Positions 1 through 64,000 of a stretch of DNA of 64,000 bases are shown piece by piece. Within the stretch, counting starts at the first letter, position 1. The number at the start of each line of letters is the position of its first letter. The notes beneath the pieces are model-generated. The model had not been told where the DNA came from. It did not search any database and worked only from the letters and a program-made list of their open reading frames with translations. Made by a program: the position numbers and the translations under genes. This stretch comes from Rhizobium sp. C4 (lineage in GTDB: Bacteria; Pseudomonadota; Alphaproteobacteria; Rhizobiales; Rhizobiaceae): the NCBI RefSeq assembly GCF_021026315.1, contig NZ_JAJNCX010000001.1, positions 310,001 through 374,000 of the forward strand. Reading direction: 5' to 3'.

Positions 1-2
1 CA

Positions 3-335
3 CCGCTTCGCGACGAAGGCATCCTGATCGTCGGCAGCGGCCTCTCCTACCACAACATGCGCATGTTCGGCTCGACCGACGCAGGTCATGTGGCCCAGGC
101 AAAAGCCTTCGACGACTGGCTGAAGGAGACGCTGGAAAGCCCCGACATGGGCGAGCGCGACAAGCGGCTGGCCCATTGGTGGGACAACCCGGATGCCCGC
201 GCCTGCCACTTCCCCACACCGGAACACTTCCTTCCGGTCATGGTCACAGCCGGCGCAGGAGGCGAAGTCGCCGGCCATCAGGTGTTCCAGGGAATCGTGA
301 TGGAAAAGCCCTATTCGGGCTATCGCTGGGGGTGA
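3..335 (+). CDS. DODA-type class III extradiol ring-cleavage dioxygenase, C-terminal part
   Basis: Only the last 110 codons lie in the window; the reading frame is open from base 3 and ends at the TGA at 333. The visible part begins with an ILIVGSGLSYHNMR stretch, which matches the conserved GSG-x-x-x-HN-R segment near the active site of the LigB/DODA (YgiD-like) family. These cytoplasmic non-heme Fe(II) or Zn enzymes open catechol-type rings or act on DOPA-like substrates. The tail PVMVTAGAGG...YRWG is also typical of the family. The upstream part, with the remaining metal ligands, is outside the window, so substrate cannot be judged. No operon partner is visible downstream, where the next genes are on the other strand. 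Confidence 0.8.
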   Translation, partial: PLRDEGILIVGSGLSYHNMRMFGSTDAGHVAQAKAFDDWLKETLESPDMGERDKRLAHWWDNPDARACHFPTPEHFLPVMVTAGAGGEVAGHQVFQGIVMEKPYSGYRWG

Positions 336-371
336 AGCGCCACCCGCCCGGCCGTAAACGCATCCGGGAGT

Positions 372-497
372 TCACTCGCCCGGGTGCATGTTGCGGTGTC
401 GCCGGTCGCTCCAATCGTTCAGGAGAACGATAGCCCACCCCAGACCCGCGATCAGCAGCGGCAGGATGTAGAAATAAAAGACCATTGCGTCAGTCAT
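372..497 (-). CDS. Tiny single-span membrane protein (41 aa), unknown function
   Basis: A 41-codon frame beginning MTDAMVFYFYILPLLIAG. It has one hydrophobic span at about residues 5-26 and a basic C-terminal tail (DWSDRRHRN), giving a likely N-out/C-in topology. The start ATG at 497 overlaps the stop of the upstream gene as ATGA, so the two are probably translationally coupled, and a GGGAG sequence sits about 10 bases before it. A longer open frame reaches base 560, but that extension is out of character (Cys/Arg-rich) and overlaps the upstream gene. I do not recognise the family. The size and coupling suggest an accessory subunit or a small stand-alone membrane protein. Confidence 0.55.
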   Translation of the reverse strand: MTDAMVFYFYILPLLIAGLGWAIVLLNDWSDRRHRNMHPGE

Positions 498-721
498 GGT
501 TGCAGTCTCCCGAGAACATGTCTCCCTGCAAAATGTAATGCGACTGCCGCGAAAAGCCAAGCAATCGTCGCGAATGCTGCCGCGACCGAAATATGAATAG
601 TTCCGCTGCCGACGGATGCCGCAACCGCCGGTGCAATAAACCCGGCAGCAGCACAGGCCGTCGACGCGCGATCAAGCGCGTTGGCGAGAAGCTTGGTGCG
701 TTCGTTGCGGATCAGGCTCAT
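494..721 (-). CDS. Small two-span membrane protein (75 aa), unknown function
   Basis: The product begins MSLIRNERTKLLANALDR, a positively charged cytoplasmic segment. Two hydrophobic spans follow at about residues 20-40 and 43-68, and the protein ends HVLGRLQP. Proteins of this shape with a very similar N-terminus occur in Rhizobiaceae as conserved hypotheticals (from memory, not checked). The ATG at 721 is the only sensible start. Its stop overlaps the start of the next small membrane protein by four bases. It is not an obvious operon partner of ctaA, which reads in the same direction but lies downstream beyond the intervening genes' divergent ends. Function unknown. Confidence 0.6.
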   Translation of the reverse strand: MSLIRNERTKLLANALDRASTACAAAGFIAPAVAASVGSGTIHISVAAAFATIAWLFAAVALHFAGRHVLGRLQP

Positions 722-768
722 GGGGGTATGTTAACACAGCCCGATACAACCGTCACGCGACTGACGTA

Positions 769-1851
769 TCAGACCGCCGCCCGTGTTTCGCGCGGATACT
801 CGCCGATGAAACCGCGCCAGTGGGCGATGGCAAAGCCGAGCACGACGAGTGCGCCGGCCTGATGGGTCAGCGCGGCGTGCAGGTCCACCTGCGTCAGCAA
901 GGCCGCAATGCCGAGACCGGCCTGGATCGTCACCAGCGCCAGGAGAACGATGCCGCGCCGGCAGTGGGTGGATCCGCGGGCGTTGCGGAAAAGCCAGATG
1001 GCCTGCGCGACTACAGCCGCAAACAGCAGATAGGCGCCGCAGCGGTGCACGAACTGCACCGTCTTCGGGTTTTCGAAGAGATTGATCCACCACGGCTTCT
1101 GGATGAAGAGATCACCCGGGATGATGGCGCCGTCCATCAGCGGCCAGGTGTTGTAGGCAAGGCCAGCATGAAGGCCGGCGACGAGCGCGCCGAGATAGAT
1201 CTGGAAGAGAGCGAGGAAGGCGATGACGCCGGCAAACACGGCCCCTCGCCTTGGCGCCGCATCCGAGGAATGCGGCGTGAGGCCGCTCATGATCCAGATC
1301 GTCGCCGAGAAGATCAGACAGGCCATGACGAGATGGACGGCAAGCCGGTAGTGGCTGACGCTTGTCAGCTGGGTCAGGCCCGAGGCCACCATCCACCAGC
1401 CGATTGCGCCTTGCAGCCCGCCGAGAACAAAGATGCCGAAGAGCGGCAGCGTCAGACGCCGCTCGATCCTGCCCTTCACGAGGAAATACAGGAACGGCAG
1501 GAAGAACAGGATGCCGATGCTCCGTGCCAACAGGCGATGCGCCCACTCCCACCAGAAGATGCTCTTGAAGCCTTCCAGCGTCATGTCGGAGTTCATCTGC
1601 TGGTATTGTGGGATGCGCTTGTAGAGGTCGAATTCCTCCTGCCATTCCTGCGCATTGAGCGGCGGCATGACGCCATGGATCGGCTTCCATTCGGTGATCG
1701 AGAGGCCGGATTGCGTGAGCCGCGTCGCGCCGCCGACCATGACGAGCGCAAAAAGCGCCAGGACGACGAGGCCAAGCCAGATGCGCAAGGGCCGCCGTTC
1801 GTCACCCGCCGTCTTCGCCGTTTCCTGTCGTATTGCCGTGACATGCGCCAT
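769..1851 (-). CDS. ctaA: Heme A synthase, COX15/CtaA family
   Basis: This 360-residue integral membrane protein has about eight predicted spans. It converts heme O to heme A for cytochrome aa3 oxidase. Conserved features visible are the EWKPIHGVMPP loop after the first span and histidines in WEWAHRLLARS, HYRLAVHLVMA, VQFVHRCGAYLL and LTHQAGALVVLG, as expected for the paired heme-ligand bundles. The length is that of the alphaproteobacterial (type 2, COX15-like) branch. The ATG at 1851 is preceded by AAGGTGATG. It is transcribed away from the DUF2842 gene, and no cox structural genes are in the window. The assignment is firm. Confidence 0.95.
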   Translation of the reverse strand: MAHVTAIRQETAKTAGDERRPLRIWLGLVVLALFALVMVGGATRLTQSGLSITEWKPIHGVMPPLNAQEWQEEFDLYKRIPQYQQMNSDMTLEGFKSIFWWEWAHRLLARSIGILFFLPFLYFLVKGRIERRLTLPLFGIFVLGGLQGAIGWWMVASGLTQLTSVSHYRLAVHLVMACLIFSATIWIMSGLTPHSSDAAPRRGAVFAGVIAFLALFQIYLGALVAGLHAGLAYNTWPLMDGAIIPGDLFIQKPWWINLFENPKTVQFVHRCGAYLLFAAVVAQAIWLFRNARGSTHCRRGIVLLALVTIQAGLGIAALLTQVDLHAALTHQAGALVVLGFAIAHWRGFIGEYPRETRAAV

Positions 1852-1995
1852 GGATCATCACCTTTATGAAACCACTGTTGATTTGCCCTCAAAGCCGGTG
1901 CATTACAAGCGCCAAAGGGTCGCATGACCGCTCGGTGCCGGATTTCTCCGGCGCGGAGCCAACATGCCGGAGCATCGCGGGAGACGAGTAACCTT

Positions 1996-2214
1996 ATGCC
2001 CCTTCGCTTGAGAAAACTGATCGGCATGGTTGGGCTGATCGTCTTCATTGGCATTTACGTGCTGATCGTGCTTTCGGTTGCCTCGGCGCGCTTTGCGGAT
2101 GCGCCCTGGTGGTCGCATCTCATCTTCTTTGCCGTTGGGGGCCTCCTCTGGGTGCCGCCCGCCATGGCCATCATCAAATGGATGGAACGCCCCGTCGACG
2201 ACAAGCGGCGTTAA
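1996..2214 (+). CDS. DUF2842 family small membrane protein (72 aa)
   Basis: The product starts MPLRLRKLIGMVGLIVFIG. It has two hydrophobic spans (about residues 9-28 and 37-58), the second ending in LLWVPPAMAIIKWM, and a charged C-terminus. This pattern matches the DUF2842 family of short inner membrane proteins restricted to alphaproteobacteria; no function is known to me. The start at 1996 was chosen over an upstream in-frame ATG at 1924 because the family begins with this MPLRLRKL-type segment and the extension is not hydrophobic or conserved-looking. It lies divergent from ctaA across about 140 bases, the usual neighbourhood in Rhizobiaceae. Confidence 0.85.
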   Translation: MPLRLRKLIGMVGLIVFIGIYVLIVLSVASARFADAPWWSHLIFFAVGGLLWVPPAMAIIKWMERPVDDKRR

Positions 2215-2328
2215 GCAGGCGCTAACCGCAAGCGCAAATTCCGCACTGCGACGTTTCAAAATAAACCAATCCTTGGCGCCTTGCCGGCATGATCGGGCAA
2301 ACGGTCAAAAAGTGCCGGGAGAAGAAGC

Positions 2329-3588
2329 GTGCGAACCGCCCCTGCGGACCTGATGGTCAGCCCCGCGAACAAGGATGTCCTGACGCGCATGAACGCCATT
2401 CCGATGGAAGCCGCGGCATCACAGGCGCGCCCAGCGCCGGATATCTGCGTCTATCACAGTTTCGAACCGGTCGAGCAGGAGTGGCGCATGCTCGAGGCGG
2501 GTCGGCATGTCTCGCTGCACCAGTCGCTGACCTGGTGCAAGGCGTGGGCGGCCAACATGAGCCCGGAGCTCGCCATCGTCGTCGGGCGCATGCGGGGTCG
2601 CACCGTCTTCATCCTGCCGCTTGAAATCGTCTCGACAGATCTCGGCAGAATTGCGCGCTTCATTGGCGCGCGCCATTCCAACCTCAATACGGGCCTCTTC
2701 AACGAGAGTTTTGCGCTAGGGCTCAGCAAGGCTGACCTCAAGGCGATCTTTTCCTCCATCCGTCAGCAGATGGCGGGCCGCGCGGATCTCATCCAGCTCA
2801 CCAACATGCCGCAGACATGGCGCGGCGTTCCTGTCCCGTGGCTCTATCCCGGTGGGATCGAGAACCAGAACAAGGCCTATCAGCTGCCCCTTCGCCCGAC
2901 GATGGACGAGACGCTGGAGCAGATCCACGCCAAGCGGAAGCGCAAGCTCTATCGAAAGTCGATCCGCCAGTTCGAGGCGGCCGGCGGCTATGATCATGTG
3001 ACCGCGGAGACGCCGGAAGAGAAGGACGCGCTCCTGACGGCGTTCTTCAGGCAGAAGGCGCAGCGGCTGCAGGCCATGCACCTGCCGAACCCGTTTCGGG
3101 AAGACAATGTCCAGGCCTTCTTCAGGGATGCGGCCCATTCGTCGCAGGAGGCCCCGAATACGGCACTCAGCCTTCATGCACTGAGGATGAAGGATGATGA
3201 CCGCACCATCGTCGCCATTGCCGGCCTGTCCCGCAAGGGCGATCACGTCATCTGCCAGTTCGGATCCGTAGAAGACGATATCGTGCCCGGCGCGAGCCCG
3301 GGCGAGTTTCTATACTATCTCATCATCGAAGAGGCCTGCGCCAACCGCGTCGCCCTGTTCGACTTCGGCATCGGTTATCAGCTCTACAAGAAGAGCTGGT
3401 GCCCTGTCGAAACACAGCATTACGATGTGATGATCCCGGTCAGCCTGCGCGGCAGGATCGGTGCTTCCGCCATTTCGGCGGCGACGCGCCTGAAGGCCGC
3501 CATCAAGCGCAACCGACCTCTCTACGCGCTCATCCAACGGCTCAGGGCGGACAAGCAAGGCTCGCCCGCCCCTGATCAGGACGACTGA
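2329..3588 (+). CDS. GNAT-like acetyltransferase of the CelD/BcsL (BioF2-like) type
   Basis: A 419-residue cytoplasmic protein of the family annotated as acetyltransferases involved in cellulose or exopolysaccharide biosynthesis. The C-terminal half (about residues 190-370) carries the FemAB/GNAT-like fold, with a basic helix (IHAKRKRKLYRKSIRQFE) and the segment GASPGEFLYYLIIEEACANR preceding a DFGIGYQLYKKSW strand. The GTG at 2329 follows a GGAGAAG ribosome site by four bases; the next ATG (2353) lacks one. The gene flanks the polysaccharide cluster and converges on the ExoP-like gene with a 15-base gap. It probably acylates a sugar or carrier-linked repeat unit (inference); an aminoacyl or acyl donor cannot be told apart here. 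Confidence 0.75.
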   Translation: MRTAPADLMVSPANKDVLTRMNAIPMEAAASQARPAPDICVYHSFEPVEQEWRMLEAGRHVSLHQSLTWCKAWAANMSPELAIVVGRMRGRTVFILPLEIVSTDLGRIARFIGARHSNLNTGLFNESFALGLSKADLKAIFSSIRQQMAGRADLIQLTNMPQTWRGVPVPWLYPGGIENQNKAYQLPLRPTMDETLEQIHAKRKRKLYRKSIRQFEAAGGYDHVTAETPEEKDALLTAFFRQKAQRLQAMHLPNPFREDNVQAFFRDAAHSSQEAPNTALSLHALRMKDDDRTIVAIAGLSRKGDHVICQFGSVEDDIVPGASPGEFLYYLIIEEACANRVALFDFGIGYQLYKKSWCPVETQHYDVMIPVSLRGRIGASAISAATRLKAAIKRNRPLYALIQRLRADKQGSPAPDQDD

Positions 3589-3603
3589 AACGGATACCTG
3601 ACG

Positions 3604-6117
3604 TCAGGCCACCTGGCTGTCGCCATTTCCGGCGGGAGGCAGCGGGCTGTTGCTCATGAGAATGACCTCATCGCGGCCTGTTGCCTCGAAGGAGGCCAGG
3701 ATGCGGGCGATCTTCTCTTCGCTGGCACCCGGCATCGACAGCACGATTTCCGCATTGTCGTTGCGCGTCAGCCGCTCGGCACTGCGGCCGTCGATAGGCC
3801 CACATTCGATCAGCACCTTCTCATAGGCTTCGCTCAGCGCGCCGACGATCATCGTCAGGCGATCAGCGCCGCGCATGGCGCGTGCCGGATCTGCCGTGCC
3901 GTGCGGAATGAAGTGGGCTTCCGAATACTTGTCGCCGTGAATGCAGCTGGCGATCGAAGACTTGCCCGCCAGAATGTCGGTAATGCCCTGCAGGTTCGTG
4001 CTGTCGCCCATCAGGCGTGAAGGAAGCGCCGAACCGGTCATGTCGATGATGATGGCGCGGAATCCCAGTCCGGAGATGCGGCGCACGAGTTCCACCGAGG
4101 CGGTCGAGCCATCGTCACCGGTCGGAGATATGCAGGCGACGATCCGCTTGTCGGACGCAGCCAGATATCGGGCGACCGACGCCACGGAGAAGTCGTTGCC
4201 GTCCTGCTCATCATCCAGCGGAGATACGGCCACCACGTCGCCGCCATCCAGCGTGCCGTCGGCGGGGGCATCGACCGAGGACGTAGCAGCCGCGGGTTCC
4301 TCATGGACCTCTTCAGCCTGCTCTTCTGCGGCAGAAGGCTCTGGCGTACGATCGAGGCGCGCCATGACGCGGGTCGTGAAGGGCGGAATGACTTCGGCCT
4401 CAGGCTCAGCGGCGGCGACTTCCTTTTCGGCAGCCGGTGCCTGAACAGCCTGGTTTGTCGAAGCGTCTTCAGCGGGCAAGCTCGCAGGAGCGGCCACATC
4501 CGCCTGTTCATGCTCCTCCTCTGCCTCGACGACAGGATCCGCATTCGACATGCCCTCGGGAACCGACGAGATCGCTACCGCCGGTCCAACCGCTGCAGCA
4601 GGTGTCCGTGTGCTCTCCCGGCGCGTGCGAACGGCGCGGAGCAGTCTGGAAGGACGCATCCGTTCCGGCGACGCCGCAACGGCCACCGGTGCGGCAACGC
4701 GTGCGGTCTCCGGCGTCACGGTCTTCCAGGCACGGCCGCTGAACAGTTCGGCGAGCATGATGAAGACGGCGCTGAGAAGGAAGGCGGCCAGTGCGGCGAC
4801 CATCACGATCGGTCCGACCTTCGGGAAATAGACTTCGTTCGGGACGACCGCGGTTGAAATGACGCGGGCATCGGCGGGCGCTGCATTCTTGCCTGCACGG
4901 GACGATGCTTCACGATAACGGGCGAGATAGGTCTGCAGCAGGTCACGCTGGGCCGCGGCCTCACGCTCCAGGGCATTGAGACCAACCTGCTGGTCATCGG
5001 CCTTGGCGGACGCCGTCTTGGCCTTGTTGAGCTGGGCGACCAGCTGGGCCTGACGAAGCTTGGCAACCTCGGCCTCGTTCTCAAGGCTCTTCAGGATCTT
5101 CCGGGTCTCGACATTGATCTGCTCGCGGATACCGGCAAGCTGGGCCCGCAGCCCCTTCAGACGCGGATGACCGTCGAGAAGAGACATGGACAGATCGGCA
5201 ATCTGGTTCTGGATCTGCGCTTCCTGCGCCTTCAGCTGCTGGATCGTCGGCGATGCAATGACATCTGCGATCGTATCGACCGGGCCACCCGACTTCAGCG
5301 CCTGGCGGACCGATTCGGCTCGCGCATTGGCATTGCCCAGTTCGGCCTGAACGCGTGTCAGCTCCGCAGAGACATTGGTCAGCTGCTGACCGGCGAAGGT
5401 CTGGTCCTGCCCTGTGCGCTGCAGGTCGGTCGTGGCGCGGTAATCCGACACCTTCTTCTCAGCTTCGCGGACCTTTTCGCGCAGCGATGCAATTTCAGGC
5501 TCCAGCCAGCGAGCCGCTTCCGAATCGGTGTCGAGCTTCGCGCCACTCTGCATGGCGAGATAGACCTGCGCCATCTTGTTCGGGATGGCGGCGGCGAGCT
5601 TGGGATCTTCAGAGGTGAAGTTGAGGCCGATGACGCGCGACTTCTCGACCTGATAGACCTGCAGCTTCTCGCGGAAGGTCTTCAGCACACGCTCTTCCGG
5701 AGCCACATCGAGCGGGTTCTTGACGACGCCAAAGGAAATCAGCAGCCGCTTGAAGAACGATGTGTTGGCAGCAGGATCGAATTCCTGCCGCTCGGAAAGC
5801 TTGAGATCGCGGGCCACCTGCTTGATCAGATCGGTCGACTGCAGGACCTGCACCTGGCTGGAAATGCCAAGATCGTCGAGGATCGGATCGGCATTGCTGT
5901 TGGCAGGCTGGGTGCGCTCGGAGAAATCGGGGGTGCGGAGTTCGATCAGAACCTGCGCCTCACCCTTGTATTCCGGAGCCACCATGCGCGTGCCGACGAA
6001 AGCCAGCACGGCGACACCAGCGGTCACCGCGACAAGCTTAAGCCGCCGCTCCCAAAGAGCCCGGAACAACTGACCGAGATCAATGTCCACATCCTGACCC
6101 GGCTTTGCGCCCGACAT
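3604..6117 (-). CDS. Wzz/ExoP-like polysaccharide copolymerase with degenerate kinase domain
   Basis: An inner membrane chain-length/export protein of about 837 residues. An N-terminal span (LKLVAVTAGVAVLAFVG) is followed by a periplasmic Wzz domain, long coiled coils and a second span (GPIVMVAALAAFLLSAVF). An Ala/Pro/Glu-rich linker of about 170 residues leads to a C-terminal P-loop-like domain. In that domain the expected Walker A Lys is missing (PTGDDGSTAS where G-x-x-x-x-GK-S/T is expected), Walker A' reads IIIDMTG without the second Asp, and the tail has no tyrosine cluster, so it is probably not an active tyrosine kinase. The ATG at 6117 was chosen because ATGGAGTG stands just upstream; ATG 6138 lacks a site. 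It is divergent from the export gene. Confidence 0.88.
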   Translation of the reverse strand: MSGAKPGQDVDIDLGQLFRALWERRLKLVAVTAGVAVLAFVGTRMVAPEYKGEAQVLIELRTPDFSERTQPANSNADPILDDLGISSQVQVLQSTDLIKQVARDLKLSERQEFDPAANTSFFKRLLISFGVVKNPLDVAPEERVLKTFREKLQVYQVEKSRVIGLNFTSEDPKLAAAIPNKMAQVYLAMQSGAKLDTDSEAARWLEPEIASLREKVREAEKKVSDYRATTDLQRTGQDQTFAGQQLTNVSAELTRVQAELGNANARAESVRQALKSGGPVDTIADVIASPTIQQLKAQEAQIQNQIADLSMSLLDGHPRLKGLRAQLAGIREQINVETRKILKSLENEAEVAKLRQAQLVAQLNKAKTASAKADDQQVGLNALEREAAAQRDLLQTYLARYREASSRAGKNAAPADARVISTAVVPNEVYFPKVGPIVMVAALAAFLLSAVFIMLAELFSGRAWKTVTPETARVAAPVAVAASPERMRPSRLLRAVRTRRESTRTPAAAVGPAVAISSVPEGMSNADPVVEAEEEHEQADVAAPASLPAEDASTNQAVQAPAAEKEVAAAEPEAEVIPPFTTRVMARLDRTPEPSAAEEQAEEVHEEPAAATSSVDAPADGTLDGGDVVAVSPLDDEQDGNDFSVASVARYLAASDKRIVACISPTGDDGSTASVELVRRISGLGFRAIIIDMTGSALPSRLMGDSTNLQGITDILAGKSSIASCIHGDKYSEAHFIPHGTADPARAMRGADRLTMIVGALSEAYEKVLIECGPIDGRSAERLTRNDNAEIVLSMPGASEEKIARILASFEATGRDEVILMSNSPLPPAGNGDSQVA

Positions 6118-6330
6118 ATCGCACTCCATAGACGTCATAATTGTGCCGAAGCGTAAACGCGTATGGTAACTCTTTCGTTAATTCTTTGATTTTCCGCAGC
6201 ATAGGCGAGCCAGACAGACAGCGCCAGATTGCGCGAAAAAAGCCTCGGGCACCGCCTCCGGTTTACCCGGTATTAACCCTAATCGATCGATAACATCCTC
6301 AACCTCAATTTTATCGGAGCTATCCGCGGG

Positions 6331-6906
6331 ATGCCTCTCGACCTCAGCAGACGCAAGTTTATATTTGTCTCACTCGCGCTGACTGCGCCTCTGGCTGCGT
6401 GCAATACAACTGCGCCCGCCTCCGGCGAATTCAGCCAGTCGCTCATGGCGCCCTACCGGCTCGATTCCGGTGACCGTCTGCGCATCACCGTCTTTGATCA
6501 GCCGAGCCTCACCAATACATACAGTGTCGACCAGTCCGGCTACATCGCCTTCCCGCTGATCGGTTCGGTCGTTGCGCGCGGCAAGACGATGCAGGAGCTT
6601 GAGGTGGCCATTGCTGCGCAATTGCGCAAGGGCTATCTGCGCGATCCGGACGTGACGGTCGAGGTCGATCGCTATAGACCCATCTATGTCATGGGCGAAG
6701 TCGGCCAGCCGGGACAATATTCCTATGCCCCCGGCATGACCGTGCAGAATGCGGTGGCCGCAGCCGGTGGCTTCACGCCGCGCGCGCTGCAGTCCGGTGC
6801 CGACATTACGCGCAAGCTCAACGGGCGCGTCCTGACCGGACGTGTCGCCATCACCGACGCGATCCTGGCAGGCGATACGATCTACGTACGCGAACGTCTG
6901 TTCTGA
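6331..6906 (+). CDS. Wza-type outer membrane polysaccharide export lipoprotein
   Basis: A 191-residue protein with a Poly_export domain (about residues 40-115, LDSGDRLRITVFDQPSL) and one SLBB-like domain (about 117-190, YVMGEVGQPGQYSYAPGM). It would form the periplasmic/outer-membrane exit channel for the polysaccharide. The signal peptide ends in the lipobox LAAC (Cys24) but opens with SRRKFIF, a good twin-arginine motif (residues 6-12), so Tat export before lipidation is possible. It is shorter than E. coli Wza (about 380 residues) but normal for the alphaproteobacterial class with a single SLBB. First gene of the rightward run export-GT4-phosphotransferase-polymerase. Confidence 0.92.
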   Translation: MPLDLSRRKFIFVSLALTAPLAACNTTAPASGEFSQSLMAPYRLDSGDRLRITVFDQPSLTNTYSVDQSGYIAFPLIGSVVARGKTMQELEVAIAAQLRKGYLRDPDVTVEVDRYRPIYVMGEVGQPGQYSYAPGMTVQNAVAAAGGFTPRALQSGADITRKLNGRVLTGRVAITDAILAGDTIYVRERLF

Positions 6907-6911
6907 CCGCT

Positions 6912-8063
6912 ATGGCCGAACCTGGCAAAATGCGCATCATCCATTGTTTCCGCTCGCCCGTCGGCGGGATATTCAGGCATGTTCGCGATCTTGCCATCGA
7001 GCACAGCAAGGCGGGCCACGAGGTCGGCATTGTCTGCGACAGCACCACCGGTGGTGCTTTCGAGGACAAGCTGTTCGACCAGATCCGCCCCTATCTGGCA
7101 CTCGGTCTCACCCGTATTCCCATCAATCGCGCCATCAGTCCGTCCGACTTCGGCGCCTTCATGAAGAGCTATCAACAAATCAAGAGTTTGCAGCCGGATG
7201 TTCTGCACGGACATGGCGCCAAGGGTGGCGCAATTGCCCGTGTCATCGGCTCACTGCTGCGGGTCAACAGGTATTGCGTAGCCCGCCTCTATTCCCCGCA
7301 TGGCGGCAGCCTGCATTTTCGTCCGGGCGTTCCCGGATCGACCGTCTTCATGCTGGAGCGCATCCTCGAGCGGATGGGCGATGCGACCGTCTTCGTCTGC
7401 GCGTTCGAACGTGACGCCTATATCGAGAAGATCGGCAGACTGACGAAAAAGGCCTTCGTCAACTACAACGGCATCGACAGCACCGAATTCATTTCGCCCG
7501 GTCTCGTCGAGGAACCGCGGGATTTCCAGTATATCGGGATGATGCGCGACCTGAAGGGGGGCGACCTCTTCATCCGGGCCTTTGCGGAAGCTGAGCGCAT
7601 CGTCGGCCGTCCCATGTCGGCCGTAATGATCGGTGACGGCCCAGATCAGGAAAAATATCAGGAGATGATGGTGCAACTGGGCCTTGGCCAGCGCATCACC
7701 ATGCTGCCCGCGATGAAGCAGCGTGAAGCGTTTCGGCTGGCCCGGACGCTGGTCGTGCCGTCGCGCGCCGAGGCCATGCCCTATATCGTCCTGGAAGCGG
7801 TCGCGGCCGGAAAGCCGATCATCGCCGCACGCGTCGGCGGCATTCCGGAGGCGCTTGGACAGAACAATCCGGCACTGACGCCTGCCGGCGACTGGCAGGC
7901 GATGGGACAGGTCATGGCGCGCGCCGCCACCGATCCGACCTGGCACGAAATGACACGCCCGGACATGGACGCGTTCGAGAAGACATTTTCCAGCCACGCC
8001 ATGGGCCAGCGGATGCTCGAACTCTATCAGTCGCTTCACGTCGAAATCCGCAACCGGCCTTAA
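6912..8063 (+). CDS. Family 4 glycosyltransferase
   Basis: A 383-residue GT-B fold enzyme beginning MRIIHCFRSPVGGIFRHV after a short lead, with the glycine-rich N-terminal loop that binds acceptor. The C-terminal nucleotide-sugar domain carries the E-x7-E signature in RAEAMPYIVLEAVAAGKP, followed by the ARVGGIPEAL strand-helix. Such retaining enzymes transfer a sugar from a nucleotide donor to a lipid-linked repeat unit on the cytoplasmic face. It starts five bases after the export gene and is surely in the same operon. Being the only classical glycosyltransferase in the cluster besides the initiating transferase, it implies a short repeat unit or additional transferases encoded elsewhere. 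Confidence 0.92.
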   Translation: MAEPGKMRIIHCFRSPVGGIFRHVRDLAIEHSKAGHEVGIVCDSTTGGAFEDKLFDQIRPYLALGLTRIPINRAISPSDFGAFMKSYQQIKSLQPDVLHGHGAKGGAIARVIGSLLRVNRYCVARLYSPHGGSLHFRPGVPGSTVFMLERILERMGDATVFVCAFERDAYIEKIGRLTKKAFVNYNGIDSTEFISPGLVEEPRDFQYIGMMRDLKGGDLFIRAFAEAERIVGRPMSAVMIGDGPDQEKYQEMMVQLGLGQRITMLPAMKQREAFRLARTLVVPSRAEAMPYIVLEAVAAGKPIIAARVGGIPEALGQNNPALTPAGDWQAMGQVMARAATDPTWHEMTRPDMDAFEKTFSSHAMGQRMLELYQSLHVEIRNRP

Positions 8064-8171
8064 GGGTCTGTTGACCATATCTCTTAGAATTGTCCGGTTG
8101 CAGGTGGACTTAATCAATCCTTTCAAGGGTGCCTGCTATGCATCTTCTAGCTTCAGAGATGGACGGCCACC

Positions 8172-9724
<1,553 letters not shown>

Positions 9725-9728
<4 letters not shown>

Positions 9729-10966
9729 CCACGCTTGACGCCATGGGTGGCGGGACCTTCCGCCCGCGACTTGCCACGTTCCGGTTCCTGGGATCGGCGC
9801 TGCTGGTGCTTGGCGTCTTCCTGACCGGGTTCGTCATCCGCGAACCGGCACCGACCGACGCGGTCATCGCCCTGCTTCTGGGGCTATGGTTCGTCCTGGG
9901 CCTGAAGCTGACGCGCGGCACCGGTCCGCTTGCCATGCTTCTGATCGCCGTCGAGACGGGCTGCCTGCTTTCGCTGACGCAGATGAACGATGTCGCCGGC
10001 GGCTTCGTCTATTTCGGCGTCAGCGCGTTCCTGGCGCTCACGGCGATCTTCTATGCTGCGATCTTCGAAGATCGCTACGAGCGCATGGAGCTGATGTTCA
10101 AGGCCTGGACGGCAGCGGCCGTCATTACCTCCCTGCTCGGCATCCTTGGCTATTTCCACGCCTTTCCCGGCTCCGAAGTCTTCACCCGCTATGATCGGGC
10201 CATGGGCGCCTTCAAGGACCCCAACGTCTTCGGCCCCTATCTCGTCGCCCCTGCCCTCTATCTCATCCATGGCATCCTGACCGGAAAGACCTATCACCTG
10301 CCATTGCGGGCGATCTCGCTGCTGATCATCACGCTCGGCCTGCTGCTCGCCTTTTCGCGCGCAGCCTGGGGCCTCTATGTCTTTGCGGCGGCAATGCTGG
10401 TCATGATCATGCTTCTGAAGGAGCGGACCTCAGCGTTTCGCCTGAAGATTCTGCTGCTCGCCCTCGCGGGCGTCGCACTCATGGTCGCGGCCATCGTGAT
10501 CGCGCTGCAGTTTCAACAGGTGGCAGACCTCTTCTCCGCCCGCACCCAGCTTGTCCAGTCCTATGACGGCGGCCATCTCGGCCGCTTCGAGCGGCATCGG
10601 CTGGGTTTCATGATGGCGATGGAAAAGCCGCTCGGCATCGGCCCGCTGGTTTTCAGCACGATCTTCCCCGAGGACGAACACAATATCTGGCTGAAAATGC
10701 TGACCACCTACGGCTGGCTTGGCTTTGTCAGCTACATCACGCTGATCGTGTGGACGGTCGTTGCCGGCTTCCGCATCCTGCTGCGCAATCGCCCCTGGCA
10801 GCCCTACCTGATGATCGCCTGGATCGTTCTGGTCGGCCATGTCGGGATCGGCAACGTGATCGACACCGATCACTGGCGGCACTTCTACATGATACTCGGG
10901 ATCATCTGGGGCTGCCGGGCGCTGGAGATGAACTATCAGCGGCAGCAGGCGCCTTCCAAGGCCTGA
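9725..10966 (+). CDS. O-antigen ligase/polymerase (Wzy/WaaL-like) membrane protein
   Basis: A 413-residue protein with ten or more hydrophobic spans and a large periplasmic loop holding RYDRAMGAFKDPNVFGPYL, the Wzy_C/O-antigen ligase family hallmark (GxFxxPNxxG). In a cluster that also has an initiating transferase, Wzz and Wza proteins, its likely role is polymerase (Wzy) rather than LPS ligase. The TTG at 9725 overlaps the upstream TGA, giving coupled translation; an ATG six codons later (9743) is an alternative start. No Wzx flippase is seen in the window, so that step must be encoded elsewhere. Last gene of the run; tRNA-Pro lies 90 bases downstream on the other strand. Confidence 0.88.
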
Positions 10967-11055
10967 CGGCAACCGCGCGGAAAGCTGATGCGCATAACGT
11001 TACGTCATGCACTCCAGGACCTACGCGGAAATCATTGGAAAATCGGGGGAAATAA

Positions 11056-11132
<77 letters not shown>

Positions 11133-11242
11133 ACCTGCCTTCATGGAAAGCACGCACTCCATAACCGCGTCGCATGGCAAGCGCAAGAGGCCTGCGGAAT
11201 AAATCGACGGATTGCATGGGTGTAACGACAGGCGCCTCGGCG

Positions 11243-11773
11243 TCAGCGAACCTGATCGAGCAGGCGCTTGCATTCCAGGAGGTCATAGAGCGCCTCCTGG
11301 AGGAGCGCACGGTCTTCCTTGCCGACCCCTGCAGAGCCCATTTCAGGCTCCTGATTCGAGGCGCCAAAGCCGAAGAAGCGACGCGTGGACGGAGCCTTGG
11401 CCTTGCCGACGATCTGGTCTTCCTCAAGCGACGGCGGTTGAACCTTGGCAGCCGCCTGTTCGGCAGCGGCGGCCTGAGACAGGGCCTCCACGGCATCCAT
11501 GTCACCATTGCCGATGGCGATGACGAACTTGTTGCCGTTCGACTTCAGGAGCTTCTGGACGCCCTTGATCGTATAGCCATGATCATAAAGGAGATGCCGG
11601 ATGCCCTTGAGAAGATCGACGTCTTCCGGGCGATAGTAGCGCCGGCCACCGCCGCGCTTCATCGGCTTGATCTGCGGAAAGCGGGTTTCCCAGAACCTCA
11701 GGACATGCTGCGGAAGGTCGAGATCGTCTGCGACCTCGCTGATCGTCCGGAATGCGTCGGGGCTCTTTTCCAT
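11243..11773 (-). CDS. MerR-family transcriptional regulator
   Basis: A 176-residue protein with an N-terminal MerR winged-helix DNA-binding domain (about residues 8-78: [20 protein letters not shown], then [18 protein letters not shown]). An Ala-rich linker and a C-terminal leucine-rich helix ([16 protein letters not shown]) follow and probably dimerise. No cysteine-based metal site is evident. It lies 61 bases downstream of ihfA, the standard order plsX-fabH-ihfA-merR found across Rhizobiales. Effector and regulon are not known to me; the linkage to IHF is conserved. A CAGGAAA sequence precedes the ATG at 11773. Confidence 0.9.
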
Positions 11774-11834
11774 CGTCTGATTTCCTGCAGGCCAAGCTTA
11801 CGGCGAGGAACGGTCGTCCTGCTGCCAGTTCCGA

Positions 11835-12173
11835 TCAGGATGCGGGCGCTGCAGGCTTCTGCTTGGCCTTACGCTGCTGGTGCGACTTCAGAATGCGCTG
11901 CTTGAGCACATTCGACGCCTTGAAGGTCATGACCCGGCGCGGCGAAATCGGCACTTCCTCACCCGTCTTCGGGTTGCGTCCGATGCGCTCGTTCTTGTCG
12001 CGAACCTGGAAGGTCGCGAAAGACGATAGCTTCACACTTTCGCCGCGAACGATGGCGTTACAGATTTCGTCGATGATGGTTTCGACAAGTTCGGCGGACT
12101 CAGCGCGCGAAAGACCCACTTTGCGGAAGACCGATTCGGCGAGATCGGCGCGTGTCACGGTTTTACCTGTCAT
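11835..12173 (-). CDS. ihfA: Integration host factor alpha subunit
   Basis: A 112-residue HU/IHF-family DNA-bending protein starting [16 protein letters not shown]. It shows the family signature in the beta-arm region ([20 protein letters not shown], with RNPKTGEEV) that intercalates the minor groove. A basic tail rich in Lys/Gln/Ala (about residues 95-112) extends beyond the E. coli protein, as in other Rhizobiaceae. It acts with IHF-beta in nucleoid organisation, sigma-54 promoters and recombination. GGGGAAA precedes the start. It is downstream of fabH with a 200-base gap, so it probably has its own promoter. Confidence 0.95.
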
Positions 12174-12374
12174 TTTCCCCGCTCATATCACAGCTTGTTG
12201 TTGATACGGGCTCCACGGAACGGGTGCCTCGCTCATATGCTTCAAAGCGACGATCCGCAGGCCAATGCTCCTCACACCTGCGAACGCTGCTCAAGCCAAA
12301 GGAGACTATTTCCGTTGCCGTTAACGGTCAAGCGTTGAAAAGCAAAGAAAATTAGATTTCAGGCGGCCAATGTC

Positions 12375-13346
12375 CTACCAGCGCAGGAGCACCGATCCCC
12401 AGGTAAATCCGCCACCCATGGCTTCGAGAAGGACGAGATCGCCTTCCTTGATTCGGCCATCACCTGCCGCCTGCGCAAGCGCGAGCGGGATCGAGGCGGC
12501 AGACGTGTTGCCATGCTGATCGACGGTGACGACCACCTTCTCCATCGGAATGCCCAGCTTCTTGGCCGAACCTTCGATGATGCGGATGTTCGCCTGGTGG
12601 GGAACCAGCCAATCGAGCTGCTCTATCGAAAGCCCGGTTGCCTCGAAGGCGGCGACAATGACGTCGGTGATATTGCCGACAGCGTGCTTGAACACTTCCC
12701 TGCCCTGCATGCGCAGATGACCGACGGTGCCGGTGGTGGAGGGGCCACCATCGACAAAGAGCTTGTCCTTATGGGCGCCATCGGAACGAAGATGAGCCGT
12801 CAGCACGCCGCGGTCGGATGTGTCGCCCTTGCCTTCCACAGCCTCCAGAACGACCGCACCGGCGCCATCGCCGAAAAGGACGCATGTCGTGCGGTCTTCC
12901 CAGTCGAGAAGGCGCGAGAAGGTCTCGGCACCGATCACGATCGCGCGCTTGGCGAGGCCAACGCGCAGATAGGCGTCGGCCGTGGCCATGGCATAGACGA
13001 AGCCGGTACAGACGGCCTGCATGTCGAAGGCCGCGCCATGGGTCATGCCAAGGCGGTGCTGGATTTCGACAGCAGTTGCAGGAAAGGTATTGTTCGGCGT
13101 CGAGGTCGCCAGAATGATGAGATCGATGTCGTCCGCTGTCATGCCAGCCCGGTCGAGCGCGGCCTTTGCAGCGGCAGTCCCGAGGGATGCGGTCGTTTCC
13201 CCCTCGCCCGCAATATAGCGCTGACGGATGCCCGTCCGCTGGACGATCCACTCGTCAGAGGTTTCAACCTGGCCTTCGAGCTCGCGGTTGGTCACCACGC
13301 GAGCAGGCAGCGAGGCTCCAAAGCCTCTCACCGCGGAACGGATCAT
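12375..13346 (-). CDS. fabH: Beta-ketoacyl-ACP synthase III
   Basis: A 323-residue thiolase-fold enzyme condensing acetyl-CoA with malonyl-ACP to start fatty acid synthesis. The active-site Cys lies in [14 protein letters not shown], the catalytic His in [10 protein letters not shown] and the Asn in [27 protein letters not shown] is the usual FabH C-terminus. The ATG at 13346 ([10 protein letters not shown]) was preferred over an in-frame TTG three codons upstream because it matches the family start. It follows plsX after five bases and is surely co-transcribed with it. Confidence 0.96.
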
Positions 13347-13351
13347 AAATG

Positions 13352-14407
13352 TCAAACCCCGTCGTCATCCGCGTCGACCTTGACGGGCAGACGCCTGGAA
13401 TGAAAATTCTTCAGATCGTGTTCGATCTTCTCGTTCAGTTTGTTGCGGGCCATGTCATAGCCCACCTCCACCGCCGCCGCGAAGCCTTCGGCGTCAGTGC
13501 CGCCATGGCTCTTGATGACGATGCCGTTGAGGCCGAGAAACACGGCCCCGTTGACCTTGCGCGGGTCCATCTTGTCGCGAAGCATGTCGAATGCGCTCTT
13601 GGCAAACAGATAGCCAATCTTGGCCATCAGCGTGCGCGACATGGCCATGCGCAGATAGGTGGCGAGCTGACGTGCCGTGCCTTCCGCTGCCTTCAGAGCG
13701 ATGTTGCCGGTAAAGCCTTCGCTGACGACCACGTCCACCGTGCCCTTGCCGAGATCGTCGCCCTCGACGAAGCCGGCATAGCGGATGGATTCGAAATCGG
13801 ATTCGCGCAGGATTCGGCCCGCTTCCTTGACTTCTTCCTGGCCCTTGACCTCTTCAACGCCGACATTCAGCAGGCCGACGGAGGGGCGCTTCAGTTCGAA
13901 GAGCGCACGCGCCATGGCGCCGCCCATGAGGGCAAAATCGACGAGCTGCTGGGCATCGGCACCGATCGTCGCACCGACGTCCAGCACGACGCTTTCGCCC
14001 TTCATCGTCGGCCAGATGCCGGCGAGCGCCGGACGCTCGATATTGGCCATGGTGCGCAGGCAGAAAAGCGCCATGGCCATCAGGGCGCCGGTGTTGCCGG
14101 CGGAGACGGCCACATCGGCTTCCTTGAGCTTCACCGCTTCAATGGCCTTCCACATGGAGGACTTGTAGCGGCCGCGGCGCAGCGCCTGGCTCGGCTTTTC
14201 TTCCATGCTGATGGCGACTTCAACCGGATGAAATTCGGATTTCGCCTTCAATGCCGGATACTTGTTGAGGATCGGAAGGCATTCGGCTTCGATCCCATAG
14301 ATGGCGAAGCGCATATCGGGATGCCGCTCTAGCGCGCGCGCTGCTCCGGGAATCGCCACGCTGGGACCGAAGTCGCCACCCATCGCATCAAGTGAGATTG
14401 TTACCAC
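13352..14407 (-). CDS. plsX: Phosphate acyltransferase PlsX
   Basis: A 351-residue enzyme beginning [15 protein letters not shown], the PlsX N-terminal signature, with [14 protein letters not shown] and [13 protein letters not shown] further on. It makes acyl-phosphate from acyl-ACP for the PlsY step of glycerophospholipid synthesis. The reaction links the fatty acid pathway started by the adjacent fabH to membrane lipid synthesis. Length and start agree with the family. About 170 bases of non-coding sequence separate it from the DUF177 gene upstream. The plsX-fabH pair is the canonical bacterial arrangement. Confidence 0.96.
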
Positions 14408-14579
14408 GCGTTACCCTGTCCTGCTGTTCGCATGCGCATTCCTGCGCTTGCGAAATTGGGGTCAAAATACCCGTTTTCAATCCGCGCACAACTGCAATTG
14501 CGGAGTTTCAAACGGATTTGCCTGCCGGCAAGGCTCAAGGCGCACACAAACAAGGCAATTTTCCGCGGCCGCCAGACGA

Positions 14580-15149
14580 TCACTCCGTTTTCTTCCAGTC
14601 CTTCAGGACGGCAAAGGGCGACGGTTTGCTGTCGTCGGCCTCGGTGGACTCGACATGATCGGAAAATGCGACGCCCGGTTTGCGGGGATAGGGATCGATC
14701 GCAAGCGCGACCGCCTCGCAGACCGCGTCGCCCGCATCGATCGTATCGCCGCTGAACTGCTCGGGAATGTCCTCGCCTTCAGGGTCGAGCACCATCTCGC
14801 CGCGGTCGTCGAGAACCAGGCGCGCCAGCCGGGAACCTTCCGGCACATAGATGCGATCAATCTCTTCAGAGATCGCGGTTTCGACCGGATCGAGGGTCAC
14901 GACGCAGGACTGAACAATCTCTGCGCTGACATGGCCACGGATGCGAACACCGTCCTTCTTCCAGCGCGCGATCTGCAGCTCGCTGTCCAGCCGCCTGACC
15001 GCCTCGACGCGCCAGAGCTTTGCTAGGCCTTCGAGCTCCTGAGCATCCGCCGAGAGCTTCACCGTTACCGGGTTCGCCGAGATGTGGCCAACCTTGACCT
15101 TGTAGGAAAACGGTGCGTCGCCTTTCTCTTTTACCGGCTGCATCTTCAT
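14580..15149 (-). CDS. YceD/DUF177 family protein
   Basis: A 189-residue soluble protein of the YceD (DUF177) family. In other bacteria members are linked to 23S rRNA accumulation and are encoded by rpmF-plsX type operons. The central segment (DPEGEDIPEQFSGDTIDAGD, then AVCEAVALAIDPYPRKPG) is the family's conserved acidic region preceding the proline motif. A Cys in SCVVTLDPVET is also typical. The ATG at 15149 overlaps the stop of the upstream chaperone gene as ATGA. Placement before plsX fits the family. Precise biochemical role is not established. Confidence 0.85.
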   Translation of the reverse strand: MKMQPVKEKGDAPFSYKVKVGHISANPVTVKLSADAQELEGLAKLWRVEAVRRLDSELQIARWKKDGVRIRGHVSAEIVQSCVVTLDPVETAISEEIDRIYVPEGSRLARLVLDDRGEMVLDPEGEDIPEQFSGDTIDAGDAVCEAVALAIDPYPRKPGVAFSDHVESTEADDSKPSPFAVLKDWKKTE

Positions 15150-15694
15150 GTCCTTTCCATCGGCTGCGGCTCAAGCAAGAGAGCCGCGCCCGTCGCAATC
15201 TGATCTTCTGTAACGCCCTTGAGGGCTGCTTCCGCCTCGATCATGTAGGTTGCCAGCGCCGCCATGTCAGGCGCTTCCGGCTCGTCGGGCCGGATGTTGC
15301 GCCGAAGCGCCGCCTTCAATGCTTCCACATCGCCGCCGTCGAGCGCGGAGGCATAGGATTCGAGCCGGCCATAATACATGCGGGCAAACTTCTTCACGCG
15401 CTTCGGAACCCCGACGTCGCCAACGCCCAGCTCCCGGATCGAGTGATCGATATCCTCGAAGAAGTAGTCGATGATCTCCTGGGCGATCTCCTGGCCGCTG
15501 CGCGCCGATTGCGCCGTGCGGCGGAAATAGAGAATCAGGACAACCGTCAGCATCTCGAAGCGACCGAGAACGGTGTCGGGAACACCCATGTCCGAATAGA
15601 ACAGCGGACGCCGCGCAGCCTGCGTCAGATGCTCATACTGCCGGGTCACGATGGCCTGGTTGCTATTTTTTTTCCTGAACAGCCCGAATATCAT
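15146..15694 (-). CDS. Ubiquinol-cytochrome c chaperone (CBP3-like) family protein
   Basis: A 182-residue protein starting MIFGLFRKKNSNQ. It contains the Ubiq_cyt_C_chap domain, seen in RRPLFYSDMGVPDTVLGRFE and AQSARSGQEIAQEIIDYFFED. Homologues of mitochondrial CBP3 help assemble cytochrome b of complex III; in alphaproteobacteria this is inferred by homology. It forms a translationally coupled pair with the DUF177 gene (four-base overlap). It is divergent from bamE across about 145 bases that must hold both promoters. This DUF177/CBP3/bamE arrangement is usual for Rhizobiaceae. Confidence 0.88.
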   Translation of the reverse strand: MIFGLFRKKNSNQAIVTRQYEHLTQAARRPLFYSDMGVPDTVLGRFEMLTVVLILYFRRTAQSARSGQEIAQEIIDYFFEDIDHSIRELGVGDVGVPKRVKKFARMYYGRLESYASALDGGDVEALKAALRRNIRPDEPEAPDMAALATYMIEAEAALKGVTEDQIATGAALLLEPQPMERT

Positions 15695-15840
15695 GAAAAA
15701 GCCCGGTATTGATTATTTGTCCACGCTCGAAAGCGCGCTGCCGCCTCGGACCGATGTTGCATCATCGTGAAAGCTGGTTTACCCAAGCAGGCACGAATTG
15801 CAATGCGTATTTGCCCCGCGCTCACGGGAAAGGAATTACT

Positions 15841-16344
15841 TTGGCTATCGTGTCAAAACTCTCAATCGCGCGGTCGTCACTGCTTGTAGCCCTCGCTGCC
15901 TCGACGATCGTAACATCAGGCTGCATGGGCACATCGCGGGAAGTCATCAACAATGGCTTCATCGCGGACGAGCAGACGCTGAAGCTGGTTCCCGTCGGGT
16001 CGAGCCGCGAGCAGGTTCTTCTGTCGCTCGGCACCCCGTCGTCAACCGCCACCTTCGACCGCGAAGTCTTCTACTACATTTCGCAGAAGCGTGAGCGCAA
16101 GTTCGAGTTCATGAAGCCTTCGCTGGTTTCGCAGAGCGTTCTGGCCGTCTATTTCAACAAGAACGGCACGGTCGAGAAGCTCTCGAACTACCAGATGCAG
16201 GACGGCAAGGTGTTCGACATGATCTCGCGCACGACGCCGACCGGCGGTACGGAACTCACCTTCCTGCAGCGCATCCTGTCCGGTGGTGCCGCTTCCGGTG
16301 CCCAGGCAGCAAGAGGCCTGCTGGGCGGCGCGCCGAAGTATTGA
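15841..16344 (+). CDS. bamE: Outer membrane protein assembly factor BamE (SmpA/OmlA lipoprotein)
   Basis: A 167-residue lipoprotein with a signal peptide ending in the lipobox TSGC (Cys28) and the SmpA/OmlA domain (LKLVPVGSSREQVLLSLGTP) at about residues 45-110. It is part of the BAM complex that folds beta-barrel proteins into the outer membrane. TTG at 15841 was chosen as the start: AAAGGAA stands seven bases upstream and the signal peptide begins there, whereas the open frame further upstream (to 15709) is not signal-like. It is longer than E. coli BamE (113 residues) because of a Gly/Ala-rich C-terminal tail. Confidence 0.9.
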   Translation: MAIVSKLSIARSSLLVALAASTIVTSGCMGTSREVINNGFIADEQTLKLVPVGSSREQVLLSLGTPSSTATFDREVFYYISQKRERKFEFMKPSLVSQSVLAVYFNKNGTVEKLSNYQMQDGKVFDMISRTTPTGGTELTFLQRILSGGAASGAQAARGLLGGAPKY

Positions 16345-16387
16345 TCCCTTTCGGGCGCACATCGCCCGAAACGAGAATGCAAAAACA

Positions 16388-16421
16388 ACAAGGCCCGCGA
16401 TGTTTCCATCGCGGGCCTTGT
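16388..16421. terminator. Bidirectional rho-independent terminator between bamE and hppA
   Basis: A perfect 15-bp stem (ACAAGGCCCGCGATG with its complement) around a TTTC loop. The minus-strand product ends in TTGTTTTTGC, a good U-rich tail for hppA; the plus-strand side is followed by a weaker T-rich stretch serving bamE. It lies in the 94-base gap between the two convergent genes. Confidence 0.9.
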
Positions 16422-16438
16422 TCATTTCAGGTCGGATA

Positions 16439-18580
16439 TCAGGCAAGCACCGCCAGCAGCAGAAGTGCCACGATATTGGTGATCTTGATCGCCGGGTTGA
16501 CGGCGGGACCGGCCGTGTCCTTGTAGGGGTCGCCCACGGTGTCGCCGGTGACGGAGGCCTTGTGGGCATCGGAACCCTTCATATGGCGGACGCCGTCCTT
16601 GTCGACGAAGCCGTCTTCAAAGGACTTCTTGGCGTTGTCCCAGGCGCCACCGCCCGAGGTCATCGAGATGGCGACGAAGAGGCCGTTGACGATCACGCCG
16701 AGAAGCGATGCGCCGAGCGCCGCGAAAGCCGAGGCCTTCGAGCCGGAGATCAGCAGCACGCCGAAATAGACGACGAGCGGCGCCAGCACCGGTAGCAGCG
16801 ACGGGACGATCATTTCACGGATCGCCGCCTTGGTCAGGATGTCGACCGCACGTCCGTAGTCGGGCTTTTCAGTACCCGCCATGATGCCGGGCTTTGCCTT
16901 GAACTGACGACGGACCTCCTCGACGATCGAGCCCGCAGCGCGACCCACCGCCGTCATCGCGATACCGCCGAAGAGGTAGGGGATGAGACCGCCGAAGATC
17001 AGGCCGGCGACGACGTAGGGGTTGGACAGGTCGAACGAGATCGGGCCCATATTGGCGAAATACGGATATTTGTCCGAATGGCTCGCGAAATATTGCAGGT
17101 CGTTCGAATAGGCGGCGAAAAGGACGAGAGCGCCAAGACCGGCCGAACCGATGGCATAGCCCTTGGTGACGGCCTTGGTGGTGTTGCCGACCGCGTCGAG
17201 CGCGTCCGTCACCTTTCTGACTTCCGGCGGCAGTTCCGACATTTCGGCGATGCCGCCGGCGTTGTCGGTGACCGGGCCGAAGGCGTCGAGCGCGACGATC
17301 ATGCCGGCAAGGCCGAGCATGGCCGTGACGGCAATGCCGGTGCCGAAGAGGCCGGCAAGCTGGTAGGTCGAGATGATGCCGCCGACGATGACGATCGCCG
17401 GAAGCGCTGTCGATTCCAGCGAGACGGCAAGGCCCTGGATCACGTTGGTGCCATGACCGGTCACCGAGGCCTGCGAGATCGAGTTGACCGGCCGCTTGTT
17501 GGTGCCCGTGTAATACTCGGTGATCACGACGATGAGCGCCGTCACCACGAGGCCGACGAGACCGGAGATGAAGAGGTTTTTGCCGGTGACGACAAGGCCG
17601 TTCACGGTGCCCACCTCGCCCCAGCCGATGGTGAGCGACGTGGCGGCTCCCAGGCTGACGATCGAGAGAAGGCCGGTGACGATCAGGCCTCTATACAGTG
17701 CGCCCATGATCGAATTGTTGGAACCGAGCTTCACGAAGAAGGTGCCGATGATCGAGGTGATGATCGAGCCGCCGCAGATGGCAAGCGGATAGATCATCGT
17801 GCTCGACAGCACCTGGCTTCCGGCAAAGAAGATCGCGGCCAGCACCATGGTTGCGACAACCGAGACGGCATAGGTCTCGAAAAGGTCGGCCGCCATGCCG
17901 GCGCAGTCGCCGACATTGTCGCCCACGTTGTCGGCGATGGTGGCCGGGTTGCGCGGATCGTCTTCCGGAATGCCGGCCTCGACCTTGCCGACGAGGTCGC
18001 CGCCGACATCCGCGCCCTTGGTGAAGATGCCGCCGCCCAGACGGGCGAAGATGGAGATGAGCGAGGCGCCGAAGCCCAGCGATACCAGCGCATCGATGAC
18101 TTCACGCGAGCCCGGTTCGTGGTGCAGCGGGCCGGTCAGGATATAGTAGTAGACCGAGACGCCGAGAAGCGCGAGGCCGGCCACCAGCATGCCGGTGATG
18201 GCGCCCGACTTGAAGGCGATGTCCAGGCCGCCGGCAAGACTTTTGGACGAGGCCTGCGCGGTGCGCACGTTGGCGCGCACCGAAACGTGCATGCCGATGA
18301 AACCGGCTGCCCCCGAAAGCACTGCGCCGATCAGGAAACCGATGGCGGCCGTTCCGGACAGAAGCAACCATGCCGCAATGAACACGATGACGCCGACTAT
18401 GGCGATCGTCTTGTACTGCCGTGTGAGATAGGCTTGCGCTCCCTCGCGGATATAACCCGCGATTTCCCGCATTCTTTCATTACCCTGGTCGGCAGCCAAA
18501 ACAGACTGCGTGGCCCATATCGCATAGACCACAGACAACAAACCACATGCAATCACGCCGAATAGTATCGTCATTCGCAA
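16439..18580 (-). CDS. hppA: Membrane-bound proton-pumping pyrophosphatase, K+-independent type
   Basis: A 713-residue integral membrane enzyme with about 16 spans. It couples PPi hydrolysis to H+ translocation into the periplasm or into acidocalcisome-like bodies. The PPi/Mg site motifs are present: [40 protein letters not shown] and [17 protein letters not shown]. The segment [18 protein letters not shown] carries Lys at the position that distinguishes K+-independent from K+-dependent enzymes (Ala there), which supports the subtype. Length is standard. It converges on bamE with a shared terminator. The upstream MFS gene is 150 bases away in the same direction. Confidence 0.96.
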
Positions 18581-18734
18581 GTTCCTCCTTCAGCGCTCCG
18601 CCTCCCAACGTCGCGCCCTCGCATTGTTGCAAGGGGAGAGTGCGTGGAGTGGGAGAGCACGTCAAGGCCCGCCCGAATGAGCGCGCGCTTAATTTTGCAG
18701 CCCAGAGAAAATGCGCCTTGAGGTCGATCAACCC

Positions 18735-19994
18735 CTAGTCTTGATAGATGGAAGGTGGCGCAGGCGGCACCTTGCCCGGCTTGTGCGGAGGAGACTTCCG
18801 CACCAGCATGAAAAGCGCGACGAGGCAGATCAGGCAGACCGGCCAGATCGTGTACGCCATGACGTTCCAGCCCTGGCTGTTGAAGACCTTGCCGGAGGAC
18901 AACGAGGCAAGCGCGACGACGGTAAAGAGGAAGATGTCGTGGAAGCCCTGAACCTTGTCGGCCTCTTCCGGCCGGTAGCTGGAAGCGACGATGGCGGTGG
19001 AGCCGATGAAGCCGAAGTTCCAGCCGATCCCCAGGAGGATCAGCGCTCCCCAGAAGTTCCAGATCGCCGTGCCGAGCACCGCAACGACTGCGCAGCCCAT
19101 CAGCACGACGAGGCCAGTGGCCACCACCTTCTCGACACCGAAGCGCGTGATGAGCTGGCCGGTGAAGAAGCTCGGCCCGAACATGGCCAGCACATGCCAC
19201 TGGATGCCGAGCGTCGAGACTTCGGGCGAATAGCCGCAGCCGACGACCATGGCGAGCGGCGCGCCCGTCATCATGAAGGTCATCAGTGCATAGGAACCGA
19301 TCCCGCAGAGCATCCCGGTGATGAAACGCTGGGTCCCGATGATCTCGGTGAGCGGTCGCGCCGGTTTGCTGTCGGCATGTTTCGCGCCGACCTCGGGAAG
19401 CCTGAGCATGCTGAGAACCGCGATGCTCGCCAGTGCCAGAGGGATGATTGCGAGGAAGGCACCGGCAAAGGGTATGCCGGGCAGGCTATCGCGCAGCCAG
19501 ATCACGATCTGCGGGCCGATCACGGCAGAGACGACGCCGCCCACAAGGATCCAGGAAATCGCCTTGGGCTTGTAGAACGACGGCGACGCATCGGCGGCGG
19601 CAAAGCGGAACTTCTGGACAAAGCCGGACGAGGTACCGAGCAGCAGCAAGGCCGCGGCAAAAAGCCAGAAATTGCTCTTGATCAGAGCCGTTGCGGCGAG
19701 AAGCGCGCCGGCGGAAGCAACCAGCGCTCCGAGAATGAAAGCCTGCTTGCGTCCCGCATAGCGCGTCACAAGCGCAATGAGGGCGGCCCCAAGGGCCGTC
19801 CCGACATTGAAGCCGGTGGCCGGCGCTGTCGCCAGCGCCTTGTCGGCCGCCAGCAGTTGATAGCCAGCCAGCGCCGCCAGAGAGATAGAGATGGGGGCGA
19901 CTGCCCCCTGGATCGCCTGAGCCGTTGCAAGGATCGCTACATTTCGCTTGGCGCTCTTCAGCGCCTCACCCAGATTGGTCACGGCAGCGTCCAT
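18735..19994 (-). CDS. Major facilitator superfamily transporter
   Basis: A 419-residue protein with 12 predicted spans starting MDAAVTNLGEALKSAKRN. The MFS inter-helix 2-3 motif is recognisable as ALVTRYAGRKQAFILGAL, and the central cytoplasmic loop is at about residues 190-215. GAGGGG-like purines (GAGGGG) stand before the ATG. Substrate is unknown; the drug/H+ antiporter-like first half does not decide it. The gene sits between nusB and hppA in the same orientation, 87 bases after nusB, and could be read through from it. Confidence 0.87.
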   Translation of the reverse strand: MDAAVTNLGEALKSAKRNVAILATAQAIQGAVAPISISLAALAGYQLLAADKALATAPATGFNVGTALGAALIALVTRYAGRKQAFILGALVASAGALLAATALIKSNFWLFAAALLLLGTSSGFVQKFRFAAADASPSFYKPKAISWILVGGVVSAVIGPQIVIWLRDSLPGIPFAGAFLAIIPLALASIAVLSMLRLPEVGAKHADSKPARPLTEIIGTQRFITGMLCGIGSYALMTFMMTGAPLAMVVGCGYSPEVSTLGIQWHVLAMFGPSFFTGQLITRFGVEKVVATGLVVLMGCAVVAVLGTAIWNFWGALILLGIGWNFGFIGSTAIVASSYRPEEADKVQGFHDIFLFTVVALASLSSGKVFNSQGWNVMAYTIWPVCLICLVALFMLVRKSPPHKPGKVPPAPPSIYQD

Positions 19995-20081
19995 GCAGTC
20001 CCCTCACCCGGCATCAGCGGTCCCTGGTTTCAGGCAAGTCCGGACGCAAATGCGCGATGCACCCTTGCCGAAATTGTCCTG

Positions 20082-20555
20082 TCAGCTTGGCCTGACCTGC
20101 TTTGCGATCCGATCGAGGACGGCGTTGACGAGGCGCGGCTCTTCTTCTTCGAAAAACGCCTGCGCGATCTCGACATACTCATTGACAATAACCGCAATGG
20201 GAACGTCCTTGCGCTCGATCAATTCGAACGTGCCGGAGCGAAGAATGGCGCGCACCGTGCTGTCGAGGCGGGAGAGCGTCCAGCCTTCCTGCAACGCCCT
20301 GGTGATCATCGGATCGAGCTTCAGCTGATCGCGCACGACGCCCGATACGATCGAGCGGAACCAGGAGGCATCAGCCTTGAGATACTGGTCGCCATCGATC
20401 TCCTGGCCGAGACGATAGGTCTCGTATTCGGAGACGACCTCGAGCACGCCGGAGCCGCCGACATCCATCTGATAGAGTGCCTGAACGGCGGCGAGACGGG
20501 CGGCGCCGCGCTGGTTTGCCGGCTTTACGGTTTTTGCAGAACTGTCATTCGTCAT
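20082..20555 (-). CDS. nusB: Transcription antitermination factor NusB
   Basis: A 157-residue all-helical RNA-binding protein. [21 protein letters not shown] is the conserved NusB N-terminal helix and [26 protein letters not shown] is split around the C-terminal one. It works with NusE/S10 on boxA in rRNA antitermination. The ATG at 20555 lies two bases after the ribH stop; a TTG two codons upstream is an alternative that would overlap that stop. The ribH-nusB pair is the widespread bacterial arrangement. Confidence 0.95.
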
Positions 20556-20557
20556 GG

Positions 20558-21013
20558 TCAACCGCCGAATTTTTCCTTCAGCGCGATCATCGTCAGTGCC
20601 GCGCGCGCTGCAAAGCCGCCCTTGTCGAGTTCGGACTTCCGAACGCGTGCCCAGGCCTGTTCATCATTCTCCACCGTCAGGATGCCGTTGCCGAGAGGCA
20701 GCGACTCGCTGACAGCCAGATCCATCAGCGCACGCGAGGATTCGTTCGATACGACATCGAAATGATAGGTCTCGCCGCGAATGACGATGCCGAGTGCGAC
20801 GAAGCCATCATAGACAACGCCACCGGTGTCGCCGCCGTCGAGCGCCATGGCGATGGCAGCTGGGATTTCCAGCGCGCCGGGAACCGTGACGACATCGAAG
20901 GTCGCGCCGGCTGCCTTCAGCGCCGACGTTGCGCCGTCGAGCAGCGCGTCGGAAAGATCGTCGTAGAAGCGTGCCTCGACAATGAGGAGATGAGGCGTGA
21001 GGTCCTCGGTCAT
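20558..21013 (-). CDS. ribH: 6,7-dimethyl-8-ribityllumazine synthase
   Basis: A 151-residue lumazine synthase forming the penultimate intermediate of riboflavin. Visible active-site segments are [36 protein letters not shown] (with the catalytic His in ETYHFD), and [15 protein letters not shown]. The start at 21013 ([20 protein letters not shown]) aligns with the family; an in-frame ATG at 21082 would add an unrelated 23-residue lead. It is separated from ribE and ribD by a plus-strand gene, so it is not in their operon here, but it is transcribed with nusB. Confidence 0.95.
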
Positions 21014-21443
21014 GGGACTGTCCAATCTTTGAAAATCTGGTGAATTGAGGCAGGTCAAACCATGCCCCGCCTCTCTTGGCAAGCAAATTCGGTATTTTCG
21101 CCGCCCCCGCGCCGCCGGATGGACCGAAGCACCGCCTGCGCTAACGCCTTCACATCAGGACCATAGAGGATAACGGGCGCCGCGTCGGGCGACATCATGG
21201 CGGAAGTTTGGCGACGATCATGAATTTAATTTAACAAAATCATGTAGTTATTACAATCAATTAAGTTGCCATAAAACTACGCCAGCCTTAGCATCTGGGT
21301 CATGGAAGGCAGCAGAACGAGACCGCTGAGCACCTTTCAGGGAGACGGAGCGTCGAACATGCGCCTCATGGGGAGGCGTAGCGCGAAGTCTAAAGCCTCT
21401 GCCGATTTGCAGAGGTCCCGAGATTTGAGGATGGAGATATCCC
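21014..21443. other. 430-base non-coding region upstream of ribH and of the small exported protein
   Basis: No convincing gene is present. The middle (about 21220-21290) is strikingly AT-rich (tracts such as AATTTAATTTAACAAAATC) and likely holds the promoter of the rightward gene. Nearer that gene there are two short hairpins: 21360-21380 (an 8-bp stem around GCGCCTC) and 21396-21415 (CCTCTGC/GCAGAGG, 6-base loop). They are followed by a GGATGGAG ribosome site. They would lie in a long 5' leader or mark a small RNA; no known riboswitch was recognised. The ribH promoter must lie near 21020-21100. Confidence 0.5.
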
Positions 21444-21827
21444 ATGAGAAATTCGCTTACAGCTATTGGCGCAATGACCTTTGCAGCCCTCATCACCACC
21501 GTCGGTTCGGCTGAAGTTGCAAACGCCAAGATGACGAAGCAGGCCGAAGCGGCAACGTCGAGCATGTCTGCTACCTCCCCGACTGACGCAGCCATCCGCG
21601 CCTCAAACGGCGCCGATTTCTTGGTCGTCGGCGTGTCCTCGCTGCCGAAGGCTGAGGCGGCCTTCATTAAGGAAACGTCGTCCGAAAGCCAGCTGAAGGC
21701 CATCCAGGCCACGATCAGCGCGAACCCGATGCTGGTCAAGAAGCTGACGGCCCAGAATGTCGAAGTGAAGGAAATCACCGGCGCGACGAAAGCGGCCGAT
21801 GGCAGCCTGGTGTTCTACACCATGTAA
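21444..21827 (+). CDS. Small exported protein, unknown function (127 aa)
   Basis: A Sec signal peptide (residues 1-28, cleavage predicted after VANA) precedes a roughly 99-residue mature domain. The domain is rich in Ala, Ser, Lys and Thr and contains DFLVVGVSSLPKAEAAFI and KKLTAQNVEVKEITGATK, with no cysteine. The size and lack of a membrane anchor suggest a soluble periplasmic protein. I do not recognise the family. It has its own promoter region and a strong terminator just after it, and is a single-gene unit inserted between ribE and ribH on the opposite strand. GGATGGAG precedes the ATG. Confidence 0.72.
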   Translation: MRNSLTAIGAMTFAALITTVGSAEVANAKMTKQAEAATSSMSATSPTDAAIRASNGADFLVVGVSSLPKAEAAFIKETSSESQLKAIQATISANPMLVKKLTAQNVEVKEITGATKAADGSLVFYTM

Positions 21828-21863
21828 TGATCCGCCTTCGGCCCAGCCGCCGAACCCGGACGT

Positions 21864-21905
21864 GAAATCCCTCCGCTCCTCCAGTCGCGGGGGGATTTCG
21901 CTTTT
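21864..21905 (+). terminator. Rho-independent terminator of the small exported protein gene
   Basis: A 13-bp stem (GAAATCCCTCCGC with GCGGGGGGATTTC, one G-T pair) with a 10-base loop, followed by GCTTTTCT. It stands 37 bases after the stop codon. The stem also separates this gene from the convergent ribE gene ending at 21912. Confidence 0.88.
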
Positions 21906-21911
21906 CTCGCC

Positions 21912-22517
21912 TTACCTGAACTCGGCAAGCCGCGCGGCGTAGCGCGCCATGGTGTCGATCTCGAAATTGACCTTGTCGCCGACCTTCCGGTCACCCCATG
22001 TCGTGACCTCCAGCGTGTGCCGGATCAGAAGGATATCGAAGTCGCAACCGGACACAGCGTTGACCGTGAGCGACGTGCCGTCGAGGGCGACGGAGCCCTT
22101 CGGAGCAACGAAGCGCGCGAATTCCTGCGGCACGCGGAGCCGGAACCGCGTCGCATCACCTTCCGGCTCGATCGCGACGATCTCCGCCATCCCGTCGACA
22201 TGGCCGGACACGATATGTCCGCCAAGCTCGTCACCGATCTTCAGCGCGCGCTCCAGATTGACACGGGAACCTTCGCGCCAGCTGCTGATCGTTGTCAGGC
22301 GAAGCGCCTCTTCCCAGGCTTCAACCTCATACCAGCGGTCATTCGAGCCCGCGTCGGGCAGCGTCACCACCGTGAGGCATACACCGGAATGCGAAATCGA
22401 GGCGCCAATATCGATGGTTTTCGGGTCATAGGCCGTGGCCATGCGAAGCCGCAGGCCTTCGGCGAGCGGCGTGATCTTTTCCACCTTGCCGACATCGGTG
22501 ACGATACCCGTGAACAT
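21912..22517 (-). CDS. ribE: Riboflavin synthase alpha chain
   Basis: A 201-residue enzyme made of two lumazine-binding repeats. The first starts MFTGIVTDVGKVEKI; the second begins near residue 100 with GGHIVSGHVDGMAEI. HSGVCLTVV and DGTSLTVNAV are the paired Cys/Ser active-site segments of the two repeats. It dismutates two lumazines to riboflavin. The ATG at 22517 is the family start; an open frame continues upstream to 22706 but overlaps ribD. It begins one base after the ribD stop, so the two are co-translated. Confidence 0.95.
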   Translation of the reverse strand: MFTGIVTDVGKVEKITPLAEGLRLRMATAYDPKTIDIGASISHSGVCLTVVTLPDAGSNDRWYEVEAWEEALRLTTISSWREGSRVNLERALKIGDELGGHIVSGHVDGMAEIVAIEPEGDATRFRLRVPQEFARFVAPKGSVALDGTSLTVNAVSGCDFDILLIRHTLEVTTWGDRKVGDKVNFEIDTMARYAARLAEFR

Positions 22518-22518
22518 C

Positions 22519-23619
22519 TCATTGCATCCTTTCGAAAATTTCCAATCGATCCTCGCCGATCGTTTCGCTGGAAACAAGCGCAAAGCCACCCGGACGATGA
22601 TCCGGCGTGACCGGCGAGACGACGCCGTCTCCTCCGACCGTTCCGGATCCCGCAAACAGCCAGATGCGATCGACCAGGCCGGCATAGAGGAAGTCCTGCG
22701 CCACACGCGCGCCGCCTTCCAGCATCAGAGAGCTGAGGCCTTTGGCGGCGAGCAGGCGAAGCAGGTCGATGAGCGTGCCCGCTTCGACGATTTCAACTCC
22801 CGCCTTTTGAAGCGCGGCGCGGCGGGCGAACCAGTTCTCATCGCGCGCAGCCTCGCCGATGGAAGCAACGGCGATCACCGGAACCTCGCCAGAAGTCCGA
22901 ACCAGTTTCGATGACAGCGGCAATTGCAGGTCGCGATCAAGCACCAGCCGGACCGGCGAACGCCCCTCCAGTCCGGGAAGCCGGCAGGTCAACTCCGGAT
23001 CGTCAGCCAGCACCGTGCCGATGCCGACGAGGATGGCGTCGCTTTCGGCGCGCAGATGCTGGACGGCCTCGCGCGATTGCGCTCCCGTGATGCGTACCTG
23101 CCCCTCGCCGCGACGGCCAAGCAAGCCGTCTTTCGAAACGGCCAGTTTCAGGGTGACATGCGCCCTGCCCTCGGTCTGCCGGGTGAGATAGGCGGCAAGG
23201 CCGCGCCGGGCAGCCTCTTCCATCAGGCCCGTCTCTACTACGATGCCTGCCTCGCGCAGAATGCGAATACCATTGCCGCTGACGCGGGGATCGGGATCCG
23301 TGATGGCAACGACGACGCGCGCGACGCCGGCGGCAATCAGTGCGTTGACGCAAGGTGGCGTCTTGCCGAAATGGGAACAGGGTTCGAGCGTGACATAGGC
23401 GGTCGCGCCGCGCGCCAGTTCACCGGCCTCGGCCAGCGCCTGCGGTTCGGCATGCGGCCGGCCGGACTTTGCGGTGACGCCGCGGCCGACGACATTGCCG
23501 TCCTTCACGATCACGCAGCCGACGGAGGGATTGGTGCTGGTCTGCCCCAGATGTGTGGCGCCCAGGGCGATCGCCTCCGCCATGAAAGCCTCATCGGCGG
23601 AATGGCAGGCGGACGTCAC
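22519..23619 (-). CDS. ribD: Bifunctional diaminohydroxyphosphoribosylaminopyrimidine deaminase/reductase
   Basis: A 366-residue two-domain enzyme for steps two and three of riboflavin synthesis. The N-terminal zinc deaminase domain (about residues 8-145) shows GRPHAEPQAL and LEPCSHFGKTPPC with the His and two Cys ligands. The reductase domain (about 150-366) contains GVRAVVV-type strands and LMLEGGARVAQDF near the end. GTG at 23619 is the reading used, two bases after the nrdR stop; an ATG twelve codons later is possible. Middle gene of glyA-nrdR-ribD-ribE. Confidence 0.95.
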   Translation of the reverse strand: MTSACHSADEAFMAEAIALGATHLGQTSTNPSVGCVIVKDGNVVGRGVTAKSGRPHAEPQALAEAGELARGATAYVTLEPCSHFGKTPPCVNALIAAGVARVVVAITDPDPRVSGNGIRILREAGIVVETGLMEEAARRGLAAYLTRQTEGRAHVTLKLAVSKDGLLGRRGEGQVRITGAQSREAVQHLRAESDAILVGIGTVLADDPELTCRLPGLEGRSPVRLVLDRDLQLPLSSKLVRTSGEVPVIAVASIGEAARDENWFARRAALQKAGVEIVEAGTLIDLLRLLAAKGLSSLMLEGGARVAQDFLYAGLVDRIWLFAGSGTVGGDGVVSPVTPDHRPGGFALVSSETIGEDRLEIFERMQ

Positions 23620-23620
23620 G

Positions 23621-24097
23621 TCAATGGTCCCCGGGATCGCGCGAGATCTTGGCGTTCACCTCGGAGAGGACCTGCGCGAAGTCCTCGATATGGGTGAAAT
23701 CGCGATAGACGGAGGCGTAGCGGATGAAGCCCACGTCATCCAGCGACTTCAGGGCTTCGAGGACCTGGAGGCCGATTTCTTCGGAGGGGATTTCCGTGTC
23801 GCCGGAGCTTTCGAGACGACGGACGATGCCGGAGACGGCGCGCTCGATGCGGTCGCGATCGACCGGGCGCTTGCGCAACGCGATCTCGAAGGAACGCACG
23901 AGCTTTTCACGGTCGAAGGGAACCTTGCGGCCCGTCTTCTTGATCACCATCAGCTCGCGCAGCTGCACACGCTCGAACGTGGTGAAGCGTCCGCCGCAAT
24001 CCGGGCAGATACGACGACGGCGAATGGCGGACGAATCTTCCGCCGGACGTGAGTCCTTCACCTGGCTGTCCAGCGATCCACAATAGGGGCATCGCAT
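23621..24097 (-). CDS. nrdR: Transcriptional repressor NrdR
   Basis: A 158-residue regulator of ribonucleotide reductase genes. The N-terminal zinc ribbon is visible as [17 protein letters not shown] and [16 protein letters not shown] (two CxxC pairs). The ATP-cone domain follows ([20 protein letters not shown]), binding ATP/dATP to sense nucleotide levels. Length is standard. It lies 61 bases after glyA with a terminator between, so at least partial independence from glyA transcription is expected, and it leads into ribD-ribE. Confidence 0.97.
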
Positions 24098-24110
24098 GCG
24101 GGCTGCTCCT

Positions 24111-24154
24111 CAAACAAAAACATGGCTCCGCGCCAGAATCGGCGCGGAGCCATG
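24111..24154 (-). terminator. Rho-independent terminator downstream of glyA
   Basis: A perfect 14-bp stem (CATGGCTCCGCGCC with its complement, 24121-24154) and six-base loop, followed on the minus strand by TTTTTGTTTG. It ends glyA transcripts four bases beyond the stop codon and immediately before nrdR. Confidence 0.92.
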
Positions 24155-24158
24155 GTTA

Positions 24159-25451
<1,293 letters not shown>

Positions 25452-25668
25452 GAGCAGCCTCTCGAGTAAATCAGCGGAAATCGTTGAAGGCCAGTCTCTT
25501 AAAGCCCTTGGCCTCTCAGGGCAAGTCGGGATTGCGCCACGCCCTGTGAAGGTTGCGCCAAGCCTTGCGATTGTCACAAAACTTTCTTCCAATCGTAATA
25601 TCCGGTGGCCGTGACCGAACTTGCGGTTGGCCTCGCGCATGCGATCTTGCGCTTTAGAAGGTGACGCC

Positions 25669-26946
25669 TTGCCCCCTCTCCCTGGAATGCCAGACGCCCG
25701 CCTGGAAATCTTCTACTTCGACGCCGGTGGCGGACATCGCAACGCCATGACCGCGCTGACGCGGCTGATCGAGAAGGAAAAGCCGGGCTGGCAGGTGACG
25801 CCCGTCGATCTGCAGGCGCTGCTGGAGCCCATCGATCCCGTCTACAAGCTGACGCGCCGCGTGACCGGCTCGCTGAAAAGGTTGCTGCGACCCGTCGCGC
25901 CGAACTTCAGCGCCATCGAGCCCTGGCAGGCGCAGGACATCTATAACAGCGCGCTCAAGCGCGGCGTCACCACCGGCATGGGCGCGATACTGCCCGTTCT
26001 GCAACGCTTCATCGCCCGCTACGCCACCGAGATCGAACCGCTGCTGGCGAAACGCTGGAAAGATCCGGCGACCCCTCGCCCCGATCTCGTCGTCTCCGTG
26101 ATCCCGAATTTCAACTGGGTTCTCTACGGCGCGCTGCGCCGCGCACTTCCAAGCGTGCCTTACGCCACCGTCATCACCGACTTCGCCGATTGCCCACCGC
26201 ATTTCTGGATGGAAGATCAGGATCAGATCATGATCTGCGGCACGGACATGGCCTATCGGCAGGCGGTAGCCACGGGCTTCTACAAGCCGCAGGACATTCA
26301 TCTCGTGTCCGGCATGATCCTCAAGGACAATTTCTATACGCCCGCACCGGCCGACGCGCCGACGCGCCAACAGCTTGGCCTTTCGGCAGAGGGTCCGGTG
26401 GCGCTCATCATGTTCGGCGGCAACGGCGCGTCCAGCGCAACCAACAATATCCTGAACCAGCTGGACAAGACCGGGCTCGGCATCGAATCGATCGTCATGT
26501 GCGGGCGCAACACTGCGCTGCTGAAATCGCTTGAAGGGCGGCCCGGCTGCCGCCCCGTCGGCTTCGTCAACAATGTCGCCGACTACATGCGCCTCGCCGA
26601 CTTCTTCATCGGCAAGCCCGGTCCCGGCAGCGTGGCGGAAGCGCTGCACATGGGACTGCCGGTCATTGTCGAGAAGAACGCCAACACCATGCCGCAGGAG
26701 CGACCCAATCCCGACTGGGTCGCCGACAAGGGCGTTGGCGTGGTGATTTCAAGCTTTCGCAAGGATACGAGTGCGGCCGCGCGGCAGGTTCTGGTGAACC
26801 TCAAGCACTTTCAGGACAATATCCGCAGCAACGTCCCCGAAAACCGGGCGGTCTTCGAGACGGTGGCGATCTTCGAACGCTACCTGATGAAGGCCGACCG
26901 TCACATGGTCGCGAGCGCCCAGGCGACGAGTGCGCCAGAGACCTGA
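25669..26946 (+). CDS. Glycosyltransferase of the MGDG-synthase/processive glycosyltransferase type
   Basis: A protein of about 425 residues with the GT28-like two-domain fold. The N-terminal MGDG_synth segment appears as [17 protein letters not shown]. The C-terminal domain has the UDP-sugar site ([16 protein letters not shown], then [19 protein letters not shown]). Related rhizobial enzymes (Pgt) make glycosyl-diacylglycerols, membrane glycolipids used under phosphate limitation, and this role is inferred. TTG at 25669 was chosen because AGAAGG lies seven bases before it. ATG 25687 and upstream TTG/ATG codons (25621, 25639) are alternatives. The 3' end overlaps the convergent lipoprotein gene by 46 bases. 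Confidence 0.8.
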
Positions 26947-27506
26947 CTGAAGGCCGCGTTCATGGCGGCGACATAGGCCTTGTTGCCGGTGCCGGAGACG
27001 GGAACCGCGGCACGGAAGTTCTTCGAGGCTCGGACCTGACCGTTGCGATCGTTCAGCAGGCGCGCGGTGATGTCGACGACGGCCATGCCTTCCGACGCGG
27101 AAATCTCGAATGTGTTGATGGTCGTCTGGACCTGTTCGTCGATCGCCAGGCCGTCACCCGGAAGGCCGGCACCGCCAACCTTGCCGGAATTCTGGAAGGC
27201 CTGGGCGAGCTTCAGCTGCACGAGCTTCGGCAGCCTGTCGGACCACTGGCTGTCGCCAAGGAACTGGTATTCCTGACCGGAGACGTGAACGACGACATTC
27301 TGGCTGTCGAGCATCTGGGTGGCGACCGGATTGGCAATCAGCACCTGCCTGCCCTTGCGCGTCGGACCGGAGGCGGATGGCGTGGCGGTCAGCCCGAACG
27401 TGTCCTTCGGCGCGGAGGTCGCGCAGGCGGACAGGGCCATCGTGCCGGCCAGAACCAGGGCGGCACCGAACTTCGTCACTCGAGTTGTCGTCGTCAAAGC
27501 CTGCAC
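26901..27506 (-). CDS. ABC-type transport auxiliary lipoprotein (PqiC/LppL-like)
   Basis: A 201-residue lipoprotein with a signal peptide ending in the lipobox LSAC (Cys28). An ABC_trans_aux domain follows (IANPVATQMLDSQNVVVHVS, then EYQFLGDSQWSDRLPKLVQL), the shape of PqiC. It is the last gene of the mlaE-mlaF-mlaD run and probably forms the outer-membrane-side partner of the MCE protein in phospholipid transport. GTG at 27506 is preceded by GAGG at proper spacing. The final 46 bases are antisense to the glycosyltransferase gene end. Confidence 0.87.
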   Translation of the reverse strand: MQALTTTTRVTKFGAALVLAGTMALSACATSAPKDTFGLTATPSASGPTRKGRQVLIANPVATQMLDSQNVVVHVSGQEYQFLGDSQWSDRLPKLVQLKLAQAFQNSGKVGGAGLPGDGLAIDEQVQTTINTFEISASEGMAVVDITARLLNDRNGQVRASKNFRAAVPVSGTGNKAYVAAMNAAFSQVSGALVAWALATM

Positions 27507-27527
27507 AACACTACCTCACTCTTGCCT

Positions 27528-28898
27528 TCAACGACGGTTGCGTCCGTCAAAAGTCTTCACCTGATCACCGCCGAAAATCAAACGCTGCGGGTCGTTGTCG
27601 AAATTGGTGATCGTGCGGTTGAGATTGTCAACCGCCTGACGCATGTCGCCAACCAGCGCCTGGATCCCGCCGAGACCCTGAGACGAGAACCGCGACAGGT
27701 TGTCGGCGATCGGTCCGATCTTGGCATTCAGCGTCACGGCGACCTCCTTGTAGGCGGCCAGCGTTTCCTTCGCCTGCGCCATCAGGGAAGACCCATCGCC
27801 CGAGCCGAGCATGCCGTCCACCTTGGCCAGTATACCATCGACACGGTTGGATGCCTTGTTCAGCTTGGCGGCAAGCTCGGTGGCGTCATTGATGGCCTGG
27901 TCGATCTGCTGGCGCCGGTTGTTGATATCGGTCGTCACGGCCTTCACGTCGGCAACCGCCGAGCGCGCATCCGCAACGGTCTTCGAAATATCATCGACCG
28001 AACCGCTGATCTTGGCCGGATCGATCGCGGCAATCAGCTTGTCAGCCTTGGCGATCGTCTCGTTGGCGGAGGCGGCGAGCGTCGAGATATTGTCGGCAGC
28101 CTTGTTGAACTTCTCGAGCGACACCTTGATCTCGCCCGAGCTTGCGGCAAGGTTGGCGCTCACCGTATCGGCATTGGCCAGGATGCTGTCGATCTTCTTC
28201 GGATCGACCGCCTTGATCAGGGCATCGACGGAAGCAAGCGTGCCGTCGAGGCGGCCGGAAAGCCCGTTTACCGTGTCGGAGAGCTTGCCGACGCTGGCGA
28301 GGAACTTGTTGACGCCATCGGCATTGTCGGCCAGCGCCTTGCTGAAGGTCTGGGCATTCTTCACGGTCTGCGTCAGCGGTTCGCGCGCATCGGAGGCAAA
28401 GGTCTGGATCTGGCTGATCGCATCGTCGGCCCGCTTCATGATCTTGTCGGCTGTCGCCAGAAGGTTGGTCACACTCGACTGATCGGCCATCAGCATCGGC
28501 GGACGGCCGGTCTTGCGGGCCTCTTCCAGCAGGTTCACGCCGCCGGGTTTGCCGCCCGACAGTTCGATATAGGCAGCACCCGTCAGGCCCTGGATACCCA
28601 GCACGGCCTTTGTCGATTCATAGATCGGCGCGTCGGAATTGACCTGCGTGAAGGCGACCGAATAGTTCGGATCGGTCGCGTCGATGGCAAGCGATTTCAC
28701 CGAACCGATCTGGATGCCGTTGAAGCGCACGGCAGAGCCGACCGACAGGCCGTTCGCCGAACCGGGGATGCGGATGATCAGGTCTGACATCGGCCCCTGA
28801 CGCCCGTATTGGGACATCCAGAAGACGAAGGCAAACGCCGCGGCGACGACTGCCACCGTGAAGAATCCGACTATTGCGTAATTCGCTTTGGTTTCCAT
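27528..28898 (-). CDS. mlaD: MCE/MlaD-family lipid-transport protein
   Basis: A 456-residue protein anchored by an N-terminal span (residues 7-28, YAIVGFFTVAVVAAAFAFVF). A single MlaD/MCE domain follows at about 38-115 (GSANGLSVGSAVRFNGIQIG, then GLTGAAYIELSGGKPGG). The rest is a very long helical, heptad-like region with repeated A-D-x-I patterns that could form the periplasm-spanning needle seen in larger MCE proteins. It is much longer than E. coli MlaD (183 residues) but normal for alphaproteobacteria. The start at 28898 matches family members. The gene is followed after 21 bases by the PqiC-like gene. Confidence 0.93.
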   Translation of the reverse strand: METKANYAIVGFFTVAVVAAAFAFVFWMSQYGRQGPMSDLIIRIPGSANGLSVGSAVRFNGIQIGSVKSLAIDATDPNYSVAFTQVNSDAPIYESTKAVLGIQGLTGAAYIELSGGKPGGVNLLEEARKTGRPPMLMADQSSVTNLLATADKIMKRADDAISQIQTFASDAREPLTQTVKNAQTFSKALADNADGVNKFLASVGKLSDTVNGLSGRLDGTLASVDALIKAVDPKKIDSILANADTVSANLAASSGEIKVSLEKFNKAADNISTLAASANETIAKADKLIAAIDPAKISGSVDDISKTVADARSAVADVKAVTTDINNRRQQIDQAINDATELAAKLNKASNRVDGILAKVDGMLGSGDGSSLMAQAKETLAAYKEVAVTLNAKIGPIADNLSRFSSQGLGGIQALVGDMRQAVDNLNRTITNFDNDPQRLIFGGDQVKTFDGRNRR

Positions 28899-28933
28899 TG
28901 TCCGGCCAATCAGGCTTTCGCCCGTTTCAAATT

Positions 28934-29731
28934 TCATCCATGCCCGCTTGCGGCAGGCTTCACAATCGTTCTTGCCCTTTTTCCCCGGAAATAGGCCTGA
29001 ACCCATGGGTCGTCGAAGGCCAGCATATCCTCGATGGTGCCTTCGACCAGAACCCGTTTCTGCCCCAGAACTGCGATACGATCACAAACCGAAAACAGAC
29101 TGTCGAGATCGTGTGTCACCATGTAGACGGTGAGACCCAGCGTATCACGAAGGCGGGCAATCAGTTCATCGAATTCGGCGGCTCCGATCGGGTCGAGACC
29201 CGATGTCGGTTCGTCGAGAAAGACCAGATCCGGGTCGAGCGCCAGGGCACGCGCGAGCGCCGCGCGCTTGATCATGCCGCCCGACAGCTCCGAGGGAAAC
29301 TTGTCGGCCGCATCCGGCTCAAGGCCGACCAGCTCGATCTTCAGCCGCGCGAACTCATCCATCATCTTCTGCGGCAGATCCAGATATTCCCGCATCGGCA
29401 GCTGGATATTCTCCTTCACCGTCAGGGCCGAGAACAGCGCGCCATGCTGGAAGAGAACGCCGAGCCGCGTATCCATGTCGACGCGTGCCTTGGCGTCCAG
29501 CGAATCGTAATCGTGGCCGAGGATCGAGATCGTGCCGGATCTGCGCGGCACGAGCTTGAGGATCGTGCGCATCAGAACCGACTTGCCGGTGCCCGATGCG
29601 CCGACAAAGCCGAGGATCTCGCCGCGCCGGACATCGAGGTTCAGCTTGTCGAGCACCACCTTTGTGCCAAAGGCCACGGTCACGTCCTTGACCGAAAGGA
29701 TGATGTCGTCGTTTTGCACTTCGTCCGCCAT
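28934..29731 (-). CDS. mlaF: ABC transporter ATPase for phospholipid transport
   Basis: A 265-residue ATP-binding protein with Walker A GASGTGKS, signature LSGGMIKRAALARALALD, Walker B LVFLDEPTSGLDP and switch histidine in VTHDLDSL. It energises lipid movement by MlaE/MlaD at the inner membrane. The ATG at 29731 (MADEVQNDDIIL) lies eight bases after the mlaE stop. The open frame continues far upstream in a different context (antisense-like composition within mlaE) and is ignored. Confident as part of the Mla-like operon. Confidence 0.95.
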   Translation of the reverse strand: MADEVQNDDIILSVKDVTVAFGTKVVLDKLNLDVRRGEILGFVGASGTGKSVLMRTILKLVPRRSGTISILGHDYDSLDAKARVDMDTRLGVLFQHGALFSALTVKENIQLPMREYLDLPQKMMDEFARLKIELVGLEPDAADKFPSELSGGMIKRAALARALALDPDLVFLDEPTSGLDPIGAAEFDELIARLRDTLGLTVYMVTHDLDSLFSVCDRIAVLGQKRVLVEGTIEDMLAFDDPWVQAYFRGKRARTIVKPAASGHG

Positions 29732-29739
29732 CACCCGCC

Positions 29740-30885
29740 TCAAAACTTGATTGCCGCATAGAACATGGCAAAGAGCCCGTCCATGAGGATGACAACGAAG
29801 ATGGCGCGAACGACCGAAGCCGTGACGTGGAGACCGAGCGATTCGGCGCTGCCGCCGACCTTGAGCCCCTCGACGGCTGCGACGACGCCAATGACCAGCG
29901 CCATGAACGGCGCCTTCAGCAGGCCGGCAATGATCGTTGAATAGTCGACGGCGTGCCTGAGGCGCGACAGGAACACCTCGAAGGTGATGCCCGAATAGGA
30001 CCATGCCACGACGGCGGCACCGGAAAGGGCCGAGAAGTTGGCGATGATGGTCAGAAGCGGCAGGGCGATGATCAGAGCCACAAGCCGCGGAAAGATCAGA
30101 ACGCCGACGGGGTTGAGGCCCATGACGGTCAGCGCATCGATTTCCTCGCGCATCTTCATCGAGCCCACTTCCGCCGTGATCGCGCTGCCGGAGCGGCCAG
30201 CGATCATGATGGCGGTCAGGAGCACGCCGATTTCGCGCAATTGCAGGATGCCGACGAGGTCGACGACGAAGACTTCCGCCCCGAAATAGCGAAGCTGGAA
30301 CGCGCCCTGCTGCGCGATGATCGCGCCAATCAGGAAGCTCATGAGGATGATGATCGGCACCGCGCCGACGCCCATGCGATCGATCTGGTTGACGATCGAT
30401 GCCGGCGACACGCCCGAGCCGCGACCGAGTTTCAGCTGCGCGCCGCTCACTGCCGAGCCCAGAATATGCATCGACATGAGGATATCTTTCCACAGGTCGA
30501 CCGTGACTTTGCCAATCGGGGTCATCAGGCGCACGAAGAGCCCGTCGCGCGGCGGCTTCGGGGACGTATCCTCCTTCAGCCGCTCGGGGAGCGAACTGAT
30601 GAGATCGAGATGCGACTTGTTGGCGTTGACAACTTCGGTCTCGCCGCCCGCCGACGTGATCAGCCGGCGGATGAGCCAGGCGCCGGACGTATCGAGGTGC
30701 TCGACTGCAGCGATGTCGATGACTGTGCGACCGGAAAACGATTCGCCCTCGAGCGCCATCATCTGCTGGCCCGCATCGCGCAGCGATGCCTGTCGCCAAT
30801 CACCCGAAAGGGTCACAACACGCTCGGCGCCGGAGCCACGCTCCTCGACCTCGAAAACGGCTTTTTGTGCCGGCAAGAAACTCAT
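29740..30885 (-). CDS. mlaE: MlaE-type ABC permease with N-terminal STAS domain
   Basis: A 381-residue protein fusing a STAS/MlaB-like domain (about residues 8-110; EHLDTSGAWLIRRLI) to the MlaE permease (about 125-381). The permease carries LREIGVLLTAIMIAGRSGSAI and the EEIDALTVMGLNPVGVLIFPR coupling region. In E. coli these are separate subunits; the fusion is common in alphaproteobacteria. The ATG at 30885 is the likely start, with GGGATG further upstream; an open frame reaches 30966 but is Arg-rich. First gene of a four-gene operon, divergent from the epimerase gene. Confidence 0.94.
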   Translation of the reverse strand: MSFLPAQKAVFEVEERGSGAERVVTLSGDWRQASLRDAGQQMMALEGESFSGRTVIDIAAVEHLDTSGAWLIRRLITSAGGETEVVNANKSHLDLISSLPERLKEDTSPKPPRDGLFVRLMTPIGKVTVDLWKDILMSMHILGSAVSGAQLKLGRGSGVSPASIVNQIDRMGVGAVPIIILMSFLIGAIIAQQGAFQLRYFGAEVFVVDLVGILQLREIGVLLTAIMIAGRSGSAITAEVGSMKMREEIDALTVMGLNPVGVLIFPRLVALIIALPLLTIIANFSALSGAAVVAWSYSGITFEVFLSRLRHAVDYSTIIAGLLKAPFMALVIGVVAAVEGLKVGGSAESLGLHVTASVVRAIFVVILMDGLFAMFYAAIKF

Positions 30886-31023
30886 CCTCGTTGACGCATC
30901 CCCGGAGGGACAGCTGCCCCGACGCCTCAGTTCTGGCGTCCCATGCTTTACTCTTATATAGACCAAGCTCCCGCCGGCGACAGCCCGACCCCACCATTAA
31001 CGACTTTCGTGCAAGGCAAAATC

Positions 31024-32007
31024 ATGATCCGTTACGCCGAAGCCACAATCGAGAGCTTCCCGATTGCAGGCAGCTTTACCATTTCCCGCGGCTCCAAAAC
31101 ATCGGCAGACGTCGTCATGTGCACTATTCGCGAGGGTGGTAACGCCGGACGCGGCGAATGTGTTCCGTACCGCCGCTATGGAGAGACGATTGAAAGCGTC
31201 ATGGCCGAAATCAACGCCATTCTGCCGATGGTCGTGGAAGGCATGGATCGCAACATCCTGCAGTCGCTGATGAAGCCGGGGGCTGCCCGCAACGCAGTCG
31301 ACTGCGCACTCTGGGATCTCGAAGCGAAGAAGCGCGGCATGACGGTGATGGAGGCGATGGGCCTCAGCATCGCGCGGCCGCTCGTCACCGCCTACACGAT
31401 TTCGCTGGGTTCGCCCGAGGACATGGCCGAACAGACGGCGAAATGGGCGCATCGCAAGCTTCTGAAGGTGAAGGTCGGCACAGCGGACGACGAATCGCGC
31501 ATCCGCGCCATCCGCGCCGCCGCTCCCGACAGCGCCATCGTGCTCGACGCCAACGAAGGCTGGAGCGCTGACAATCTGGTGCATCATCTGAACGTCGCAG
31601 CCGAATGCAATATCGGCCTGATCGAGCAGCCACTGCCGGCTGGCCAGGATGAATTGCTGGCGCGCATTCCGCATCCCGTGCCGATCTGCGCGGATGAAAG
31701 TGCCCATGAGACGGAAGGGCTGGAATTGCTGCGCGACCGCTATGACGCGATCAACATCAAGCTCGACAAGTCGGGCGGCCTGACCGAAGCGCTGAAGATG
31801 AAGAACCGTGCCCGTGAACTCGGCTACGAGGTGATGGTCGGCTGCATGGTCGGAACGTCGCTCGCCATGGCACCGGCCGTGCTGCTTGCGCAGGATGCCG
31901 ATTTCGTCGATCTCGACGGGCCTTTGCTGCTGGCGCGCGACCGCACGCCGGGCCTTGTCTACGACGCGTCGTTCGTCCTGCCGCCTGCCCCCGCCCTCTG
32001 GGGCTGA
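31024..32007 (+). CDS. dgcA: Enolase-superfamily epimerase/racemase, dipeptide- or N-acyl-amino-acid type
   Basis: A 327-residue muconate-lactonizing-type barrel enzyme. The KxK catalytic pair appears in HRKLLKVKVGTADD, metal ligands in VLDANEGWS, LIEQPLP and ICADES, and the second lysine in INIKLDKSGGLTEA. This pattern is that of the L-Ala-D/L-Glu epimerase subgroup; in Rhizobiaceae close relatives are named N-acetyl-D-Glu racemase DgcA, and the symbol is given on that memory. ATG 31024 follows AAGGCAAAATC. Its last 49 bases overlap the convergent MFS gene. The role may be cell-wall peptide recycling or D-amino-acid use. Confidence 0.82.
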   Translation: MIRYAEATIESFPIAGSFTISRGSKTSADVVMCTIREGGNAGRGECVPYRRYGETIESVMAEINAILPMVVEGMDRNILQSLMKPGAARNAVDCALWDLEAKKRGMTVMEAMGLSIARPLVTAYTISLGSPEDMAEQTAKWAHRKLLKVKVGTADDESRIRAIRAAAPDSAIVLDANEGWSADNLVHHLNVAAECNIGLIEQPLPAGQDELLARIPHPVPICADESAHETEGLELLRDRYDAINIKLDKSGGLTEALKMKNRARELGYEVMVGCMVGTSLAMAPAVLLAQDADFVDLDGPLLLARDRTPGLVYDASFVLPPAPALWG

Positions 32008-33182
32008 TAGAGCCAGCCGGCGAGCACGAAGAGCGTTCCGGCAATCGCCAGCACGCACATGAACAGGAAGCTGACGCCGCCGAAGCGGTTGAAGACGAAG
32101 CCGCAGAAGAAGGTCGAAACGGCGAGGAAGATGTTGCTGTAGAAGAAATACAGCCCCTGCGCCGTTGCTTCCTGATGCCCCGGCACGCGCAACGTGATCA
32201 GACGCTGCAGGCCGAGATGGGCCGTGGCGAAGGTGAACGCGTGCAGGACCTGCAAGGGAATGAAGCTGTAGAAATCCGTCGCCAGCGGGAACGCAGCCCA
32301 GCGCACGATCGACATCAGCGTTCCGGCAAAAATCAGCTGCCAGATCGAAAAGCGGCGCAGCAGCCAGCTCGACCACAGAAACACGCAGACTTCCGCCGCG
32401 ACACCCGCGCCCCAGAGAAGCCCGATCTGCGATCCGGTGATGCCGACCTGCTCCCAATAGAGCGAGGAGAAGGTGTAGAGCATTGCGTGGCTGGAGCCGG
32501 AAACCGTGACGCCGATCAGCACGAGGAGGAAATCCGGCTTGCGGAAGACCCGCTCGTCAGGCAGCACGACGGCCGGTTCGGTGATCGGACGCAGGCGGCT
32601 GACGCCTGTCTTCGGCGCGATCAGGCCACCGAGAACCGTCAGGAAAAAGCCGAATGTGATGGCCGGCAGCACCGAGCTTGCCCCATGCGCGCCGACCAGA
32701 TAGCCGCCGGCGAGCGTTGCCACGATGAAGAGGATCGAGCCCCACATGCGCATGTGGCCATACTGGTATCCCCAGCGGCGCGCGCCGGTCATCATCAGCG
32801 ATTCGGCAACCGGCGAGTAAGGCGAATAGAATGCACCGAGCAGCCCGTAGATCAGCAGGACCGGCCAGAAGGTGACCGAATAGAACATGGCGCCGCAGGT
32901 GATGAGCGACGTCAGCCCCGACCAGAACAGAACCGTCGCGCGCTCGCCAATCCGGTCCGACAGTGCGGCGACAACGGGCGCGATAATGACGCGAACGATC
33001 AGCGGAACGCCGGTGATCAGGCCGATCTGCCAGTCTGCCAGATGCAGCGACTGAAGCCAGACCGGGAAATAGGGCATGAGAAGCGCATTGGTGATCATGG
33101 GCGCGCAAAAGGTCATCGCGGCCCGCGTTCTGTAATAGAACGGCGCTTGCCCGAACTGGGCATCCGAAAGAACAGTGGTCAT
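31959..33182 (-). CDS. MFS transporter, phenylpropionate-permease-like (MFS_1_like)
   Basis: A 407-residue protein with 12 predicted spans. It resembles the HcaT/PPP-type subgroup: PMITNALLMPYFPVWLQSL in helix 1, then IIAPVVAALSDRIGERATV as the helix 2-3 loop motif. Substrate is not evident; the family includes 3-phenylpropionate and nucleoside-type permeases. The start ATG at 33182 lies after GGTAGC without a strong ribosome site. It overlaps the epimerase gene tail-to-tail by 49 bases, so the two are read in opposite directions and not co-transcribed. Confidence 0.87.
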   Translation of the reverse strand: MTTVLSDAQFGQAPFYYRTRAAMTFCAPMITNALLMPYFPVWLQSLHLADWQIGLITGVPLIVRVIIAPVVAALSDRIGERATVLFWSGLTSLITCGAMFYSVTFWPVLLIYGLLGAFYSPYSPVAESLMMTGARRWGYQYGHMRMWGSILFIVATLAGGYLVGAHGASSVLPAITFGFFLTVLGGLIAPKTGVSRLRPITEPAVVLPDERVFRKPDFLLVLIGVTVSGSSHAMLYTFSSLYWEQVGITGSQIGLLWGAGVAAEVCVFLWSSWLLRRFSIWQLIFAGTLMSIVRWAAFPLATDFYSFIPLQVLHAFTFATAHLGLQRLITLRVPGHQEATAQGLYFFYSNIFLAVSTFFCGFVFNRFGGVSFLFMCVLAIAGTLFVLAGWLYQPQRAGAGGRTNDAS

Positions 33183-33317
33183 TTGCTACCTGGAGGCGTG
33201 TGTCCGCGGAAAATGCCGGGACGACTCGATTGCTAACACGCTCTTATGAGGTACGCCAATCAGCCTTTTTCATGGCTGGATCAATTCCGTGAAAACACGG
33301 GCCGACGTGTGACTTTT

Positions 33318-33638
33318 TTATCGGCTTCGAAGCGCGGCACCCAAGGCTGTGCGGGCGAGCTGCGCCATCTCGTCCGGATCGTCCCAGCCGATTTCCGGCA
33401 TCGACCAATAGGGCATGGACACGTCCTTGCCGGTTTTCTTGTGCTGATAGGTCCAGCGCACGCCGCCGGCCTCCTCATATTGGGCGGCGCATTCGGCGTC
33501 CCCCTTCAGCAACATGCGGTCGCGCAGCCAGATCGCGATAATCTCACCATCGCTATAGATGCCCTTGCCGCCGAACATGCGGCGGATCGAAATGGGGGCG
33601 ACGGCCTGAAACATTTCCTCAAGCTGGTCATTGTCCAT
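33318..33638 (-). CDS. TfoX/Sxy N-terminal domain protein
   Basis: A 106-residue protein with the TfoX_N domain pattern (MFGGKGIYSDGEIIAIWLRD, then LLKGDAE). In gamma-proteobacteria TfoX/Sxy proteins act with CRP on competence genes; short stand-alone TfoX_N proteins in alphaproteobacteria have no proven function. It begins three bases after the stop of the molybdopterin cytidylyltransferase fusion and is probably the last gene of that operon. Competence genes are not nearby. Confidence 0.85.
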   Translation of the reverse strand: MDNDQLEEMFQAVAPISIRRMFGGKGIYSDGEIIAIWLRDRMLLKGDAECAAQYEEAGGVRWTYQHKKTGKDVSMPYWSMPEIGWDDPDEMAQLARTALGAALRSR

Positions 33639-33641
33639 TGC

Positions 33642-35255
33642 TTACCCCTTCAGAACGCCGCCTGCCGCTTCGATCGCCTCGATCGTATCGACATCGAGAT
33701 GGGCGGCCTCGCCGATCTCCACATCGATGACCGGCAGGCCGCTCTTCTCGATAATATGCCGCGCGCCGACATCGCCCTCGAGGCGCAGCAGCGCCGGATA
33801 GAGCGTCTTCGGCAGGATGACCGGATTGCCGCGCTTGCCGGCGGAGACCGCTCGCACGATTGCGATACCGCCCTCGCTGCGGAACGCCTCGATCAGCTTG
33901 GAATAGTCCGACGACGTGACGCCCGGCATGTCGGCGAGCGCGATGACGACGCCGTCCATCTCACGCAGCGCCTCGACGCCGACGCGGATCGAGGAGGCCA
34001 TGCCGGAGGCGAAATCGGGATTGCGCAGCGCTTCGACGTCAAGCCCATCCAGCGCCTGCTCGACCTCTTCGGCGCGATGGCCCGTCATGACCGCGACCTT
34101 TTCAGCGCCGCTGCCAAGGGCGGCTTCAACGCTGCGGCGGACCAGCGGTTCGCCGGAAAATTCGGCCAGCAGCTTGTGCTTCTCGCCGCCCATACGGCTG
34201 GCGCGGCCGGCGGCGAGAACGGCAATGCCGACGGTTGGACGATGCGGCTCCTCGGTTGCCTTTTCGCGCGGCAGCGGGCGCAGCGGAATTTCCATGAGAA
34301 GGCCTCCGACGCCCAGAGCTGCGGCATCGGCCTGATGGGGCCGCTCGCCGGCAAGAATGCGGTTCAGGATCCAGTCGAAGCCGTTTTCCTTCGGGCTTCT
34401 GGCGCAGCCCGGCGCGCCGATGACCGGCACGTTGCCGACATAGCCGAGAACCAGAAGATTGCCCGGATCGACCGGCATGCCGGCAATGGCAAGTTCGCCG
34501 CCCGCCAGACGGATGGCTGCGGGGATGACGTCATCTTCGTCCGTCATGGCGGATGCGCCGAAGACGATGACGAGGCTGTAACGGCTGGCAAAGTCGGCGA
34601 TATGGCCCGCCACGGCCTTCGCGTCATGCGAACAGCGCGTTTCCTCGGCGATCCGGCTGCCGCTCGGGCGGAGCCGGTCGTCGGTCAGCCGCCGCGTCTT
34701 GTCCATGACGGAGGGTTTGAGCGAGGGGAGCATGGTGGCAATCAGGCCAGCGGTCAGGCTCCTGAACGGCGTGACCGAGAAGGCGGAGCCGGAGGCGAGC
34801 AGCGCCCTGCCCCGTTCCGCCAGATCGGCAGCGACGGCGAGCGGGATGATCTTGATCGTGGCGACGAGATCGCCCTTGCGCACCGGCGCGCGGTCGGCAA
34901 GTGTGGCGAGCGTGAGCGCGGGGTGGATGGCATTGAAGGCATCGACCAGAGCGCGGTCGGCGCGGAAGAGACCATTCGCCTCGGCATGGAAATTGACGCG
35001 GCCGGTTGCGGCGGGCGATGCGCTGAAGCCTTCGGCCTTGAGGGCCTCGGCGACCAGGGATGCGGCTTCGTCTTCGCCGATATCGCCGGGCTCAAGGCGC
35101 GCGGCAATCACTGTCTCGACGCGGGCGGCGGCTAACGTAACGATATCCGCTTCCGTCACGACATGTCCCTTGGGCAGGCGTCCACCTTCGAACATCACCG
35201 AATGGGCGAGCACGCAGGCCTTCGCCTCGGCAACCGGGACCGCGCCAAAGATCAT
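33642..35255 (-). CDS. Molybdopterin-binding domain/MobA-like nucleotidyltransferase fusion
   Basis: A 537-residue two-part protein. The N-terminal part (about 1-330) is a MoeA/MogA-like molybdopterin-binding region (GATMTDEDD-type loop in VFGASAMTDEDDVIPAAI, then VIGAPGCARSPKENGFD). The C-terminal part (about 343-537) is an NTP transferase of the MocA type with LAAGRASRMGGEKHKLL and the metal site in VVIALADMPGVTSSDY. Such fusions attach CMP (or GMP) to molybdopterin for xanthine-dehydrogenase-family enzymes. Its ATG overlaps the xdhC-like stop as ATGA. The neighbours confirm a role in maturing a molybdenum hydroxylase. Confidence 0.9.
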   Translation of the reverse strand: MIFGAVPVAEAKACVLAHSVMFEGGRLPKGHVVTEADIVTLAAARVETVIAARLEPGDIGEDEAASLVAEALKAEGFSASPAATGRVNFHAEANGLFRADRALVDAFNAIHPALTLATLADRAPVRKGDLVATIKIIPLAVAADLAERGRALLASGSAFSVTPFRSLTAGLIATMLPSLKPSVMDKTRRLTDDRLRPSGSRIAEETRCSHDAKAVAGHIADFASRYSLVIVFGASAMTDEDDVIPAAIRLAGGELAIAGMPVDPGNLLVLGYVGNVPVIGAPGCARSPKENGFDWILNRILAGERPHQADAAALGVGGLLMEIPLRPLPREKATEEPHRPTVGIAVLAAGRASRMGGEKHKLLAEFSGEPLVRRSVEAALGSGAEKVAVMTGHRAEEVEQALDGLDVEALRNPDFASGMASSIRVGVEALREMDGVVIALADMPGVTSSDYSKLIEAFRSEGGIAIVRAVSAGKRGNPVILPKTLYPALLRLEGDVGARHIIEKSGLPVIDVEIGEAAHLDVDTIEAIEAAGGVLKG

Positions 35256-35947
35256 GCGCCTGCCCCGATGGGCCGCTTGCGCAGCGCCTGAATGATGTCA
35301 GCGAGGATCGAAACGGCGATTTCACCGGGCGAGGATGCGCCGATGTCGAGCCCGATGGGCGCGGAGATGCGGGCGATCTGCGCGTCGGAACAGCCGGCCT
35401 CTTTCAGTCGATCGATGCGCTTGGCGTGGGTCTTGCGGCTGCCCAGCGCGCCGACATAGAAGCAGCCGGTTTTCAGCGCGGAAACAAGCGGATAGTCGTC
35501 TATCTTCGGATCATGAGTCACCGCGACGAGCGCCGTGAAGGCATCGAGCGGGCGATGCTTCAGCACATCCTCCGGCCAGTCGGCCGTCAGCGTCACGCCG
35601 GCAAAGCGTTCGGGCGTGGCGAAGGCCGTGCGCGGGTCGATGATTTCCAGATCGAAGCCGGCCGCAGGCGCCATGACGGCGAGCGCCTGGCTGATATGGA
35701 CCGCGCCGATGACGACGATTTTCGGCGGCGGAACGTGGACGTTCAGGAAGAAGCTCCAGCCGTCCAGTTCCACCAGCCCCGACTTGCCCGTGAGAAAAGC
35801 CTTGGTCAGCGCCTCTGCGGGAAGCCCCGGCAGCGTATCGCCTTCAAAGGCCAGACGGTCCTCGCCATTGGAAATGTCGGTCACGAGGATAACGGCGCGG
35901 CGGGCGCGCTTGGCTTCGTTCAACTGTTTCAGGATTTCGATGCGCAT
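35252..35947 (-). CDS. XdhC-family protein (XdhC Rossmann domain)
   Basis: A 231-residue protein whose C-terminal two thirds is the XdhC Rossmann domain: PPKIVVIGAVHISQALAVM, VAVTHDPKIDDYPLV, FYVGALGSRKTHAKRIDRL and APIGLDIGASSPGEIAVSI. XdhC proteins bind molybdenum cofactor and insert the sulfurated form into xanthine dehydrogenase or CO-dehydrogenase-like enzymes. The usual N-terminal CoxI-type domain is encoded by the separate upstream gene, with a TGATG junction. It is therefore a split XdhC, a common arrangement in rhizobia. Confidence 0.92.
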   Translation of the reverse strand: MRIEILKQLNEAKRARRAVILVTDISNGEDRLAFEGDTLPGLPAEALTKAFLTGKSGLVELDGWSFFLNVHVPPPKIVVIGAVHISQALAVMAPAAGFDLEIIDPRTAFATPERFAGVTLTADWPEDVLKHRPLDAFTALVAVTHDPKIDDYPLVSALKTGCFYVGALGSRKTHAKRIDRLKEAGCSDAQIARISAPIGLDIGASSPGEIAVSILADIIQALRKRPIGAGA

Positions 35948-36276
35948 CAGGCGACCTTCTCGACATAAACGCGGATACGGCCGCCACAGGAGAGACCCAC
36001 GCGCCAGGCCGTTTCATCCGCCACGCCGAATTCCAGCATGCGCGGGCTGCCTGAGCCGATGACATCCATGGCCTCGGTGATGACCGCGCCTTCGACGCAG
36101 CCGCCGGAGACGGAACCGTGGAAATTGCCTTCGCCGTCGATCACCAGATGGCTGCCGACCGGGCGCGGCGCGGAACCCCAGGTCTCGATAACGGTCGCCA
36201 GCGCCACATCACGCCCTTCCGCCTTCCAGCCTTCCGCAATCGAGAGCGGATCGTCTAAGCCAGCCATGTCGTTCAT
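35947..36276 (-). CDS. XdhC/CoxI-family protein (N-terminal domain alone)
   Basis: A 109-residue protein corresponding to the XdhC_CoxI domain: VIETWGSAPRPVGSHLVID and FHGSVSGGCVEGAVI, including the conserved GGCVE cysteine, then GLSCGGRIRVYVE. It partners with the next gene, whose start overlaps its stop by one base. Together they reconstitute a full XdhC. Upstream, a 183-base palindromic element separates it from the VWA-domain gene, so read-through from the moxR-like gene depends on that structure. Confidence 0.9.
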   Translation of the reverse strand: MNDMAGLDDPLSIAEGWKAEGRDVALATVIETWGSAPRPVGSHLVIDGEGNFHGSVSGGCVEGAVITEAMDVIGSGSPRMLEFGVADETAWRVGLSCGGRIRVYVEKVA

Positions 36277-36310
36277 AAGCGCCTCCGTTTGTACTCATAT
36301 GGGGACCATG

Positions 36311-36493
36311 CCCCCTCTCTTGGAATTTCTAGCACTTAGCTGAAGCTAAGATGCTGAAATTCCTTTCTCCCCCTCCAGGGGGGAGATTGGAGCGAGGAGG
36401 CGCGGCATTCTCCCCATCTCCCCCTTGGAGGGGGAGAAAGCAAAATCACGATCTTAGCCAACGGCTAAGTCGTAGATTTTGCAAGAGAGGGGG
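36311..36493. repeat. Large imperfect palindrome (183 bases), MITE-like or intergenic mosaic element
   Basis: Two arms of 67 and 68 bases (36311-36377 and 36426-36493) are near-complementary from end to end. The ends are CCCCCTCTCTTG / CAAGAGAGGGGG and the inner ends CTTTCTCCCCCTCCA / TGGAGGGGGAGAAAG; small internal hairpins CTTAGC-tgaa-GCTAAG and CTTAGCC-aac-GGCTAAG sit at matching places. The 48-base core is GGAG/CTCC-rich. It fills the gap between the coxE-like and coxI-like genes. Transcribed, it would fold into a very long hairpin. I saw no second copy in the window. Confidence 0.85.
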
Positions 36494-36511
36494 TCGATGA
36501 CGCCGCCCCGA

Positions 36512-37750
36512 TCAAACCCGCCCCAGATACCGTCTCGGATCAGCCTTGCGCCCGCCGCCCTCACCCGAAAGCGCGGCCACCAGATCGCCGATCGCTTCCA
36601 GATTATGCACCGGGCGGAACTCGTCAACATGGGGCAGCATGGCGCGGACGCCGCGGGCGCGGGCCTCGAAACCATCGAAGCGCAGCAGCGGGTTCAGCCA
36701 GATCAGGCGCCGGCAGGAGCGGTGCAGCCGGTCCATCTCGGTTTCCAGCTCCTCGATACTGTCACGCTCCAGCCCATCGGTGATGAGGAGCACGCTGGCG
36801 CCCTGCCCCAGAACGCGGCGCGCCCAGAGGCGGTTAAACTCGCGCAGTGTCTCGCCGATGCGCGTGCCGCCCGACCAGTCGGTGACGGCAGCCGAACAGG
36901 CGTCGAGCGCTTCGTCCGGGTCCTTGTGGCGCATCTGGCGGGTGACATTGGTCAGCCGCGTGCCGAAGACGAAGGTGTGAACGCGCCGCCGCTTTTCCGT
37001 CATGGCGTGGAGGAAATGCAGGAAGATACGGGTATATTGGCTCATCGAGCCGGAAATATCGGCGAGGATCACCAGCGGCGGATGCACGGTGCGGCGCTTC
37101 TTGAATTTCGGCAGCAGCAGATCGCCGCCCGTCTTCATGCTGGCGCGCAGGGTCTGGCGGGCATCGAAGATCAGCGGCCGGTTCGATGGGCGGAAACGGC
37201 GGGTACGGACCTCGTCGAAGGGCAGATGGATCTTCGCGATCTCGGCCTTCGCAATGGCCAGCTCCTTCGCCGACATCTGGGCGAAGTCCATCTTGCGCAG
37301 CACTTCAGAGCCCGACATGGTGAAGCGGGCGTCGAATTCGATTTCCGGTTCTTCAGGTTTGGCGCTGCGGCGATCCTTTTCGGCGACCAGCGCATCGGCG
37401 GCGCGGGACTGGCCGGCGCGGTTCTTTTCCTTTTGGCCGACATTCGGCGTGCCGGGCAGCATCATCTGCATCATCTTGGCGATGAGTTCGCGCGAGCGCC
37501 AGAACAGGCGGAAGGCCTCATCAAAGACGGCCTTGTCCTCATGGCGCTTGACGAAAACCGAGAAGAGCGCGGTGTAGAATTCCTCACGCGAACCGATGCC
37601 GATGGCCTCGACGGCCTCCACAGCGTCGATCACCGCGCCGGGGCCGATCTTCAGCCCCGCCTTGCGCAACGCGCGGGCGAAATAGGTGATGTTGTCGGCA
37701 AGCCTGCCGTCATCTGCCCTGCGCCCAGCGATTTCGCCCGAGACATCCAT
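36512..37750 (-). CDS. VWA-domain protein (CoxE-like)
   Basis: A 412-residue protein with a C-terminal von Willebrand A domain. The MIDAS motif is visible as ILADISGSMSQYTRIFLHF and the later loop as VLLITDGLERDSIEELE. CoxE-type proteins act with a MoxR ATPase (CoxD) in maturing the Cu-Mo site of aerobic CO dehydrogenase or related molybdenum hydroxylases. It starts four bases after the moxR-like gene. The N-terminal 180 residues are helical and charged (KKNRAGQSRA-like segments) as in CoxE. Confidence 0.9.
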   Translation of the reverse strand: MDVSGEIAGRRADDGRLADNITYFARALRKAGLKIGPGAVIDAVEAVEAIGIGSREEFYTALFSVFVKRHEDKAVFDEAFRLFWRSRELIAKMMQMMLPGTPNVGQKEKNRAGQSRAADALVAEKDRRSAKPEEPEIEFDARFTMSGSEVLRKMDFAQMSAKELAIAKAEIAKIHLPFDEVRTRRFRPSNRPLIFDARQTLRASMKTGGDLLLPKFKKRRTVHPPLVILADISGSMSQYTRIFLHFLHAMTEKRRRVHTFVFGTRLTNVTRQMRHKDPDEALDACSAAVTDWSGGTRIGETLREFNRLWARRVLGQGASVLLITDGLERDSIEELETEMDRLHRSCRRLIWLNPLLRFDGFEARARGVRAMLPHVDEFRPVHNLEAIGDLVAALSGEGGGRKADPRRYLGRV

Positions 37751-37754
37751 CGTA

Positions 37755-38684
37755 TCAGCCTGCGGCCAGCAATTCGGCCTTCACTTCGGAGAGGATCTTG
37801 GTGCCCTCGCCGCCCTGAATGCGCGAGATGTCGTCCTGATATTTCAGCAACGTGCCGAGCGTGTCGGCAATGGTTTCCGGATCGAGCGCAACGCGGTCGA
37901 GTTCGGTCAGCGCGGTCGCCCAGTCGATGGTCTCGGCAACGCCGGGGTTCTTGAACAGATCGACCTCGCGCAGCTTCTGCACATAGGCGACGACCTGGCG
38001 CGCCAGCATGTCGTTGCAGCCCGGCACCTTGCGCGAGACGATTTCCAGCTCCTGCTTCGCATCCGGATAGCCGACCCAGTGATAGAGGCAGCGGCGTTTC
38101 AGCGCGTCATGCACCTCGCGGGTACGGTTCGTCGTGATGATGACGATGGGCGGTTCCTCGGCGCGGATCGTGCCGTATTCGGGGATCGTCACCTGAAAAT
38201 CGGACAGGACTTCGAGAAGGAAGGCTTCGAACGCCTCGTCGGTGCGGTCGAGTTCGTCGATCAGGAAGACCGGCGCGCGGCCGGCGGGCGCGGAAATGGC
38301 TTGCAGGACCGGACGGCGGATCAGGTGCTTTTCGGAAAAGATGCTGTTTTCCATCTCGCCGCGATCGGTGGCGCCGGAGGCTTCCGAGAGGCGGATTTCC
38401 AGCATCTGCGCGGGATAGTTCCACTCGTAGACGGCGGACGAGATATCGAGGCCTTCATAGCATTGCAGGCGGATCAGCGGCCGATCGAGCGCTTTCGCCA
38501 GAACCTTGGCGACCTCCGTCTTGCCGACGCCGGCATCGCCTTCCAGGAAAAGCGGACGCTTCAGCTTGAGCGCCAGAAAAAGCACCGTCGCGAGCGAGCG
38601 CGAGGCGAGATAATCATGGCTCTCAAGAAGGCTGGCGGTCTCGTCGATGGATTGCGGCAGCGGCCGCGCAGTCATGCCGGTCAT
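37755..38684 (-). CDS. MoxR-family AAA+ ATPase (CoxD-like)
   Basis: A 309-residue AAA+ protein with Walker A LEGDAGVGKTEVAKVL, Walker B PVFLIDELDRTDEAFEAF and sensor-1 IVIITTNRTREVHDAL. CoxD-like MoxR proteins remodel molybdenum hydroxylases together with VWA partners. The ATG at 38684 was used; an ATG three codons later is possible. The ribosome site GAGGAG lies inside a hairpin between this gene and the flavin reductase gene. It is the head of the maturation run moxR-VWA-coxI-xdhC-mocA. Confidence 0.93.
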   Translation of the reverse strand: MTGMTARPLPQSIDETASLLESHDYLASRSLATVLFLALKLKRPLFLEGDAGVGKTEVAKVLAKALDRPLIRLQCYEGLDISSAVYEWNYPAQMLEIRLSEASGATDRGEMENSIFSEKHLIRRPVLQAISAPAGRAPVFLIDELDRTDEAFEAFLLEVLSDFQVTIPEYGTIRAEEPPIVIITTNRTREVHDALKRRCLYHWVGYPDAKQELEIVSRKVPGCNDMLARQVVAYVQKLREVDLFKNPGVAETIDWATALTELDRVALDPETIADTLGTLLKYQDDISRIQGGEGTKILSEVKAELLAAG

Positions 38685-38691
38685 GAACTCT

Positions 38692-38720
38692 GGAGTCTCC
38701 TCATCTCGTGAGGAGGACTC
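38692..38720 (-). promoter_or_regulatory. Hairpin covering the ribosome site of the MoxR gene
   Basis: On the transcript, GAGTCCTCCTCA pairs with TGAGGAGACTCC through a stem with one bulge and a 5-base loop. The second arm contains GAGGAG, the only ribosome-site candidate for the MoxR ATG at 38684. The hairpin also starts at the last base of the upstream stop codon. It could restrain translation or be a processing site; there is no U-tract, so it is not a classical terminator. Confidence 0.45.
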
Positions 38721-39214
38721 TATATCGCGTGATAGCTCCGGTCCATATAAACAAGAGACTGATCTTTGGAGCCCAGGCGCAGGCCGACAACCTCGCCGAA
38801 GAAGATGTTGTGGGTCGAGACCGATTTCGTGTCGACGATGCGGCAGTCATAGGTGGCGATCGCATCTTTCAGCGCCGGCGCGCCTGTGACAAGCTCGTCC
38901 CATTCGGCCATGGCGAAACGCTCTTCGGCGGGAAGCTTGGTGAAGCCGGCAAATGTGTCGGCCAGACCCTTGTGATGCGCCGCCAGCGTATTCAGCGCGA
39001 AGACGCCGCTTTCGAGGAAGATGTCGTTATGCTCGTTCTGGCGGTTGAGGCAGACGAGAACCATCGCGGGACTGTCGGAGACCGAGCAGGCGGCGGTAAT
39101 GGTCACGCCACGTCGCACGCCCTCATGCGCCGTCGTCACGATCTGCACATGGCCGGCATAGCGGGCCATGGCGTCGCGATAGAGCTTCGGATCGATACCG
39201 GGTGCGCTCAACAC
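38720..39214 (-). CDS. Flavin reductase family protein
   Basis: A 164-residue FMN-binding split-barrel protein of the HpaC/RutF type: GVTITAACSVSDSPAMVLVC in the flavin site and HNIFFGEVVGLRLG near the end. It supplies reduced flavin to monooxygenases or reduces flavin for other redox partners. GTG at 39214 was chosen because GGAG is six bases upstream and the family starts there (YRDAMARYAGHVQIVTT follows); in-frame ATGs further upstream lie in a Cys-rich, unlikely leader. It could be co-transcribed with the MoxR gene 35 bases downstream. Confidence 0.85.
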   Translation of the reverse strand: MLSAPGIDPKLYRDAMARYAGHVQIVTTAHEGVRRGVTITAACSVSDSPAMVLVCLNRQNEHNDIFLESGVFALNTLAAHHKGLADTFAGFTKLPAEERFAMAEWDELVTGAPALKDAIATYDCRIVDTKSVSTHNIFFGEVVGLRLGSKDQSLVYMDRSYHAI

Positions 39215-39372
39215 TTCATTCTCCAGTCTGTTCTTCAACCATAAACATAAGCAGGGAATCTTAAGATTCATCGCCCCGATACCGACAAATTGCCGTTTTC
39301 GCCCGACACGTGGTAATTCCGTTTGAAGCGGACACCGCATCCCACTATTCTTTTCAACACGATACGAAACGG

Positions 39373-40488
39373 ATGCCGCACCGGATGACCAAGCTCCTCC
39401 TGACAACCGCCGCTCTTCTCAGCCTGCTTTCTGCCGGTCTGGCAGAGGCCAAGGGCCTGACGATCGGCGTTGTTGCGCCCGATGACGGACCGTTTGCGGT
39501 CCTCGGCAAGCAGATCATGGCAGGCGCGAAGGCCCAGGCGGAGGCGGCGGGCAACAGGATCCTGGCGGTGCCGGAAAGCTGCGCGCCCGAATCCGGCGTC
39601 GATGTCGCGAGCCGCCTGATTGCCGGCGGTGCCTCTGTCGCCATCGGCTTCCTCTGTGCTGACTCTCTCATCGGCAGTGCACAGGCGCTGAAGGATGCGT
39701 CCATTCCGGCCATCACGCTGTCGGCACGTTCGAAGGTTCTCTTCGAAGATGCGGTCAAGCATGGCTGGCCGATCTATTCGCTGAGCTCCCGCCCCGGCGA
39801 GGAGGCAAGCGCCACGGCGGGCTTCATCGCGGGCGCATGGGCCGGTTCGGCAATTGCGCTTCTTGACGACGGCACGCTGAATTCGCATGAACTGGCCGCC
39901 AATATTAGACTGGAGCTGGAGGCCAAGGGCATCAAGCCCGTTCTGGCCGAGGCCTTCAGGCCCAGCCTTGACAACCAGAAAATCCTGGTTCGGCGCCTGC
40001 AGAAGGCGGGCGTGTCCGCCGTTTACGTGGCAGGTGCGCGAAGCGACATCGCCGTGATTGCGCGGGACGCGGCCGGAACCGGGATCAGCTTCATGGGCGG
40101 GGATCAGCTTCTTGCCGCCGACGAGGGCGTTGCGCTGCCCGATGGCGTTCTCGCCGCCATTCCGGTGCGCTGGGGCGAGCAGCCGGAAGCCTCGGCCATC
40201 GTGCATGCGCTCGGCGAGCAGAACATCGTGGCGGAGGGCTATGTCCTGCCGGCGCATGCCGCCGCGCAGATCGTGGAAAAGGCGGAAGCGATGATCAGCG
40301 ACAAGCAGGATCTGGCCGCCTCCATTGCCGGCGGAAGCTTCGACACGGCAATCGGGACGGTGACCTTCGCGAAGGATCATTTCCGCGCCGAAAACATCTA
40401 TCGTCTGATGGCATGGCGCAACGGCGCCTTTCAGCAGCCTGTCCCTCCAGCCTCGCAAACGCCCACGAAACAGGGCCAGACACAATAA
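39373..40488 (+). CDS. Periplasmic branched-chain-amino-acid-type ABC substrate-binding protein
   Basis: A protein of about 371 residues with a Sec signal peptide ([22 protein letters not shown]) and a Peripla_BP_6/LivK-type fold: [20 protein letters not shown], then the hinge region [20 protein letters not shown]. No transporter subunits are adjacent, so it is an orphan binding protein that may feed a permease elsewhere or act as a sensor. ATG 39373 or 39385 are both possible. It is divergent from the flavin reductase gene. Confidence 0.85.
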
Positions 40489-40582
40489 TATCGTTTTAAA
40501 GGAGAGGCCTCCTCCCCCGCGCCATTGCCGCCGCGGGAAAGCGATGTTACGGCGCGGCAACGAATTTACGGAGGCAAGCCCC

Positions 40583-41257
40583 ATGAAACCCATCCGCATC
40601 GCGCCCTCGATCCTGGCATCGGACTTCTCGAAGCTCGGGCAGGAAGTTCGCGACGTCGTTGCCGCCGGGGCCGACTGGATCCATCTCGATGTCATGGACG
40701 GGCATTTCGTGCCGAACATCACCTTCGGGCCGGATATCATCAGGTCGCTGCGCCCGCATACGGATGCCGTCTTCGATTGCCACCTGATGATTTCGCCGGC
40801 CGATCCCTATCTCGAAGCCTTCGCCAAGGCGGGCTGCGACTACATCACCGTTCATGCCGAAGCCGGCCCGCATCTGCATCGCTCGCTGCAGGCGATCCGG
40901 GCGCTTGGCAAGAAGGCCGGCGTTTCGCTGAACCCAGCGACGCATGAAAGCGTGCTCGAATATATTCTCGACGATGTTGATCTCATTCTTCTGATGAGCG
41001 TCAACCCCGGCTTTGGCGGACAGAAATACATCCACGCCGTCACCGAAAAGGCCAAGCGCGTCCGCGCCATGATCGGCGATCGTCCGATCGAGCTGGAAGT
41101 CGATGGCGGGATTACGCCGGAAACCGCACCGGCGGCCGCAGCGGCGGGCATCAATGTGCTCGTGGCCGGCTCCGCCGTCTTCAAGGGCGGCAGCGTCGAG
41201 AGCTATAGCAGCAACATTTCGGCGATCCGCGAGGCGGCAGAACGCGGCCGCGCTTAA
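40583..41257 (+). CDS. rpe: Ribulose-phosphate 3-epimerase
   Basis: A 224-residue TIM-barrel enzyme interconverting ribulose-5-phosphate and xylulose-5-phosphate. [36 protein letters not shown] (metal His/Asp), [13 protein letters not shown] and [11 protein letters not shown] are all diagnostic. GGAGG seven bases before ATG 40583 fixes the start. It precedes purB with a 107-base gap; the linkage rpe-purB is usual in Rhizobiaceae. Together with rpiA at the window end it covers the non-oxidative pentose phosphate branch that supplies PRPP. Confidence 0.97.
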
Positions 41258-41364
41258 TCAACCGCGCCGATAGGCTGTGTCTCATGTCCGGCATGCGTTG
41301 AGATTGCCGGCCATGTTTGCTATGGCGCGGGCAACGATATTCCAAACCGCAAAGGCGAAGGCCC

Positions 41365-42672
41365 ATGATCCCGCGCTACTCCCGCCCTGAAATGGTGGCC
41401 ATCTGGTCGCAGGAAACCAAGTTCCGCATCTGGTTCGAGATCGAGGCCCATGCCTGCTTCGCGCTCGCAGATCTCGGCGTCATCCCCAAGGAGGCCGCGC
41501 AGAACATCTGGGACAAGGGTTCCGCCGCCAACTTCGACGTTGCCAAGATCGACGAGATCGAGGCTGTCACCAAGCATGACGTGATTGCCTTCCTCACCCA
41601 TCTGGCGGAATTCATCGGTCCGGACTCGCGCTTCGTGCATCAGGGCATGACCTCGTCGGACGTGCTGGACACGACCTTCAACATCCAGCTCGTCCGCGCC
41701 GCCGACATTCTGCTGGCCGACATGGACAAGCTGCTGGCTGCGCTGAAGAAGCGCGCCTTCGAGCACAAGGACACGGTGCGCATCGGCCGTTCGCATGGCA
41801 TCCATGCCGAGCCGACGACGATGGGCCTGACCTTTGCCCGTTTCTATGCCGAGATGAGCCGCAACCGCGACCGTCTGGTTGCCGCGCGCGCTGAAGTCGC
41901 GACCGGCGCGATCTCGGGCGCTGTCGGCACGTTTGCCAATATCGACCCGAGCGTCGAGGAACATGTCTGCGAAAAGCTCGGCCTCAAGCCCGAGCCGATC
42001 TCGACGCAGGTTATTCCGCGCGACCGTCATGCGATGTTCTTTGCGACGCTCGGCGTCATCGCCTCGTCGATCGAAAACGTCGCCATCGAAATCCGCCACA
42101 TGCAGCGCACGGAAGTTCTGGAAGCGGAAGAGTTCTTCTCGCCCGGCCAGAAGGGGTCGTCGGCCATGCCGCACAAGCGCAATCCGGTTCTGACGGAAAA
42201 CCTCACCGGTCTCGCCCGCCTCGTGCGCATGTCGGTGGTGCCGGCGCTGGAAAACGTGGCGCTCTGGCATGAGCGCGACATTTCGCACTCCTCCGTCGAA
42301 CGCGGCATCGGCCCGGACACGACGATCACGCTCGATTTCGCGCTGAACCGGCTCGCCGGCGTTGTCGAGAAGCTGGTGATCTATCCGGAAAACATGCTGA
42401 AGAACATGAACAAGTTCAAGGGCCTGGTGATGAGCCAGCGCGTTCTTCTGGCCCTCACCCAGGCCGGCGTGTCGCGTGAGGACAGCTATCGCCTCGTCCA
42501 GCGCAATGCGATGAAGGTCTGGGAAAAGGGTGCCGACTTCCTGGAAGAACTGCTCGGCGACGACGAGGTTCGTACTGCCCTTTCGGAAGAGGACATCCGC
42601 GAGAAGTTCGACCTCGGCTATCACACCAAGCATGTCGACACGATCTTCCGCCGGGTCTTCGGCGAGGCGTAA
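41365..42672 (+). CDS. purB: Adenylosuccinate lyase
   Basis: A 435-residue fumarase-superfamily enzyme acting twice in purine synthesis. The signature loop is GQKGSSAMPHKRNPVLTENL; THLAEFIGPDSRFVHQGMTSSD and SHGIHAEPTTMGL are the other active-site segments. ATG 41365 is the family start. The last 46 codons have a diverged second copy at 43565-43708 beyond the following SDR gene, an unusual arrangement. A terminator follows 24 bases after the stop. Confidence 0.97.
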   Translation: MIPRYSRPEMVAIWSQETKFRIWFEIEAHACFALADLGVIPKEAAQNIWDKGSAANFDVAKIDEIEAVTKHDVIAFLTHLAEFIGPDSRFVHQGMTSSDVLDTTFNIQLVRAADILLADMDKLLAALKKRAFEHKDTVRIGRSHGIHAEPTTMGLTFARFYAEMSRNRDRLVAARAEVATGAISGAVGTFANIDPSVEEHVCEKLGLKPEPISTQVIPRDRHAMFFATLGVIASSIENVAIEIRHMQRTEVLEAEEFFSPGQKGSSAMPHKRNPVLTENLTGLARLVRMSVVPALENVALWHERDISHSSVERGIGPDTTITLDFALNRLAGVVEKLVIYPENMLKNMNKFKGLVMSQRVLLALTQAGVSREDSYRLVQRNAMKVWEKGADFLEELLGDDEVRTALSEEDIREKFDLGYHTKHVDTIFRRVFGEA

Positions 42673-42696
42673 GCCTTTCTGCAAAAGCCTGAATTG

Positions 42697-42732
42697 AAGC
42701 CGGTAGTGCCAAGCTGCCGGCTTCTTTCGTTT
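42697..42732 (+). terminator. Rho-independent terminator of purB
   Basis: A 10-bp stem AAGCCGGTAG/CTGCCGGCTT (one G-T pair) with a 7-base loop, followed by CTTTCGTTT. It separates purB from the SDR gene and shows that the latter needs its own promoter. Confidence 0.75.
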
Positions 42733-42758
42733 GACGACTCGCCCTGACCTTCTATCGT
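42731..42758 (+). promoter_or_regulatory. Candidate sigma-70 promoter of the SDR gene
   Basis: TTGACG and TATCGT are separated by 16 bases, directly after the purB terminator and 28 bases before the SDR start codon. The -10 box is imperfect, so this is a by-eye call. Confidence 0.4.
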
Positions 42759-42786
42759 GCTTTCAGTAACATCAGGAGTTTCTGAC

Positions 42787-43554
42787 ATGGCAGGACGTTT
42801 GGCAGGCAAGGTCGCAATCGTTTCGGGTGGAGCCACAGGCATGGGCGGGGCATCGTCCAGCCTGTTTGCGGCGGAAGGCGCAAAGGTCGCGATCATCGAC
42901 CACAATGCGGAGGCAGGTGCGGCCAAGGTTGCGGAAATTGAAGCGGCCGGTGGCGTCGCGATGTTCCAGCAGGCGGATGTGTCGAAGGCCGATGAGGTCA
43001 ACGCTGCCGTGAAGGCCATCGAGGCGGCATACGGGCCGGTCACGGTGCTGTTCAATCATGCCGGCACGATCGTCATCAAGCCCTTCCTTGAGACGACCGA
43101 GGAGGAATGGGACTGGCTGCATGATGTGAACGTCAAGTCGATGTTCCTGATGACCAAGGCCGTGCTTCCGGGGATGATTGCTTCTGGCGGCGGGTCGATC
43201 GTCTGCACCTCCTCCATCTCCGCAGTCGCGGCGACGCCCATGGAAGTGCTTTACGATACGACCAAGGGGGCCGTGCATATGTTTGCCCGCGCCATTGCCG
43301 TCGAATTCCGCGACCGCAACATCCGCTGCAACGCCGTCTGCCCCGGTTTCGTGCGCACGCCGCACGGGCTTCGCGAAGTGACGGACTTGCAGGCACTCGG
43401 CGTCGATGTCTCGGAAGCAGCGCTTGCCGCGCAGCAGGGCCGGATCTGCGAGCCGGAAGAGGTGGCAAAAGCCGCCCTCTTCCTCGCCTCCGACGATGCG
43501 AGCTTCGTCAATGGGGCGCATCTCTTCGTGGACAATGGCTTCACCGCGCTTTGA
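42787..43554 (+). CDS. Short-chain dehydrogenase/reductase
   Basis: A 255-residue classical SDR. The cofactor loop reads IVSGGATGMGGASS, with Ser in place of the usual Thr and GMG for GIG. The NHAG segment (LFNHAGTIVIK) and the catalytic Ser...Tyr-x3-Lys in CTSSISAV and VLYDTTKGAVHMF are present, and AVCPGFVRTPHG follows. An NAD(P)-dependent alcohol or sugar oxidoreductase is likely; the substrate is unknown. AGGAG before ATG 42787 sets the start. It sits between purB and a diverged copy of the purB 3' end, which suggests insertion into the purB downstream region. Confidence 0.92.
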   Translation: MAGRLAGKVAIVSGGATGMGGASSSLFAAEGAKVAIIDHNAEAGAAKVAEIEAAGGVAMFQQADVSKADEVNAAVKAIEAAYGPVTVLFNHAGTIVIKPFLETTEEEWDWLHDVNVKSMFLMTKAVLPGMIASGGGSIVCTSSISAVAATPMEVLYDTTKGAVHMFARAIAVEFRDRNIRCNAVCPGFVRTPHGLREVTDLQALGVDVSEAALAAQQGRICEPEEVAKAALFLASDDASFVNGAHLFVDNGFTAL

Positions 43555-43564
43555 TCATGGACGA

Positions 43565-43708
43565 TGCGCGGATTTCCTGGAGAAACTGCCTGCCGACGAA
43601 GGGGGTCGCGCAGCACTGTCCGAACAAGAAATCCGCGAGACGTTCGAGCTCGGCAATTGCACCAAGCATGTCGACACGATCTTTCGCCGGGTCTTCGGTG
43701 AGGCGTAA
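43565..43708 (+). pseudogene. Remnant of a second purB 3' end (46 codons plus stop)
   Basis: This segment has no start of its own and encodes ADFLEKLPADEGG through TKHVDTIFRRVFGEA, aligning without gaps to the last 46 codons of purB (42532-42672). By hand count 115 of 141 bases and 33 of 46 residues agree; identity continues through the stop codon into GCCT. Many differences are third-position or conservative, so the copy diverged as a working gene end rather than as a recent duplicate. It lies ten bases after the SDR stop. It is a fossil of recombination or of an incoming purB homologue. Confidence 0.85.
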
Positions 43709-43723
43709 GCCTGTTTAATTAGC

Positions 43724-43741
43724 GATTGATACATATCAATC
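43724..43741. promoter_or_regulatory. 18-base perfect palindrome before the EF-hand gene (candidate operator)
   Basis: GATTGATA-CA-TATCAATC, two perfect 8-base arms with a 2-base centre, 60 bases before the EF-hand start codon and directly after the purB remnant. The AT-rich dyad with ATA-x2-TAT centre resembles binding sites of ArsR-type or similar winged-helix repressors. No such regulator gene is in the window. Confidence 0.5.
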
Positions 43742-43753
43742 TAATTATGTGAT

Positions 43754-43795
43754 TTCTCCACTAGTGTCCCTCCTGCGGGTCAGATTAGTGGAGAA
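43754..43795 (+). promoter_or_regulatory. Inverted repeat overlapping the ribosome site of the EF-hand gene
   Basis: TTCTCCACTA (43754-43763) is perfectly complementary to TAGTGGAGAA (43786-43795) across a 22-base spacer. The second arm contains GGAGAA, the ribosome site for ATG 43801. In RNA the hairpin would hide that site; in DNA it could be an operator. The spacer contains CCCTCCTGCGGG, which could compete for pairing. Confidence 0.5.
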
Positions 43796-43800
43796 AGATC

Positions 43801-44262
43801 ATGTCAAACTACACTCGACAGGCACTTGCAACGGCATTCGCCTTATCCCTTCTGGCGGGCGGTGCGGTCGCGCAGCAAGGCGCCGGTGCGGGGCGTATGG
43901 GACCGCCCGACAACACGCCCTTCAAAACCATGGATACAGACGGCAACGGACGGCTTTCTCTGGCTGAAGTCGATGCATGGGCGGAAGGTGTCTTTGGCGC
44001 CATGGATTCGAATTCCGACGGCAAGCTGACCCTTGAAGAATACATGGCCGTGCGAATGGGTCCCGGAGCATCGGGAACGGGCAATGCGAAGCGCCAGGCC
44101 CAGATGCAGACGTCAAAGGCAGGTCGCTTCAAAACCATGGACACCGATCATGACGGAATGGTCAGTCACGACGAGTTCATCGCTGCGGCACATGCCCGCT
44201 TCAATGCCGCAGGCGGTCAGAAGGGTGGCGTCGGCAGAAAGAACTGGATGAAATCCCAGTAG
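43801..44262 (+). CDS. Exported EF-hand calcium-binding protein
   Basis: A 153-residue protein with a Sec signal peptide (about residues 1-25, cleavage after AVAQ-like site). Three EF-hand loops follow: residues 45-56 (DTDGNGRLSLAE), 69-80 (DSNSDGKLTLEE) and 114-125 (DTDHDGMVSHDE), all with complete Ca2+ ligands. The linker between loops 2 and 3 is rich in Gly, Ala, Gln and Met. A periplasmic or secreted Ca2+ buffer or sensor is likely. GGAGAAAG precedes the ATG but lies in a hairpin. It is followed by its own terminator, so it is a one-gene unit ahead of the RND operon. Confidence 0.88.
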   Translation: MSNYTRQALATAFALSLLAGGAVAQQGAGAGRMGPPDNTPFKTMDTDGNGRLSLAEVDAWAEGVFGAMDSNSDGKLTLEEYMAVRMGPGASGTGNAKRQAQMQTSKAGRFKTMDTDHDGMVSHDEFIAAAHARFNAAGGQKGGVGRKNWMKSQ

Positions 44263-44270
44263 CACCCGTC

Positions 44271-44300
44271 ACCGGCCTGCCGTGTCTCGTGCAGGCCGGT
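44271..44300 (+). terminator. Terminator of the EF-hand gene
   Basis: A perfect 10-bp stem ACCGGCCTGC/GCAGGCCGGT with a 10-base loop, eight bases after the stop. The following CACTCATTCATT is only moderately T-rich. Confidence 0.65.
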
Positions 44301-44354
44301 CACTCATTCATTAGAACATCGGCCAAACTGACGAATAACAAGCTTTAGGGCTTG

Positions 44355-44382
44355 AAACATATATCTTATTATATATATGTTT
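44355..44382. promoter_or_regulatory. AT-rich palindrome upstream of the DUF2892-RND operon (candidate operator)
   Basis: AAACATATAT and ATATATGTTT are perfect 10-base arms around an 8-base AT-rich centre, 33 bases before the DUF2892 start codon. Position and composition fit the AT-rich operators of ArsR-family thiol/metal sensors such as BigR, which control operons with DUF2892-type proteins in related bacteria (inference). No ArsR gene is seen here. Confidence 0.55.
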
Positions 44383-44414
44383 TCCTGAATTCAAAACAGA
44401 CTGGAGTCTCTGCC

Positions 44415-44615
44415 ATGACACTCGACCGCGCCGTTCTCGCCTTTGCCGGCATCATGACCCTTCTTTCGGTCCTGCTGACCGTTTTCGTATCCCCCTATTT
44501 CGTCTGGTTTACAGTCTTCATCGGGGCTAACCTCTTACAATCCGCATTCACCGGGTTCTGCCCGGCTGCGATGATCTTCAAGCGGTTCGGCATCAAGGCC
44601 GGCTGCGCATTCTGA
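44415..44615 (+). CDS. DUF2892 (YgaP-type) small inner membrane protein
   Basis: A 66-residue protein MTLDRAVLAFAGIMTLLSVL with two hydrophobic spans and the family's FTGFCPAAMIFKRFGIKAGC end, containing two cysteines (FCPA and AGC). DUF2892 is the membrane part of the E. coli YgaP rhodanese, and stand-alone copies accompany sulfur-stress or efflux operons. ATG 44415 follows GGAG; an in-frame ATG at 44352 would run through the palindrome. It precedes the RND adaptor by 12 bases and is surely in the same operon. Confidence 0.88.
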   Translation: MTLDRAVLAFAGIMTLLSVLLTVFVSPYFVWFTVFIGANLLQSAFTGFCPAAMIFKRFGIKAGCAF

Positions 44616-44627
44616 AGGACTGCCTCG

Positions 44628-45596
44628 ATGCAAAAGACATGGATGGTCGCCGGCCTGCTGGCGCTCGCGAACCCGGCGCTGGCCGGCTCGCTCACGCTGC
44701 AGCCGACCGACATGACCGAGTGGAAAGCCGTTTACGGCCAGGTTGAGGCCAAGGACACGGTGCCGGCACGCGCGCGCATTGGCGGCGTGATCACCGAGCT
44801 CACCGTCACCGAAGGCGATGTTGTGAAGGCCGGGCAGACGATTGCGGTCGTGCGCGACGACAAGATCGACTTCCAGCTGGCCGCCTATGACGCGCAGCTG
44901 AAGGCGCTTGAAACGCAGCTTGCCAATGCACAGTCAGAGCTTGCCCGTGGCACGGCGCTGGTCGGCAAGGGCATCACAACCCAGCAGCAACTCGACCAGC
45001 TCAAGACCAGCGTCGATGTTCTGGGCAGCCAGATCGTGGCTCTGACTGCGCAGCGCTCCGTCTCTGTCGAACAGCAGAAGGAAGGCGATGTGCTGGCACC
45101 GGCCAATGGGCGTGTGCTGCAGGTTCCCGTGACCAAGGGTGCGGTCATCATGGGCGGCGAGCCGGTGGCGACCATCGGCGGTGGCGGCTTCTTCCTGCGT
45201 CTTGCCATTCCCGAACGGCATGCGAGCGCGCTGAAACAGGGCGCGAGCATTCACATCTCCGCCGGCGGGGCCAAGGAAACGGGCAAGCTCGTCAAGATCT
45301 ATCCGGAAATCACCAATGGCCGTGTCGCCGCTGACGTTGAGGTGGCCAAGCTCAATTCCGATTTCGTCAATGCCCGCGTGCTGGTGGAAATTCCGGTGGC
45401 GACGCGCAAGGCGCTTCTCGTGCCGCAAGCAGCAATCGTCACCCGCTCCGGCATCGATTTTGTCAGCGTCGAAGAGAGCGGCAAGTCTGTCGAGCGTGCC
45501 GTCATCCTTGGCGAAAAGATGGAAGACAGCAATCCGCCCATGGTCGAGGTTCTGACCGGTCTGAAAGCTGGCGATGCCGTGGTGACACCGAAATGA
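44628..45596 (+). CDS. RND efflux periplasmic adaptor protein
   Basis: A 322-residue membrane-fusion protein with an N-terminal signal (MQKTWMVAGLLALANPALAG). It has a biotinyl-lipoyl half domain (ARARIGGVITELTVTEGDVV), a short alpha-hairpin of about 55 residues (FQLAAYDAQLKALETQLANA), the second lipoyl half (VLAPANGRVLQVPVTKGAVI) and a beta-barrel (IPERHASALKQGASIHIS). It links the permease to an outer membrane channel. No TolC-like gene is in the operon. Its stop overlaps the permease start by four bases. Confidence 0.92.
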   Translation: MQKTWMVAGLLALANPALAGSLTLQPTDMTEWKAVYGQVEAKDTVPARARIGGVITELTVTEGDVVKAGQTIAVVRDDKIDFQLAAYDAQLKALETQLANAQSELARGTALVGKGITTQQQLDQLKTSVDVLGSQIVALTAQRSVSVEQQKEGDVLAPANGRVLQVPVTKGAVIMGGEPVATIGGGGFFLRLAIPERHASALKQGASIHISAGGAKETGKLVKIYPEITNGRVAADVEVAKLNSDFVNARVLVEIPVATRKALLVPQAAIVTRSGIDFVSVEESGKSVERAVILGEKMEDSNPPMVEVLTGLKAGDAVVTPK

Positions 45597-48500
45597 CCGA
45601 CGATAACAACAAGAATCCAACCACGCCGGGCCATGAAGAGCCAGGCCCCTGGCCGGTTGAGCATCATCATGAAGACGCCGAGGATGCGGGCATGCGGGAT
45701 CTCGGCATTGCCGGGCGTCTCACCAAGGCCTTCATCAAGTCGCCGCTCACCCCCCTCTTCCTGCTGGCCGCCTTCGCCTTCGGGATGGTGGCGCTGATCA
45801 GCCTGCCGCGCGAGGAAGAGCCGCAGATCTCCGTGCCGATGGTCGATATCATCGTGCAGGCGCCGGGGCTGAAGGCGGAAGATGCCGTGAAGCTCGTCAC
45901 CGAGCCGCTGGAAACGGTGGTCAAGAGCATCGACGGCGTCGAGCATGTCTATTCGCAGTCCGGCGACGACAATGTCATGGTCACGGCGCGCTTCAAGGTC
46001 GGCACGTCCTCCGATGCTGCCGTGCTGCGCGTCCATGACAAGGTCATGGCGAACATGGACAAGATCCCGCTCGGCATTCCGCAGCCGATGATCGTCGGGC
46101 GAGGCATTGACGATGTCGCCATCGTCTCGCTGACGCTGTCGCCGAAGTCGGAAGCAGCCGATCGCATTACCGCCAATGACCTCACCCGCATCATGCGCGA
46201 GCTGCGCACCGAAGTCTCGAAGATCGACAATGTTGGCCTGACCTATCTGGTCGGCGAGACGGGCGAGCAGATCCGCATTGCGCCCGATCCGGCCAAGCTT
46301 GCGCTCTATGGCGTGACGCTGCAGCAGCTGGCCGGCAAGGTACAGAGCGCCAACAGCGCCTTCCCCGCCGGCACCGTCCGGAAGGATAATCAGGAACTTG
46401 GCCTGATTGCCGGCGAAACGCTCTCGACGCCCGCCGAGATCGGCAACCTGCTGCTGACATCGCGCGATGGCCGGCCGGTCTATGTCCGCGATGTCGCAAC
46501 CATTTCGCTGACGACGGATACCGCCGACCTGCGTGTCGCGACCGTCACCAAGACTGACAAGGGCGTTGATGGGGGCGTTGAGCGCGTCCCGTCCGTCACG
46601 CTGGCCGTCGCCAAGCGCGCCGGCTCCAATGCGGTGACGGTGGCCGAGGCCGTGCTGGCACGGGTCGAGCTCATGAAGGGCGATCTGATCCCCGGCGACA
46701 TGCATCTGGAAGTCACCCGCAACTATGGCGAAACGGCCAATGAGAAGGCCAACGAGCTGCTCTACCATCTGGGGCTCGCGACAGTTTCGATCATTCTCCT
46801 CGTCTGGCTCGCCATCGGGCGGCGCGAGGCGCTGGTGGTGGCCATCGTCATTCCGGTGACGATCCTGCTGACGCTCTTTGCCTCGAATGTCATGGGCTAT
46901 ACGCTGAACCGCGTTTCGCTCTTCGCGCTCATCTTCTCCATCGGCATTTTGGTCGATGACGCCATTGTCGTCATCGAGAACACGGCGCGGCATTGGGGCA
47001 TGCATGACACGCGGTCCCGCCGGCGTGCGGCCATCGAGGCCGTGGCGGAAGTCGGCAATCCGACGATTGTCGCCACGCTGACCGTGGTAGCAGCCCTCCT
47101 TCCCATGCTCTTCGTCTCGGGCATGATGGGGCCATACATGAGCCCGATCCCGGCCAATGCTTCGGCTGCGATGATCTTCTCCTTCTTCGTCGCCGTGATC
47201 GTCACGCCCTATCTGATGCTGAAGGTCAGCGGCAAGGCGCCCGTTGTCCATCATGACGAGGCGCATGGCGGCAAGCTCGGGCAGCTTTATGCGGCCGTTG
47301 CCCGGCCGATCCTGAAGACGAAGGCGCGCAGCTGGATCTTCCTGCTGGCCGTCGGCGCGCTGACGCTCGGCTCGCTCAGCCTGTTCTATACGAAGCATGT
47401 CACGGTGAAGCTGCTGCCCTTCGACAACAAGTCGGAACTCTCCGTCATGATCGATCTGCCGGAAGGCGCCTCCGTCGAGGCGACCGACCGGGTGGCGCAG
47501 GATATCGCGCGCGTCGTCGTTGACCTGCCTGAGGTCGTCTCCGTGCAGACCCATGCCGGGACCGCCGCGCCCTTCAACTTCAACGGGCTCGTGCGCCACA
47601 GCTATATGCGCGCCCAGCCCTATATGGGCGATGTCGCCGTCAACCTCACCGGCAAGGGCGAGCGCGACCGCTCGTCCCACCAGATCGCGCTGGACATCCG
47701 CCAGCGCATCGCAAAGCTTTCGGTTCCTGCCGGCACGAGCCTGAAGGTGGTCGAGCCGCCGCCGGGGCCGCCGGTCATGGCGACGCTGCTTGCCGAAATC
47801 TACGGCCCCGATCCGGAAACGCGCCGCAAGGTGGCCGCCCGTGTCGAGGAAGCGTTCCGCAGCGTTCCCTATATTGTCGATATCGACAATTCCTATGGCA
47901 CGCAGGCTGAGCGCGTCCGCCTGACGGTGGATACCGACAAGGCCGAGTTCTTCCATGTCGAGGAAAGCGACGTGTTCAACACGATCTCGATCCTCAATGG
48001 CGGGCAGACAGTCGGCTATTCGCATCGCGGCAACGGCCGTACGCCGATCCCGATCCGGGTTCAGCGGGCCAAGGGCGACCAGCAGCTCAACGAGGCCTTC
48101 CTGACAACGCCGATCCCGGCCAATGTCCTGCCCGGCGGCAATGGCGTGGTCGAGCTGGGCGATGTCGTGAAGGTCACGAACGAGCTCTCCTCCTTCCCCG
48201 TCTTCCGCCACAATGGCCGCAGCGCGGAAATGGTGACGGCGGAGCTCGCCGGTCAGTTCGAGGCACCGCTTTACGGCATGCTTGCGGTGCAGGATGCGCT
48301 CGACAAAATGGATTGGAAGGACCTGCCGAAGCCGGTCATCGCGCTGCATGGCCAGCCGGAAGACGAGCGTCATCCGACGCTACTCTGGGATGGCGAGTGG
48401 GAGGTGACATGGGTCACGTTCCGCGACATGGGTGCGGCCTTCATGGTGGCGCTGCTCGGGATCTATATCCTCGTCGTCGCGCAGTTCGGCTCGTTCAAGC

Positions 48501-48889
48501 TGCCGCTGGTCATCCTGACGCCGGTGCCGCTGACCTTCATCGGCATTCTCGCCGGCCACTGGATGTTCGGTGCGCCCTTCTCGGCGACTTCGATGATCGG
48601 CTTCATTGCGCTGGCCGGCATTATCGTCCGCAACTCGATCCTGCTGGTGGATTTCATCCGCAACAGCGACATGGAAGGTCGGACGATGACCGATGTGCTG
48701 ATCGAGGCCGGTGCGATCCGCTTCAAGCCGATCCTGCTCACCGCGCTGGCCGCCATCATCGGCGCGGCGGTGATCCTGACCGACCCGATCTTTCAAGGGT
48801 TGGCGATCTCGCTACTCTTTGGGCTGGCATCGTCGACCGCGCTGACCGTTCTCGTCATCCCGGCGATCTACCGGGTGCTGCGGACGTGA
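45593..48889 (+). CDS. RND-family efflux permease
   Basis: A 1098-residue inner membrane pump with 12 spans and two large periplasmic loops. The proton-relay Asp pair in helix 4 is visible in IGILVDDAIVVIENTARHW. The N-terminus is extended by about 40 residues of His/Glu-rich cytoplasmic sequence (GPWPVEHHHEDAEDAG). The family resembles the HAE1/acriflavine-type branch rather than CzcA, as the CzcA metal motif is not apparent. Substrate is unknown; the DUF2892 partner and AT-rich operator hint at sulfide, thiol or lipophilic stress (inference). A strong terminator follows. Confidence 0.94.
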   Translation: MTDDNNKNPTTPGHEEPGPWPVEHHHEDAEDAGMRDLGIAGRLTKAFIKSPLTPLFLLAAFAFGMVALISLPREEEPQISVPMVDIIVQAPGLKAEDAVKLVTEPLETVVKSIDGVEHVYSQSGDDNVMVTARFKVGTSSDAAVLRVHDKVMANMDKIPLGIPQPMIVGRGIDDVAIVSLTLSPKSEAADRITANDLTRIMRELRTEVSKIDNVGLTYLVGETGEQIRIAPDPAKLALYGVTLQQLAGKVQSANSAFPAGTVRKDNQELGLIAGETLSTPAEIGNLLLTSRDGRPVYVRDVATISLTTDTADLRVATVTKTDKGVDGGVERVPSVTLAVAKRAGSNAVTVAEAVLARVELMKGDLIPGDMHLEVTRNYGETANEKANELLYHLGLATVSIILLVWLAIGRREALVVAIVIPVTILLTLFASNVMGYTLNRVSLFALIFSIGILVDDAIVVIENTARHWGMHDTRSRRRAAIEAVAEVGNPTIVATLTVVAALLPMLFVSGMMGPYMSPIPANASAAMIFSFFVAVIVTPYLMLKVSGKAPVVHHDEAHGGKLGQLYAAVARPILKTKARSWIFLLAVGALTLGSLSLFYTKHVTVKLLPFDNKSELSVMIDLPEGASVEATDRVAQDIARVVVDLPEVVSVQTHAGTAAPFNFNGLVRHSYMRAQPYMGDVAVNLTGKGERDRSSHQIALDIRQRIAKLSVPAGTSLKVVEPPPGPPVMATLLAEIYGPDPETRRKVAARVEEAFRSVPYIVDIDNSYGTQAERVRLTVDTDKAEFFHVEESDVFNTISILNGGQTVGYSHRGNGRTPIPIRVQRAKGDQQLNEAFLTTPIPANVLPGGNGVVELGDVVKVTNELSSFPVFRHNGRSAEMVTAELAGQFEAPLYGMLAVQDALDKMDWKDLPKPVIALHGQPEDERHPTLLWDGEWEVTWVTFRDMGAAFMVALLGIYILVVAQFGSFKLPLVILTPVPLTFIGILAGHWMFGAPFSATSMIGFIALAGIIVRNSILLVDFIRNSDMEGRTMTDVLIEAGAIRFKPILLTALAAIIGAAVILTDPIFQGLAISLLFGLASSTALTVLVIPAIYRVLRT

Positions 48890-48912
48890 GGACACGCTTG
48901 AGAGTCTGAATC

Positions 48913-48952
48913 AAAATCCCCGCTCAACTGTCTGTTGGGCGGGGATTTTTTG
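48913..48952 (+). terminator. Rho-independent terminator of the RND operon
   Basis: A 16-bp stem AAAATCCCCGCTCAAC/GTTGGGCGGGGATTTT (one G-T pair) with a 5-base loop and a run of six T at the end. It stands 24 bases after the permease stop. Confidence 0.95.
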
Positions 48953-48977
48953 TCCCGTCAATTCCTCGACCGTCCTG

Positions 48978-49127
48978 CCGTGACGCCCCCTCACCGCGCC
49001 TCCACCGCGCTCGGCGCACCTCTCCCCAAGGGGCGAGGAGGCCCGCGACGCTGCTGCACATATTCCCGCTTCTCCCTTTGGGGAGAAGGTGGCCCGAAGG
49101 GCCGGATGAGGAGTTCCCACGAGCCGG
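48978..49127. repeat. RIME-like intergenic mosaic element
   Basis: About 150 bases of hairpin-rich non-coding DNA. CCTCTCCCC-aa-GGGGCGAGG is followed by CTTCTCCC-tttg-GGGAGAAG and GGCCC-gaa-GGGCC, ending in CGGATGAGGAG. The order and the GGGAGAAGGTGGC...GGATGAGG wording are those of the Rhizobium-specific intergenic mosaic elements (RIME), which occur in hundreds of copies in rhizobial genomes. It lies between the RND terminator and the convergent acyl-CoA ligase gene. Confidence 0.75.
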
Positions 49128-49157
49128 CGCGATCATCACCGGCCCGTGACCCCGAAC

Positions 49158-50789
49158 TTACGACGCCATCGGCAGCCTGTATTCCTTCATCTGCTCGCGC
49201 AGTTCGGTCTTCAGGATCTTGCCGGTGGCCGTATGCGGGATGGCATCCACGAAGACGACATCGTCCGGCATCCACCACTTGGCGATCTTGCCGTCCATGA
49301 AGCCGAGGATATCGGATTTGGACGGATTGCGGCCTTCCTTCTTCACGATGATCAGCAGCGGGCGTTCGTCCCATTTGGGATGGGCGACACCAATCACCGC
49401 CGCTTCGGCCACATCGGGATGGCCAACCGCGAGATTTTCCAGATCGATCGAGGAAATCCATTCGCCGCCGGACTTGATCACGTCCTTGGAGCGGTCGGTG
49501 ATCTGCATGTAGCCTTCAGCATCCATATGGGCGACGTCGCCCGTGTCGAACCAGCCGCCCTCATCGAACTGCTCGGCGCCCCTGCCCTTGTAGTAGGAGC
49601 TCGCCACCGCCGGCCCGCGCACCTTGAGCCGGCCGAAGGTCTTGCCGTCCCACGGACGCTCGACATCCTCGTCGTCCGTTACCTTCATCTCGACGCCGAA
49701 GGGCGCATGGCCCTGCTTCATCTGGACATCGTAGCGCGCCTCGCCCTCGAGCTTGTCATATTCAGGTTTGAGACTGCCGAGCGACCCGACCGGGCTCATC
49801 TCCGTCATGCCCCAGGCATGGACGACGTCAACGTCATAGTTCTCCTTGAAGGTCTTGATCATCGAGCGCGGGGCAGCCGAGCCGCCAATGACGACCGAGC
49901 GGAGATCCGGCAGCTTGCCGCCTTCCTTCTCCATGAATTGCAACAGGCCAAGCCAGACGGTCGGCACGGCCGCCGTGACGGTCACGCGTTCGTTGGTCAG
50001 CAGGCTGTAGATCGACTTGCCGTCCATGCCCGGTCCCGGCATGACGAGCGTTGCGCCCACCATCGGGGCCGAGAGTGCAATCCCCCAGCCATTGGCGTGG
50101 AAGAGCGGCACGACCGGCATCAGGCGGTCACGCGAGGAAAGCTGCATGGCATCCGGCTGGATGCAGATCAGCGAGTGCAGCACGTTCGAGCGGTGCGAAT
50201 AGACGACGCCCTTCGGGTCGCCCGTCGTGCCGGATGTGTAGCACATGCCGGCAGCGGCGCGCTCGTCGAGGTCCTTCCAGACGTAATCGTCATCGACTTC
50301 CGCCAGCCAGTCCTCGTAAGGCACGACATTCGGCAGGCTCGTCTGCGGCATATGGGCGGCATCCGTCAGCACGATCACCTTTTCAAGCGACGGAACCAGC
50401 GGCGCGATCTTCTCGACGATCGGCATGAAGGTGATGTCGACGAAGAGGAAACGGTCTTCCGCATCGTTCATGATCCAGGCGATCTGCTGCGGGAAAAGGC
50501 GCGGGTTCAGCGTATGGTAGACAGCGCCGCAGCCCATGATGCCGTACCAGGCTTCAAGGTGCCGCCAGGTGTTCCAGGCCAGCGTCCCGATCCGGTCACC
50601 GACCTTGATCCCATCCTTCTCCAGCCGCTTTGCCAATTGTAGCGAGCGACGGCGCACCGTGGCATAATCGGTGCGATGGATGGGTCCCTCGACAGACCGG
50701 GAAATCACCTCGCGCCTGCCATGAAACAGGCCAGCGTGGTCGATAACCTTGTGGCAAAGCAGCGGCCAATCCTGCATCAAACCGAGCAT
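49158..50789 (-). CDS. Acyl-CoA synthetase (AMP-binding, medium/long-chain fatty acid type)
   Basis: A 543-residue ANL-superfamily ligase. The P-loop [18 protein letters not shown], the A5 region [17 protein letters not shown], the hinge [20 protein letters not shown] and the C-terminal catalytic Lys in [16 protein letters not shown] are present. It activates a carboxylate as acyl-AMP and then acyl-CoA. The best-known relatives are fatty-acyl-CoA ligases and methylmercaptopropionate-CoA ligase (DmdB), so the chain length is open. GGGAGGAG before ATG 50789 fixes the start. It is divergent from the small hydrolase gene. Confidence 0.92.
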
Positions 50790-50955
50790 ATTCACTCCTC
50801 CCAAAGTGGTTCTGAACGCCAGAGTACCCTGACAGAAAACGCGCGCAAGCCCAAACTTTCGTCTTAGATCTTGAAATCACTTTTGTTTTTTGCATTGCAA
50901 CATAAGCTGCATTCGGGTTCTTGACGATTGCGCAAGGAAGGCAGACATAAGGGCT

Positions 50956-51516
50956 ATGAAAGTATCGGACGTCGAAATTCTCATTATTCCCGGCTACACC
51001 AATTCCGGTCCCGGTCATTGGCAGACACGCTGGGAAAACAAGCTCTCCACCGCGCGCCGCGTCGAGCAGGCCGAATGGTCCAAGCCCGTGCGCGAGGACT
51101 GGGTTGCGCGTGTCGCCGAAGAGGTGAATGCGGCGGAAAAGCCGGTCGTGCTGGTTGCCCATTCGCTGGGCGTGCCGGCCGTCGTCCATGCCGTGCCGCT
51201 GTTCAAGAAGCCTGTTGCCGGCGCCTTCTTCGTTGCGCCGCCGGACGTGGCCAACCCGACGATCCGGCCGAAGCATCTGATGACGTTCGGCCCCTATCCG
51301 CGCGAACCGCTGCCCTTCCCGTCCATGACGGTGGCCAGCCGCAACGATCCGTTCGGGACGTTCGAACATGCCGACGAGATTGCCGCTGCCTGGGGCTCGC
51401 TTCTCCTCGATGCGGGCGAATCCGGCCATATCAATGCCGATTCCGGGCATGGCCCGTGGCCGGAAGGCACGATGACTTTCGCGCAGTTCCTGAGCAATCT
51501 CAGGCCGCCGAACTGA
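50956..51516 (+). CDS. RBBP9/YdeN-family serine hydrolase
   Basis: A 186-residue alpha/beta hydrolase of the RBBP9/DUF452-like group. The N-terminal [19 protein letters not shown] is diagnostic, the nucleophile is in [14 protein letters not shown], the Asp in [14 protein letters not shown] and the His in [12 protein letters not shown]. Substrate unknown. ATG 50956 begins the family's natural N-terminus; an in-frame ATG at 50890 would add a Cys-rich lead. It stands between the ligase and purC and probably has its own promoter. Confidence 0.88.
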
Positions 51517-51652
51517 ACCCTTGGTGGACGAAACCGGGGATCGCGGAAGCCAAGCGTTGTTAAATGCCCCAAGATCGGCTAAGGAGCCGCAAAACTTAAA
51601 ACAAGCATGTCGAGTCATTCCAGCGACATGCGCCGAACAGGTCGATTATTTC

Positions 51653-52417
51653 ATGAACCGTCGCCGCCGTATCTACGAAGGCAAGGCCAAGATCCTTTAC
51701 GAAGGACCTGAGCCGGGCACCCTGATCCAGTTCTTCAAGGATGATGCCACCGCCTTCAACGCCAAGAAGCATGCCGTCATCGACGGCAAGGGCGTGCTGA
51801 ACAACCGCATCAGCGAGTTTATCTTCTCGCATCTGAACCGCATGGGCATTCCGACGCACTTCATTCGTCGGCTGAACATGCGCGAGCAGCTGATCAAGGA
51901 AGTCGAGATCATTCCGCTCGAGATCGTCGTGCGCAATGTCGCCGCCGGCTCGCTCTCGACCCGCCTCGGTATCGAGGAAGGCGTGGTTCTGCCGCGCTCG
52001 ATCATCGAGTTCTACTTCAAGTCGGACCAGCTCAGCGACCCGATGGTCTCCGAAGAGCACATCACGGCCTTCGGCTGGGCAAGCCCGCAAGAGCTTGACG
52101 ACATCATGGCGCTCGCCATCCGCTGCAACGACTTTCTCTCGGGTCTCTTCCTCGGCGCCGGCATCCAGCTTGTCGATTTCAAGATCGAATGCGGCCGCCT
52201 TTTCGAAGGCGACATGATGCGCATCGTTCTGGCCGACGAGATTTCGCCGGACAGCTGTCGCCTCTGGGACATCGAGACCAAGAAGCGCATGGACAAGGAC
52301 ATCTTCCGCAAGGATCTCGGCGGGCTGATCGAGGCCTATCAGGAAGTCGCCCGTCGTCTCGGCATCATCAACGAAAACGAGCCTGTGCGCGGCACGGGTC
52401 CGGTTCTGGTCAAGTAA
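51653..52417 (+). CDS. purC: Phosphoribosylaminoimidazole-succinocarboxamide synthase
   Basis: A 254-residue SAICAR synthetase starting [19 protein letters not shown]. The ATP/CAIR site segments [31 protein letters not shown] and [14 protein letters not shown] are all present. The ATG at 51653 is the family start; an open frame reaches 51521 without homology. It heads the purC-purS-(coiled-coil pair)-purQ run and supplies the substrate used by PurB. Confidence 0.97.
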
Positions 52418-52436
52418 AACCGTCAGGGGATTAGAC

Positions 52437-52679
52437 GTGATCAAGGCACGCGTAACCGTCACGCTGAAAAATGGCGTTCTCGACCCGCAGGGCAAGGCAA
52501 TCGAAGGCGCGCTCGGCGCGCTCGGCTTCGATGGCGTCGGCCATGTCCGCCAGGGCAAGGTCTTCGACATCGAGATCGACAGCGCCGACAAGGCCAAGGC
52601 CGAAGCCGACCTGAAGGCCATGTGCGAGAAACTTCTGGCGAACACGGTAATTGAGAATTATACTATCGCTCTCAATTAA
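52437..52679 (+). CDS. purS: Phosphoribosylformylglycinamidine synthase subunit PurS
   Basis: An 80-residue protein beginning MIKARVTVTLKNGVLDPQGK with the PurS core FDGVGHVRQGKVFDIEID and ending MCEKLLANTVIENYTIAL. PurS bridges PurL and PurQ in the three-part FGAM synthetase. GTG at 52437 with AGGGGA upstream; 19 bases after purC. The expected partner purL is not in this window. Confidence 0.95.
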   Translation: MIKARVTVTLKNGVLDPQGKAIEGALGALGFDGVGHVRQGKVFDIEIDSADKAKAEADLKAMCEKLLANTVIENYTIALN

Positions 52680-52696
52680 AGGTGGAGCGACAGGCC

Positions 52697-52900
52697 GTGT
52701 CGACGATCACGACCGAGATGATATACGAAGAGCTGTTGAAGCTTGATGAGAAGTCACGTCGGCTCAATGAGGACCTGCAGGAGCTTCGCGCTACATCTCG
52801 CGAGACGTTGAAGCTTCTCGCCGAGGGGCAGGCGCGAAACGATGCTCAGAAGGCGCGCCTGTTCGGTGATCGAATGGGAACCCTGACGGGTCTCAAATGA
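52697..52900 (+). CDS. Small coiled-coil protein A, unknown function
   Basis: A 67-residue acidic/helical protein STITTEMIYEELLKLDEKSR with heptad-like leucines over most of its length. GTG 52697 is preceded by GGTGGAG at nine bases; GTG 52682 is an alternative start. It lies inside the pur run, 17 bases after purS, and its stop overlaps the start of the next small gene as ATGA. Similar TTxMIYE-L proteins occur in alphaproteobacteria as short hypotheticals (from memory). No function is known. Confidence 0.7.
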   Translation: MSTITTEMIYEELLKLDEKSRRLNEDLQELRATSRETLKLLAEGQARNDAQKARLFGDRMGTLTGLK

Positions 52901-53154
52901 GTGAAGTTCGCCAGGAACTGCTGCAAGAACTCTTACGGCGCTTGCATGCACGTAGTGACGAAACAGACAGATCCATTCGCGACCTCCGAACCGACAACAT
53001 CGCACTCAGACGCCTCGTGGCCGCGCAGCAGGTCGACATCAGCAACCTTCACGAACTCATCCACAATCTGGAAGAGCGATTGCTGCGCACGGAAAGACGG
53101 CTCGATCTGCGCGAATTTTCTGAAGCCGCACAGGATCGCTATTCTGTTGATTAG
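52897..53154 (+). CDS. Small coiled-coil protein B, unknown function
   Basis: An 85-residue protein [20 protein letters not shown] rich in Leu, Arg and Glu, with continuous heptads to [15 protein letters not shown]. It is translationally coupled to coiled-coil protein A by a four-base overlap, and the two could form a heteromeric coiled coil. The C-terminal ERRLDLREF motif is shared with the single-gene versions of this hypothetical family (from memory). The pair separates purS from purQ, so it is co-transcribed with purine genes. Confidence 0.7.
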
Positions 53155-53273
53155 GCGCCGGCGAAGTTTTGGGGACCGGGTGGAAAATCCAATTGACGAT
53201 CCAGCCGCATGGACCTATTGCCACCACTATTCGAAAGAGACTTGCTTTCGAGAACACTGGAGCTTTGAAAGCC

Positions 53274-53945
53274 ATGAAATCTGCCGTCGTTCAGCTTCCC
53301 GGGCTTAATCGTGACCGCGACATGATCGCGGCGCTGACCAAGATTTCGGGCAAGGCGCCCGTCACGGTCTGGCAGACGGAAACGGAGTTGCCGGATGTCG
53401 ATCTGATCGTGATCCCCGGTGGCTTCTCCTATGGCGACTATCTGCGCTGCGGCGCGATTGCGGCGCGCATGCCGGTCATACAGGCGATCCGCGAGAAGGC
53501 GGAACAGGGCGTCAAGGTTCTGGGCGTCTGCAACGGTTTCCAGATCCTGCTCGAAGCCGGCATGCTGCCAGGCGCGCTGATGCGCAATGCTTCGCTGAAA
53601 TTCGTCTGCCGCGAAGTCAAGCTCGAAGTCGCCAATGCCGAGACGGCCTTCACCCGCGCCTATGCCAAAGGTCAGGTGCTGCGTTGCCCCGTCGCGCATC
53701 ACGACGGCAACTATTTCGCCGATGCCGAGACGCTGAAGGCGATGGAAGACAAGGGCCAGGTCGTGTTCCGCTATGCCGAAGGCACCAATCCGAACGGCTC
53801 GATGAACGACATTGCCGGCGTGATCAATGCCAGGGGCAATGTGCTCGGCATGATGCCGCATCCGGAAAACCTGATCGAAGCCGCCCATGGCGGTTCGGAC
53901 GGCCGTGGCCTTTTTGCCTCGGCGCTCGACGTCATCGCCGCCTGA
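53274..53945 (+). CDS. purQ: Phosphoribosylformylglycinamidine synthase subunit PurQ
   Basis: A 223-residue class I glutamine amidotransferase. It shows [19 protein letters not shown], the nucleophile Cys in [15 protein letters not shown], and the His/Glu pair in [15 protein letters not shown]. It feeds ammonia to PurL in the FGAM synthetase complex. ATG 53274 begins at the family start [17 protein letters not shown] 119-base gap separates it from coiled-coil protein B. It is followed by a lipoprotein gene instead of purL. Confidence 0.97.
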
Positions 53946-53969
53946 TTTCTCAAGACCACAAGGTTTTCC

Positions 53970-54374
53970 ATGCGCGCCTTTCTCAAGCTCTCCGCCGCAG
54001 TCGTGCTGTCTGCCGCGGCACTGTCCTCCTGCCAGTCGCAGAAGGCTGCGCAAGCCCCGACAACCGTTCGCTCCGCCGCCCTGCCCGTGATGGAGCGCAT
54101 TACGACCGGCGCGAATGCCTGCTGGTTCCGCACCAAGGATCCGGCTTTCGCACGATACAGGATGGCGCCGGAGCTGAATTCCTTCAGCGGCAAGCCGCGC
54201 CTGCTGCTTGTTGCCAAGCATAGCCCGGAATCGCGTCCGCTGCTCGTCATCATGGCCGAGGGCGATCCGGCACGGCTGCAGGCCTTTGGGCCGCTGATGC
54301 AGGGCGAGCTGCACGCCAAGATCTCGGCCGGTGTCAACCATTGGGCACGCGGCAACGCTGGCTGCCCCGGCTGA
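53970..54374 (+). CDS. Small lipoprotein, unknown function (134 aa)
   Basis: A signal peptide ends in the lipobox LSSC (Cys21). The mature part contains NACWFRTKDPAFARYRM and KPRLLLVAKHSPESRPLLVI, with one Cys pair (ACW and GCPG) that could form a disulfide. It lies 24 bases after purQ in the same direction and is probably co-transcribed. The family is not recognised beyond being a rhizobial purQ-linked hypothetical (from memory). Confidence 0.75.
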   Translation: MRAFLKLSAAVVLSAAALSSCQSQKAAQAPTTVRSAALPVMERITTGANACWFRTKDPAFARYRMAPELNSFSGKPRLLLVAKHSPESRPLLVIMAEGDPARLQAFGPLMQGELHAKISAGVNHWARGNAGCPG

Positions 54375-54390
54375 TCCCTCCTAACCCGCG

Positions 54391-55218
54391 TCAGAGTGTC
54401 ATCGGTGCTGATGGCGCGGGTCCGGACTCATACCCTCCCCAGACAACCTGATCGAAACAGATCGCCGAGCCGGTCATCAGTCCGGATTCCGGCGAGGACA
54501 GATAGGCGCAGGCGCGCGCCACTTCCTGCGGATCGACCAGCCGACCAAAGGGCTGAGCAGCGGCGGCCTTCTTGAGCCAATCGTCTGACGCCCCGTGATA
54601 GTCGCGCTGGATGCGATCCTCGCCGTCAGACGCCATCCAGCCGATATTCAGCTGGTTGACGCGGATGCGGTTCTTCAGCAGCGAGAAGGCCGTGTTCTTC
54701 GTCAGAGTCTCGAGCGCGCCCTTCGACGCGCAATAGGCCGAGAGAAACGGCTGGCCGGCCATGGCTGACATCGAGCCGATATTGACGATCGTGCCCTCCA
54801 CCTTGTCACGGATCATCATCTTCACCGCTTCCTGCATGAGAAAGAAAGGCGCGCGTACATTGATCGCGAACATGCGGTCGAAAAGCTCCGGCGATGTGTC
54901 GATAATCGAGCCGCGATCGGTAATCGCCGCAACGTTGACGAGGGCATCGACGCGACCAAACCGTTCGTCGCAAGCCTTCATGACTTCTGCAGGTGCATCA
55001 GCGGAGCCGAGGTCGGCAGCGACGAAATGGACCGGCACGCCGGTTGCTGACGAGATCGCAGCGGCAACGGCCTCGCCCTTCTCCTTCGACCGACCACAGG
55101 TGACAATTCCGGCAGCCCCACGCTCGGCAAAGAGCCGGGCGACCGCCGCTCCCAAACCCTGCGTGCCGCCAGTGATGACGGCCACGCGGCCGTCCAGACG
55201 CGCATAATTTTCACTCAT
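54391..55218 (-). CDS. Short-chain dehydrogenase/reductase
   Basis: A 275-residue classical SDR with cofactor loop VITGGTQGLGAAVARLFAER, NVAAITDRGS, catalytic Ser-Tyr-Lys in NIGSMSAMAGQ and AYCASKGALETLT, and an insertion around NIGWMASDGEDRIQRDYHG typical of sugar/polyol dehydrogenases. GAGG precedes ATG 55218. It lies 25 bases after the PhyH-type dioxygenase gene and is almost certainly its operon partner, suggesting a two-step modification of one substrate. Its 3' end converges on the small lipoprotein gene with a 16-base gap. Confidence 0.92.
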   Translation of the reverse strand: MSENYARLDGRVAVITGGTQGLGAAVARLFAERGAAGIVTCGRSKEKGEAVAAAISSATGVPVHFVAADLGSADAPAEVMKACDERFGRVDALVNVAAITDRGSIIDTSPELFDRMFAINVRAPFFLMQEAVKMMIRDKVEGTIVNIGSMSAMAGQPFLSAYCASKGALETLTKNTAFSLLKNRIRVNQLNIGWMASDGEDRIQRDYHGASDDWLKKAAAAQPFGRLVDPQEVARACAYLSSPESGLMTGSAICFDQVVWGGYESGPAPSAPMTL

Positions 55219-55243
55219 GACTGATCCTCTTCCCCTGCTTCGC

Positions 55244-56431
55244 TCAGCTTTGACGTTTCTCGTCATAGGCGGCAAGGGCCGCTTCGAAACGTTCAGTCGT
55301 CCAGCCCTCGGAAAGAGCCTCGGCCATAAGGATCGATTGCGGCTTTGGGGCGATGCCGCCGATCGGCGGGTCGCGGTCGAGATTGGTCGGGAAGGAATAG
55401 CTCTCTGCTGAAGCCACGATGGCATTGGAGATGCCCGCCGCGTCCAGCCTCCCCTCGCCCTTCAGCTTGACGAGCGCCGGATAGAGCTCGGCGCACATAC
55501 GTGTCCGGTTGACCGTTTCCATGGCGCGGCCGAAGGCGGACGAGACCTGGAGCAGGTTGGCAACCCGCAGGATGTCCTTGGAGATGTTGGAGCCGGCGGC
55601 ATGGAAAAGCGCCGGATTGAAGAAGACGACGTCGCCCTTCTCCAGCGGCAATTGCACGTGGTTGGCGGCGAAATAGTCCTTGAACTCCTGCCTTTCCAGC
55701 GCGACATAGCCCGGCTCGTAGGCTTGGCTGAAGGGCAGGAAGAGCGTCGGGCCGCTTTCGAGCGGCATGTCACAATGGGCGACTGCGCCCTGCAGTGTCA
55801 GCACGGGAGAGAGCTGATGAACATGCGCCGGGTAGCGACCGATCTGCGCGGCCGTCAGGAAGCCGAGATGGTAGTCGCGATGCGGGGTCTGCGACGCGCC
55901 GCCGGGGTTCACGCGGTTCACTTGCGCGGTCATCTGGTAGGCCGGGCCAAGCCAGGCGCGGCTGACCAGTTCGATGATCGGGTTGGCATAGTAGAGCGCG
56001 AAATTCTCCGGATCCGCCAGGCAATGCTTCTCCAGCGAGTTCCAGATGCGGTCATTGGCGCCGGGCTTGGCGAAATGATCGCCACCGCCAGTCTTGGTGC
56101 GGTGCTGCTCGTCAATGATGTCGGCGAAGACCCGGCTTGCACGATCGATCACCGCGAGATCGGTGAAGGCGCGCTTGAAGACAGCAACGCCGGGACCCTG
56201 CATGAGGAGATCGCAAAGCTCGGCCAGGACCGCCTCTTCATCTGCACTGGCTGCCTTTCCGAGCGCCGCGCTGTCGTAGATGACGACATTCTTCTCGATG
56301 GCGCTCGCGTTCGGATAGTCGGCGAGATTGGCCGTCCGCTCTACCAGACGGCGGAATTCGTCAAGACGGCAATCGTTTGGCGTCAGACCATAGCGCCGGC
56401 TTTGCGGCTCCAGCTTGCGTGCAGCTTCCAT
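55244..56431 (-). CDS. Phytanoyl-CoA dioxygenase (PhyH) family protein
   Basis: A 395-residue Fe(II)/2-oxoglutarate oxygenase. The iron-binding HxD is in SQTPHRDYHLGF and the distal His in FFNPALFHAAGSNISKD; FLPFSQAYEPGYVAL follows the core. GGAGG nine bases before ATG 56431 fixes the start; an open frame extends to 56569 but crosses a palindrome. The substrate is not a phytanoyl-CoA by necessity: bacterial members hydroxylate varied small molecules. It is paired with the SDR gene downstream and preceded by a 35-base palindrome likely to be an operator. Confidence 0.88.
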   Translation of the reverse strand: MEAARKLEPQSRRYGLTPNDCRLDEFRRLVERTANLADYPNASAIEKNVVIYDSAALGKAASADEEAVLAELCDLLMQGPGVAVFKRAFTDLAVIDRASRVFADIIDEQHRTKTGGGDHFAKPGANDRIWNSLEKHCLADPENFALYYANPIIELVSRAWLGPAYQMTAQVNRVNPGGASQTPHRDYHLGFLTAAQIGRYPAHVHQLSPVLTLQGAVAHCDMPLESGPTLFLPFSQAYEPGYVALERQEFKDYFAANHVQLPLEKGDVVFFNPALFHAAGSNISKDILRVANLLQVSSAFGRAMETVNRTRMCAELYPALVKLKGEGRLDAAGISNAIVASAESYSFPTNLDRDPPIGGIAPKPQSILMAEALSEGWTTERFEAALAAYDEKRQS

Positions 56432-56477
56432 GTTTTCCTCCCATGAAGCATGTGGCAGGCGGCCACTCCCTGCCGCC

Positions 56478-56512
56478 GAGATAATTTCCGGTGGGTCACC
56501 TGAAATTATCTC
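56478..56512. promoter_or_regulatory. 35-base palindrome upstream of the PhyH-SDR operon (candidate operator)
   Basis: Arms GAGATAATTTC (56478-56488) and GAAATTATCTC (56502-56512) are perfectly complementary. The centre holds a second dyad GGTG-ggt-CACC, giving 15 of 16 paired positions. It stands 47 bases before the PhyH start codon. No T-run follows on either strand, so it is not a terminator; binding by a dimeric repressor is the simplest idea. Confidence 0.6.
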
Positions 56513-56572
56513 TCCATTTGTTTCTCCGCAGTCCTGACGCAAAACCGCTAAAGCACTTTTGCTGGACATGCT

Positions 56573-57142
56573 CTATTCATCGATCAGGCTGCGCCCCGGC
56601 AGCAGCATGCGGACCATCAATCCGTCCTTCAGCGTGAACTGATGGCGCAGCGCCGCGAGCGCGTGCACCGCCGCCAGAATTAGCATGAAATAGGCCAGGA
56701 AGGCGTGAAAAACGCTCCAGATTCCAGCGGCGTGGAGGGACGCGCCGAGCCCGAAGCGCGGTAGGGCAAACAGGCCGAAGATCTGGAAAGGCAGAAGTCC
56801 GCCCATCGTCGACACGAGCAGCCAGCCGGTCAGCGGAATGATGCCGAACAGCGCCAGAAGCAGAACGTGGCTGGCGCGGGGCAGTCTGCGCTCCCCCTGC
56901 TGCATGCCGCCCGGCAGCGCCGGGCGTCGATTGCACAGGGTCCAGACGATCCTGATAGCCCACAGAGCAAGAATGAGAATGCCGATCGAGACATGGCGTG
57001 CGATTAAAGCCTGCTTTGCGGCAAGGACCGGTTCGCTCTCCATGGTCAGACCGATCCAGAACTGGATGAGAAACAGCGCCGCCATGATCCAGTGAAAGAG
57101 AATGGAAACGAGGCCGAAGCTCTTTTCCGTATTCAGGATCAT
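56573..57142 (-). CDS. Cytochrome b561-type membrane protein
   Basis: A 189-residue protein with four spans of the Ni-hydrogenase/cytochrome b561 family. Heme-ligand histidines sit in SILFHWIMAALFLIQ, IARHVSIGILIL, LGASLHAAGIWSVFHAFLAY and AAVHALAALRHQFTLKDG. It transfers electrons across the membrane, usually between quinol and a periplasmic partner, here undefined. The ATG at 57142 follows AGAAAAGCGC without a strong site. It lies upstream of the PhyH palindrome and downstream of the GFA gene in the same direction. Confidence 0.9.
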   Translation of the reverse strand: MILNTEKSFGLVSILFHWIMAALFLIQFWIGLTMESEPVLAAKQALIARHVSIGILILALWAIRIVWTLCNRRPALPGGMQQGERRLPRASHVLLLALFGIIPLTGWLLVSTMGGLLPFQIFGLFALPRFGLGASLHAAGIWSVFHAFLAYFMLILAAVHALAALRHQFTLKDGLMVRMLLPGRSLIDE

Positions 57143-57160
57143 TGCGCTTTTCTCTCGTAT

Positions 57161-57580
57161 TTATCCGGCAGTCTGAATGACCGGGCTTGCGCCGGGATAG
57201 GCCGGAGCGCCTTCCGGGATATCATAATAGTCGCCCTTGTCGGCGCAATAGATATGCTGGTCGATGATCAGGCCCGTGCCGCCGTCAAACGTCCCCGCCC
57301 CGATGGACGTGTAGTCAAGGCTTTCCATCTTCCAGAAGAGGAAGGAGCCGCAAGTCTTGCAGAAGCCCCGGCGAATGCCCGGTGTGGCGCTGTACCACAT
57401 GACGCTCTCATCACCGTCGACTGTCAGATCCACATCCGGCACGTTCGTGGCCGCCCAATAGTGACCGGACTGCCTGCGGCACTGCGTGCAATGGCAGGCA
57501 ACGACGGCGCGCAGTGCACCCCGCGCCCTGAACCGCACCGCTCCGCAAAGACAGCCGCCTTCGTGTGTTTCGCCCGCCAT
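57161..57580 (-). CDS. GFA (glutathione-dependent formaldehyde-activating) family protein
   Basis: A 139-residue zinc protein with the Cys ligands of the GFA fold in GGCLCGAVRF, CHCTQCRRQSG and FCKTCGSFLFW. Despite the family name most members have no proven glutathione chemistry. The ATG at 57580 was chosen: GAGAGG precedes it, and the longer open frame would start within the aro terminator hairpin. It is followed after 18 bases by the cytochrome b561 gene. Confidence 0.9.
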   Translation of the reverse strand: MAGETHEGGCLCGAVRFRARGALRAVVACHCTQCRRQSGHYWAATNVPDVDLTVDGDESVMWYSATPGIRRGFCKTCGSFLFWKMESLDYTSIGAGTFDGGTGLIIDQHIYCADKGDYYDIPEGAPAYPGASPVIQTAG

Positions 57581-57608
57581 GCCTCTCGCGCTCCCTGCAA
57601 TAAGAAAA

Positions 57609-57640
57609 TCCGGGAGCAAGCTTCACGCATTGCTCCCGGA
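57609..57640 (-). terminator. Rho-independent terminator of the DAHP synthase gene
   Basis: A perfect 11-bp stem TCCGGGAGCAA/TTGCTCCCGGA with a 10-base loop, followed on the minus strand by TTTTCTTA. It lies 40 bases after the stop at 57681 and before the GFA gene. Confidence 0.88.
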
Positions 57641-57680
57641 CAATCAAATTCGAAACGCTGAGGCAGAGGCTCAGGAAAAC

Positions 57681-59057
57681 TTAGCCGTTAGCCACCAGCG
57701 CACGCTTCTCGTCATGGCTCTGCTTCATCCGCTCGGCGATGAGGAAGGCCAGTTCGAGTGCCTGATCCGCGTTGAGGCGCGGGTCGCAATGCGTGTGGTA
57801 GCGATCGCCTAGATCCGTGCCGGTCAGCGCGCGGGCACCGCCCGTGCATTCCGTCACGTCCTTGCCGGTCATCTCGATATGGATGCCGCCCGGATGCGTG
57901 CCTTCGGAGCGATGGATCTGGAAGAAGCTTTCGACTTCCGACAGGATGCGTTCGAAGGGGCGCGTCTTGTAGTTGTTGAGCGTTATCGTGTTGCCATGCA
58001 TCGGATCGCAGGACCAGACGACCTTCTTGCCTTCCTTCTCCACGGCGCGGATGAGGCGCGGCAGATGTTCGGCAATCTTGTCATGGCCGAAGCGGCAGAT
58101 CAGCGTCAGGCGGCCGGCTTCGTTGGCGGGGTTCAGCAGATCGATCAGCTCGATCAGGCCTTCAGCCGACAGCGACGGGCCGCATTTCAAACCGATCGGG
58201 TTCTTGATGCCACGGCAGTATTCGACATGGGCATGGTCGGGCTGGCGCGTACGGTCGCCGATCCAGATCATGTGGCCGGAGGTCGCGTACCAGTCGCCCG
58301 ACGTCGAGTCGACGCGGGTCAGCGCCTGCTCATAGCCGAGAAGCAGGGCTTCGTGGCTGGTGAAGAAATCGGTCTCGCGCAGGACATGGTTGTTCTCGGA
58401 CGTGATGCCGATGGCGCGCATGAATTCCATGGTCTCGGAAATGCGCTCGGCAAGCTTGCGATAACGCTCGCCCTGCGGCGATTCCTTGACAAAGCCAAGC
58501 ATCCACTGATGCACGTTATCCAGGTTGGCATAGCCACCCATGGCGAAGGCGCGCAGCAGGTTCAGCGTCGCGGCAGACTGGCGGTATGCCATGATCTGGC
58601 GTTCCGGGTTCGGAATGCGGGCTTCCTCGGTGAATTCGATGCCGTTGATGATGTCGCCGCGATAGCTCGGCAGCTCGACATCGCCCTGGCGCTCGATATT
58701 GGACGAACGCGGCTTGGCGAACTGGCCGGCAATGCGGCCGACCTTGACGACCGGCATCTGCGCACCGAAGGTCAGCACAACAGCCATCTGGAGGAAGGCG
58801 CGGAAGAAGTCGCGGATATTGTCCGCGCCATGCTCTGCGAAGCTCTCGGCGCAGTCGCCGCCCTGCAGCAGGAAGCTGTCGCCATTGGCGACGCTGGCAA
58901 GCGCCGTCTTGAGGCGGCGGGCTTCACCGGCGAAGACCAGCGGCGGATAGGTGGCAAGACGCTCTTCAGTCGACTTCAGCGCGGCGGCATCCGGATAATC
59001 GGGCACCTGCTGAATGGGCTTCTGCCTCCAGCTCTGCGGGTTCCAGTTCCTCGTCAT
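57681..59057 (-). CDS. Class II 3-deoxy-7-phosphoheptulonate (DAHP) synthase
   Basis: A 458-residue plant-like class II enzyme for the first step of the shikimate pathway. [17 protein letters not shown] is its start; [15 protein letters not shown] holds the metal Cys, and [33 protein letters not shown] and [20 protein letters not shown] complete the site. Class II enzymes are unrelated in length to AroF/G/H of E. coli and are common in rhizobia. ATG 59057 follows GAAGGGTGAGTG. A one-gene unit with its own terminator. Confidence 0.96.
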
Positions 59058-59231
59058 TTCACTCACCCTTCCCTCGCGGCAACGCAAAGCTTTCGCTGCG
59101 GCCCGCATATTTTCGAATTTGGCCGGCTTATACCCGCAGTTTAAGGTTTTGCAAAGGATCGCGGCCCGCGAATTGTGACGGCTGTGGCGCGTTTGCTTCG
59201 CAATCTCTCTTGTCGAGCCGCGGCGATTTTA

Positions 59232-59247
59232 TTAACGTGCACGTAAA
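59232..59247. promoter_or_regulatory. Palindrome before the alpha/beta hydrolase gene (LiuR/MerR-like operator candidate)
   Basis: TTAACGTGCACGTAAA contains the perfect 10-base palindrome ACGTGCACGT and differs by one base from a TTTACGT-x2-ACGTAAA dyad. That wording is typical of MerR-type LiuR operators in proteobacteria. It lies 31 bases before the hydrolase start, in the gap shared with the DAHP synthase gene. Confidence 0.45.
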
Positions 59248-59278
59248 CGTCAAATCTTGGCTGCATGGGAGGTGCGCC

Positions 59279-60139
59279 ATGAGCATGTCCTATCAGATTC
59301 ACAGGACAGATATCCGCATCGACGCGGAAGATGGATTTCCGCTTGCCGGCACGCTGACCACCGGTCCCGGCGATGGACCTGCGGCCCTCATCTCCTCCGC
59401 AACGGCGGTGCCACGGGGCTTCTACCGCAGCTTTGCCGAAACCCTTGTCACAGAACACGGATTCTCCGCCACACTCACCTATGACTATCGTGGAACGGGC
59501 GGCTCCCGTGATGCGCGGTTCGATGGACGTCGGATCAGCATGCGTGACTGGGCCCACAAGGACCTTCCCGCCGCGCTGGACGCCTTGAAGGCAGTCGTTC
59601 CAAGCAAGGCAATTGTGGGGGTCGGGCAATCCTATGGAGGACAGGCGCTTGGTTTGAGCGGACGACATGCCGCGTTCCAGCGCTATCTGATGATCGTCCC
59701 CATGTCGGGCTATTGGCGTGGCACGGCAGAGCCCTGGAAGGTGCTGACCTCCATGAACCTCATCGGCGTGCCCTTAGCCGTGCTGACCGGCAGGGTGCCG
59801 CAATGGGCGGGCATCGGCATAGAACTGCCCGGCGGCGTCTTTCGCGACTGGGCGCGCTGGTGCCGCGACAAGGATTATTTCTTCAACGACCCTGTCCTCA
59901 AGGCGCGTGAGGCCTATGCTGCCGTGACCACGCCCATTCTCGCCATCGGCGTGAAGGACGATCCGTGGGGCACACCGACTGCCATGGACGGACTGATAAA
60001 ATACTACAGCAATGCACCCGTCGAGCGGCGCTGGGCCGACCCCATCGAGGCAGGCGGAGCGATCGGCCATATCGGTTTCTTCAAGTCGCGCTTCAAGGAG
60101 ACACTCTGGCCACAGGCGATCGATTGGCTGAAAGGGTGA
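59279..60139 (+). CDS. Alpha/beta hydrolase
   Basis: A 286-residue serine hydrolase with the nucleophile elbow GVGQSYGGQALGL, oxyanion region ISSATAVPRGFYRSF, Asp in AIGVKDDPWGTP and His in GGAIGHIGFFKSRF. The layout resembles the YheT/serine-aminopeptidase-like branch used for esters and lipids; substrate unknown. GGAGG before ATG 59279 sets the start. It converges with the LysR-type gene, ending ten bases from it. A LiuR-like palindrome upstream suggests control by branched-chain or fatty-acid catabolism signals. Confidence 0.88.
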   Translation: MSMSYQIHRTDIRIDAEDGFPLAGTLTTGPGDGPAALISSATAVPRGFYRSFAETLVTEHGFSATLTYDYRGTGGSRDARFDGRRISMRDWAHKDLPAALDALKAVVPSKAIVGVGQSYGGQALGLSGRHAAFQRYLMIVPMSGYWRGTAEPWKVLTSMNLIGVPLAVLTGRVPQWAGIGIELPGGVFRDWARWCRDKDYFFNDPVLKAREAYAAVTTPILAIGVKDDPWGTPTAMDGLIKYYSNAPVERRWADPIEAGGAIGHIGFFKSRFKETLWPQAIDWLKG

Positions 60140-60149
60140 CGATCCGCAT

Positions 60150-61007
60150 TCATGCGCCCCAAAACGCAGCCTTGTGCCTCTTCAGGAAAGCCGCCAGCCG
60201 GTCGATGACCGTGCGCACTTCGTCGCGGTGACGATCGTCGTCATGGGCCACAATCCAGAGCGAATGGTCGAGTGACTCAAGCACCTCCCCCTGCCTGGCC
60301 AGTCGAGGGTCGGCATCGCCGACATGAACCGGCAGAACGCCCTGGCAGTCGCTGGCGGCAATCAGCTCAGGCAGCAGAACACGGTCGCCCGTCCACATCA
60401 TGATATTCGGCTCGTGATTTTCAAAGACCCAGCGGTCGGCAGCAGCCAGGACCGCGTCGGTGCCCATCGATATCCATCGGGCCTCGGCAGGCACCGCAGC
60501 GGCGGCACTGCGATAGATGGCATAGCGCATCGTGACAGAACGCAGCGCGGCGAGATTTCCGGATGTGGGGCATTCCGGCAGGATCGCCACATCGGCTGAA
60601 CGGAAGGTCAGGTCGAAGCCGACGGAGACGGAGTTGCAGCAGATGCGGTAGGAATCGCCAGCCCCACGGATTTCCGCGATCTGGCTTGCCAGAAGCCTTC
60701 CTACCCATTTATCGGCAGCGATGGCGACAATCGGCAGCGAGAATGCATCCTGATGCCAGGTCGTGATGCCTTCCGCCACGGCGCGCATGGCACGCACCCG
60801 TTCCAAAAGCACCTGACCGTCATGCGCCAGTTCGTATCCCGACTTGCTGCGGCGGAACAGCGTGCGCCCCAGCGTCCGCTCCAGCGCCAGCATGCGACGC
60901 CCGATGGTGGGCGCACTGATGCCGGTCCTCGCGGCAGCACCGCTCAAGCCCCCCTCGCGCGCAACCTCCCAGAAAAGCTGCAAATCGTCCCAGCCTGCTT
61001 CAGCCAT
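60150..61007 (-). CDS. LysR-family transcriptional regulator
   Basis: A 285-residue regulator with N-terminal winged helix-turn-helix (DLQLFWEVAREGGLSGAAAR, then GISAPTIGRRMLALE) and a C-terminal effector domain. The effector domain has a short proline-poor hinge around SLPIVAIAADKWVG and is compact for LysR. The recognition helix wording GISAPTIGRRM is that of a subgroup often annotated as LysR without known targets. The gene is tail-to-tail with the hydrolase, which it may or may not control. Confidence 0.88.
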   Translation of the reverse strand: MAEAGWDDLQLFWEVAREGGLSGAAARTGISAPTIGRRMLALERTLGRTLFRRSKSGYELAHDGQVLLERVRAMRAVAEGITTWHQDAFSLPIVAIAADKWVGRLLASQIAEIRGAGDSYRICCNSVSVGFDLTFRSADVAILPECPTSGNLAALRSVTMRYAIYRSAAAAVPAEARWISMGTDAVLAAADRWVFENHEPNIMMWTGDRVLLPELIAASDCQGVLPVHVGDADPRLARQGEVLESLDHSLWIVAHDDDRHRDEVRTVIDRLAAFLKRHKAAFWGA

Positions 61008-61160
61008 CCGTCATTCCCGTCAAACCCGCTTCCCGGAAACATACCGACTTTCGCGGCGTGTCATATCGTTCATGGATGAAACGGGCTTTTCATTCCACGC
61101 TCTACAGTCTGCATTCCAACATCGCTAGCTCAGTCTGAGTACGGACGAAAGGAGCTGACG

Positions 61161-61448
61161 ATGCGTTACAGGTTCAACGCAGGCAAACGGACACACGAAC
61201 GCCCCCTGCCCGGCACTGCCCTTGAAGACCCGTTGAACGGGCCAGACTGGGCAGGCCTCGGCTGGGCCATTCGGGCGCTGTCATGGCTGGTATCGCCCCG
61301 AGCGCGACAGAGAGCGGGGCTTAGACCCGCTCGCCGTTCTTCACGCGGTAGCTCGGCGTGTACATCGTCACGAGTTCTTCCGCCGCCGTCGGATGGACGG
61401 CCATGGTGCGGTCAAAGTCGTCCTTCGTGCAGCCGGCCTTCAGTGTGA
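61161..61448 (+). CDS. Possible small basic protein reading into gor (doubtful)
   Basis: A strong GAAAGGAG site precedes ATG 61161, and the first 53 codons (MRYRFNAGKRTHERPLPG, then GLGWAIRALSWLVS) look protein-like. The frame then runs on without stop into the antisense of the 3' end of gor (from 61321) to 61448, where the composition becomes Ser/Arg-rich noise. Either a short gene has lost its stop by frameshift near 61310, or the signal is accidental. A TAG in another frame lies at 61322. Confidence 0.3.
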   Translation: MRYRFNAGKRTHERPLPGTALEDPLNGPDWAGLGWAIRALSWLVSPRARQRAGLRPARRSSRGSSACTSSRVLPPPSDGRPWCGQSRPSCSRPSV

Positions 61449-62706
61449 TGCCGAGAAGCTGGGCCATTTCGCCGGCCTCGTGGCCGAGGATATGGGCGCC
61501 CACGACTTTGCGGTCGGCGGCGTTGACGATGAGCTTCATGAGCATCTTTTCCGACCGGCCCGAGAGCGTCGCCTTCATCGGGCGGAACTCGGCGCGATAC
61601 ACTTCGAGCTCGGCATATTTCTTGGCGGCATCCTCTTCGGACAGGCCGACCGTGCCGATCTCCGGCTGGGAGAAGACGGCGGTGGCGATCAGGTCGTGAT
61701 CCGGCGATGTCGGGTTGCCCTTGTACTCCGTCTCGATGAAGCACATGGCCTCGTGGATCGCCACGGGGGTCAGCTGTACCCGGTCGGTGACGTCGCCGAG
61801 TGCGAAGATCGACGGCACATTGGTGCGCGAATACTTGTCGACGATGATCGCGCCCTTGTGATCGGTTTCGACACCGGCCTTGTCCAGTCCGAGCCCTTCC
61901 GTATTGGGTTCGCGGCCAAGTGCCAGCATGACGAGGCCGACATCGAGCGTGCCGTGGTTCTTGGTACGCGCCGTGAAGCCCTCGCCCGTCTTCGACACCT
62001 CTTCGATGAGATCATGGCAGAGCACCTTGATGCCCTTGGCTTCCATCGCGGCATGAACGCCACGGCGCAGGTCCTGATCGAAGCGCGAGAGGATTTCCGC
62101 ACCACGATAGATCAGCGTCACGTCGACCCCGAGGCCATGGAAGATGTTGGCGAATTCGACGGCGATATAACCGCCGCCGGCAATCAGGATCGACTTCGGC
62201 AGTTCTTCCAGATGGAAGGCCTCGTTGGAGGAGATGCAGAATTCATGACCCTTCAGCGCGGCATGCGGGTTCGGGCGTCCGCCGACGGCAACCACGATGC
62301 GCTCGGCCGTCACGGTCTTGCCGGTCTTGACGATCTTCACCGTATGGGCGTCGACAAGCTCGGCGCGGCTGTCGATCTGCTCGGCCTTGGCGTTTTCGAG
62401 ACCCTTGCGATAGAGGCCTTCGAGGCGCGTGATTTCCTTGTCCTTGGCAGCGACCAGCGCCTTCCAGTCGAAGGAGCTTTCACCGACCGTCCAACCGAAA
62501 CCGGCGGCATCCTCGAAATGTTCGGGGAATTGCGAGGCGTAGACGAAGAGCTTCTTCGGCACGCAGCCGCGGATGACGCATGTGCCGCCGAAGCGATACT
62601 CTTCGGCGATTGCGACCTTCTTGCCGAGCGCTGCCGCGACACGGGCCGAGCGGACGCCGCCCGAACCGCCGCCAATGACGAAGAGGTCGTAATCGTAGTT
62701 TGACAC
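61321..62706 (-). CDS. gor: Glutathione-disulfide reductase
   Basis: A 461-residue FAD/NADPH enzyme. The dinucleotide site is DLFVIGGGSGGVRSAR, the redox-active Cys pair FGGTCVIRGCVPKKLF, the NADPH loop IAGGGYIAVEFANI, and the C-terminal catalytic His-Pro-Thr AVHPTAAEELVTM. It keeps glutathione reduced in the cytoplasm. ATG 62706 follows CAGGAGA. It is downstream of the DUF2059 and rpiA genes on the same strand with a terminator between, as is usual in Rhizobiaceae (rpiA-DUF2059-gor). Confidence 0.96.
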   Translation of the reverse strand: MSNYDYDLFVIGGGSGGVRSARVAAALGKKVAIAEEYRFGGTCVIRGCVPKKLFVYASQFPEHFEDAAGFGWTVGESSFDWKALVAAKDKEITRLEGLYRKGLENAKAEQIDSRAELVDAHTVKIVKTGKTVTAERIVVAVGGRPNPHAALKGHEFCISSNEAFHLEELPKSILIAGGGYIAVEFANIFHGLGVDVTLIYRGAEILSRFDQDLRRGVHAAMEAKGIKVLCHDLIEEVSKTGEGFTARTKNHGTLDVGLVMLALGREPNTEGLGLDKAGVETDHKGAIIVDKYSRTNVPSIFALGDVTDRVQLTPVAIHEAMCFIETEYKGNPTSPDHDLIATAVFSQPEIGTVGLSEEDAAKKYAELEVYRAEFRPMKATLSGRSEKMLMKLIVNAADRKVVGAHILGHEAGEMAQLLGITLKAGCTKDDFDRTMAVHPTAAEELVTMYTPSYRVKNGERV

Positions 62707-62835
62707 GTGATGTCTCCTGGAGAGGCCGCGAACCGGGCCGATGCGAAAGGACGATGTTTCCTGTCATTTGGGACGATTTGAGCGCCTTTGCAAGCCGTCC
62801 CGAGAGCGGTGCGGATGACACACCGTTCAAACAGA

Positions 62836-62860
62836 AAGAGCCCGGACTGACCGGGCTCTT
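62836..62860 (-). terminator. Terminator of the DUF2059 gene
   Basis: A perfect 10-bp stem AAGAGCCCGG/CCGGGCTCTT with a 5-base loop, followed on the minus strand by CTGTTTGAA. It lies 20 bases after the stop at 62880. Confidence 0.75.
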
Positions 62861-62879
62861 GAAAAGCGTTACTGGCCGC

Positions 62880-63587
62880 TTACTGCTGCGGGGTGGGAGC
62901 CTTCTGAGCAGGCGCCTTTTCCTTGGCAGGCGCCTTCTGTGCCGGTGCCTTTTCCTTCGGAGCAGGCGCCTTCTCGGCAGGTGCCTTGGCCGCCGGTGCA
63001 TCTGCCGCCGGTGCCACATTGTCGCTCTGCGGCTGCACTGCATCCGCCGGAAGCGGAGCCGGAGCCTGACCGGCCTTGATCTTGTCGCCGATCATCTTTT
63101 CCAGCTTGTCGCCGGCGCTCTTCGACAGGTCGCGCTGAATGCCGGCGCTCCAGATGTCGGCAGCCTTGAAGAGTTCGCGATTGGCGAGCGGAACGTCCTT
63201 CAGGAACTTCTTGCCGACGTCGGAATTGAAGAAGTTGGCAATGGTGTTGAGTTCGTCAGTGGTGAAGGTCTTGGCATAGATCGTTGCCGATTCCTTCTCC
63301 AGGTCGCCGCGACGCGCTGCCAGTGCGAGGGCTTCGCTGTCAACCGTGGACGAGATCATGTCCTGATAGTTCGGCGAGGCCTGAATGAAGTTCGCCTTCA
63401 TCTGCTCCGCGATATTCGGCAGGATCGAATCGAACGGAACGGTCGCGCCAGTTGCCTTGATGGCGGCGTAAGCTGCCTTGAGCTGCTCGTCAGTGACTTC
63501 GGCGGCCCTGGAAACGGTTGCGAACCCGAAGCCCGTGACAATGAGTGCGGCGGCCGCAACGCGGCCAAAAGCGGCAAACTTCAACAT
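62880..63587 (-). CDS. DUF2059 domain periplasmic protein with KAPA-type repeat tail
   Basis: A 235-residue protein with a signal peptide (about residues 1-28, cleavage after SRAA) and a DUF2059 domain at about 95-170. In the domain the C-terminal helix pair TFTTDELNTIANFFNSD and IQRDLSKSAGDKLEKMIGD is clear. The last 45 residues are a low-complexity repeat (PAEKAPAPKEKAPAQKAP) that may bind the cell wall or be disordered. DUF2059 function is unknown. It follows rpiA by 17 bases on the same strand and is likely co-transcribed with it. Confidence 0.85.
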   Translation of the reverse strand: MLKFAAFGRVAAAALIVTGFGFATVSRAAEVTDEQLKAAYAAIKATGATVPFDSILPNIAEQMKANFIQASPNYQDMISSTVDSEALALAARRGDLEKESATIYAKTFTTDELNTIANFFNSDVGKKFLKDVPLANRELFKAADIWSAGIQRDLSKSAGDKLEKMIGDKIKAGQAPAPLPADAVQPQSDNVAPAADAPAAKAPAEKAPAPKEKAPAQKAPAKEKAPAQKAPTPQQ

Positions 63588-63604
63588 ATAGCTATTAACT
63601 CCCG

Positions 63605-64000
63605 TTATTCTTTCGCTGTCAGCATTCGAGCGCCCGCCGGTCCGGCGATGACGGCAGCAGATGCCAGATTGATGAACAGTCCGTGTTCGACCACACCCGG
63701 AATCGCATGCAGCCTGTTGGAAAGGGCCTCTGCATCAGGAATACGGCCAAATGATGCGTCGAGAATGTAATGTCCACCGTCGGTCATGAAGGTTTCCTTC
63801 GATGCACCACGGAGCACGATGTCACCTGTCAGACCCAGGGCGGACGCCGCCTTTTCGACGGCAATGCGCGTTGCAGCCAGACCGAACGGATTGACCTCGA
63901 TCGGCAGCGGAAAATGTCCAAGCGTCTCGACAAGCTTGGTCTCGTCGGCAATCACGATCATCTTGCGGGATGCCGCCGCGACGATCTTCTCGCGCAGCAG
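63605..64000 (-). CDS. rpiA: Ribose-5-phosphate isomerase A, C-terminal part
   Basis: The 3' 131 codons of rpi[29 protein letters not shown] is the conserved RpiA segment carrying the catalytic Lys region, followed by [20 protein letters not shown] and [20 protein letters not shown]. The frame is open to the window edge, so the gene starts beyond 64000. It interconverts ribose-5-phosphate and ribulose-5-phosphate, the partner step of rpe at 40.6 kb. Confidence 0.95.

What the first reader, a model, noticed from the sequence alone, without database searches (positions are those of the whole stretch)
42532..43708. SDR gene boxed between purB and a diverged second copy of the purB 3' end
The last 46 codons of purB (42532-42672) recur without gaps at 43568-43708, directly after an SDR gene, with 115 of 141 bases equal by hand count and identity continuing past the stop. 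The copy is too diverged to be a fresh duplication, and many of its changes are silent or mild, as in a gene end kept under selection. The simplest reading is that a segment carrying the SDR gene and a purB tail from another strain recombined into the purB downstream region. If the purB 3' end is used repeatedly this way, it would be a non-tRNA insertion site in this lineage.
Basis: partly seen in the sequence, partly recalled or inferred. Interest (0 to 1): 0.75.

Follow-up and report, generated by a model that had tools for sequence, protein, structure and literature searches.

The report
Old recombination scar behind purB
A second, decaying copy of the last 145 bases of the purine gene purB sits about 1 kb downstream, behind a dehydrogenase gene; it looks like an old, functionless recombination scar, also seen in worn-down form in a related species, and not like an active insertion site.

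Summary
The repeat is real: 42532-42676 recurs ungapped at 43568-43712, 119 of 145 bases equal. It is neither a fresh import nor under selection. In four of five other genus genomes the same SDR follows purB; G005 has a clear, and G001 a doubtful, worn scrap of the purB end at the same spot before the same EF-hand gene; G002 and G004 lack tail and EF gene. The copy matches this genus's own purB genes best. Its 15 private changes fall 5/5/5 over codon positions: neutral decay. In a sister genus purB-SDR and purB-TM-RND pump occur as separate arrangements; the window has both, with the tail at the seam. Best reading: an old recombination joined a purB-SDR block to DNA beginning with a purB 3' end; the displaced tail decayed. 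No second purB end was found in 99 distinct other purB loci, and no tyrosine integrase on this contig, so an insertion site is not supported. The joining mechanism is inferred; local copying remains the main rival. Interest low.

The parts
41365..42672 (+). purB, adenylosuccinate lyase, intact, 435 aa
   Evidence: NCBIfam TIGR00928 equivalog, 512 bits over cut-off 326
42532..42676 (+). 3' end of purB: reference copy of the repeat
42696..42724 (+). terminator-like hairpin (12 pairs) between purB and the SDR gene; a similar hairpin is visible by eye in G001, G002 and G004
   Evidence: the scan found 4 such sites in the stretch, shuffles gave 2.4 on average
42787..43554 (+). SDR family oxidoreductase, 255 aa
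   Evidence: Pfam PF13561 and PF00106; none of the 25 NCBIfam models shown, of 230, reached its cut-off
43568..43712 (+). decayed second copy of the purB 3' end (pseudogene fragment)
   Evidence: 119 of 145 identical; 15 private changes 5/5/5 over codon positions
43726..43739 (+). FNR/FixK-like palindrome TTGATACATATCAA upstream of the EF-hand gene (name recalled, binding not tested)
   Evidence: pattern match; the same palindrome visible in G001 and a near form in G005
43801..44262 (+). EF-hand protein, 153 aa; in the genus found only in G000, G001 and G005
44415..44615 (+). small YgaP-like transmembrane protein (called g2)
   Evidence: PF11127
44628..45596 (+). RND efflux periplasmic adaptor
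   Evidence: TIGR01730 over cut-off
45593..48889 (+). RND efflux pump
   Evidence: PF00873
49158..50804 (-). acyl-CoA ligase (d1): first gene on the far side, shared with G166, G279, G319 and G384

Best explanation
The second purB end is an old recombination scar. In the ancestor of this genus clade, two versions of the region downstream of purB were joined: purB with its terminator followed by the SDR gene, and a stretch beginning inside a purB 3' end and continuing into EF-hand gene, TM protein, RND pump and acyl-CoA ligase. One crossover was homologous within purB; the other end was a non-homologous join of SDR end to purB tail, or equivalently a single crossover by a circular fragment carrying a purB end plus the SDR. 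Functional purB stayed whole; the displaced tail had no function and has decayed neutrally, to a 145-nt remnant in the window species, about 60 nt in G005, a doubtful 19-nt trace in G001, and nothing, together with the EF-hand gene, in G002 and G004. Shown: the repeat, its neutral decay, the scrap at the same place in G005, and the two separate arrangements in a sister genus. Inferred: the joining event, its direction and its enzymology.
For: Ungapped repeat flanking the SDR. Same SDR after purB in 4 of 5 other genus genomes. At the SDR-EF seam G005 has a scrap whose score none of 2000 base shuffles reaches, against either copy; G001 has a 16-of-19 match reached by 15 of 2000 shuffles against the copy and 74 of 2000 against purB. 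Seam position: G166 has purB-TM-adaptor-RND-ligase with no SDR, EF gene or second tail beside it; G279, G384 and G394 have purB directly followed by the SDR, without the pump and without a second tail in the stretches read. The copy's best matches among 394 genomes are the genus's own purB tails, 81-83%. Private changes 5/5/5. Its private rate, 15/135 = 0.11, is slightly below half the uncorrected fourfold-site divergence between G000 and the other four species (0.26-0.31 in purB, 0.30-0.37 in SDR), so it has been silent since about the genus root. Concatenated tree: G000 outermost (82/92), G004 with G005 (100/99), for which tail plus EF in the genus ancestor with two losses is the simplest history. 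Experimental precedent: in E. coli, single crossovers by circles carrying a gene end left 109-950 bp duplications of that end (PMC3240628, passages read).
Against: No genome with purB directly followed by this EF-hand gene was found, so one of the two proposed parents is hypothetical (of 7 EF homologues outside the genus, the 4 whose purB place is listed, G056, G065, G075 and G166, lie elsewhere). The genus's purB is not close to that of the purB-SDR genomes of the sister genus (78-79% to G279), the purB-SDR spacer differs (114 bp in the window, 28 bp in G279), and a six-window scan of purB gives a different nearest relative in almost every window by small margins, so no imported purB end can be made out. 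The tail tree is unresolved. The left junction shows no clear microhomology (by eye) and may have been eroded. The tail goes with EF, not with the SDR, which also fits an EF-side origin. The adaptor gene tree contradicts the species tree by pairing G002 with G004 (84/88).
Confidence: 0.6

Rival explanations
1. Local copying: the purB end was duplicated within the same chromosome (tandem duplication or templated filler at a repaired break) when the EF-hand gene was joined behind the SDR; no second strain's purB is needed.
For: Tail or scrap and EF-hand gene occur together in 3 of 3 (G001's scrap doubtful) and are absent together in 2 of 2 SDR-bearing genus genomes. The copy matches the genus's own purB best. 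Its ending GCGTAAGCC is that of purB in G000 and G001 and was found in 1 of 100 other purB loci. The part right of the tail shows no copy of the purB terminator, as expected of a copied snippet.
Against: It does not explain why the tail lies at the seam between gene orders found separately in G166 and in G279. At codon 15 the copy has GCA; the G at position 43 is found in 69 of 71 outgroup tails and in none of the five genus tails, hinting at a slightly different allele.
Confidence: 0.27
2. Site-specific integration: an integrative element uses the purB 3' end as attachment site; element-borne DNA restores purB and the displaced end remains at the far side, as known for other protein-coding genes (recalled: icd in E. 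coli).
For: Direct repeat of a gene's 3' end flanking cargo. G005 carries a further 876-bp AT-rich insert at the very end of purB.
Against: The cargo is one SDR gene with no recombinase; 9 Phage_integrase matches in the genome, none on this 720-kb contig. No second end in 99 distinct purB loci. Collections: 20 plasmid and 9 phage records match the purB end (64 aa); of the rows listed, 6 are annotated as purB and the rest carried no annotation and were not opened; 2 virus contigs have purB beside a gene transfer agent tail gene. In the sister genus three genomes have the SDR right behind purB and one 1.9 kb behind it, none with a second tail in the stretch read. The G005 insert shows no second purB end of its own.
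Confidence: 0.05
3. Recent import from another genus: SDR plus a foreign purB tail came in together.
For: 18% divergence between the copies.
Against: Best match is the genus's own purB; SDR is 96-97% identical in protein across the five genus genomes with a tree of the same shape as purB and RND; the divergence is explained by neutral decay since about the genus root.
Confidence: 0.05
4. The tail is kept for a function (regulatory element or short peptide).
For: Open frame over 141 nt; differences between the copies are rarer in the last 53 nt (2) than in the first 92 (24), p=0.0005.
Against: Private changes of the copy are 5/5/5 over codon positions and not significantly clustered (13/92 vs 2/43, p=0.14); reduced to scraps or not found in the other four SDR-bearing species.
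Confidence: 0.03

Closest known systems
Duplication of a gene end by single-crossover integration of a circular fragment (E. coli lacZ end; PMC3240628, passages read)
   Same: Direct repeat of a gene's 3' part (109-950 bp there, 145 bp left here) flanking new DNA, no integrase needed.
   Different: There it is a fresh laboratory event; here it is old, diverged and inferred, and the gene is whole.
Homology-facilitated illegitimate recombination (passages read in PMC3240628; PMC5361080 for displaced gene ends in Vibrio T6SS clusters)
   Same: One homologous anchor in a conserved gene, non-homologous other end, displaced 3' remnants left behind the newcomer.
   Different: HFIR generally deletes about 1 kb and mostly leaves 3-10 bp microhomology; here there is a duplication, and no microhomology is visible. 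In Vibrio, immunity genes are retained; here the remnant has no function.
Attachment-site duplication by integrative elements in protein-coding genes (recalled)
   Same: 3' end of a core gene repeated beyond the cargo.
   Different: No recombinase, no element and no recurrence found.

Membership tests
Single-crossover gene-end duplication | Direct repeat of homologous gene end flanking the inserted DNA | tested here: met
Single-crossover gene-end duplication | Empty-site relative lacking insert and repeat | tested here: inconclusive
   G166 has neither SDR nor repeat behind purB but is another genus and lacks the EF-hand gene there
Single-crossover gene-end duplication | RecA-dependent circular donor | not testable with these tools
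   old event
Homology-facilitated illegitimate recombination | 3-10 bp microhomology at the illegitimate join | tested here: inconclusive
   none evident by eye at the SDR-tail join; the join may be eroded
Homology-facilitated illegitimate recombination | Coupled deletion of recipient DNA | tested here: not met
   duplication, not deletion, at the tail
Integrative element in purB | Recombinase gene in or near the cargo | tested here: not met
   only one SDR gene between the repeats; no Phage_integrase match on contig C1; serine recombinases and transposases not searched
Integrative element in purB | Other elements at the same site with the same repeat | tested here: not met
   0 of 100 purB loci (99 distinct, 8 with under 7.5 kb downstream) with a second end within up to 8 kb
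Conserved functional element | Purifying selection on the copy | tested here: not met
   private changes 5/5/5

The most novel reading that the evidence does not exclude
The 3' end of purB serves this lineage as a recurrent integrase-free recombination anchor: cargo (SDR, EF-hand gene, RND pump, the orphan gene in G005, the peroxidase-like gene in G319) is swapped behind a conserved gene by homology on one side, possibly with DNA delivered by the gene transfer agent whose tail gene the genome carries, and decaying purB tails are its footprints.
Probability: 0.1. Interest if true: 0.4.

Novelty: new member of a known kind. Interest (0 to 1): 0.22.

Why it matters
It gives a roughly datable footprint of recombination in a core-gene neighbourhood: the tail decays at a neutral rate and marks the seam between two gene orders. 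It also shows how a pairwise comparison can mimic purifying selection when the changes lie in the functional copy. It does not reveal a new mobile element.

Tried and rejected
A tree of 67 distinct purB tails (135 columns) does not resolve the place of the copy. A six-window nearest-neighbour scan of purB gives no consistent relative and so shows no imported 3' end. Clustering of differences in the first 92 nt was dropped as a sign of conversion or function: it is not significant for changes private to the copy, and the functional genus tails also differ mostly there (9-15 vs 2-3). The ending GCGTAAGCC was first taken as genus-specific; in the genus it is seen at purB of G000 and G001 only, it also occurs in L072, and GCGTAAGC occurs at the purB end of G355, so it is weak evidence. 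The purB-end query found 20 plasmid and 9 phage records and 2 virus contigs; none was shown to be an element ending in purB, but most were not opened. In one search, SDR hits under 50% and RND or adaptor hits under 45% were left out of the printout. Four paper searches were made: 2 papers; one passage read in PMC12607529, on insertion sequences near purB; PMC12997946 not opened; 49 papers, 12 listed; 125, 12 listed; 7; nothing on this site was in the listings of 53, 55 and 56. Passages of PMC2884548 were looked at and not used.

Full report
OBSERVATION. The repeat is exactly as reported: 42532-42672 and 43568-43708 align without gaps, 115 of 141 bases equal, extending to 145 bases with 119 equal. 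The second copy begins 13 bases after the SDR stop codon, keeps an open frame, and ends 4 bases past its own stop, after which the sequences part. Between the copies lie a terminator-like hairpin (42696-42724) and one SDR gene.

THE GENUS. Five other genomes of the genus are held. In G001, G002, G004 and G005 the same SDR (88-90% DNA) follows purB; G003 has another gene order and lacks it. Behind the SDR, G005 carries a scrap of the purB end (aligned over 59 bases of the copy with indels; 0 of 2000 base shuffles reach its score, against the copy or against purB) and G001 a much shorter one (16 of 19 bases; 15 of 2000 shuffles reach it against the copy, 74 of 2000 against purB, so doubtful alone); in both it lies immediately upstream of the EF-hand gene. 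G002 and G004 have no tail above chance (1864 and 423 of 2000 shuffles reach the score against the copy, 624 and 712 against purB) and no EF-hand gene. On a concatenated tree G000 is outermost (82/92, not a firm fork) and G004 pairs with G005 (100/99); the presence of tail plus EF needs at least two changes on it, most simply presence in the ancestor and two losses. The adaptor gene alone pairs G002 with G004 (84/88), unlike purB, SDR and RND, so local exchange among species is possible and may explain the shared absence.

NATURE OF THE COPY. At 15 of 135 sites the copy has a base found in none of the five genus purB tails; these fall 5/5/5 over codon positions, and ten of the bases occur in none of 71 further purB tails (60 distinct). 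The copy is therefore decaying neutrally. The private rate (0.11) is slightly below half the uncorrected fourfold-site divergence of G000 from the other four species (0.26-0.31 in purB, 0.30-0.37 in SDR), which dates the loss of function roughly to the root of the genus.

ORIGIN OF THE COPY. Among 394 family genomes (302 with a match) the best five places, besides the copy itself, are the purB tails of the five SDR-bearing genus genomes (81-83%); the next is 81%. Over 129 nt the margin is small (104-107 matches within the genus, 104 for the best outsider), and a tree of tails is unresolved. A distant donor is thus neither needed nor seen.

GENE ORDER. In a sister genus G166 has purB, TM protein, adaptor, RND pump, acyl-CoA ligase, as in the window but without SDR, tail and EF-hand gene in that stretch (a 48% EF homologue lies elsewhere in G166). 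G279, G384 and G394 have purB directly followed by the SDR (87-89% protein), no pump and no second tail in the stretches read; G319 has the SDR (92%) 1.9 kb behind purB with a peroxidase-like gene between. G395 has the SDR close to purB by its coordinates but was not read. The other four of the nine sister-genus genomes had no SDR match at that cut-off. The window combines both orders and the extra tail lies at their seam. That is the main reason for preferring a recombination scar over a local duplication, but the EF-hand gene, always found with the tail, keeps the rival open.

INSERTION SITE? A second purB end was sought downstream of purB in 100 loci (80 named, 20 unnamed; 99 distinct; up to 8 kb, 8 of them with under 7.5 kb): none, only six short chance-level matches. 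Fourteen family genomes with two matches to the purB end had only second matches of 22-57 nt, none near purB. None of nine Phage_integrase matches in the genome is on this contig. Of the plasmid and phage rows listed, 5 of 15 and 1 of 9 are annotated as purB; the others carried no annotation and were not opened, and 5 plasmid records were not listed. Two virus contigs carry purB beside a GTA tail gene. The interval behind purB is variable: the neighbour d2 was found in 38 of 43 loci, in 37 of them starting between -45 and 2122 bases from the purB end and in G166 at 6534. G005 has an AT-rich 876-bp insert that replaced the last purB codons, without a purB-end repeat of its own. This is ordinary variability.

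MECHANISM. Two documented routes give such a footprint: single crossover by a circularised fragment carrying a gene end (duplications of 109-950 bp in E. coli, PMC3240628, passages) and homology-facilitated illegitimate recombination (same paper; Vibrio T6SS gene ends, PMC5361080, passages). The duplication favours the first. Which copy is the resident one is not decided.

Noticed in passing
L193 (G005), reverse strand, ORF at 16507-17178: An 876-bp AT-rich (45.5% GC) insert between purB and SDR replaces the last purB codons (446 instead of 435 aa) and carries a 224-aa ORF without Pfam or NCBIfam match.
   Followed up: partly
43726-43739: TTGATACATATCAA, an FNR/FixK-like palindrome (name recalled) directly upstream of the EF-hand gene, kept in G001 and nearly in G005.
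   Followed up: no
43801-44262: EF-hand gene with a match (E up to 1e-12) in only 10 of 297 family genomes; weak NCBIfam similarity to lanmodulin, far below cut-off.
   Followed up: no
L290 and L291 (IMG/VR contigs): purB lies next to a gene transfer agent tail gene (GTA_TIM, Rcc01698_C) in two contigs listed as viral; probably bacterial GTA clusters.
   Followed up: partly
G000:C1:703972-704844 (L292): The genome carries a gene transfer agent tail gene (GTA_TIM, E 6.7e-132) on the same contig.
   Followed up: no
L286 (G319), 9134-10759, reverse strand: An animal-haem-peroxidase-like gene between purB and the SDR in a sister genus.
   Followed up: no
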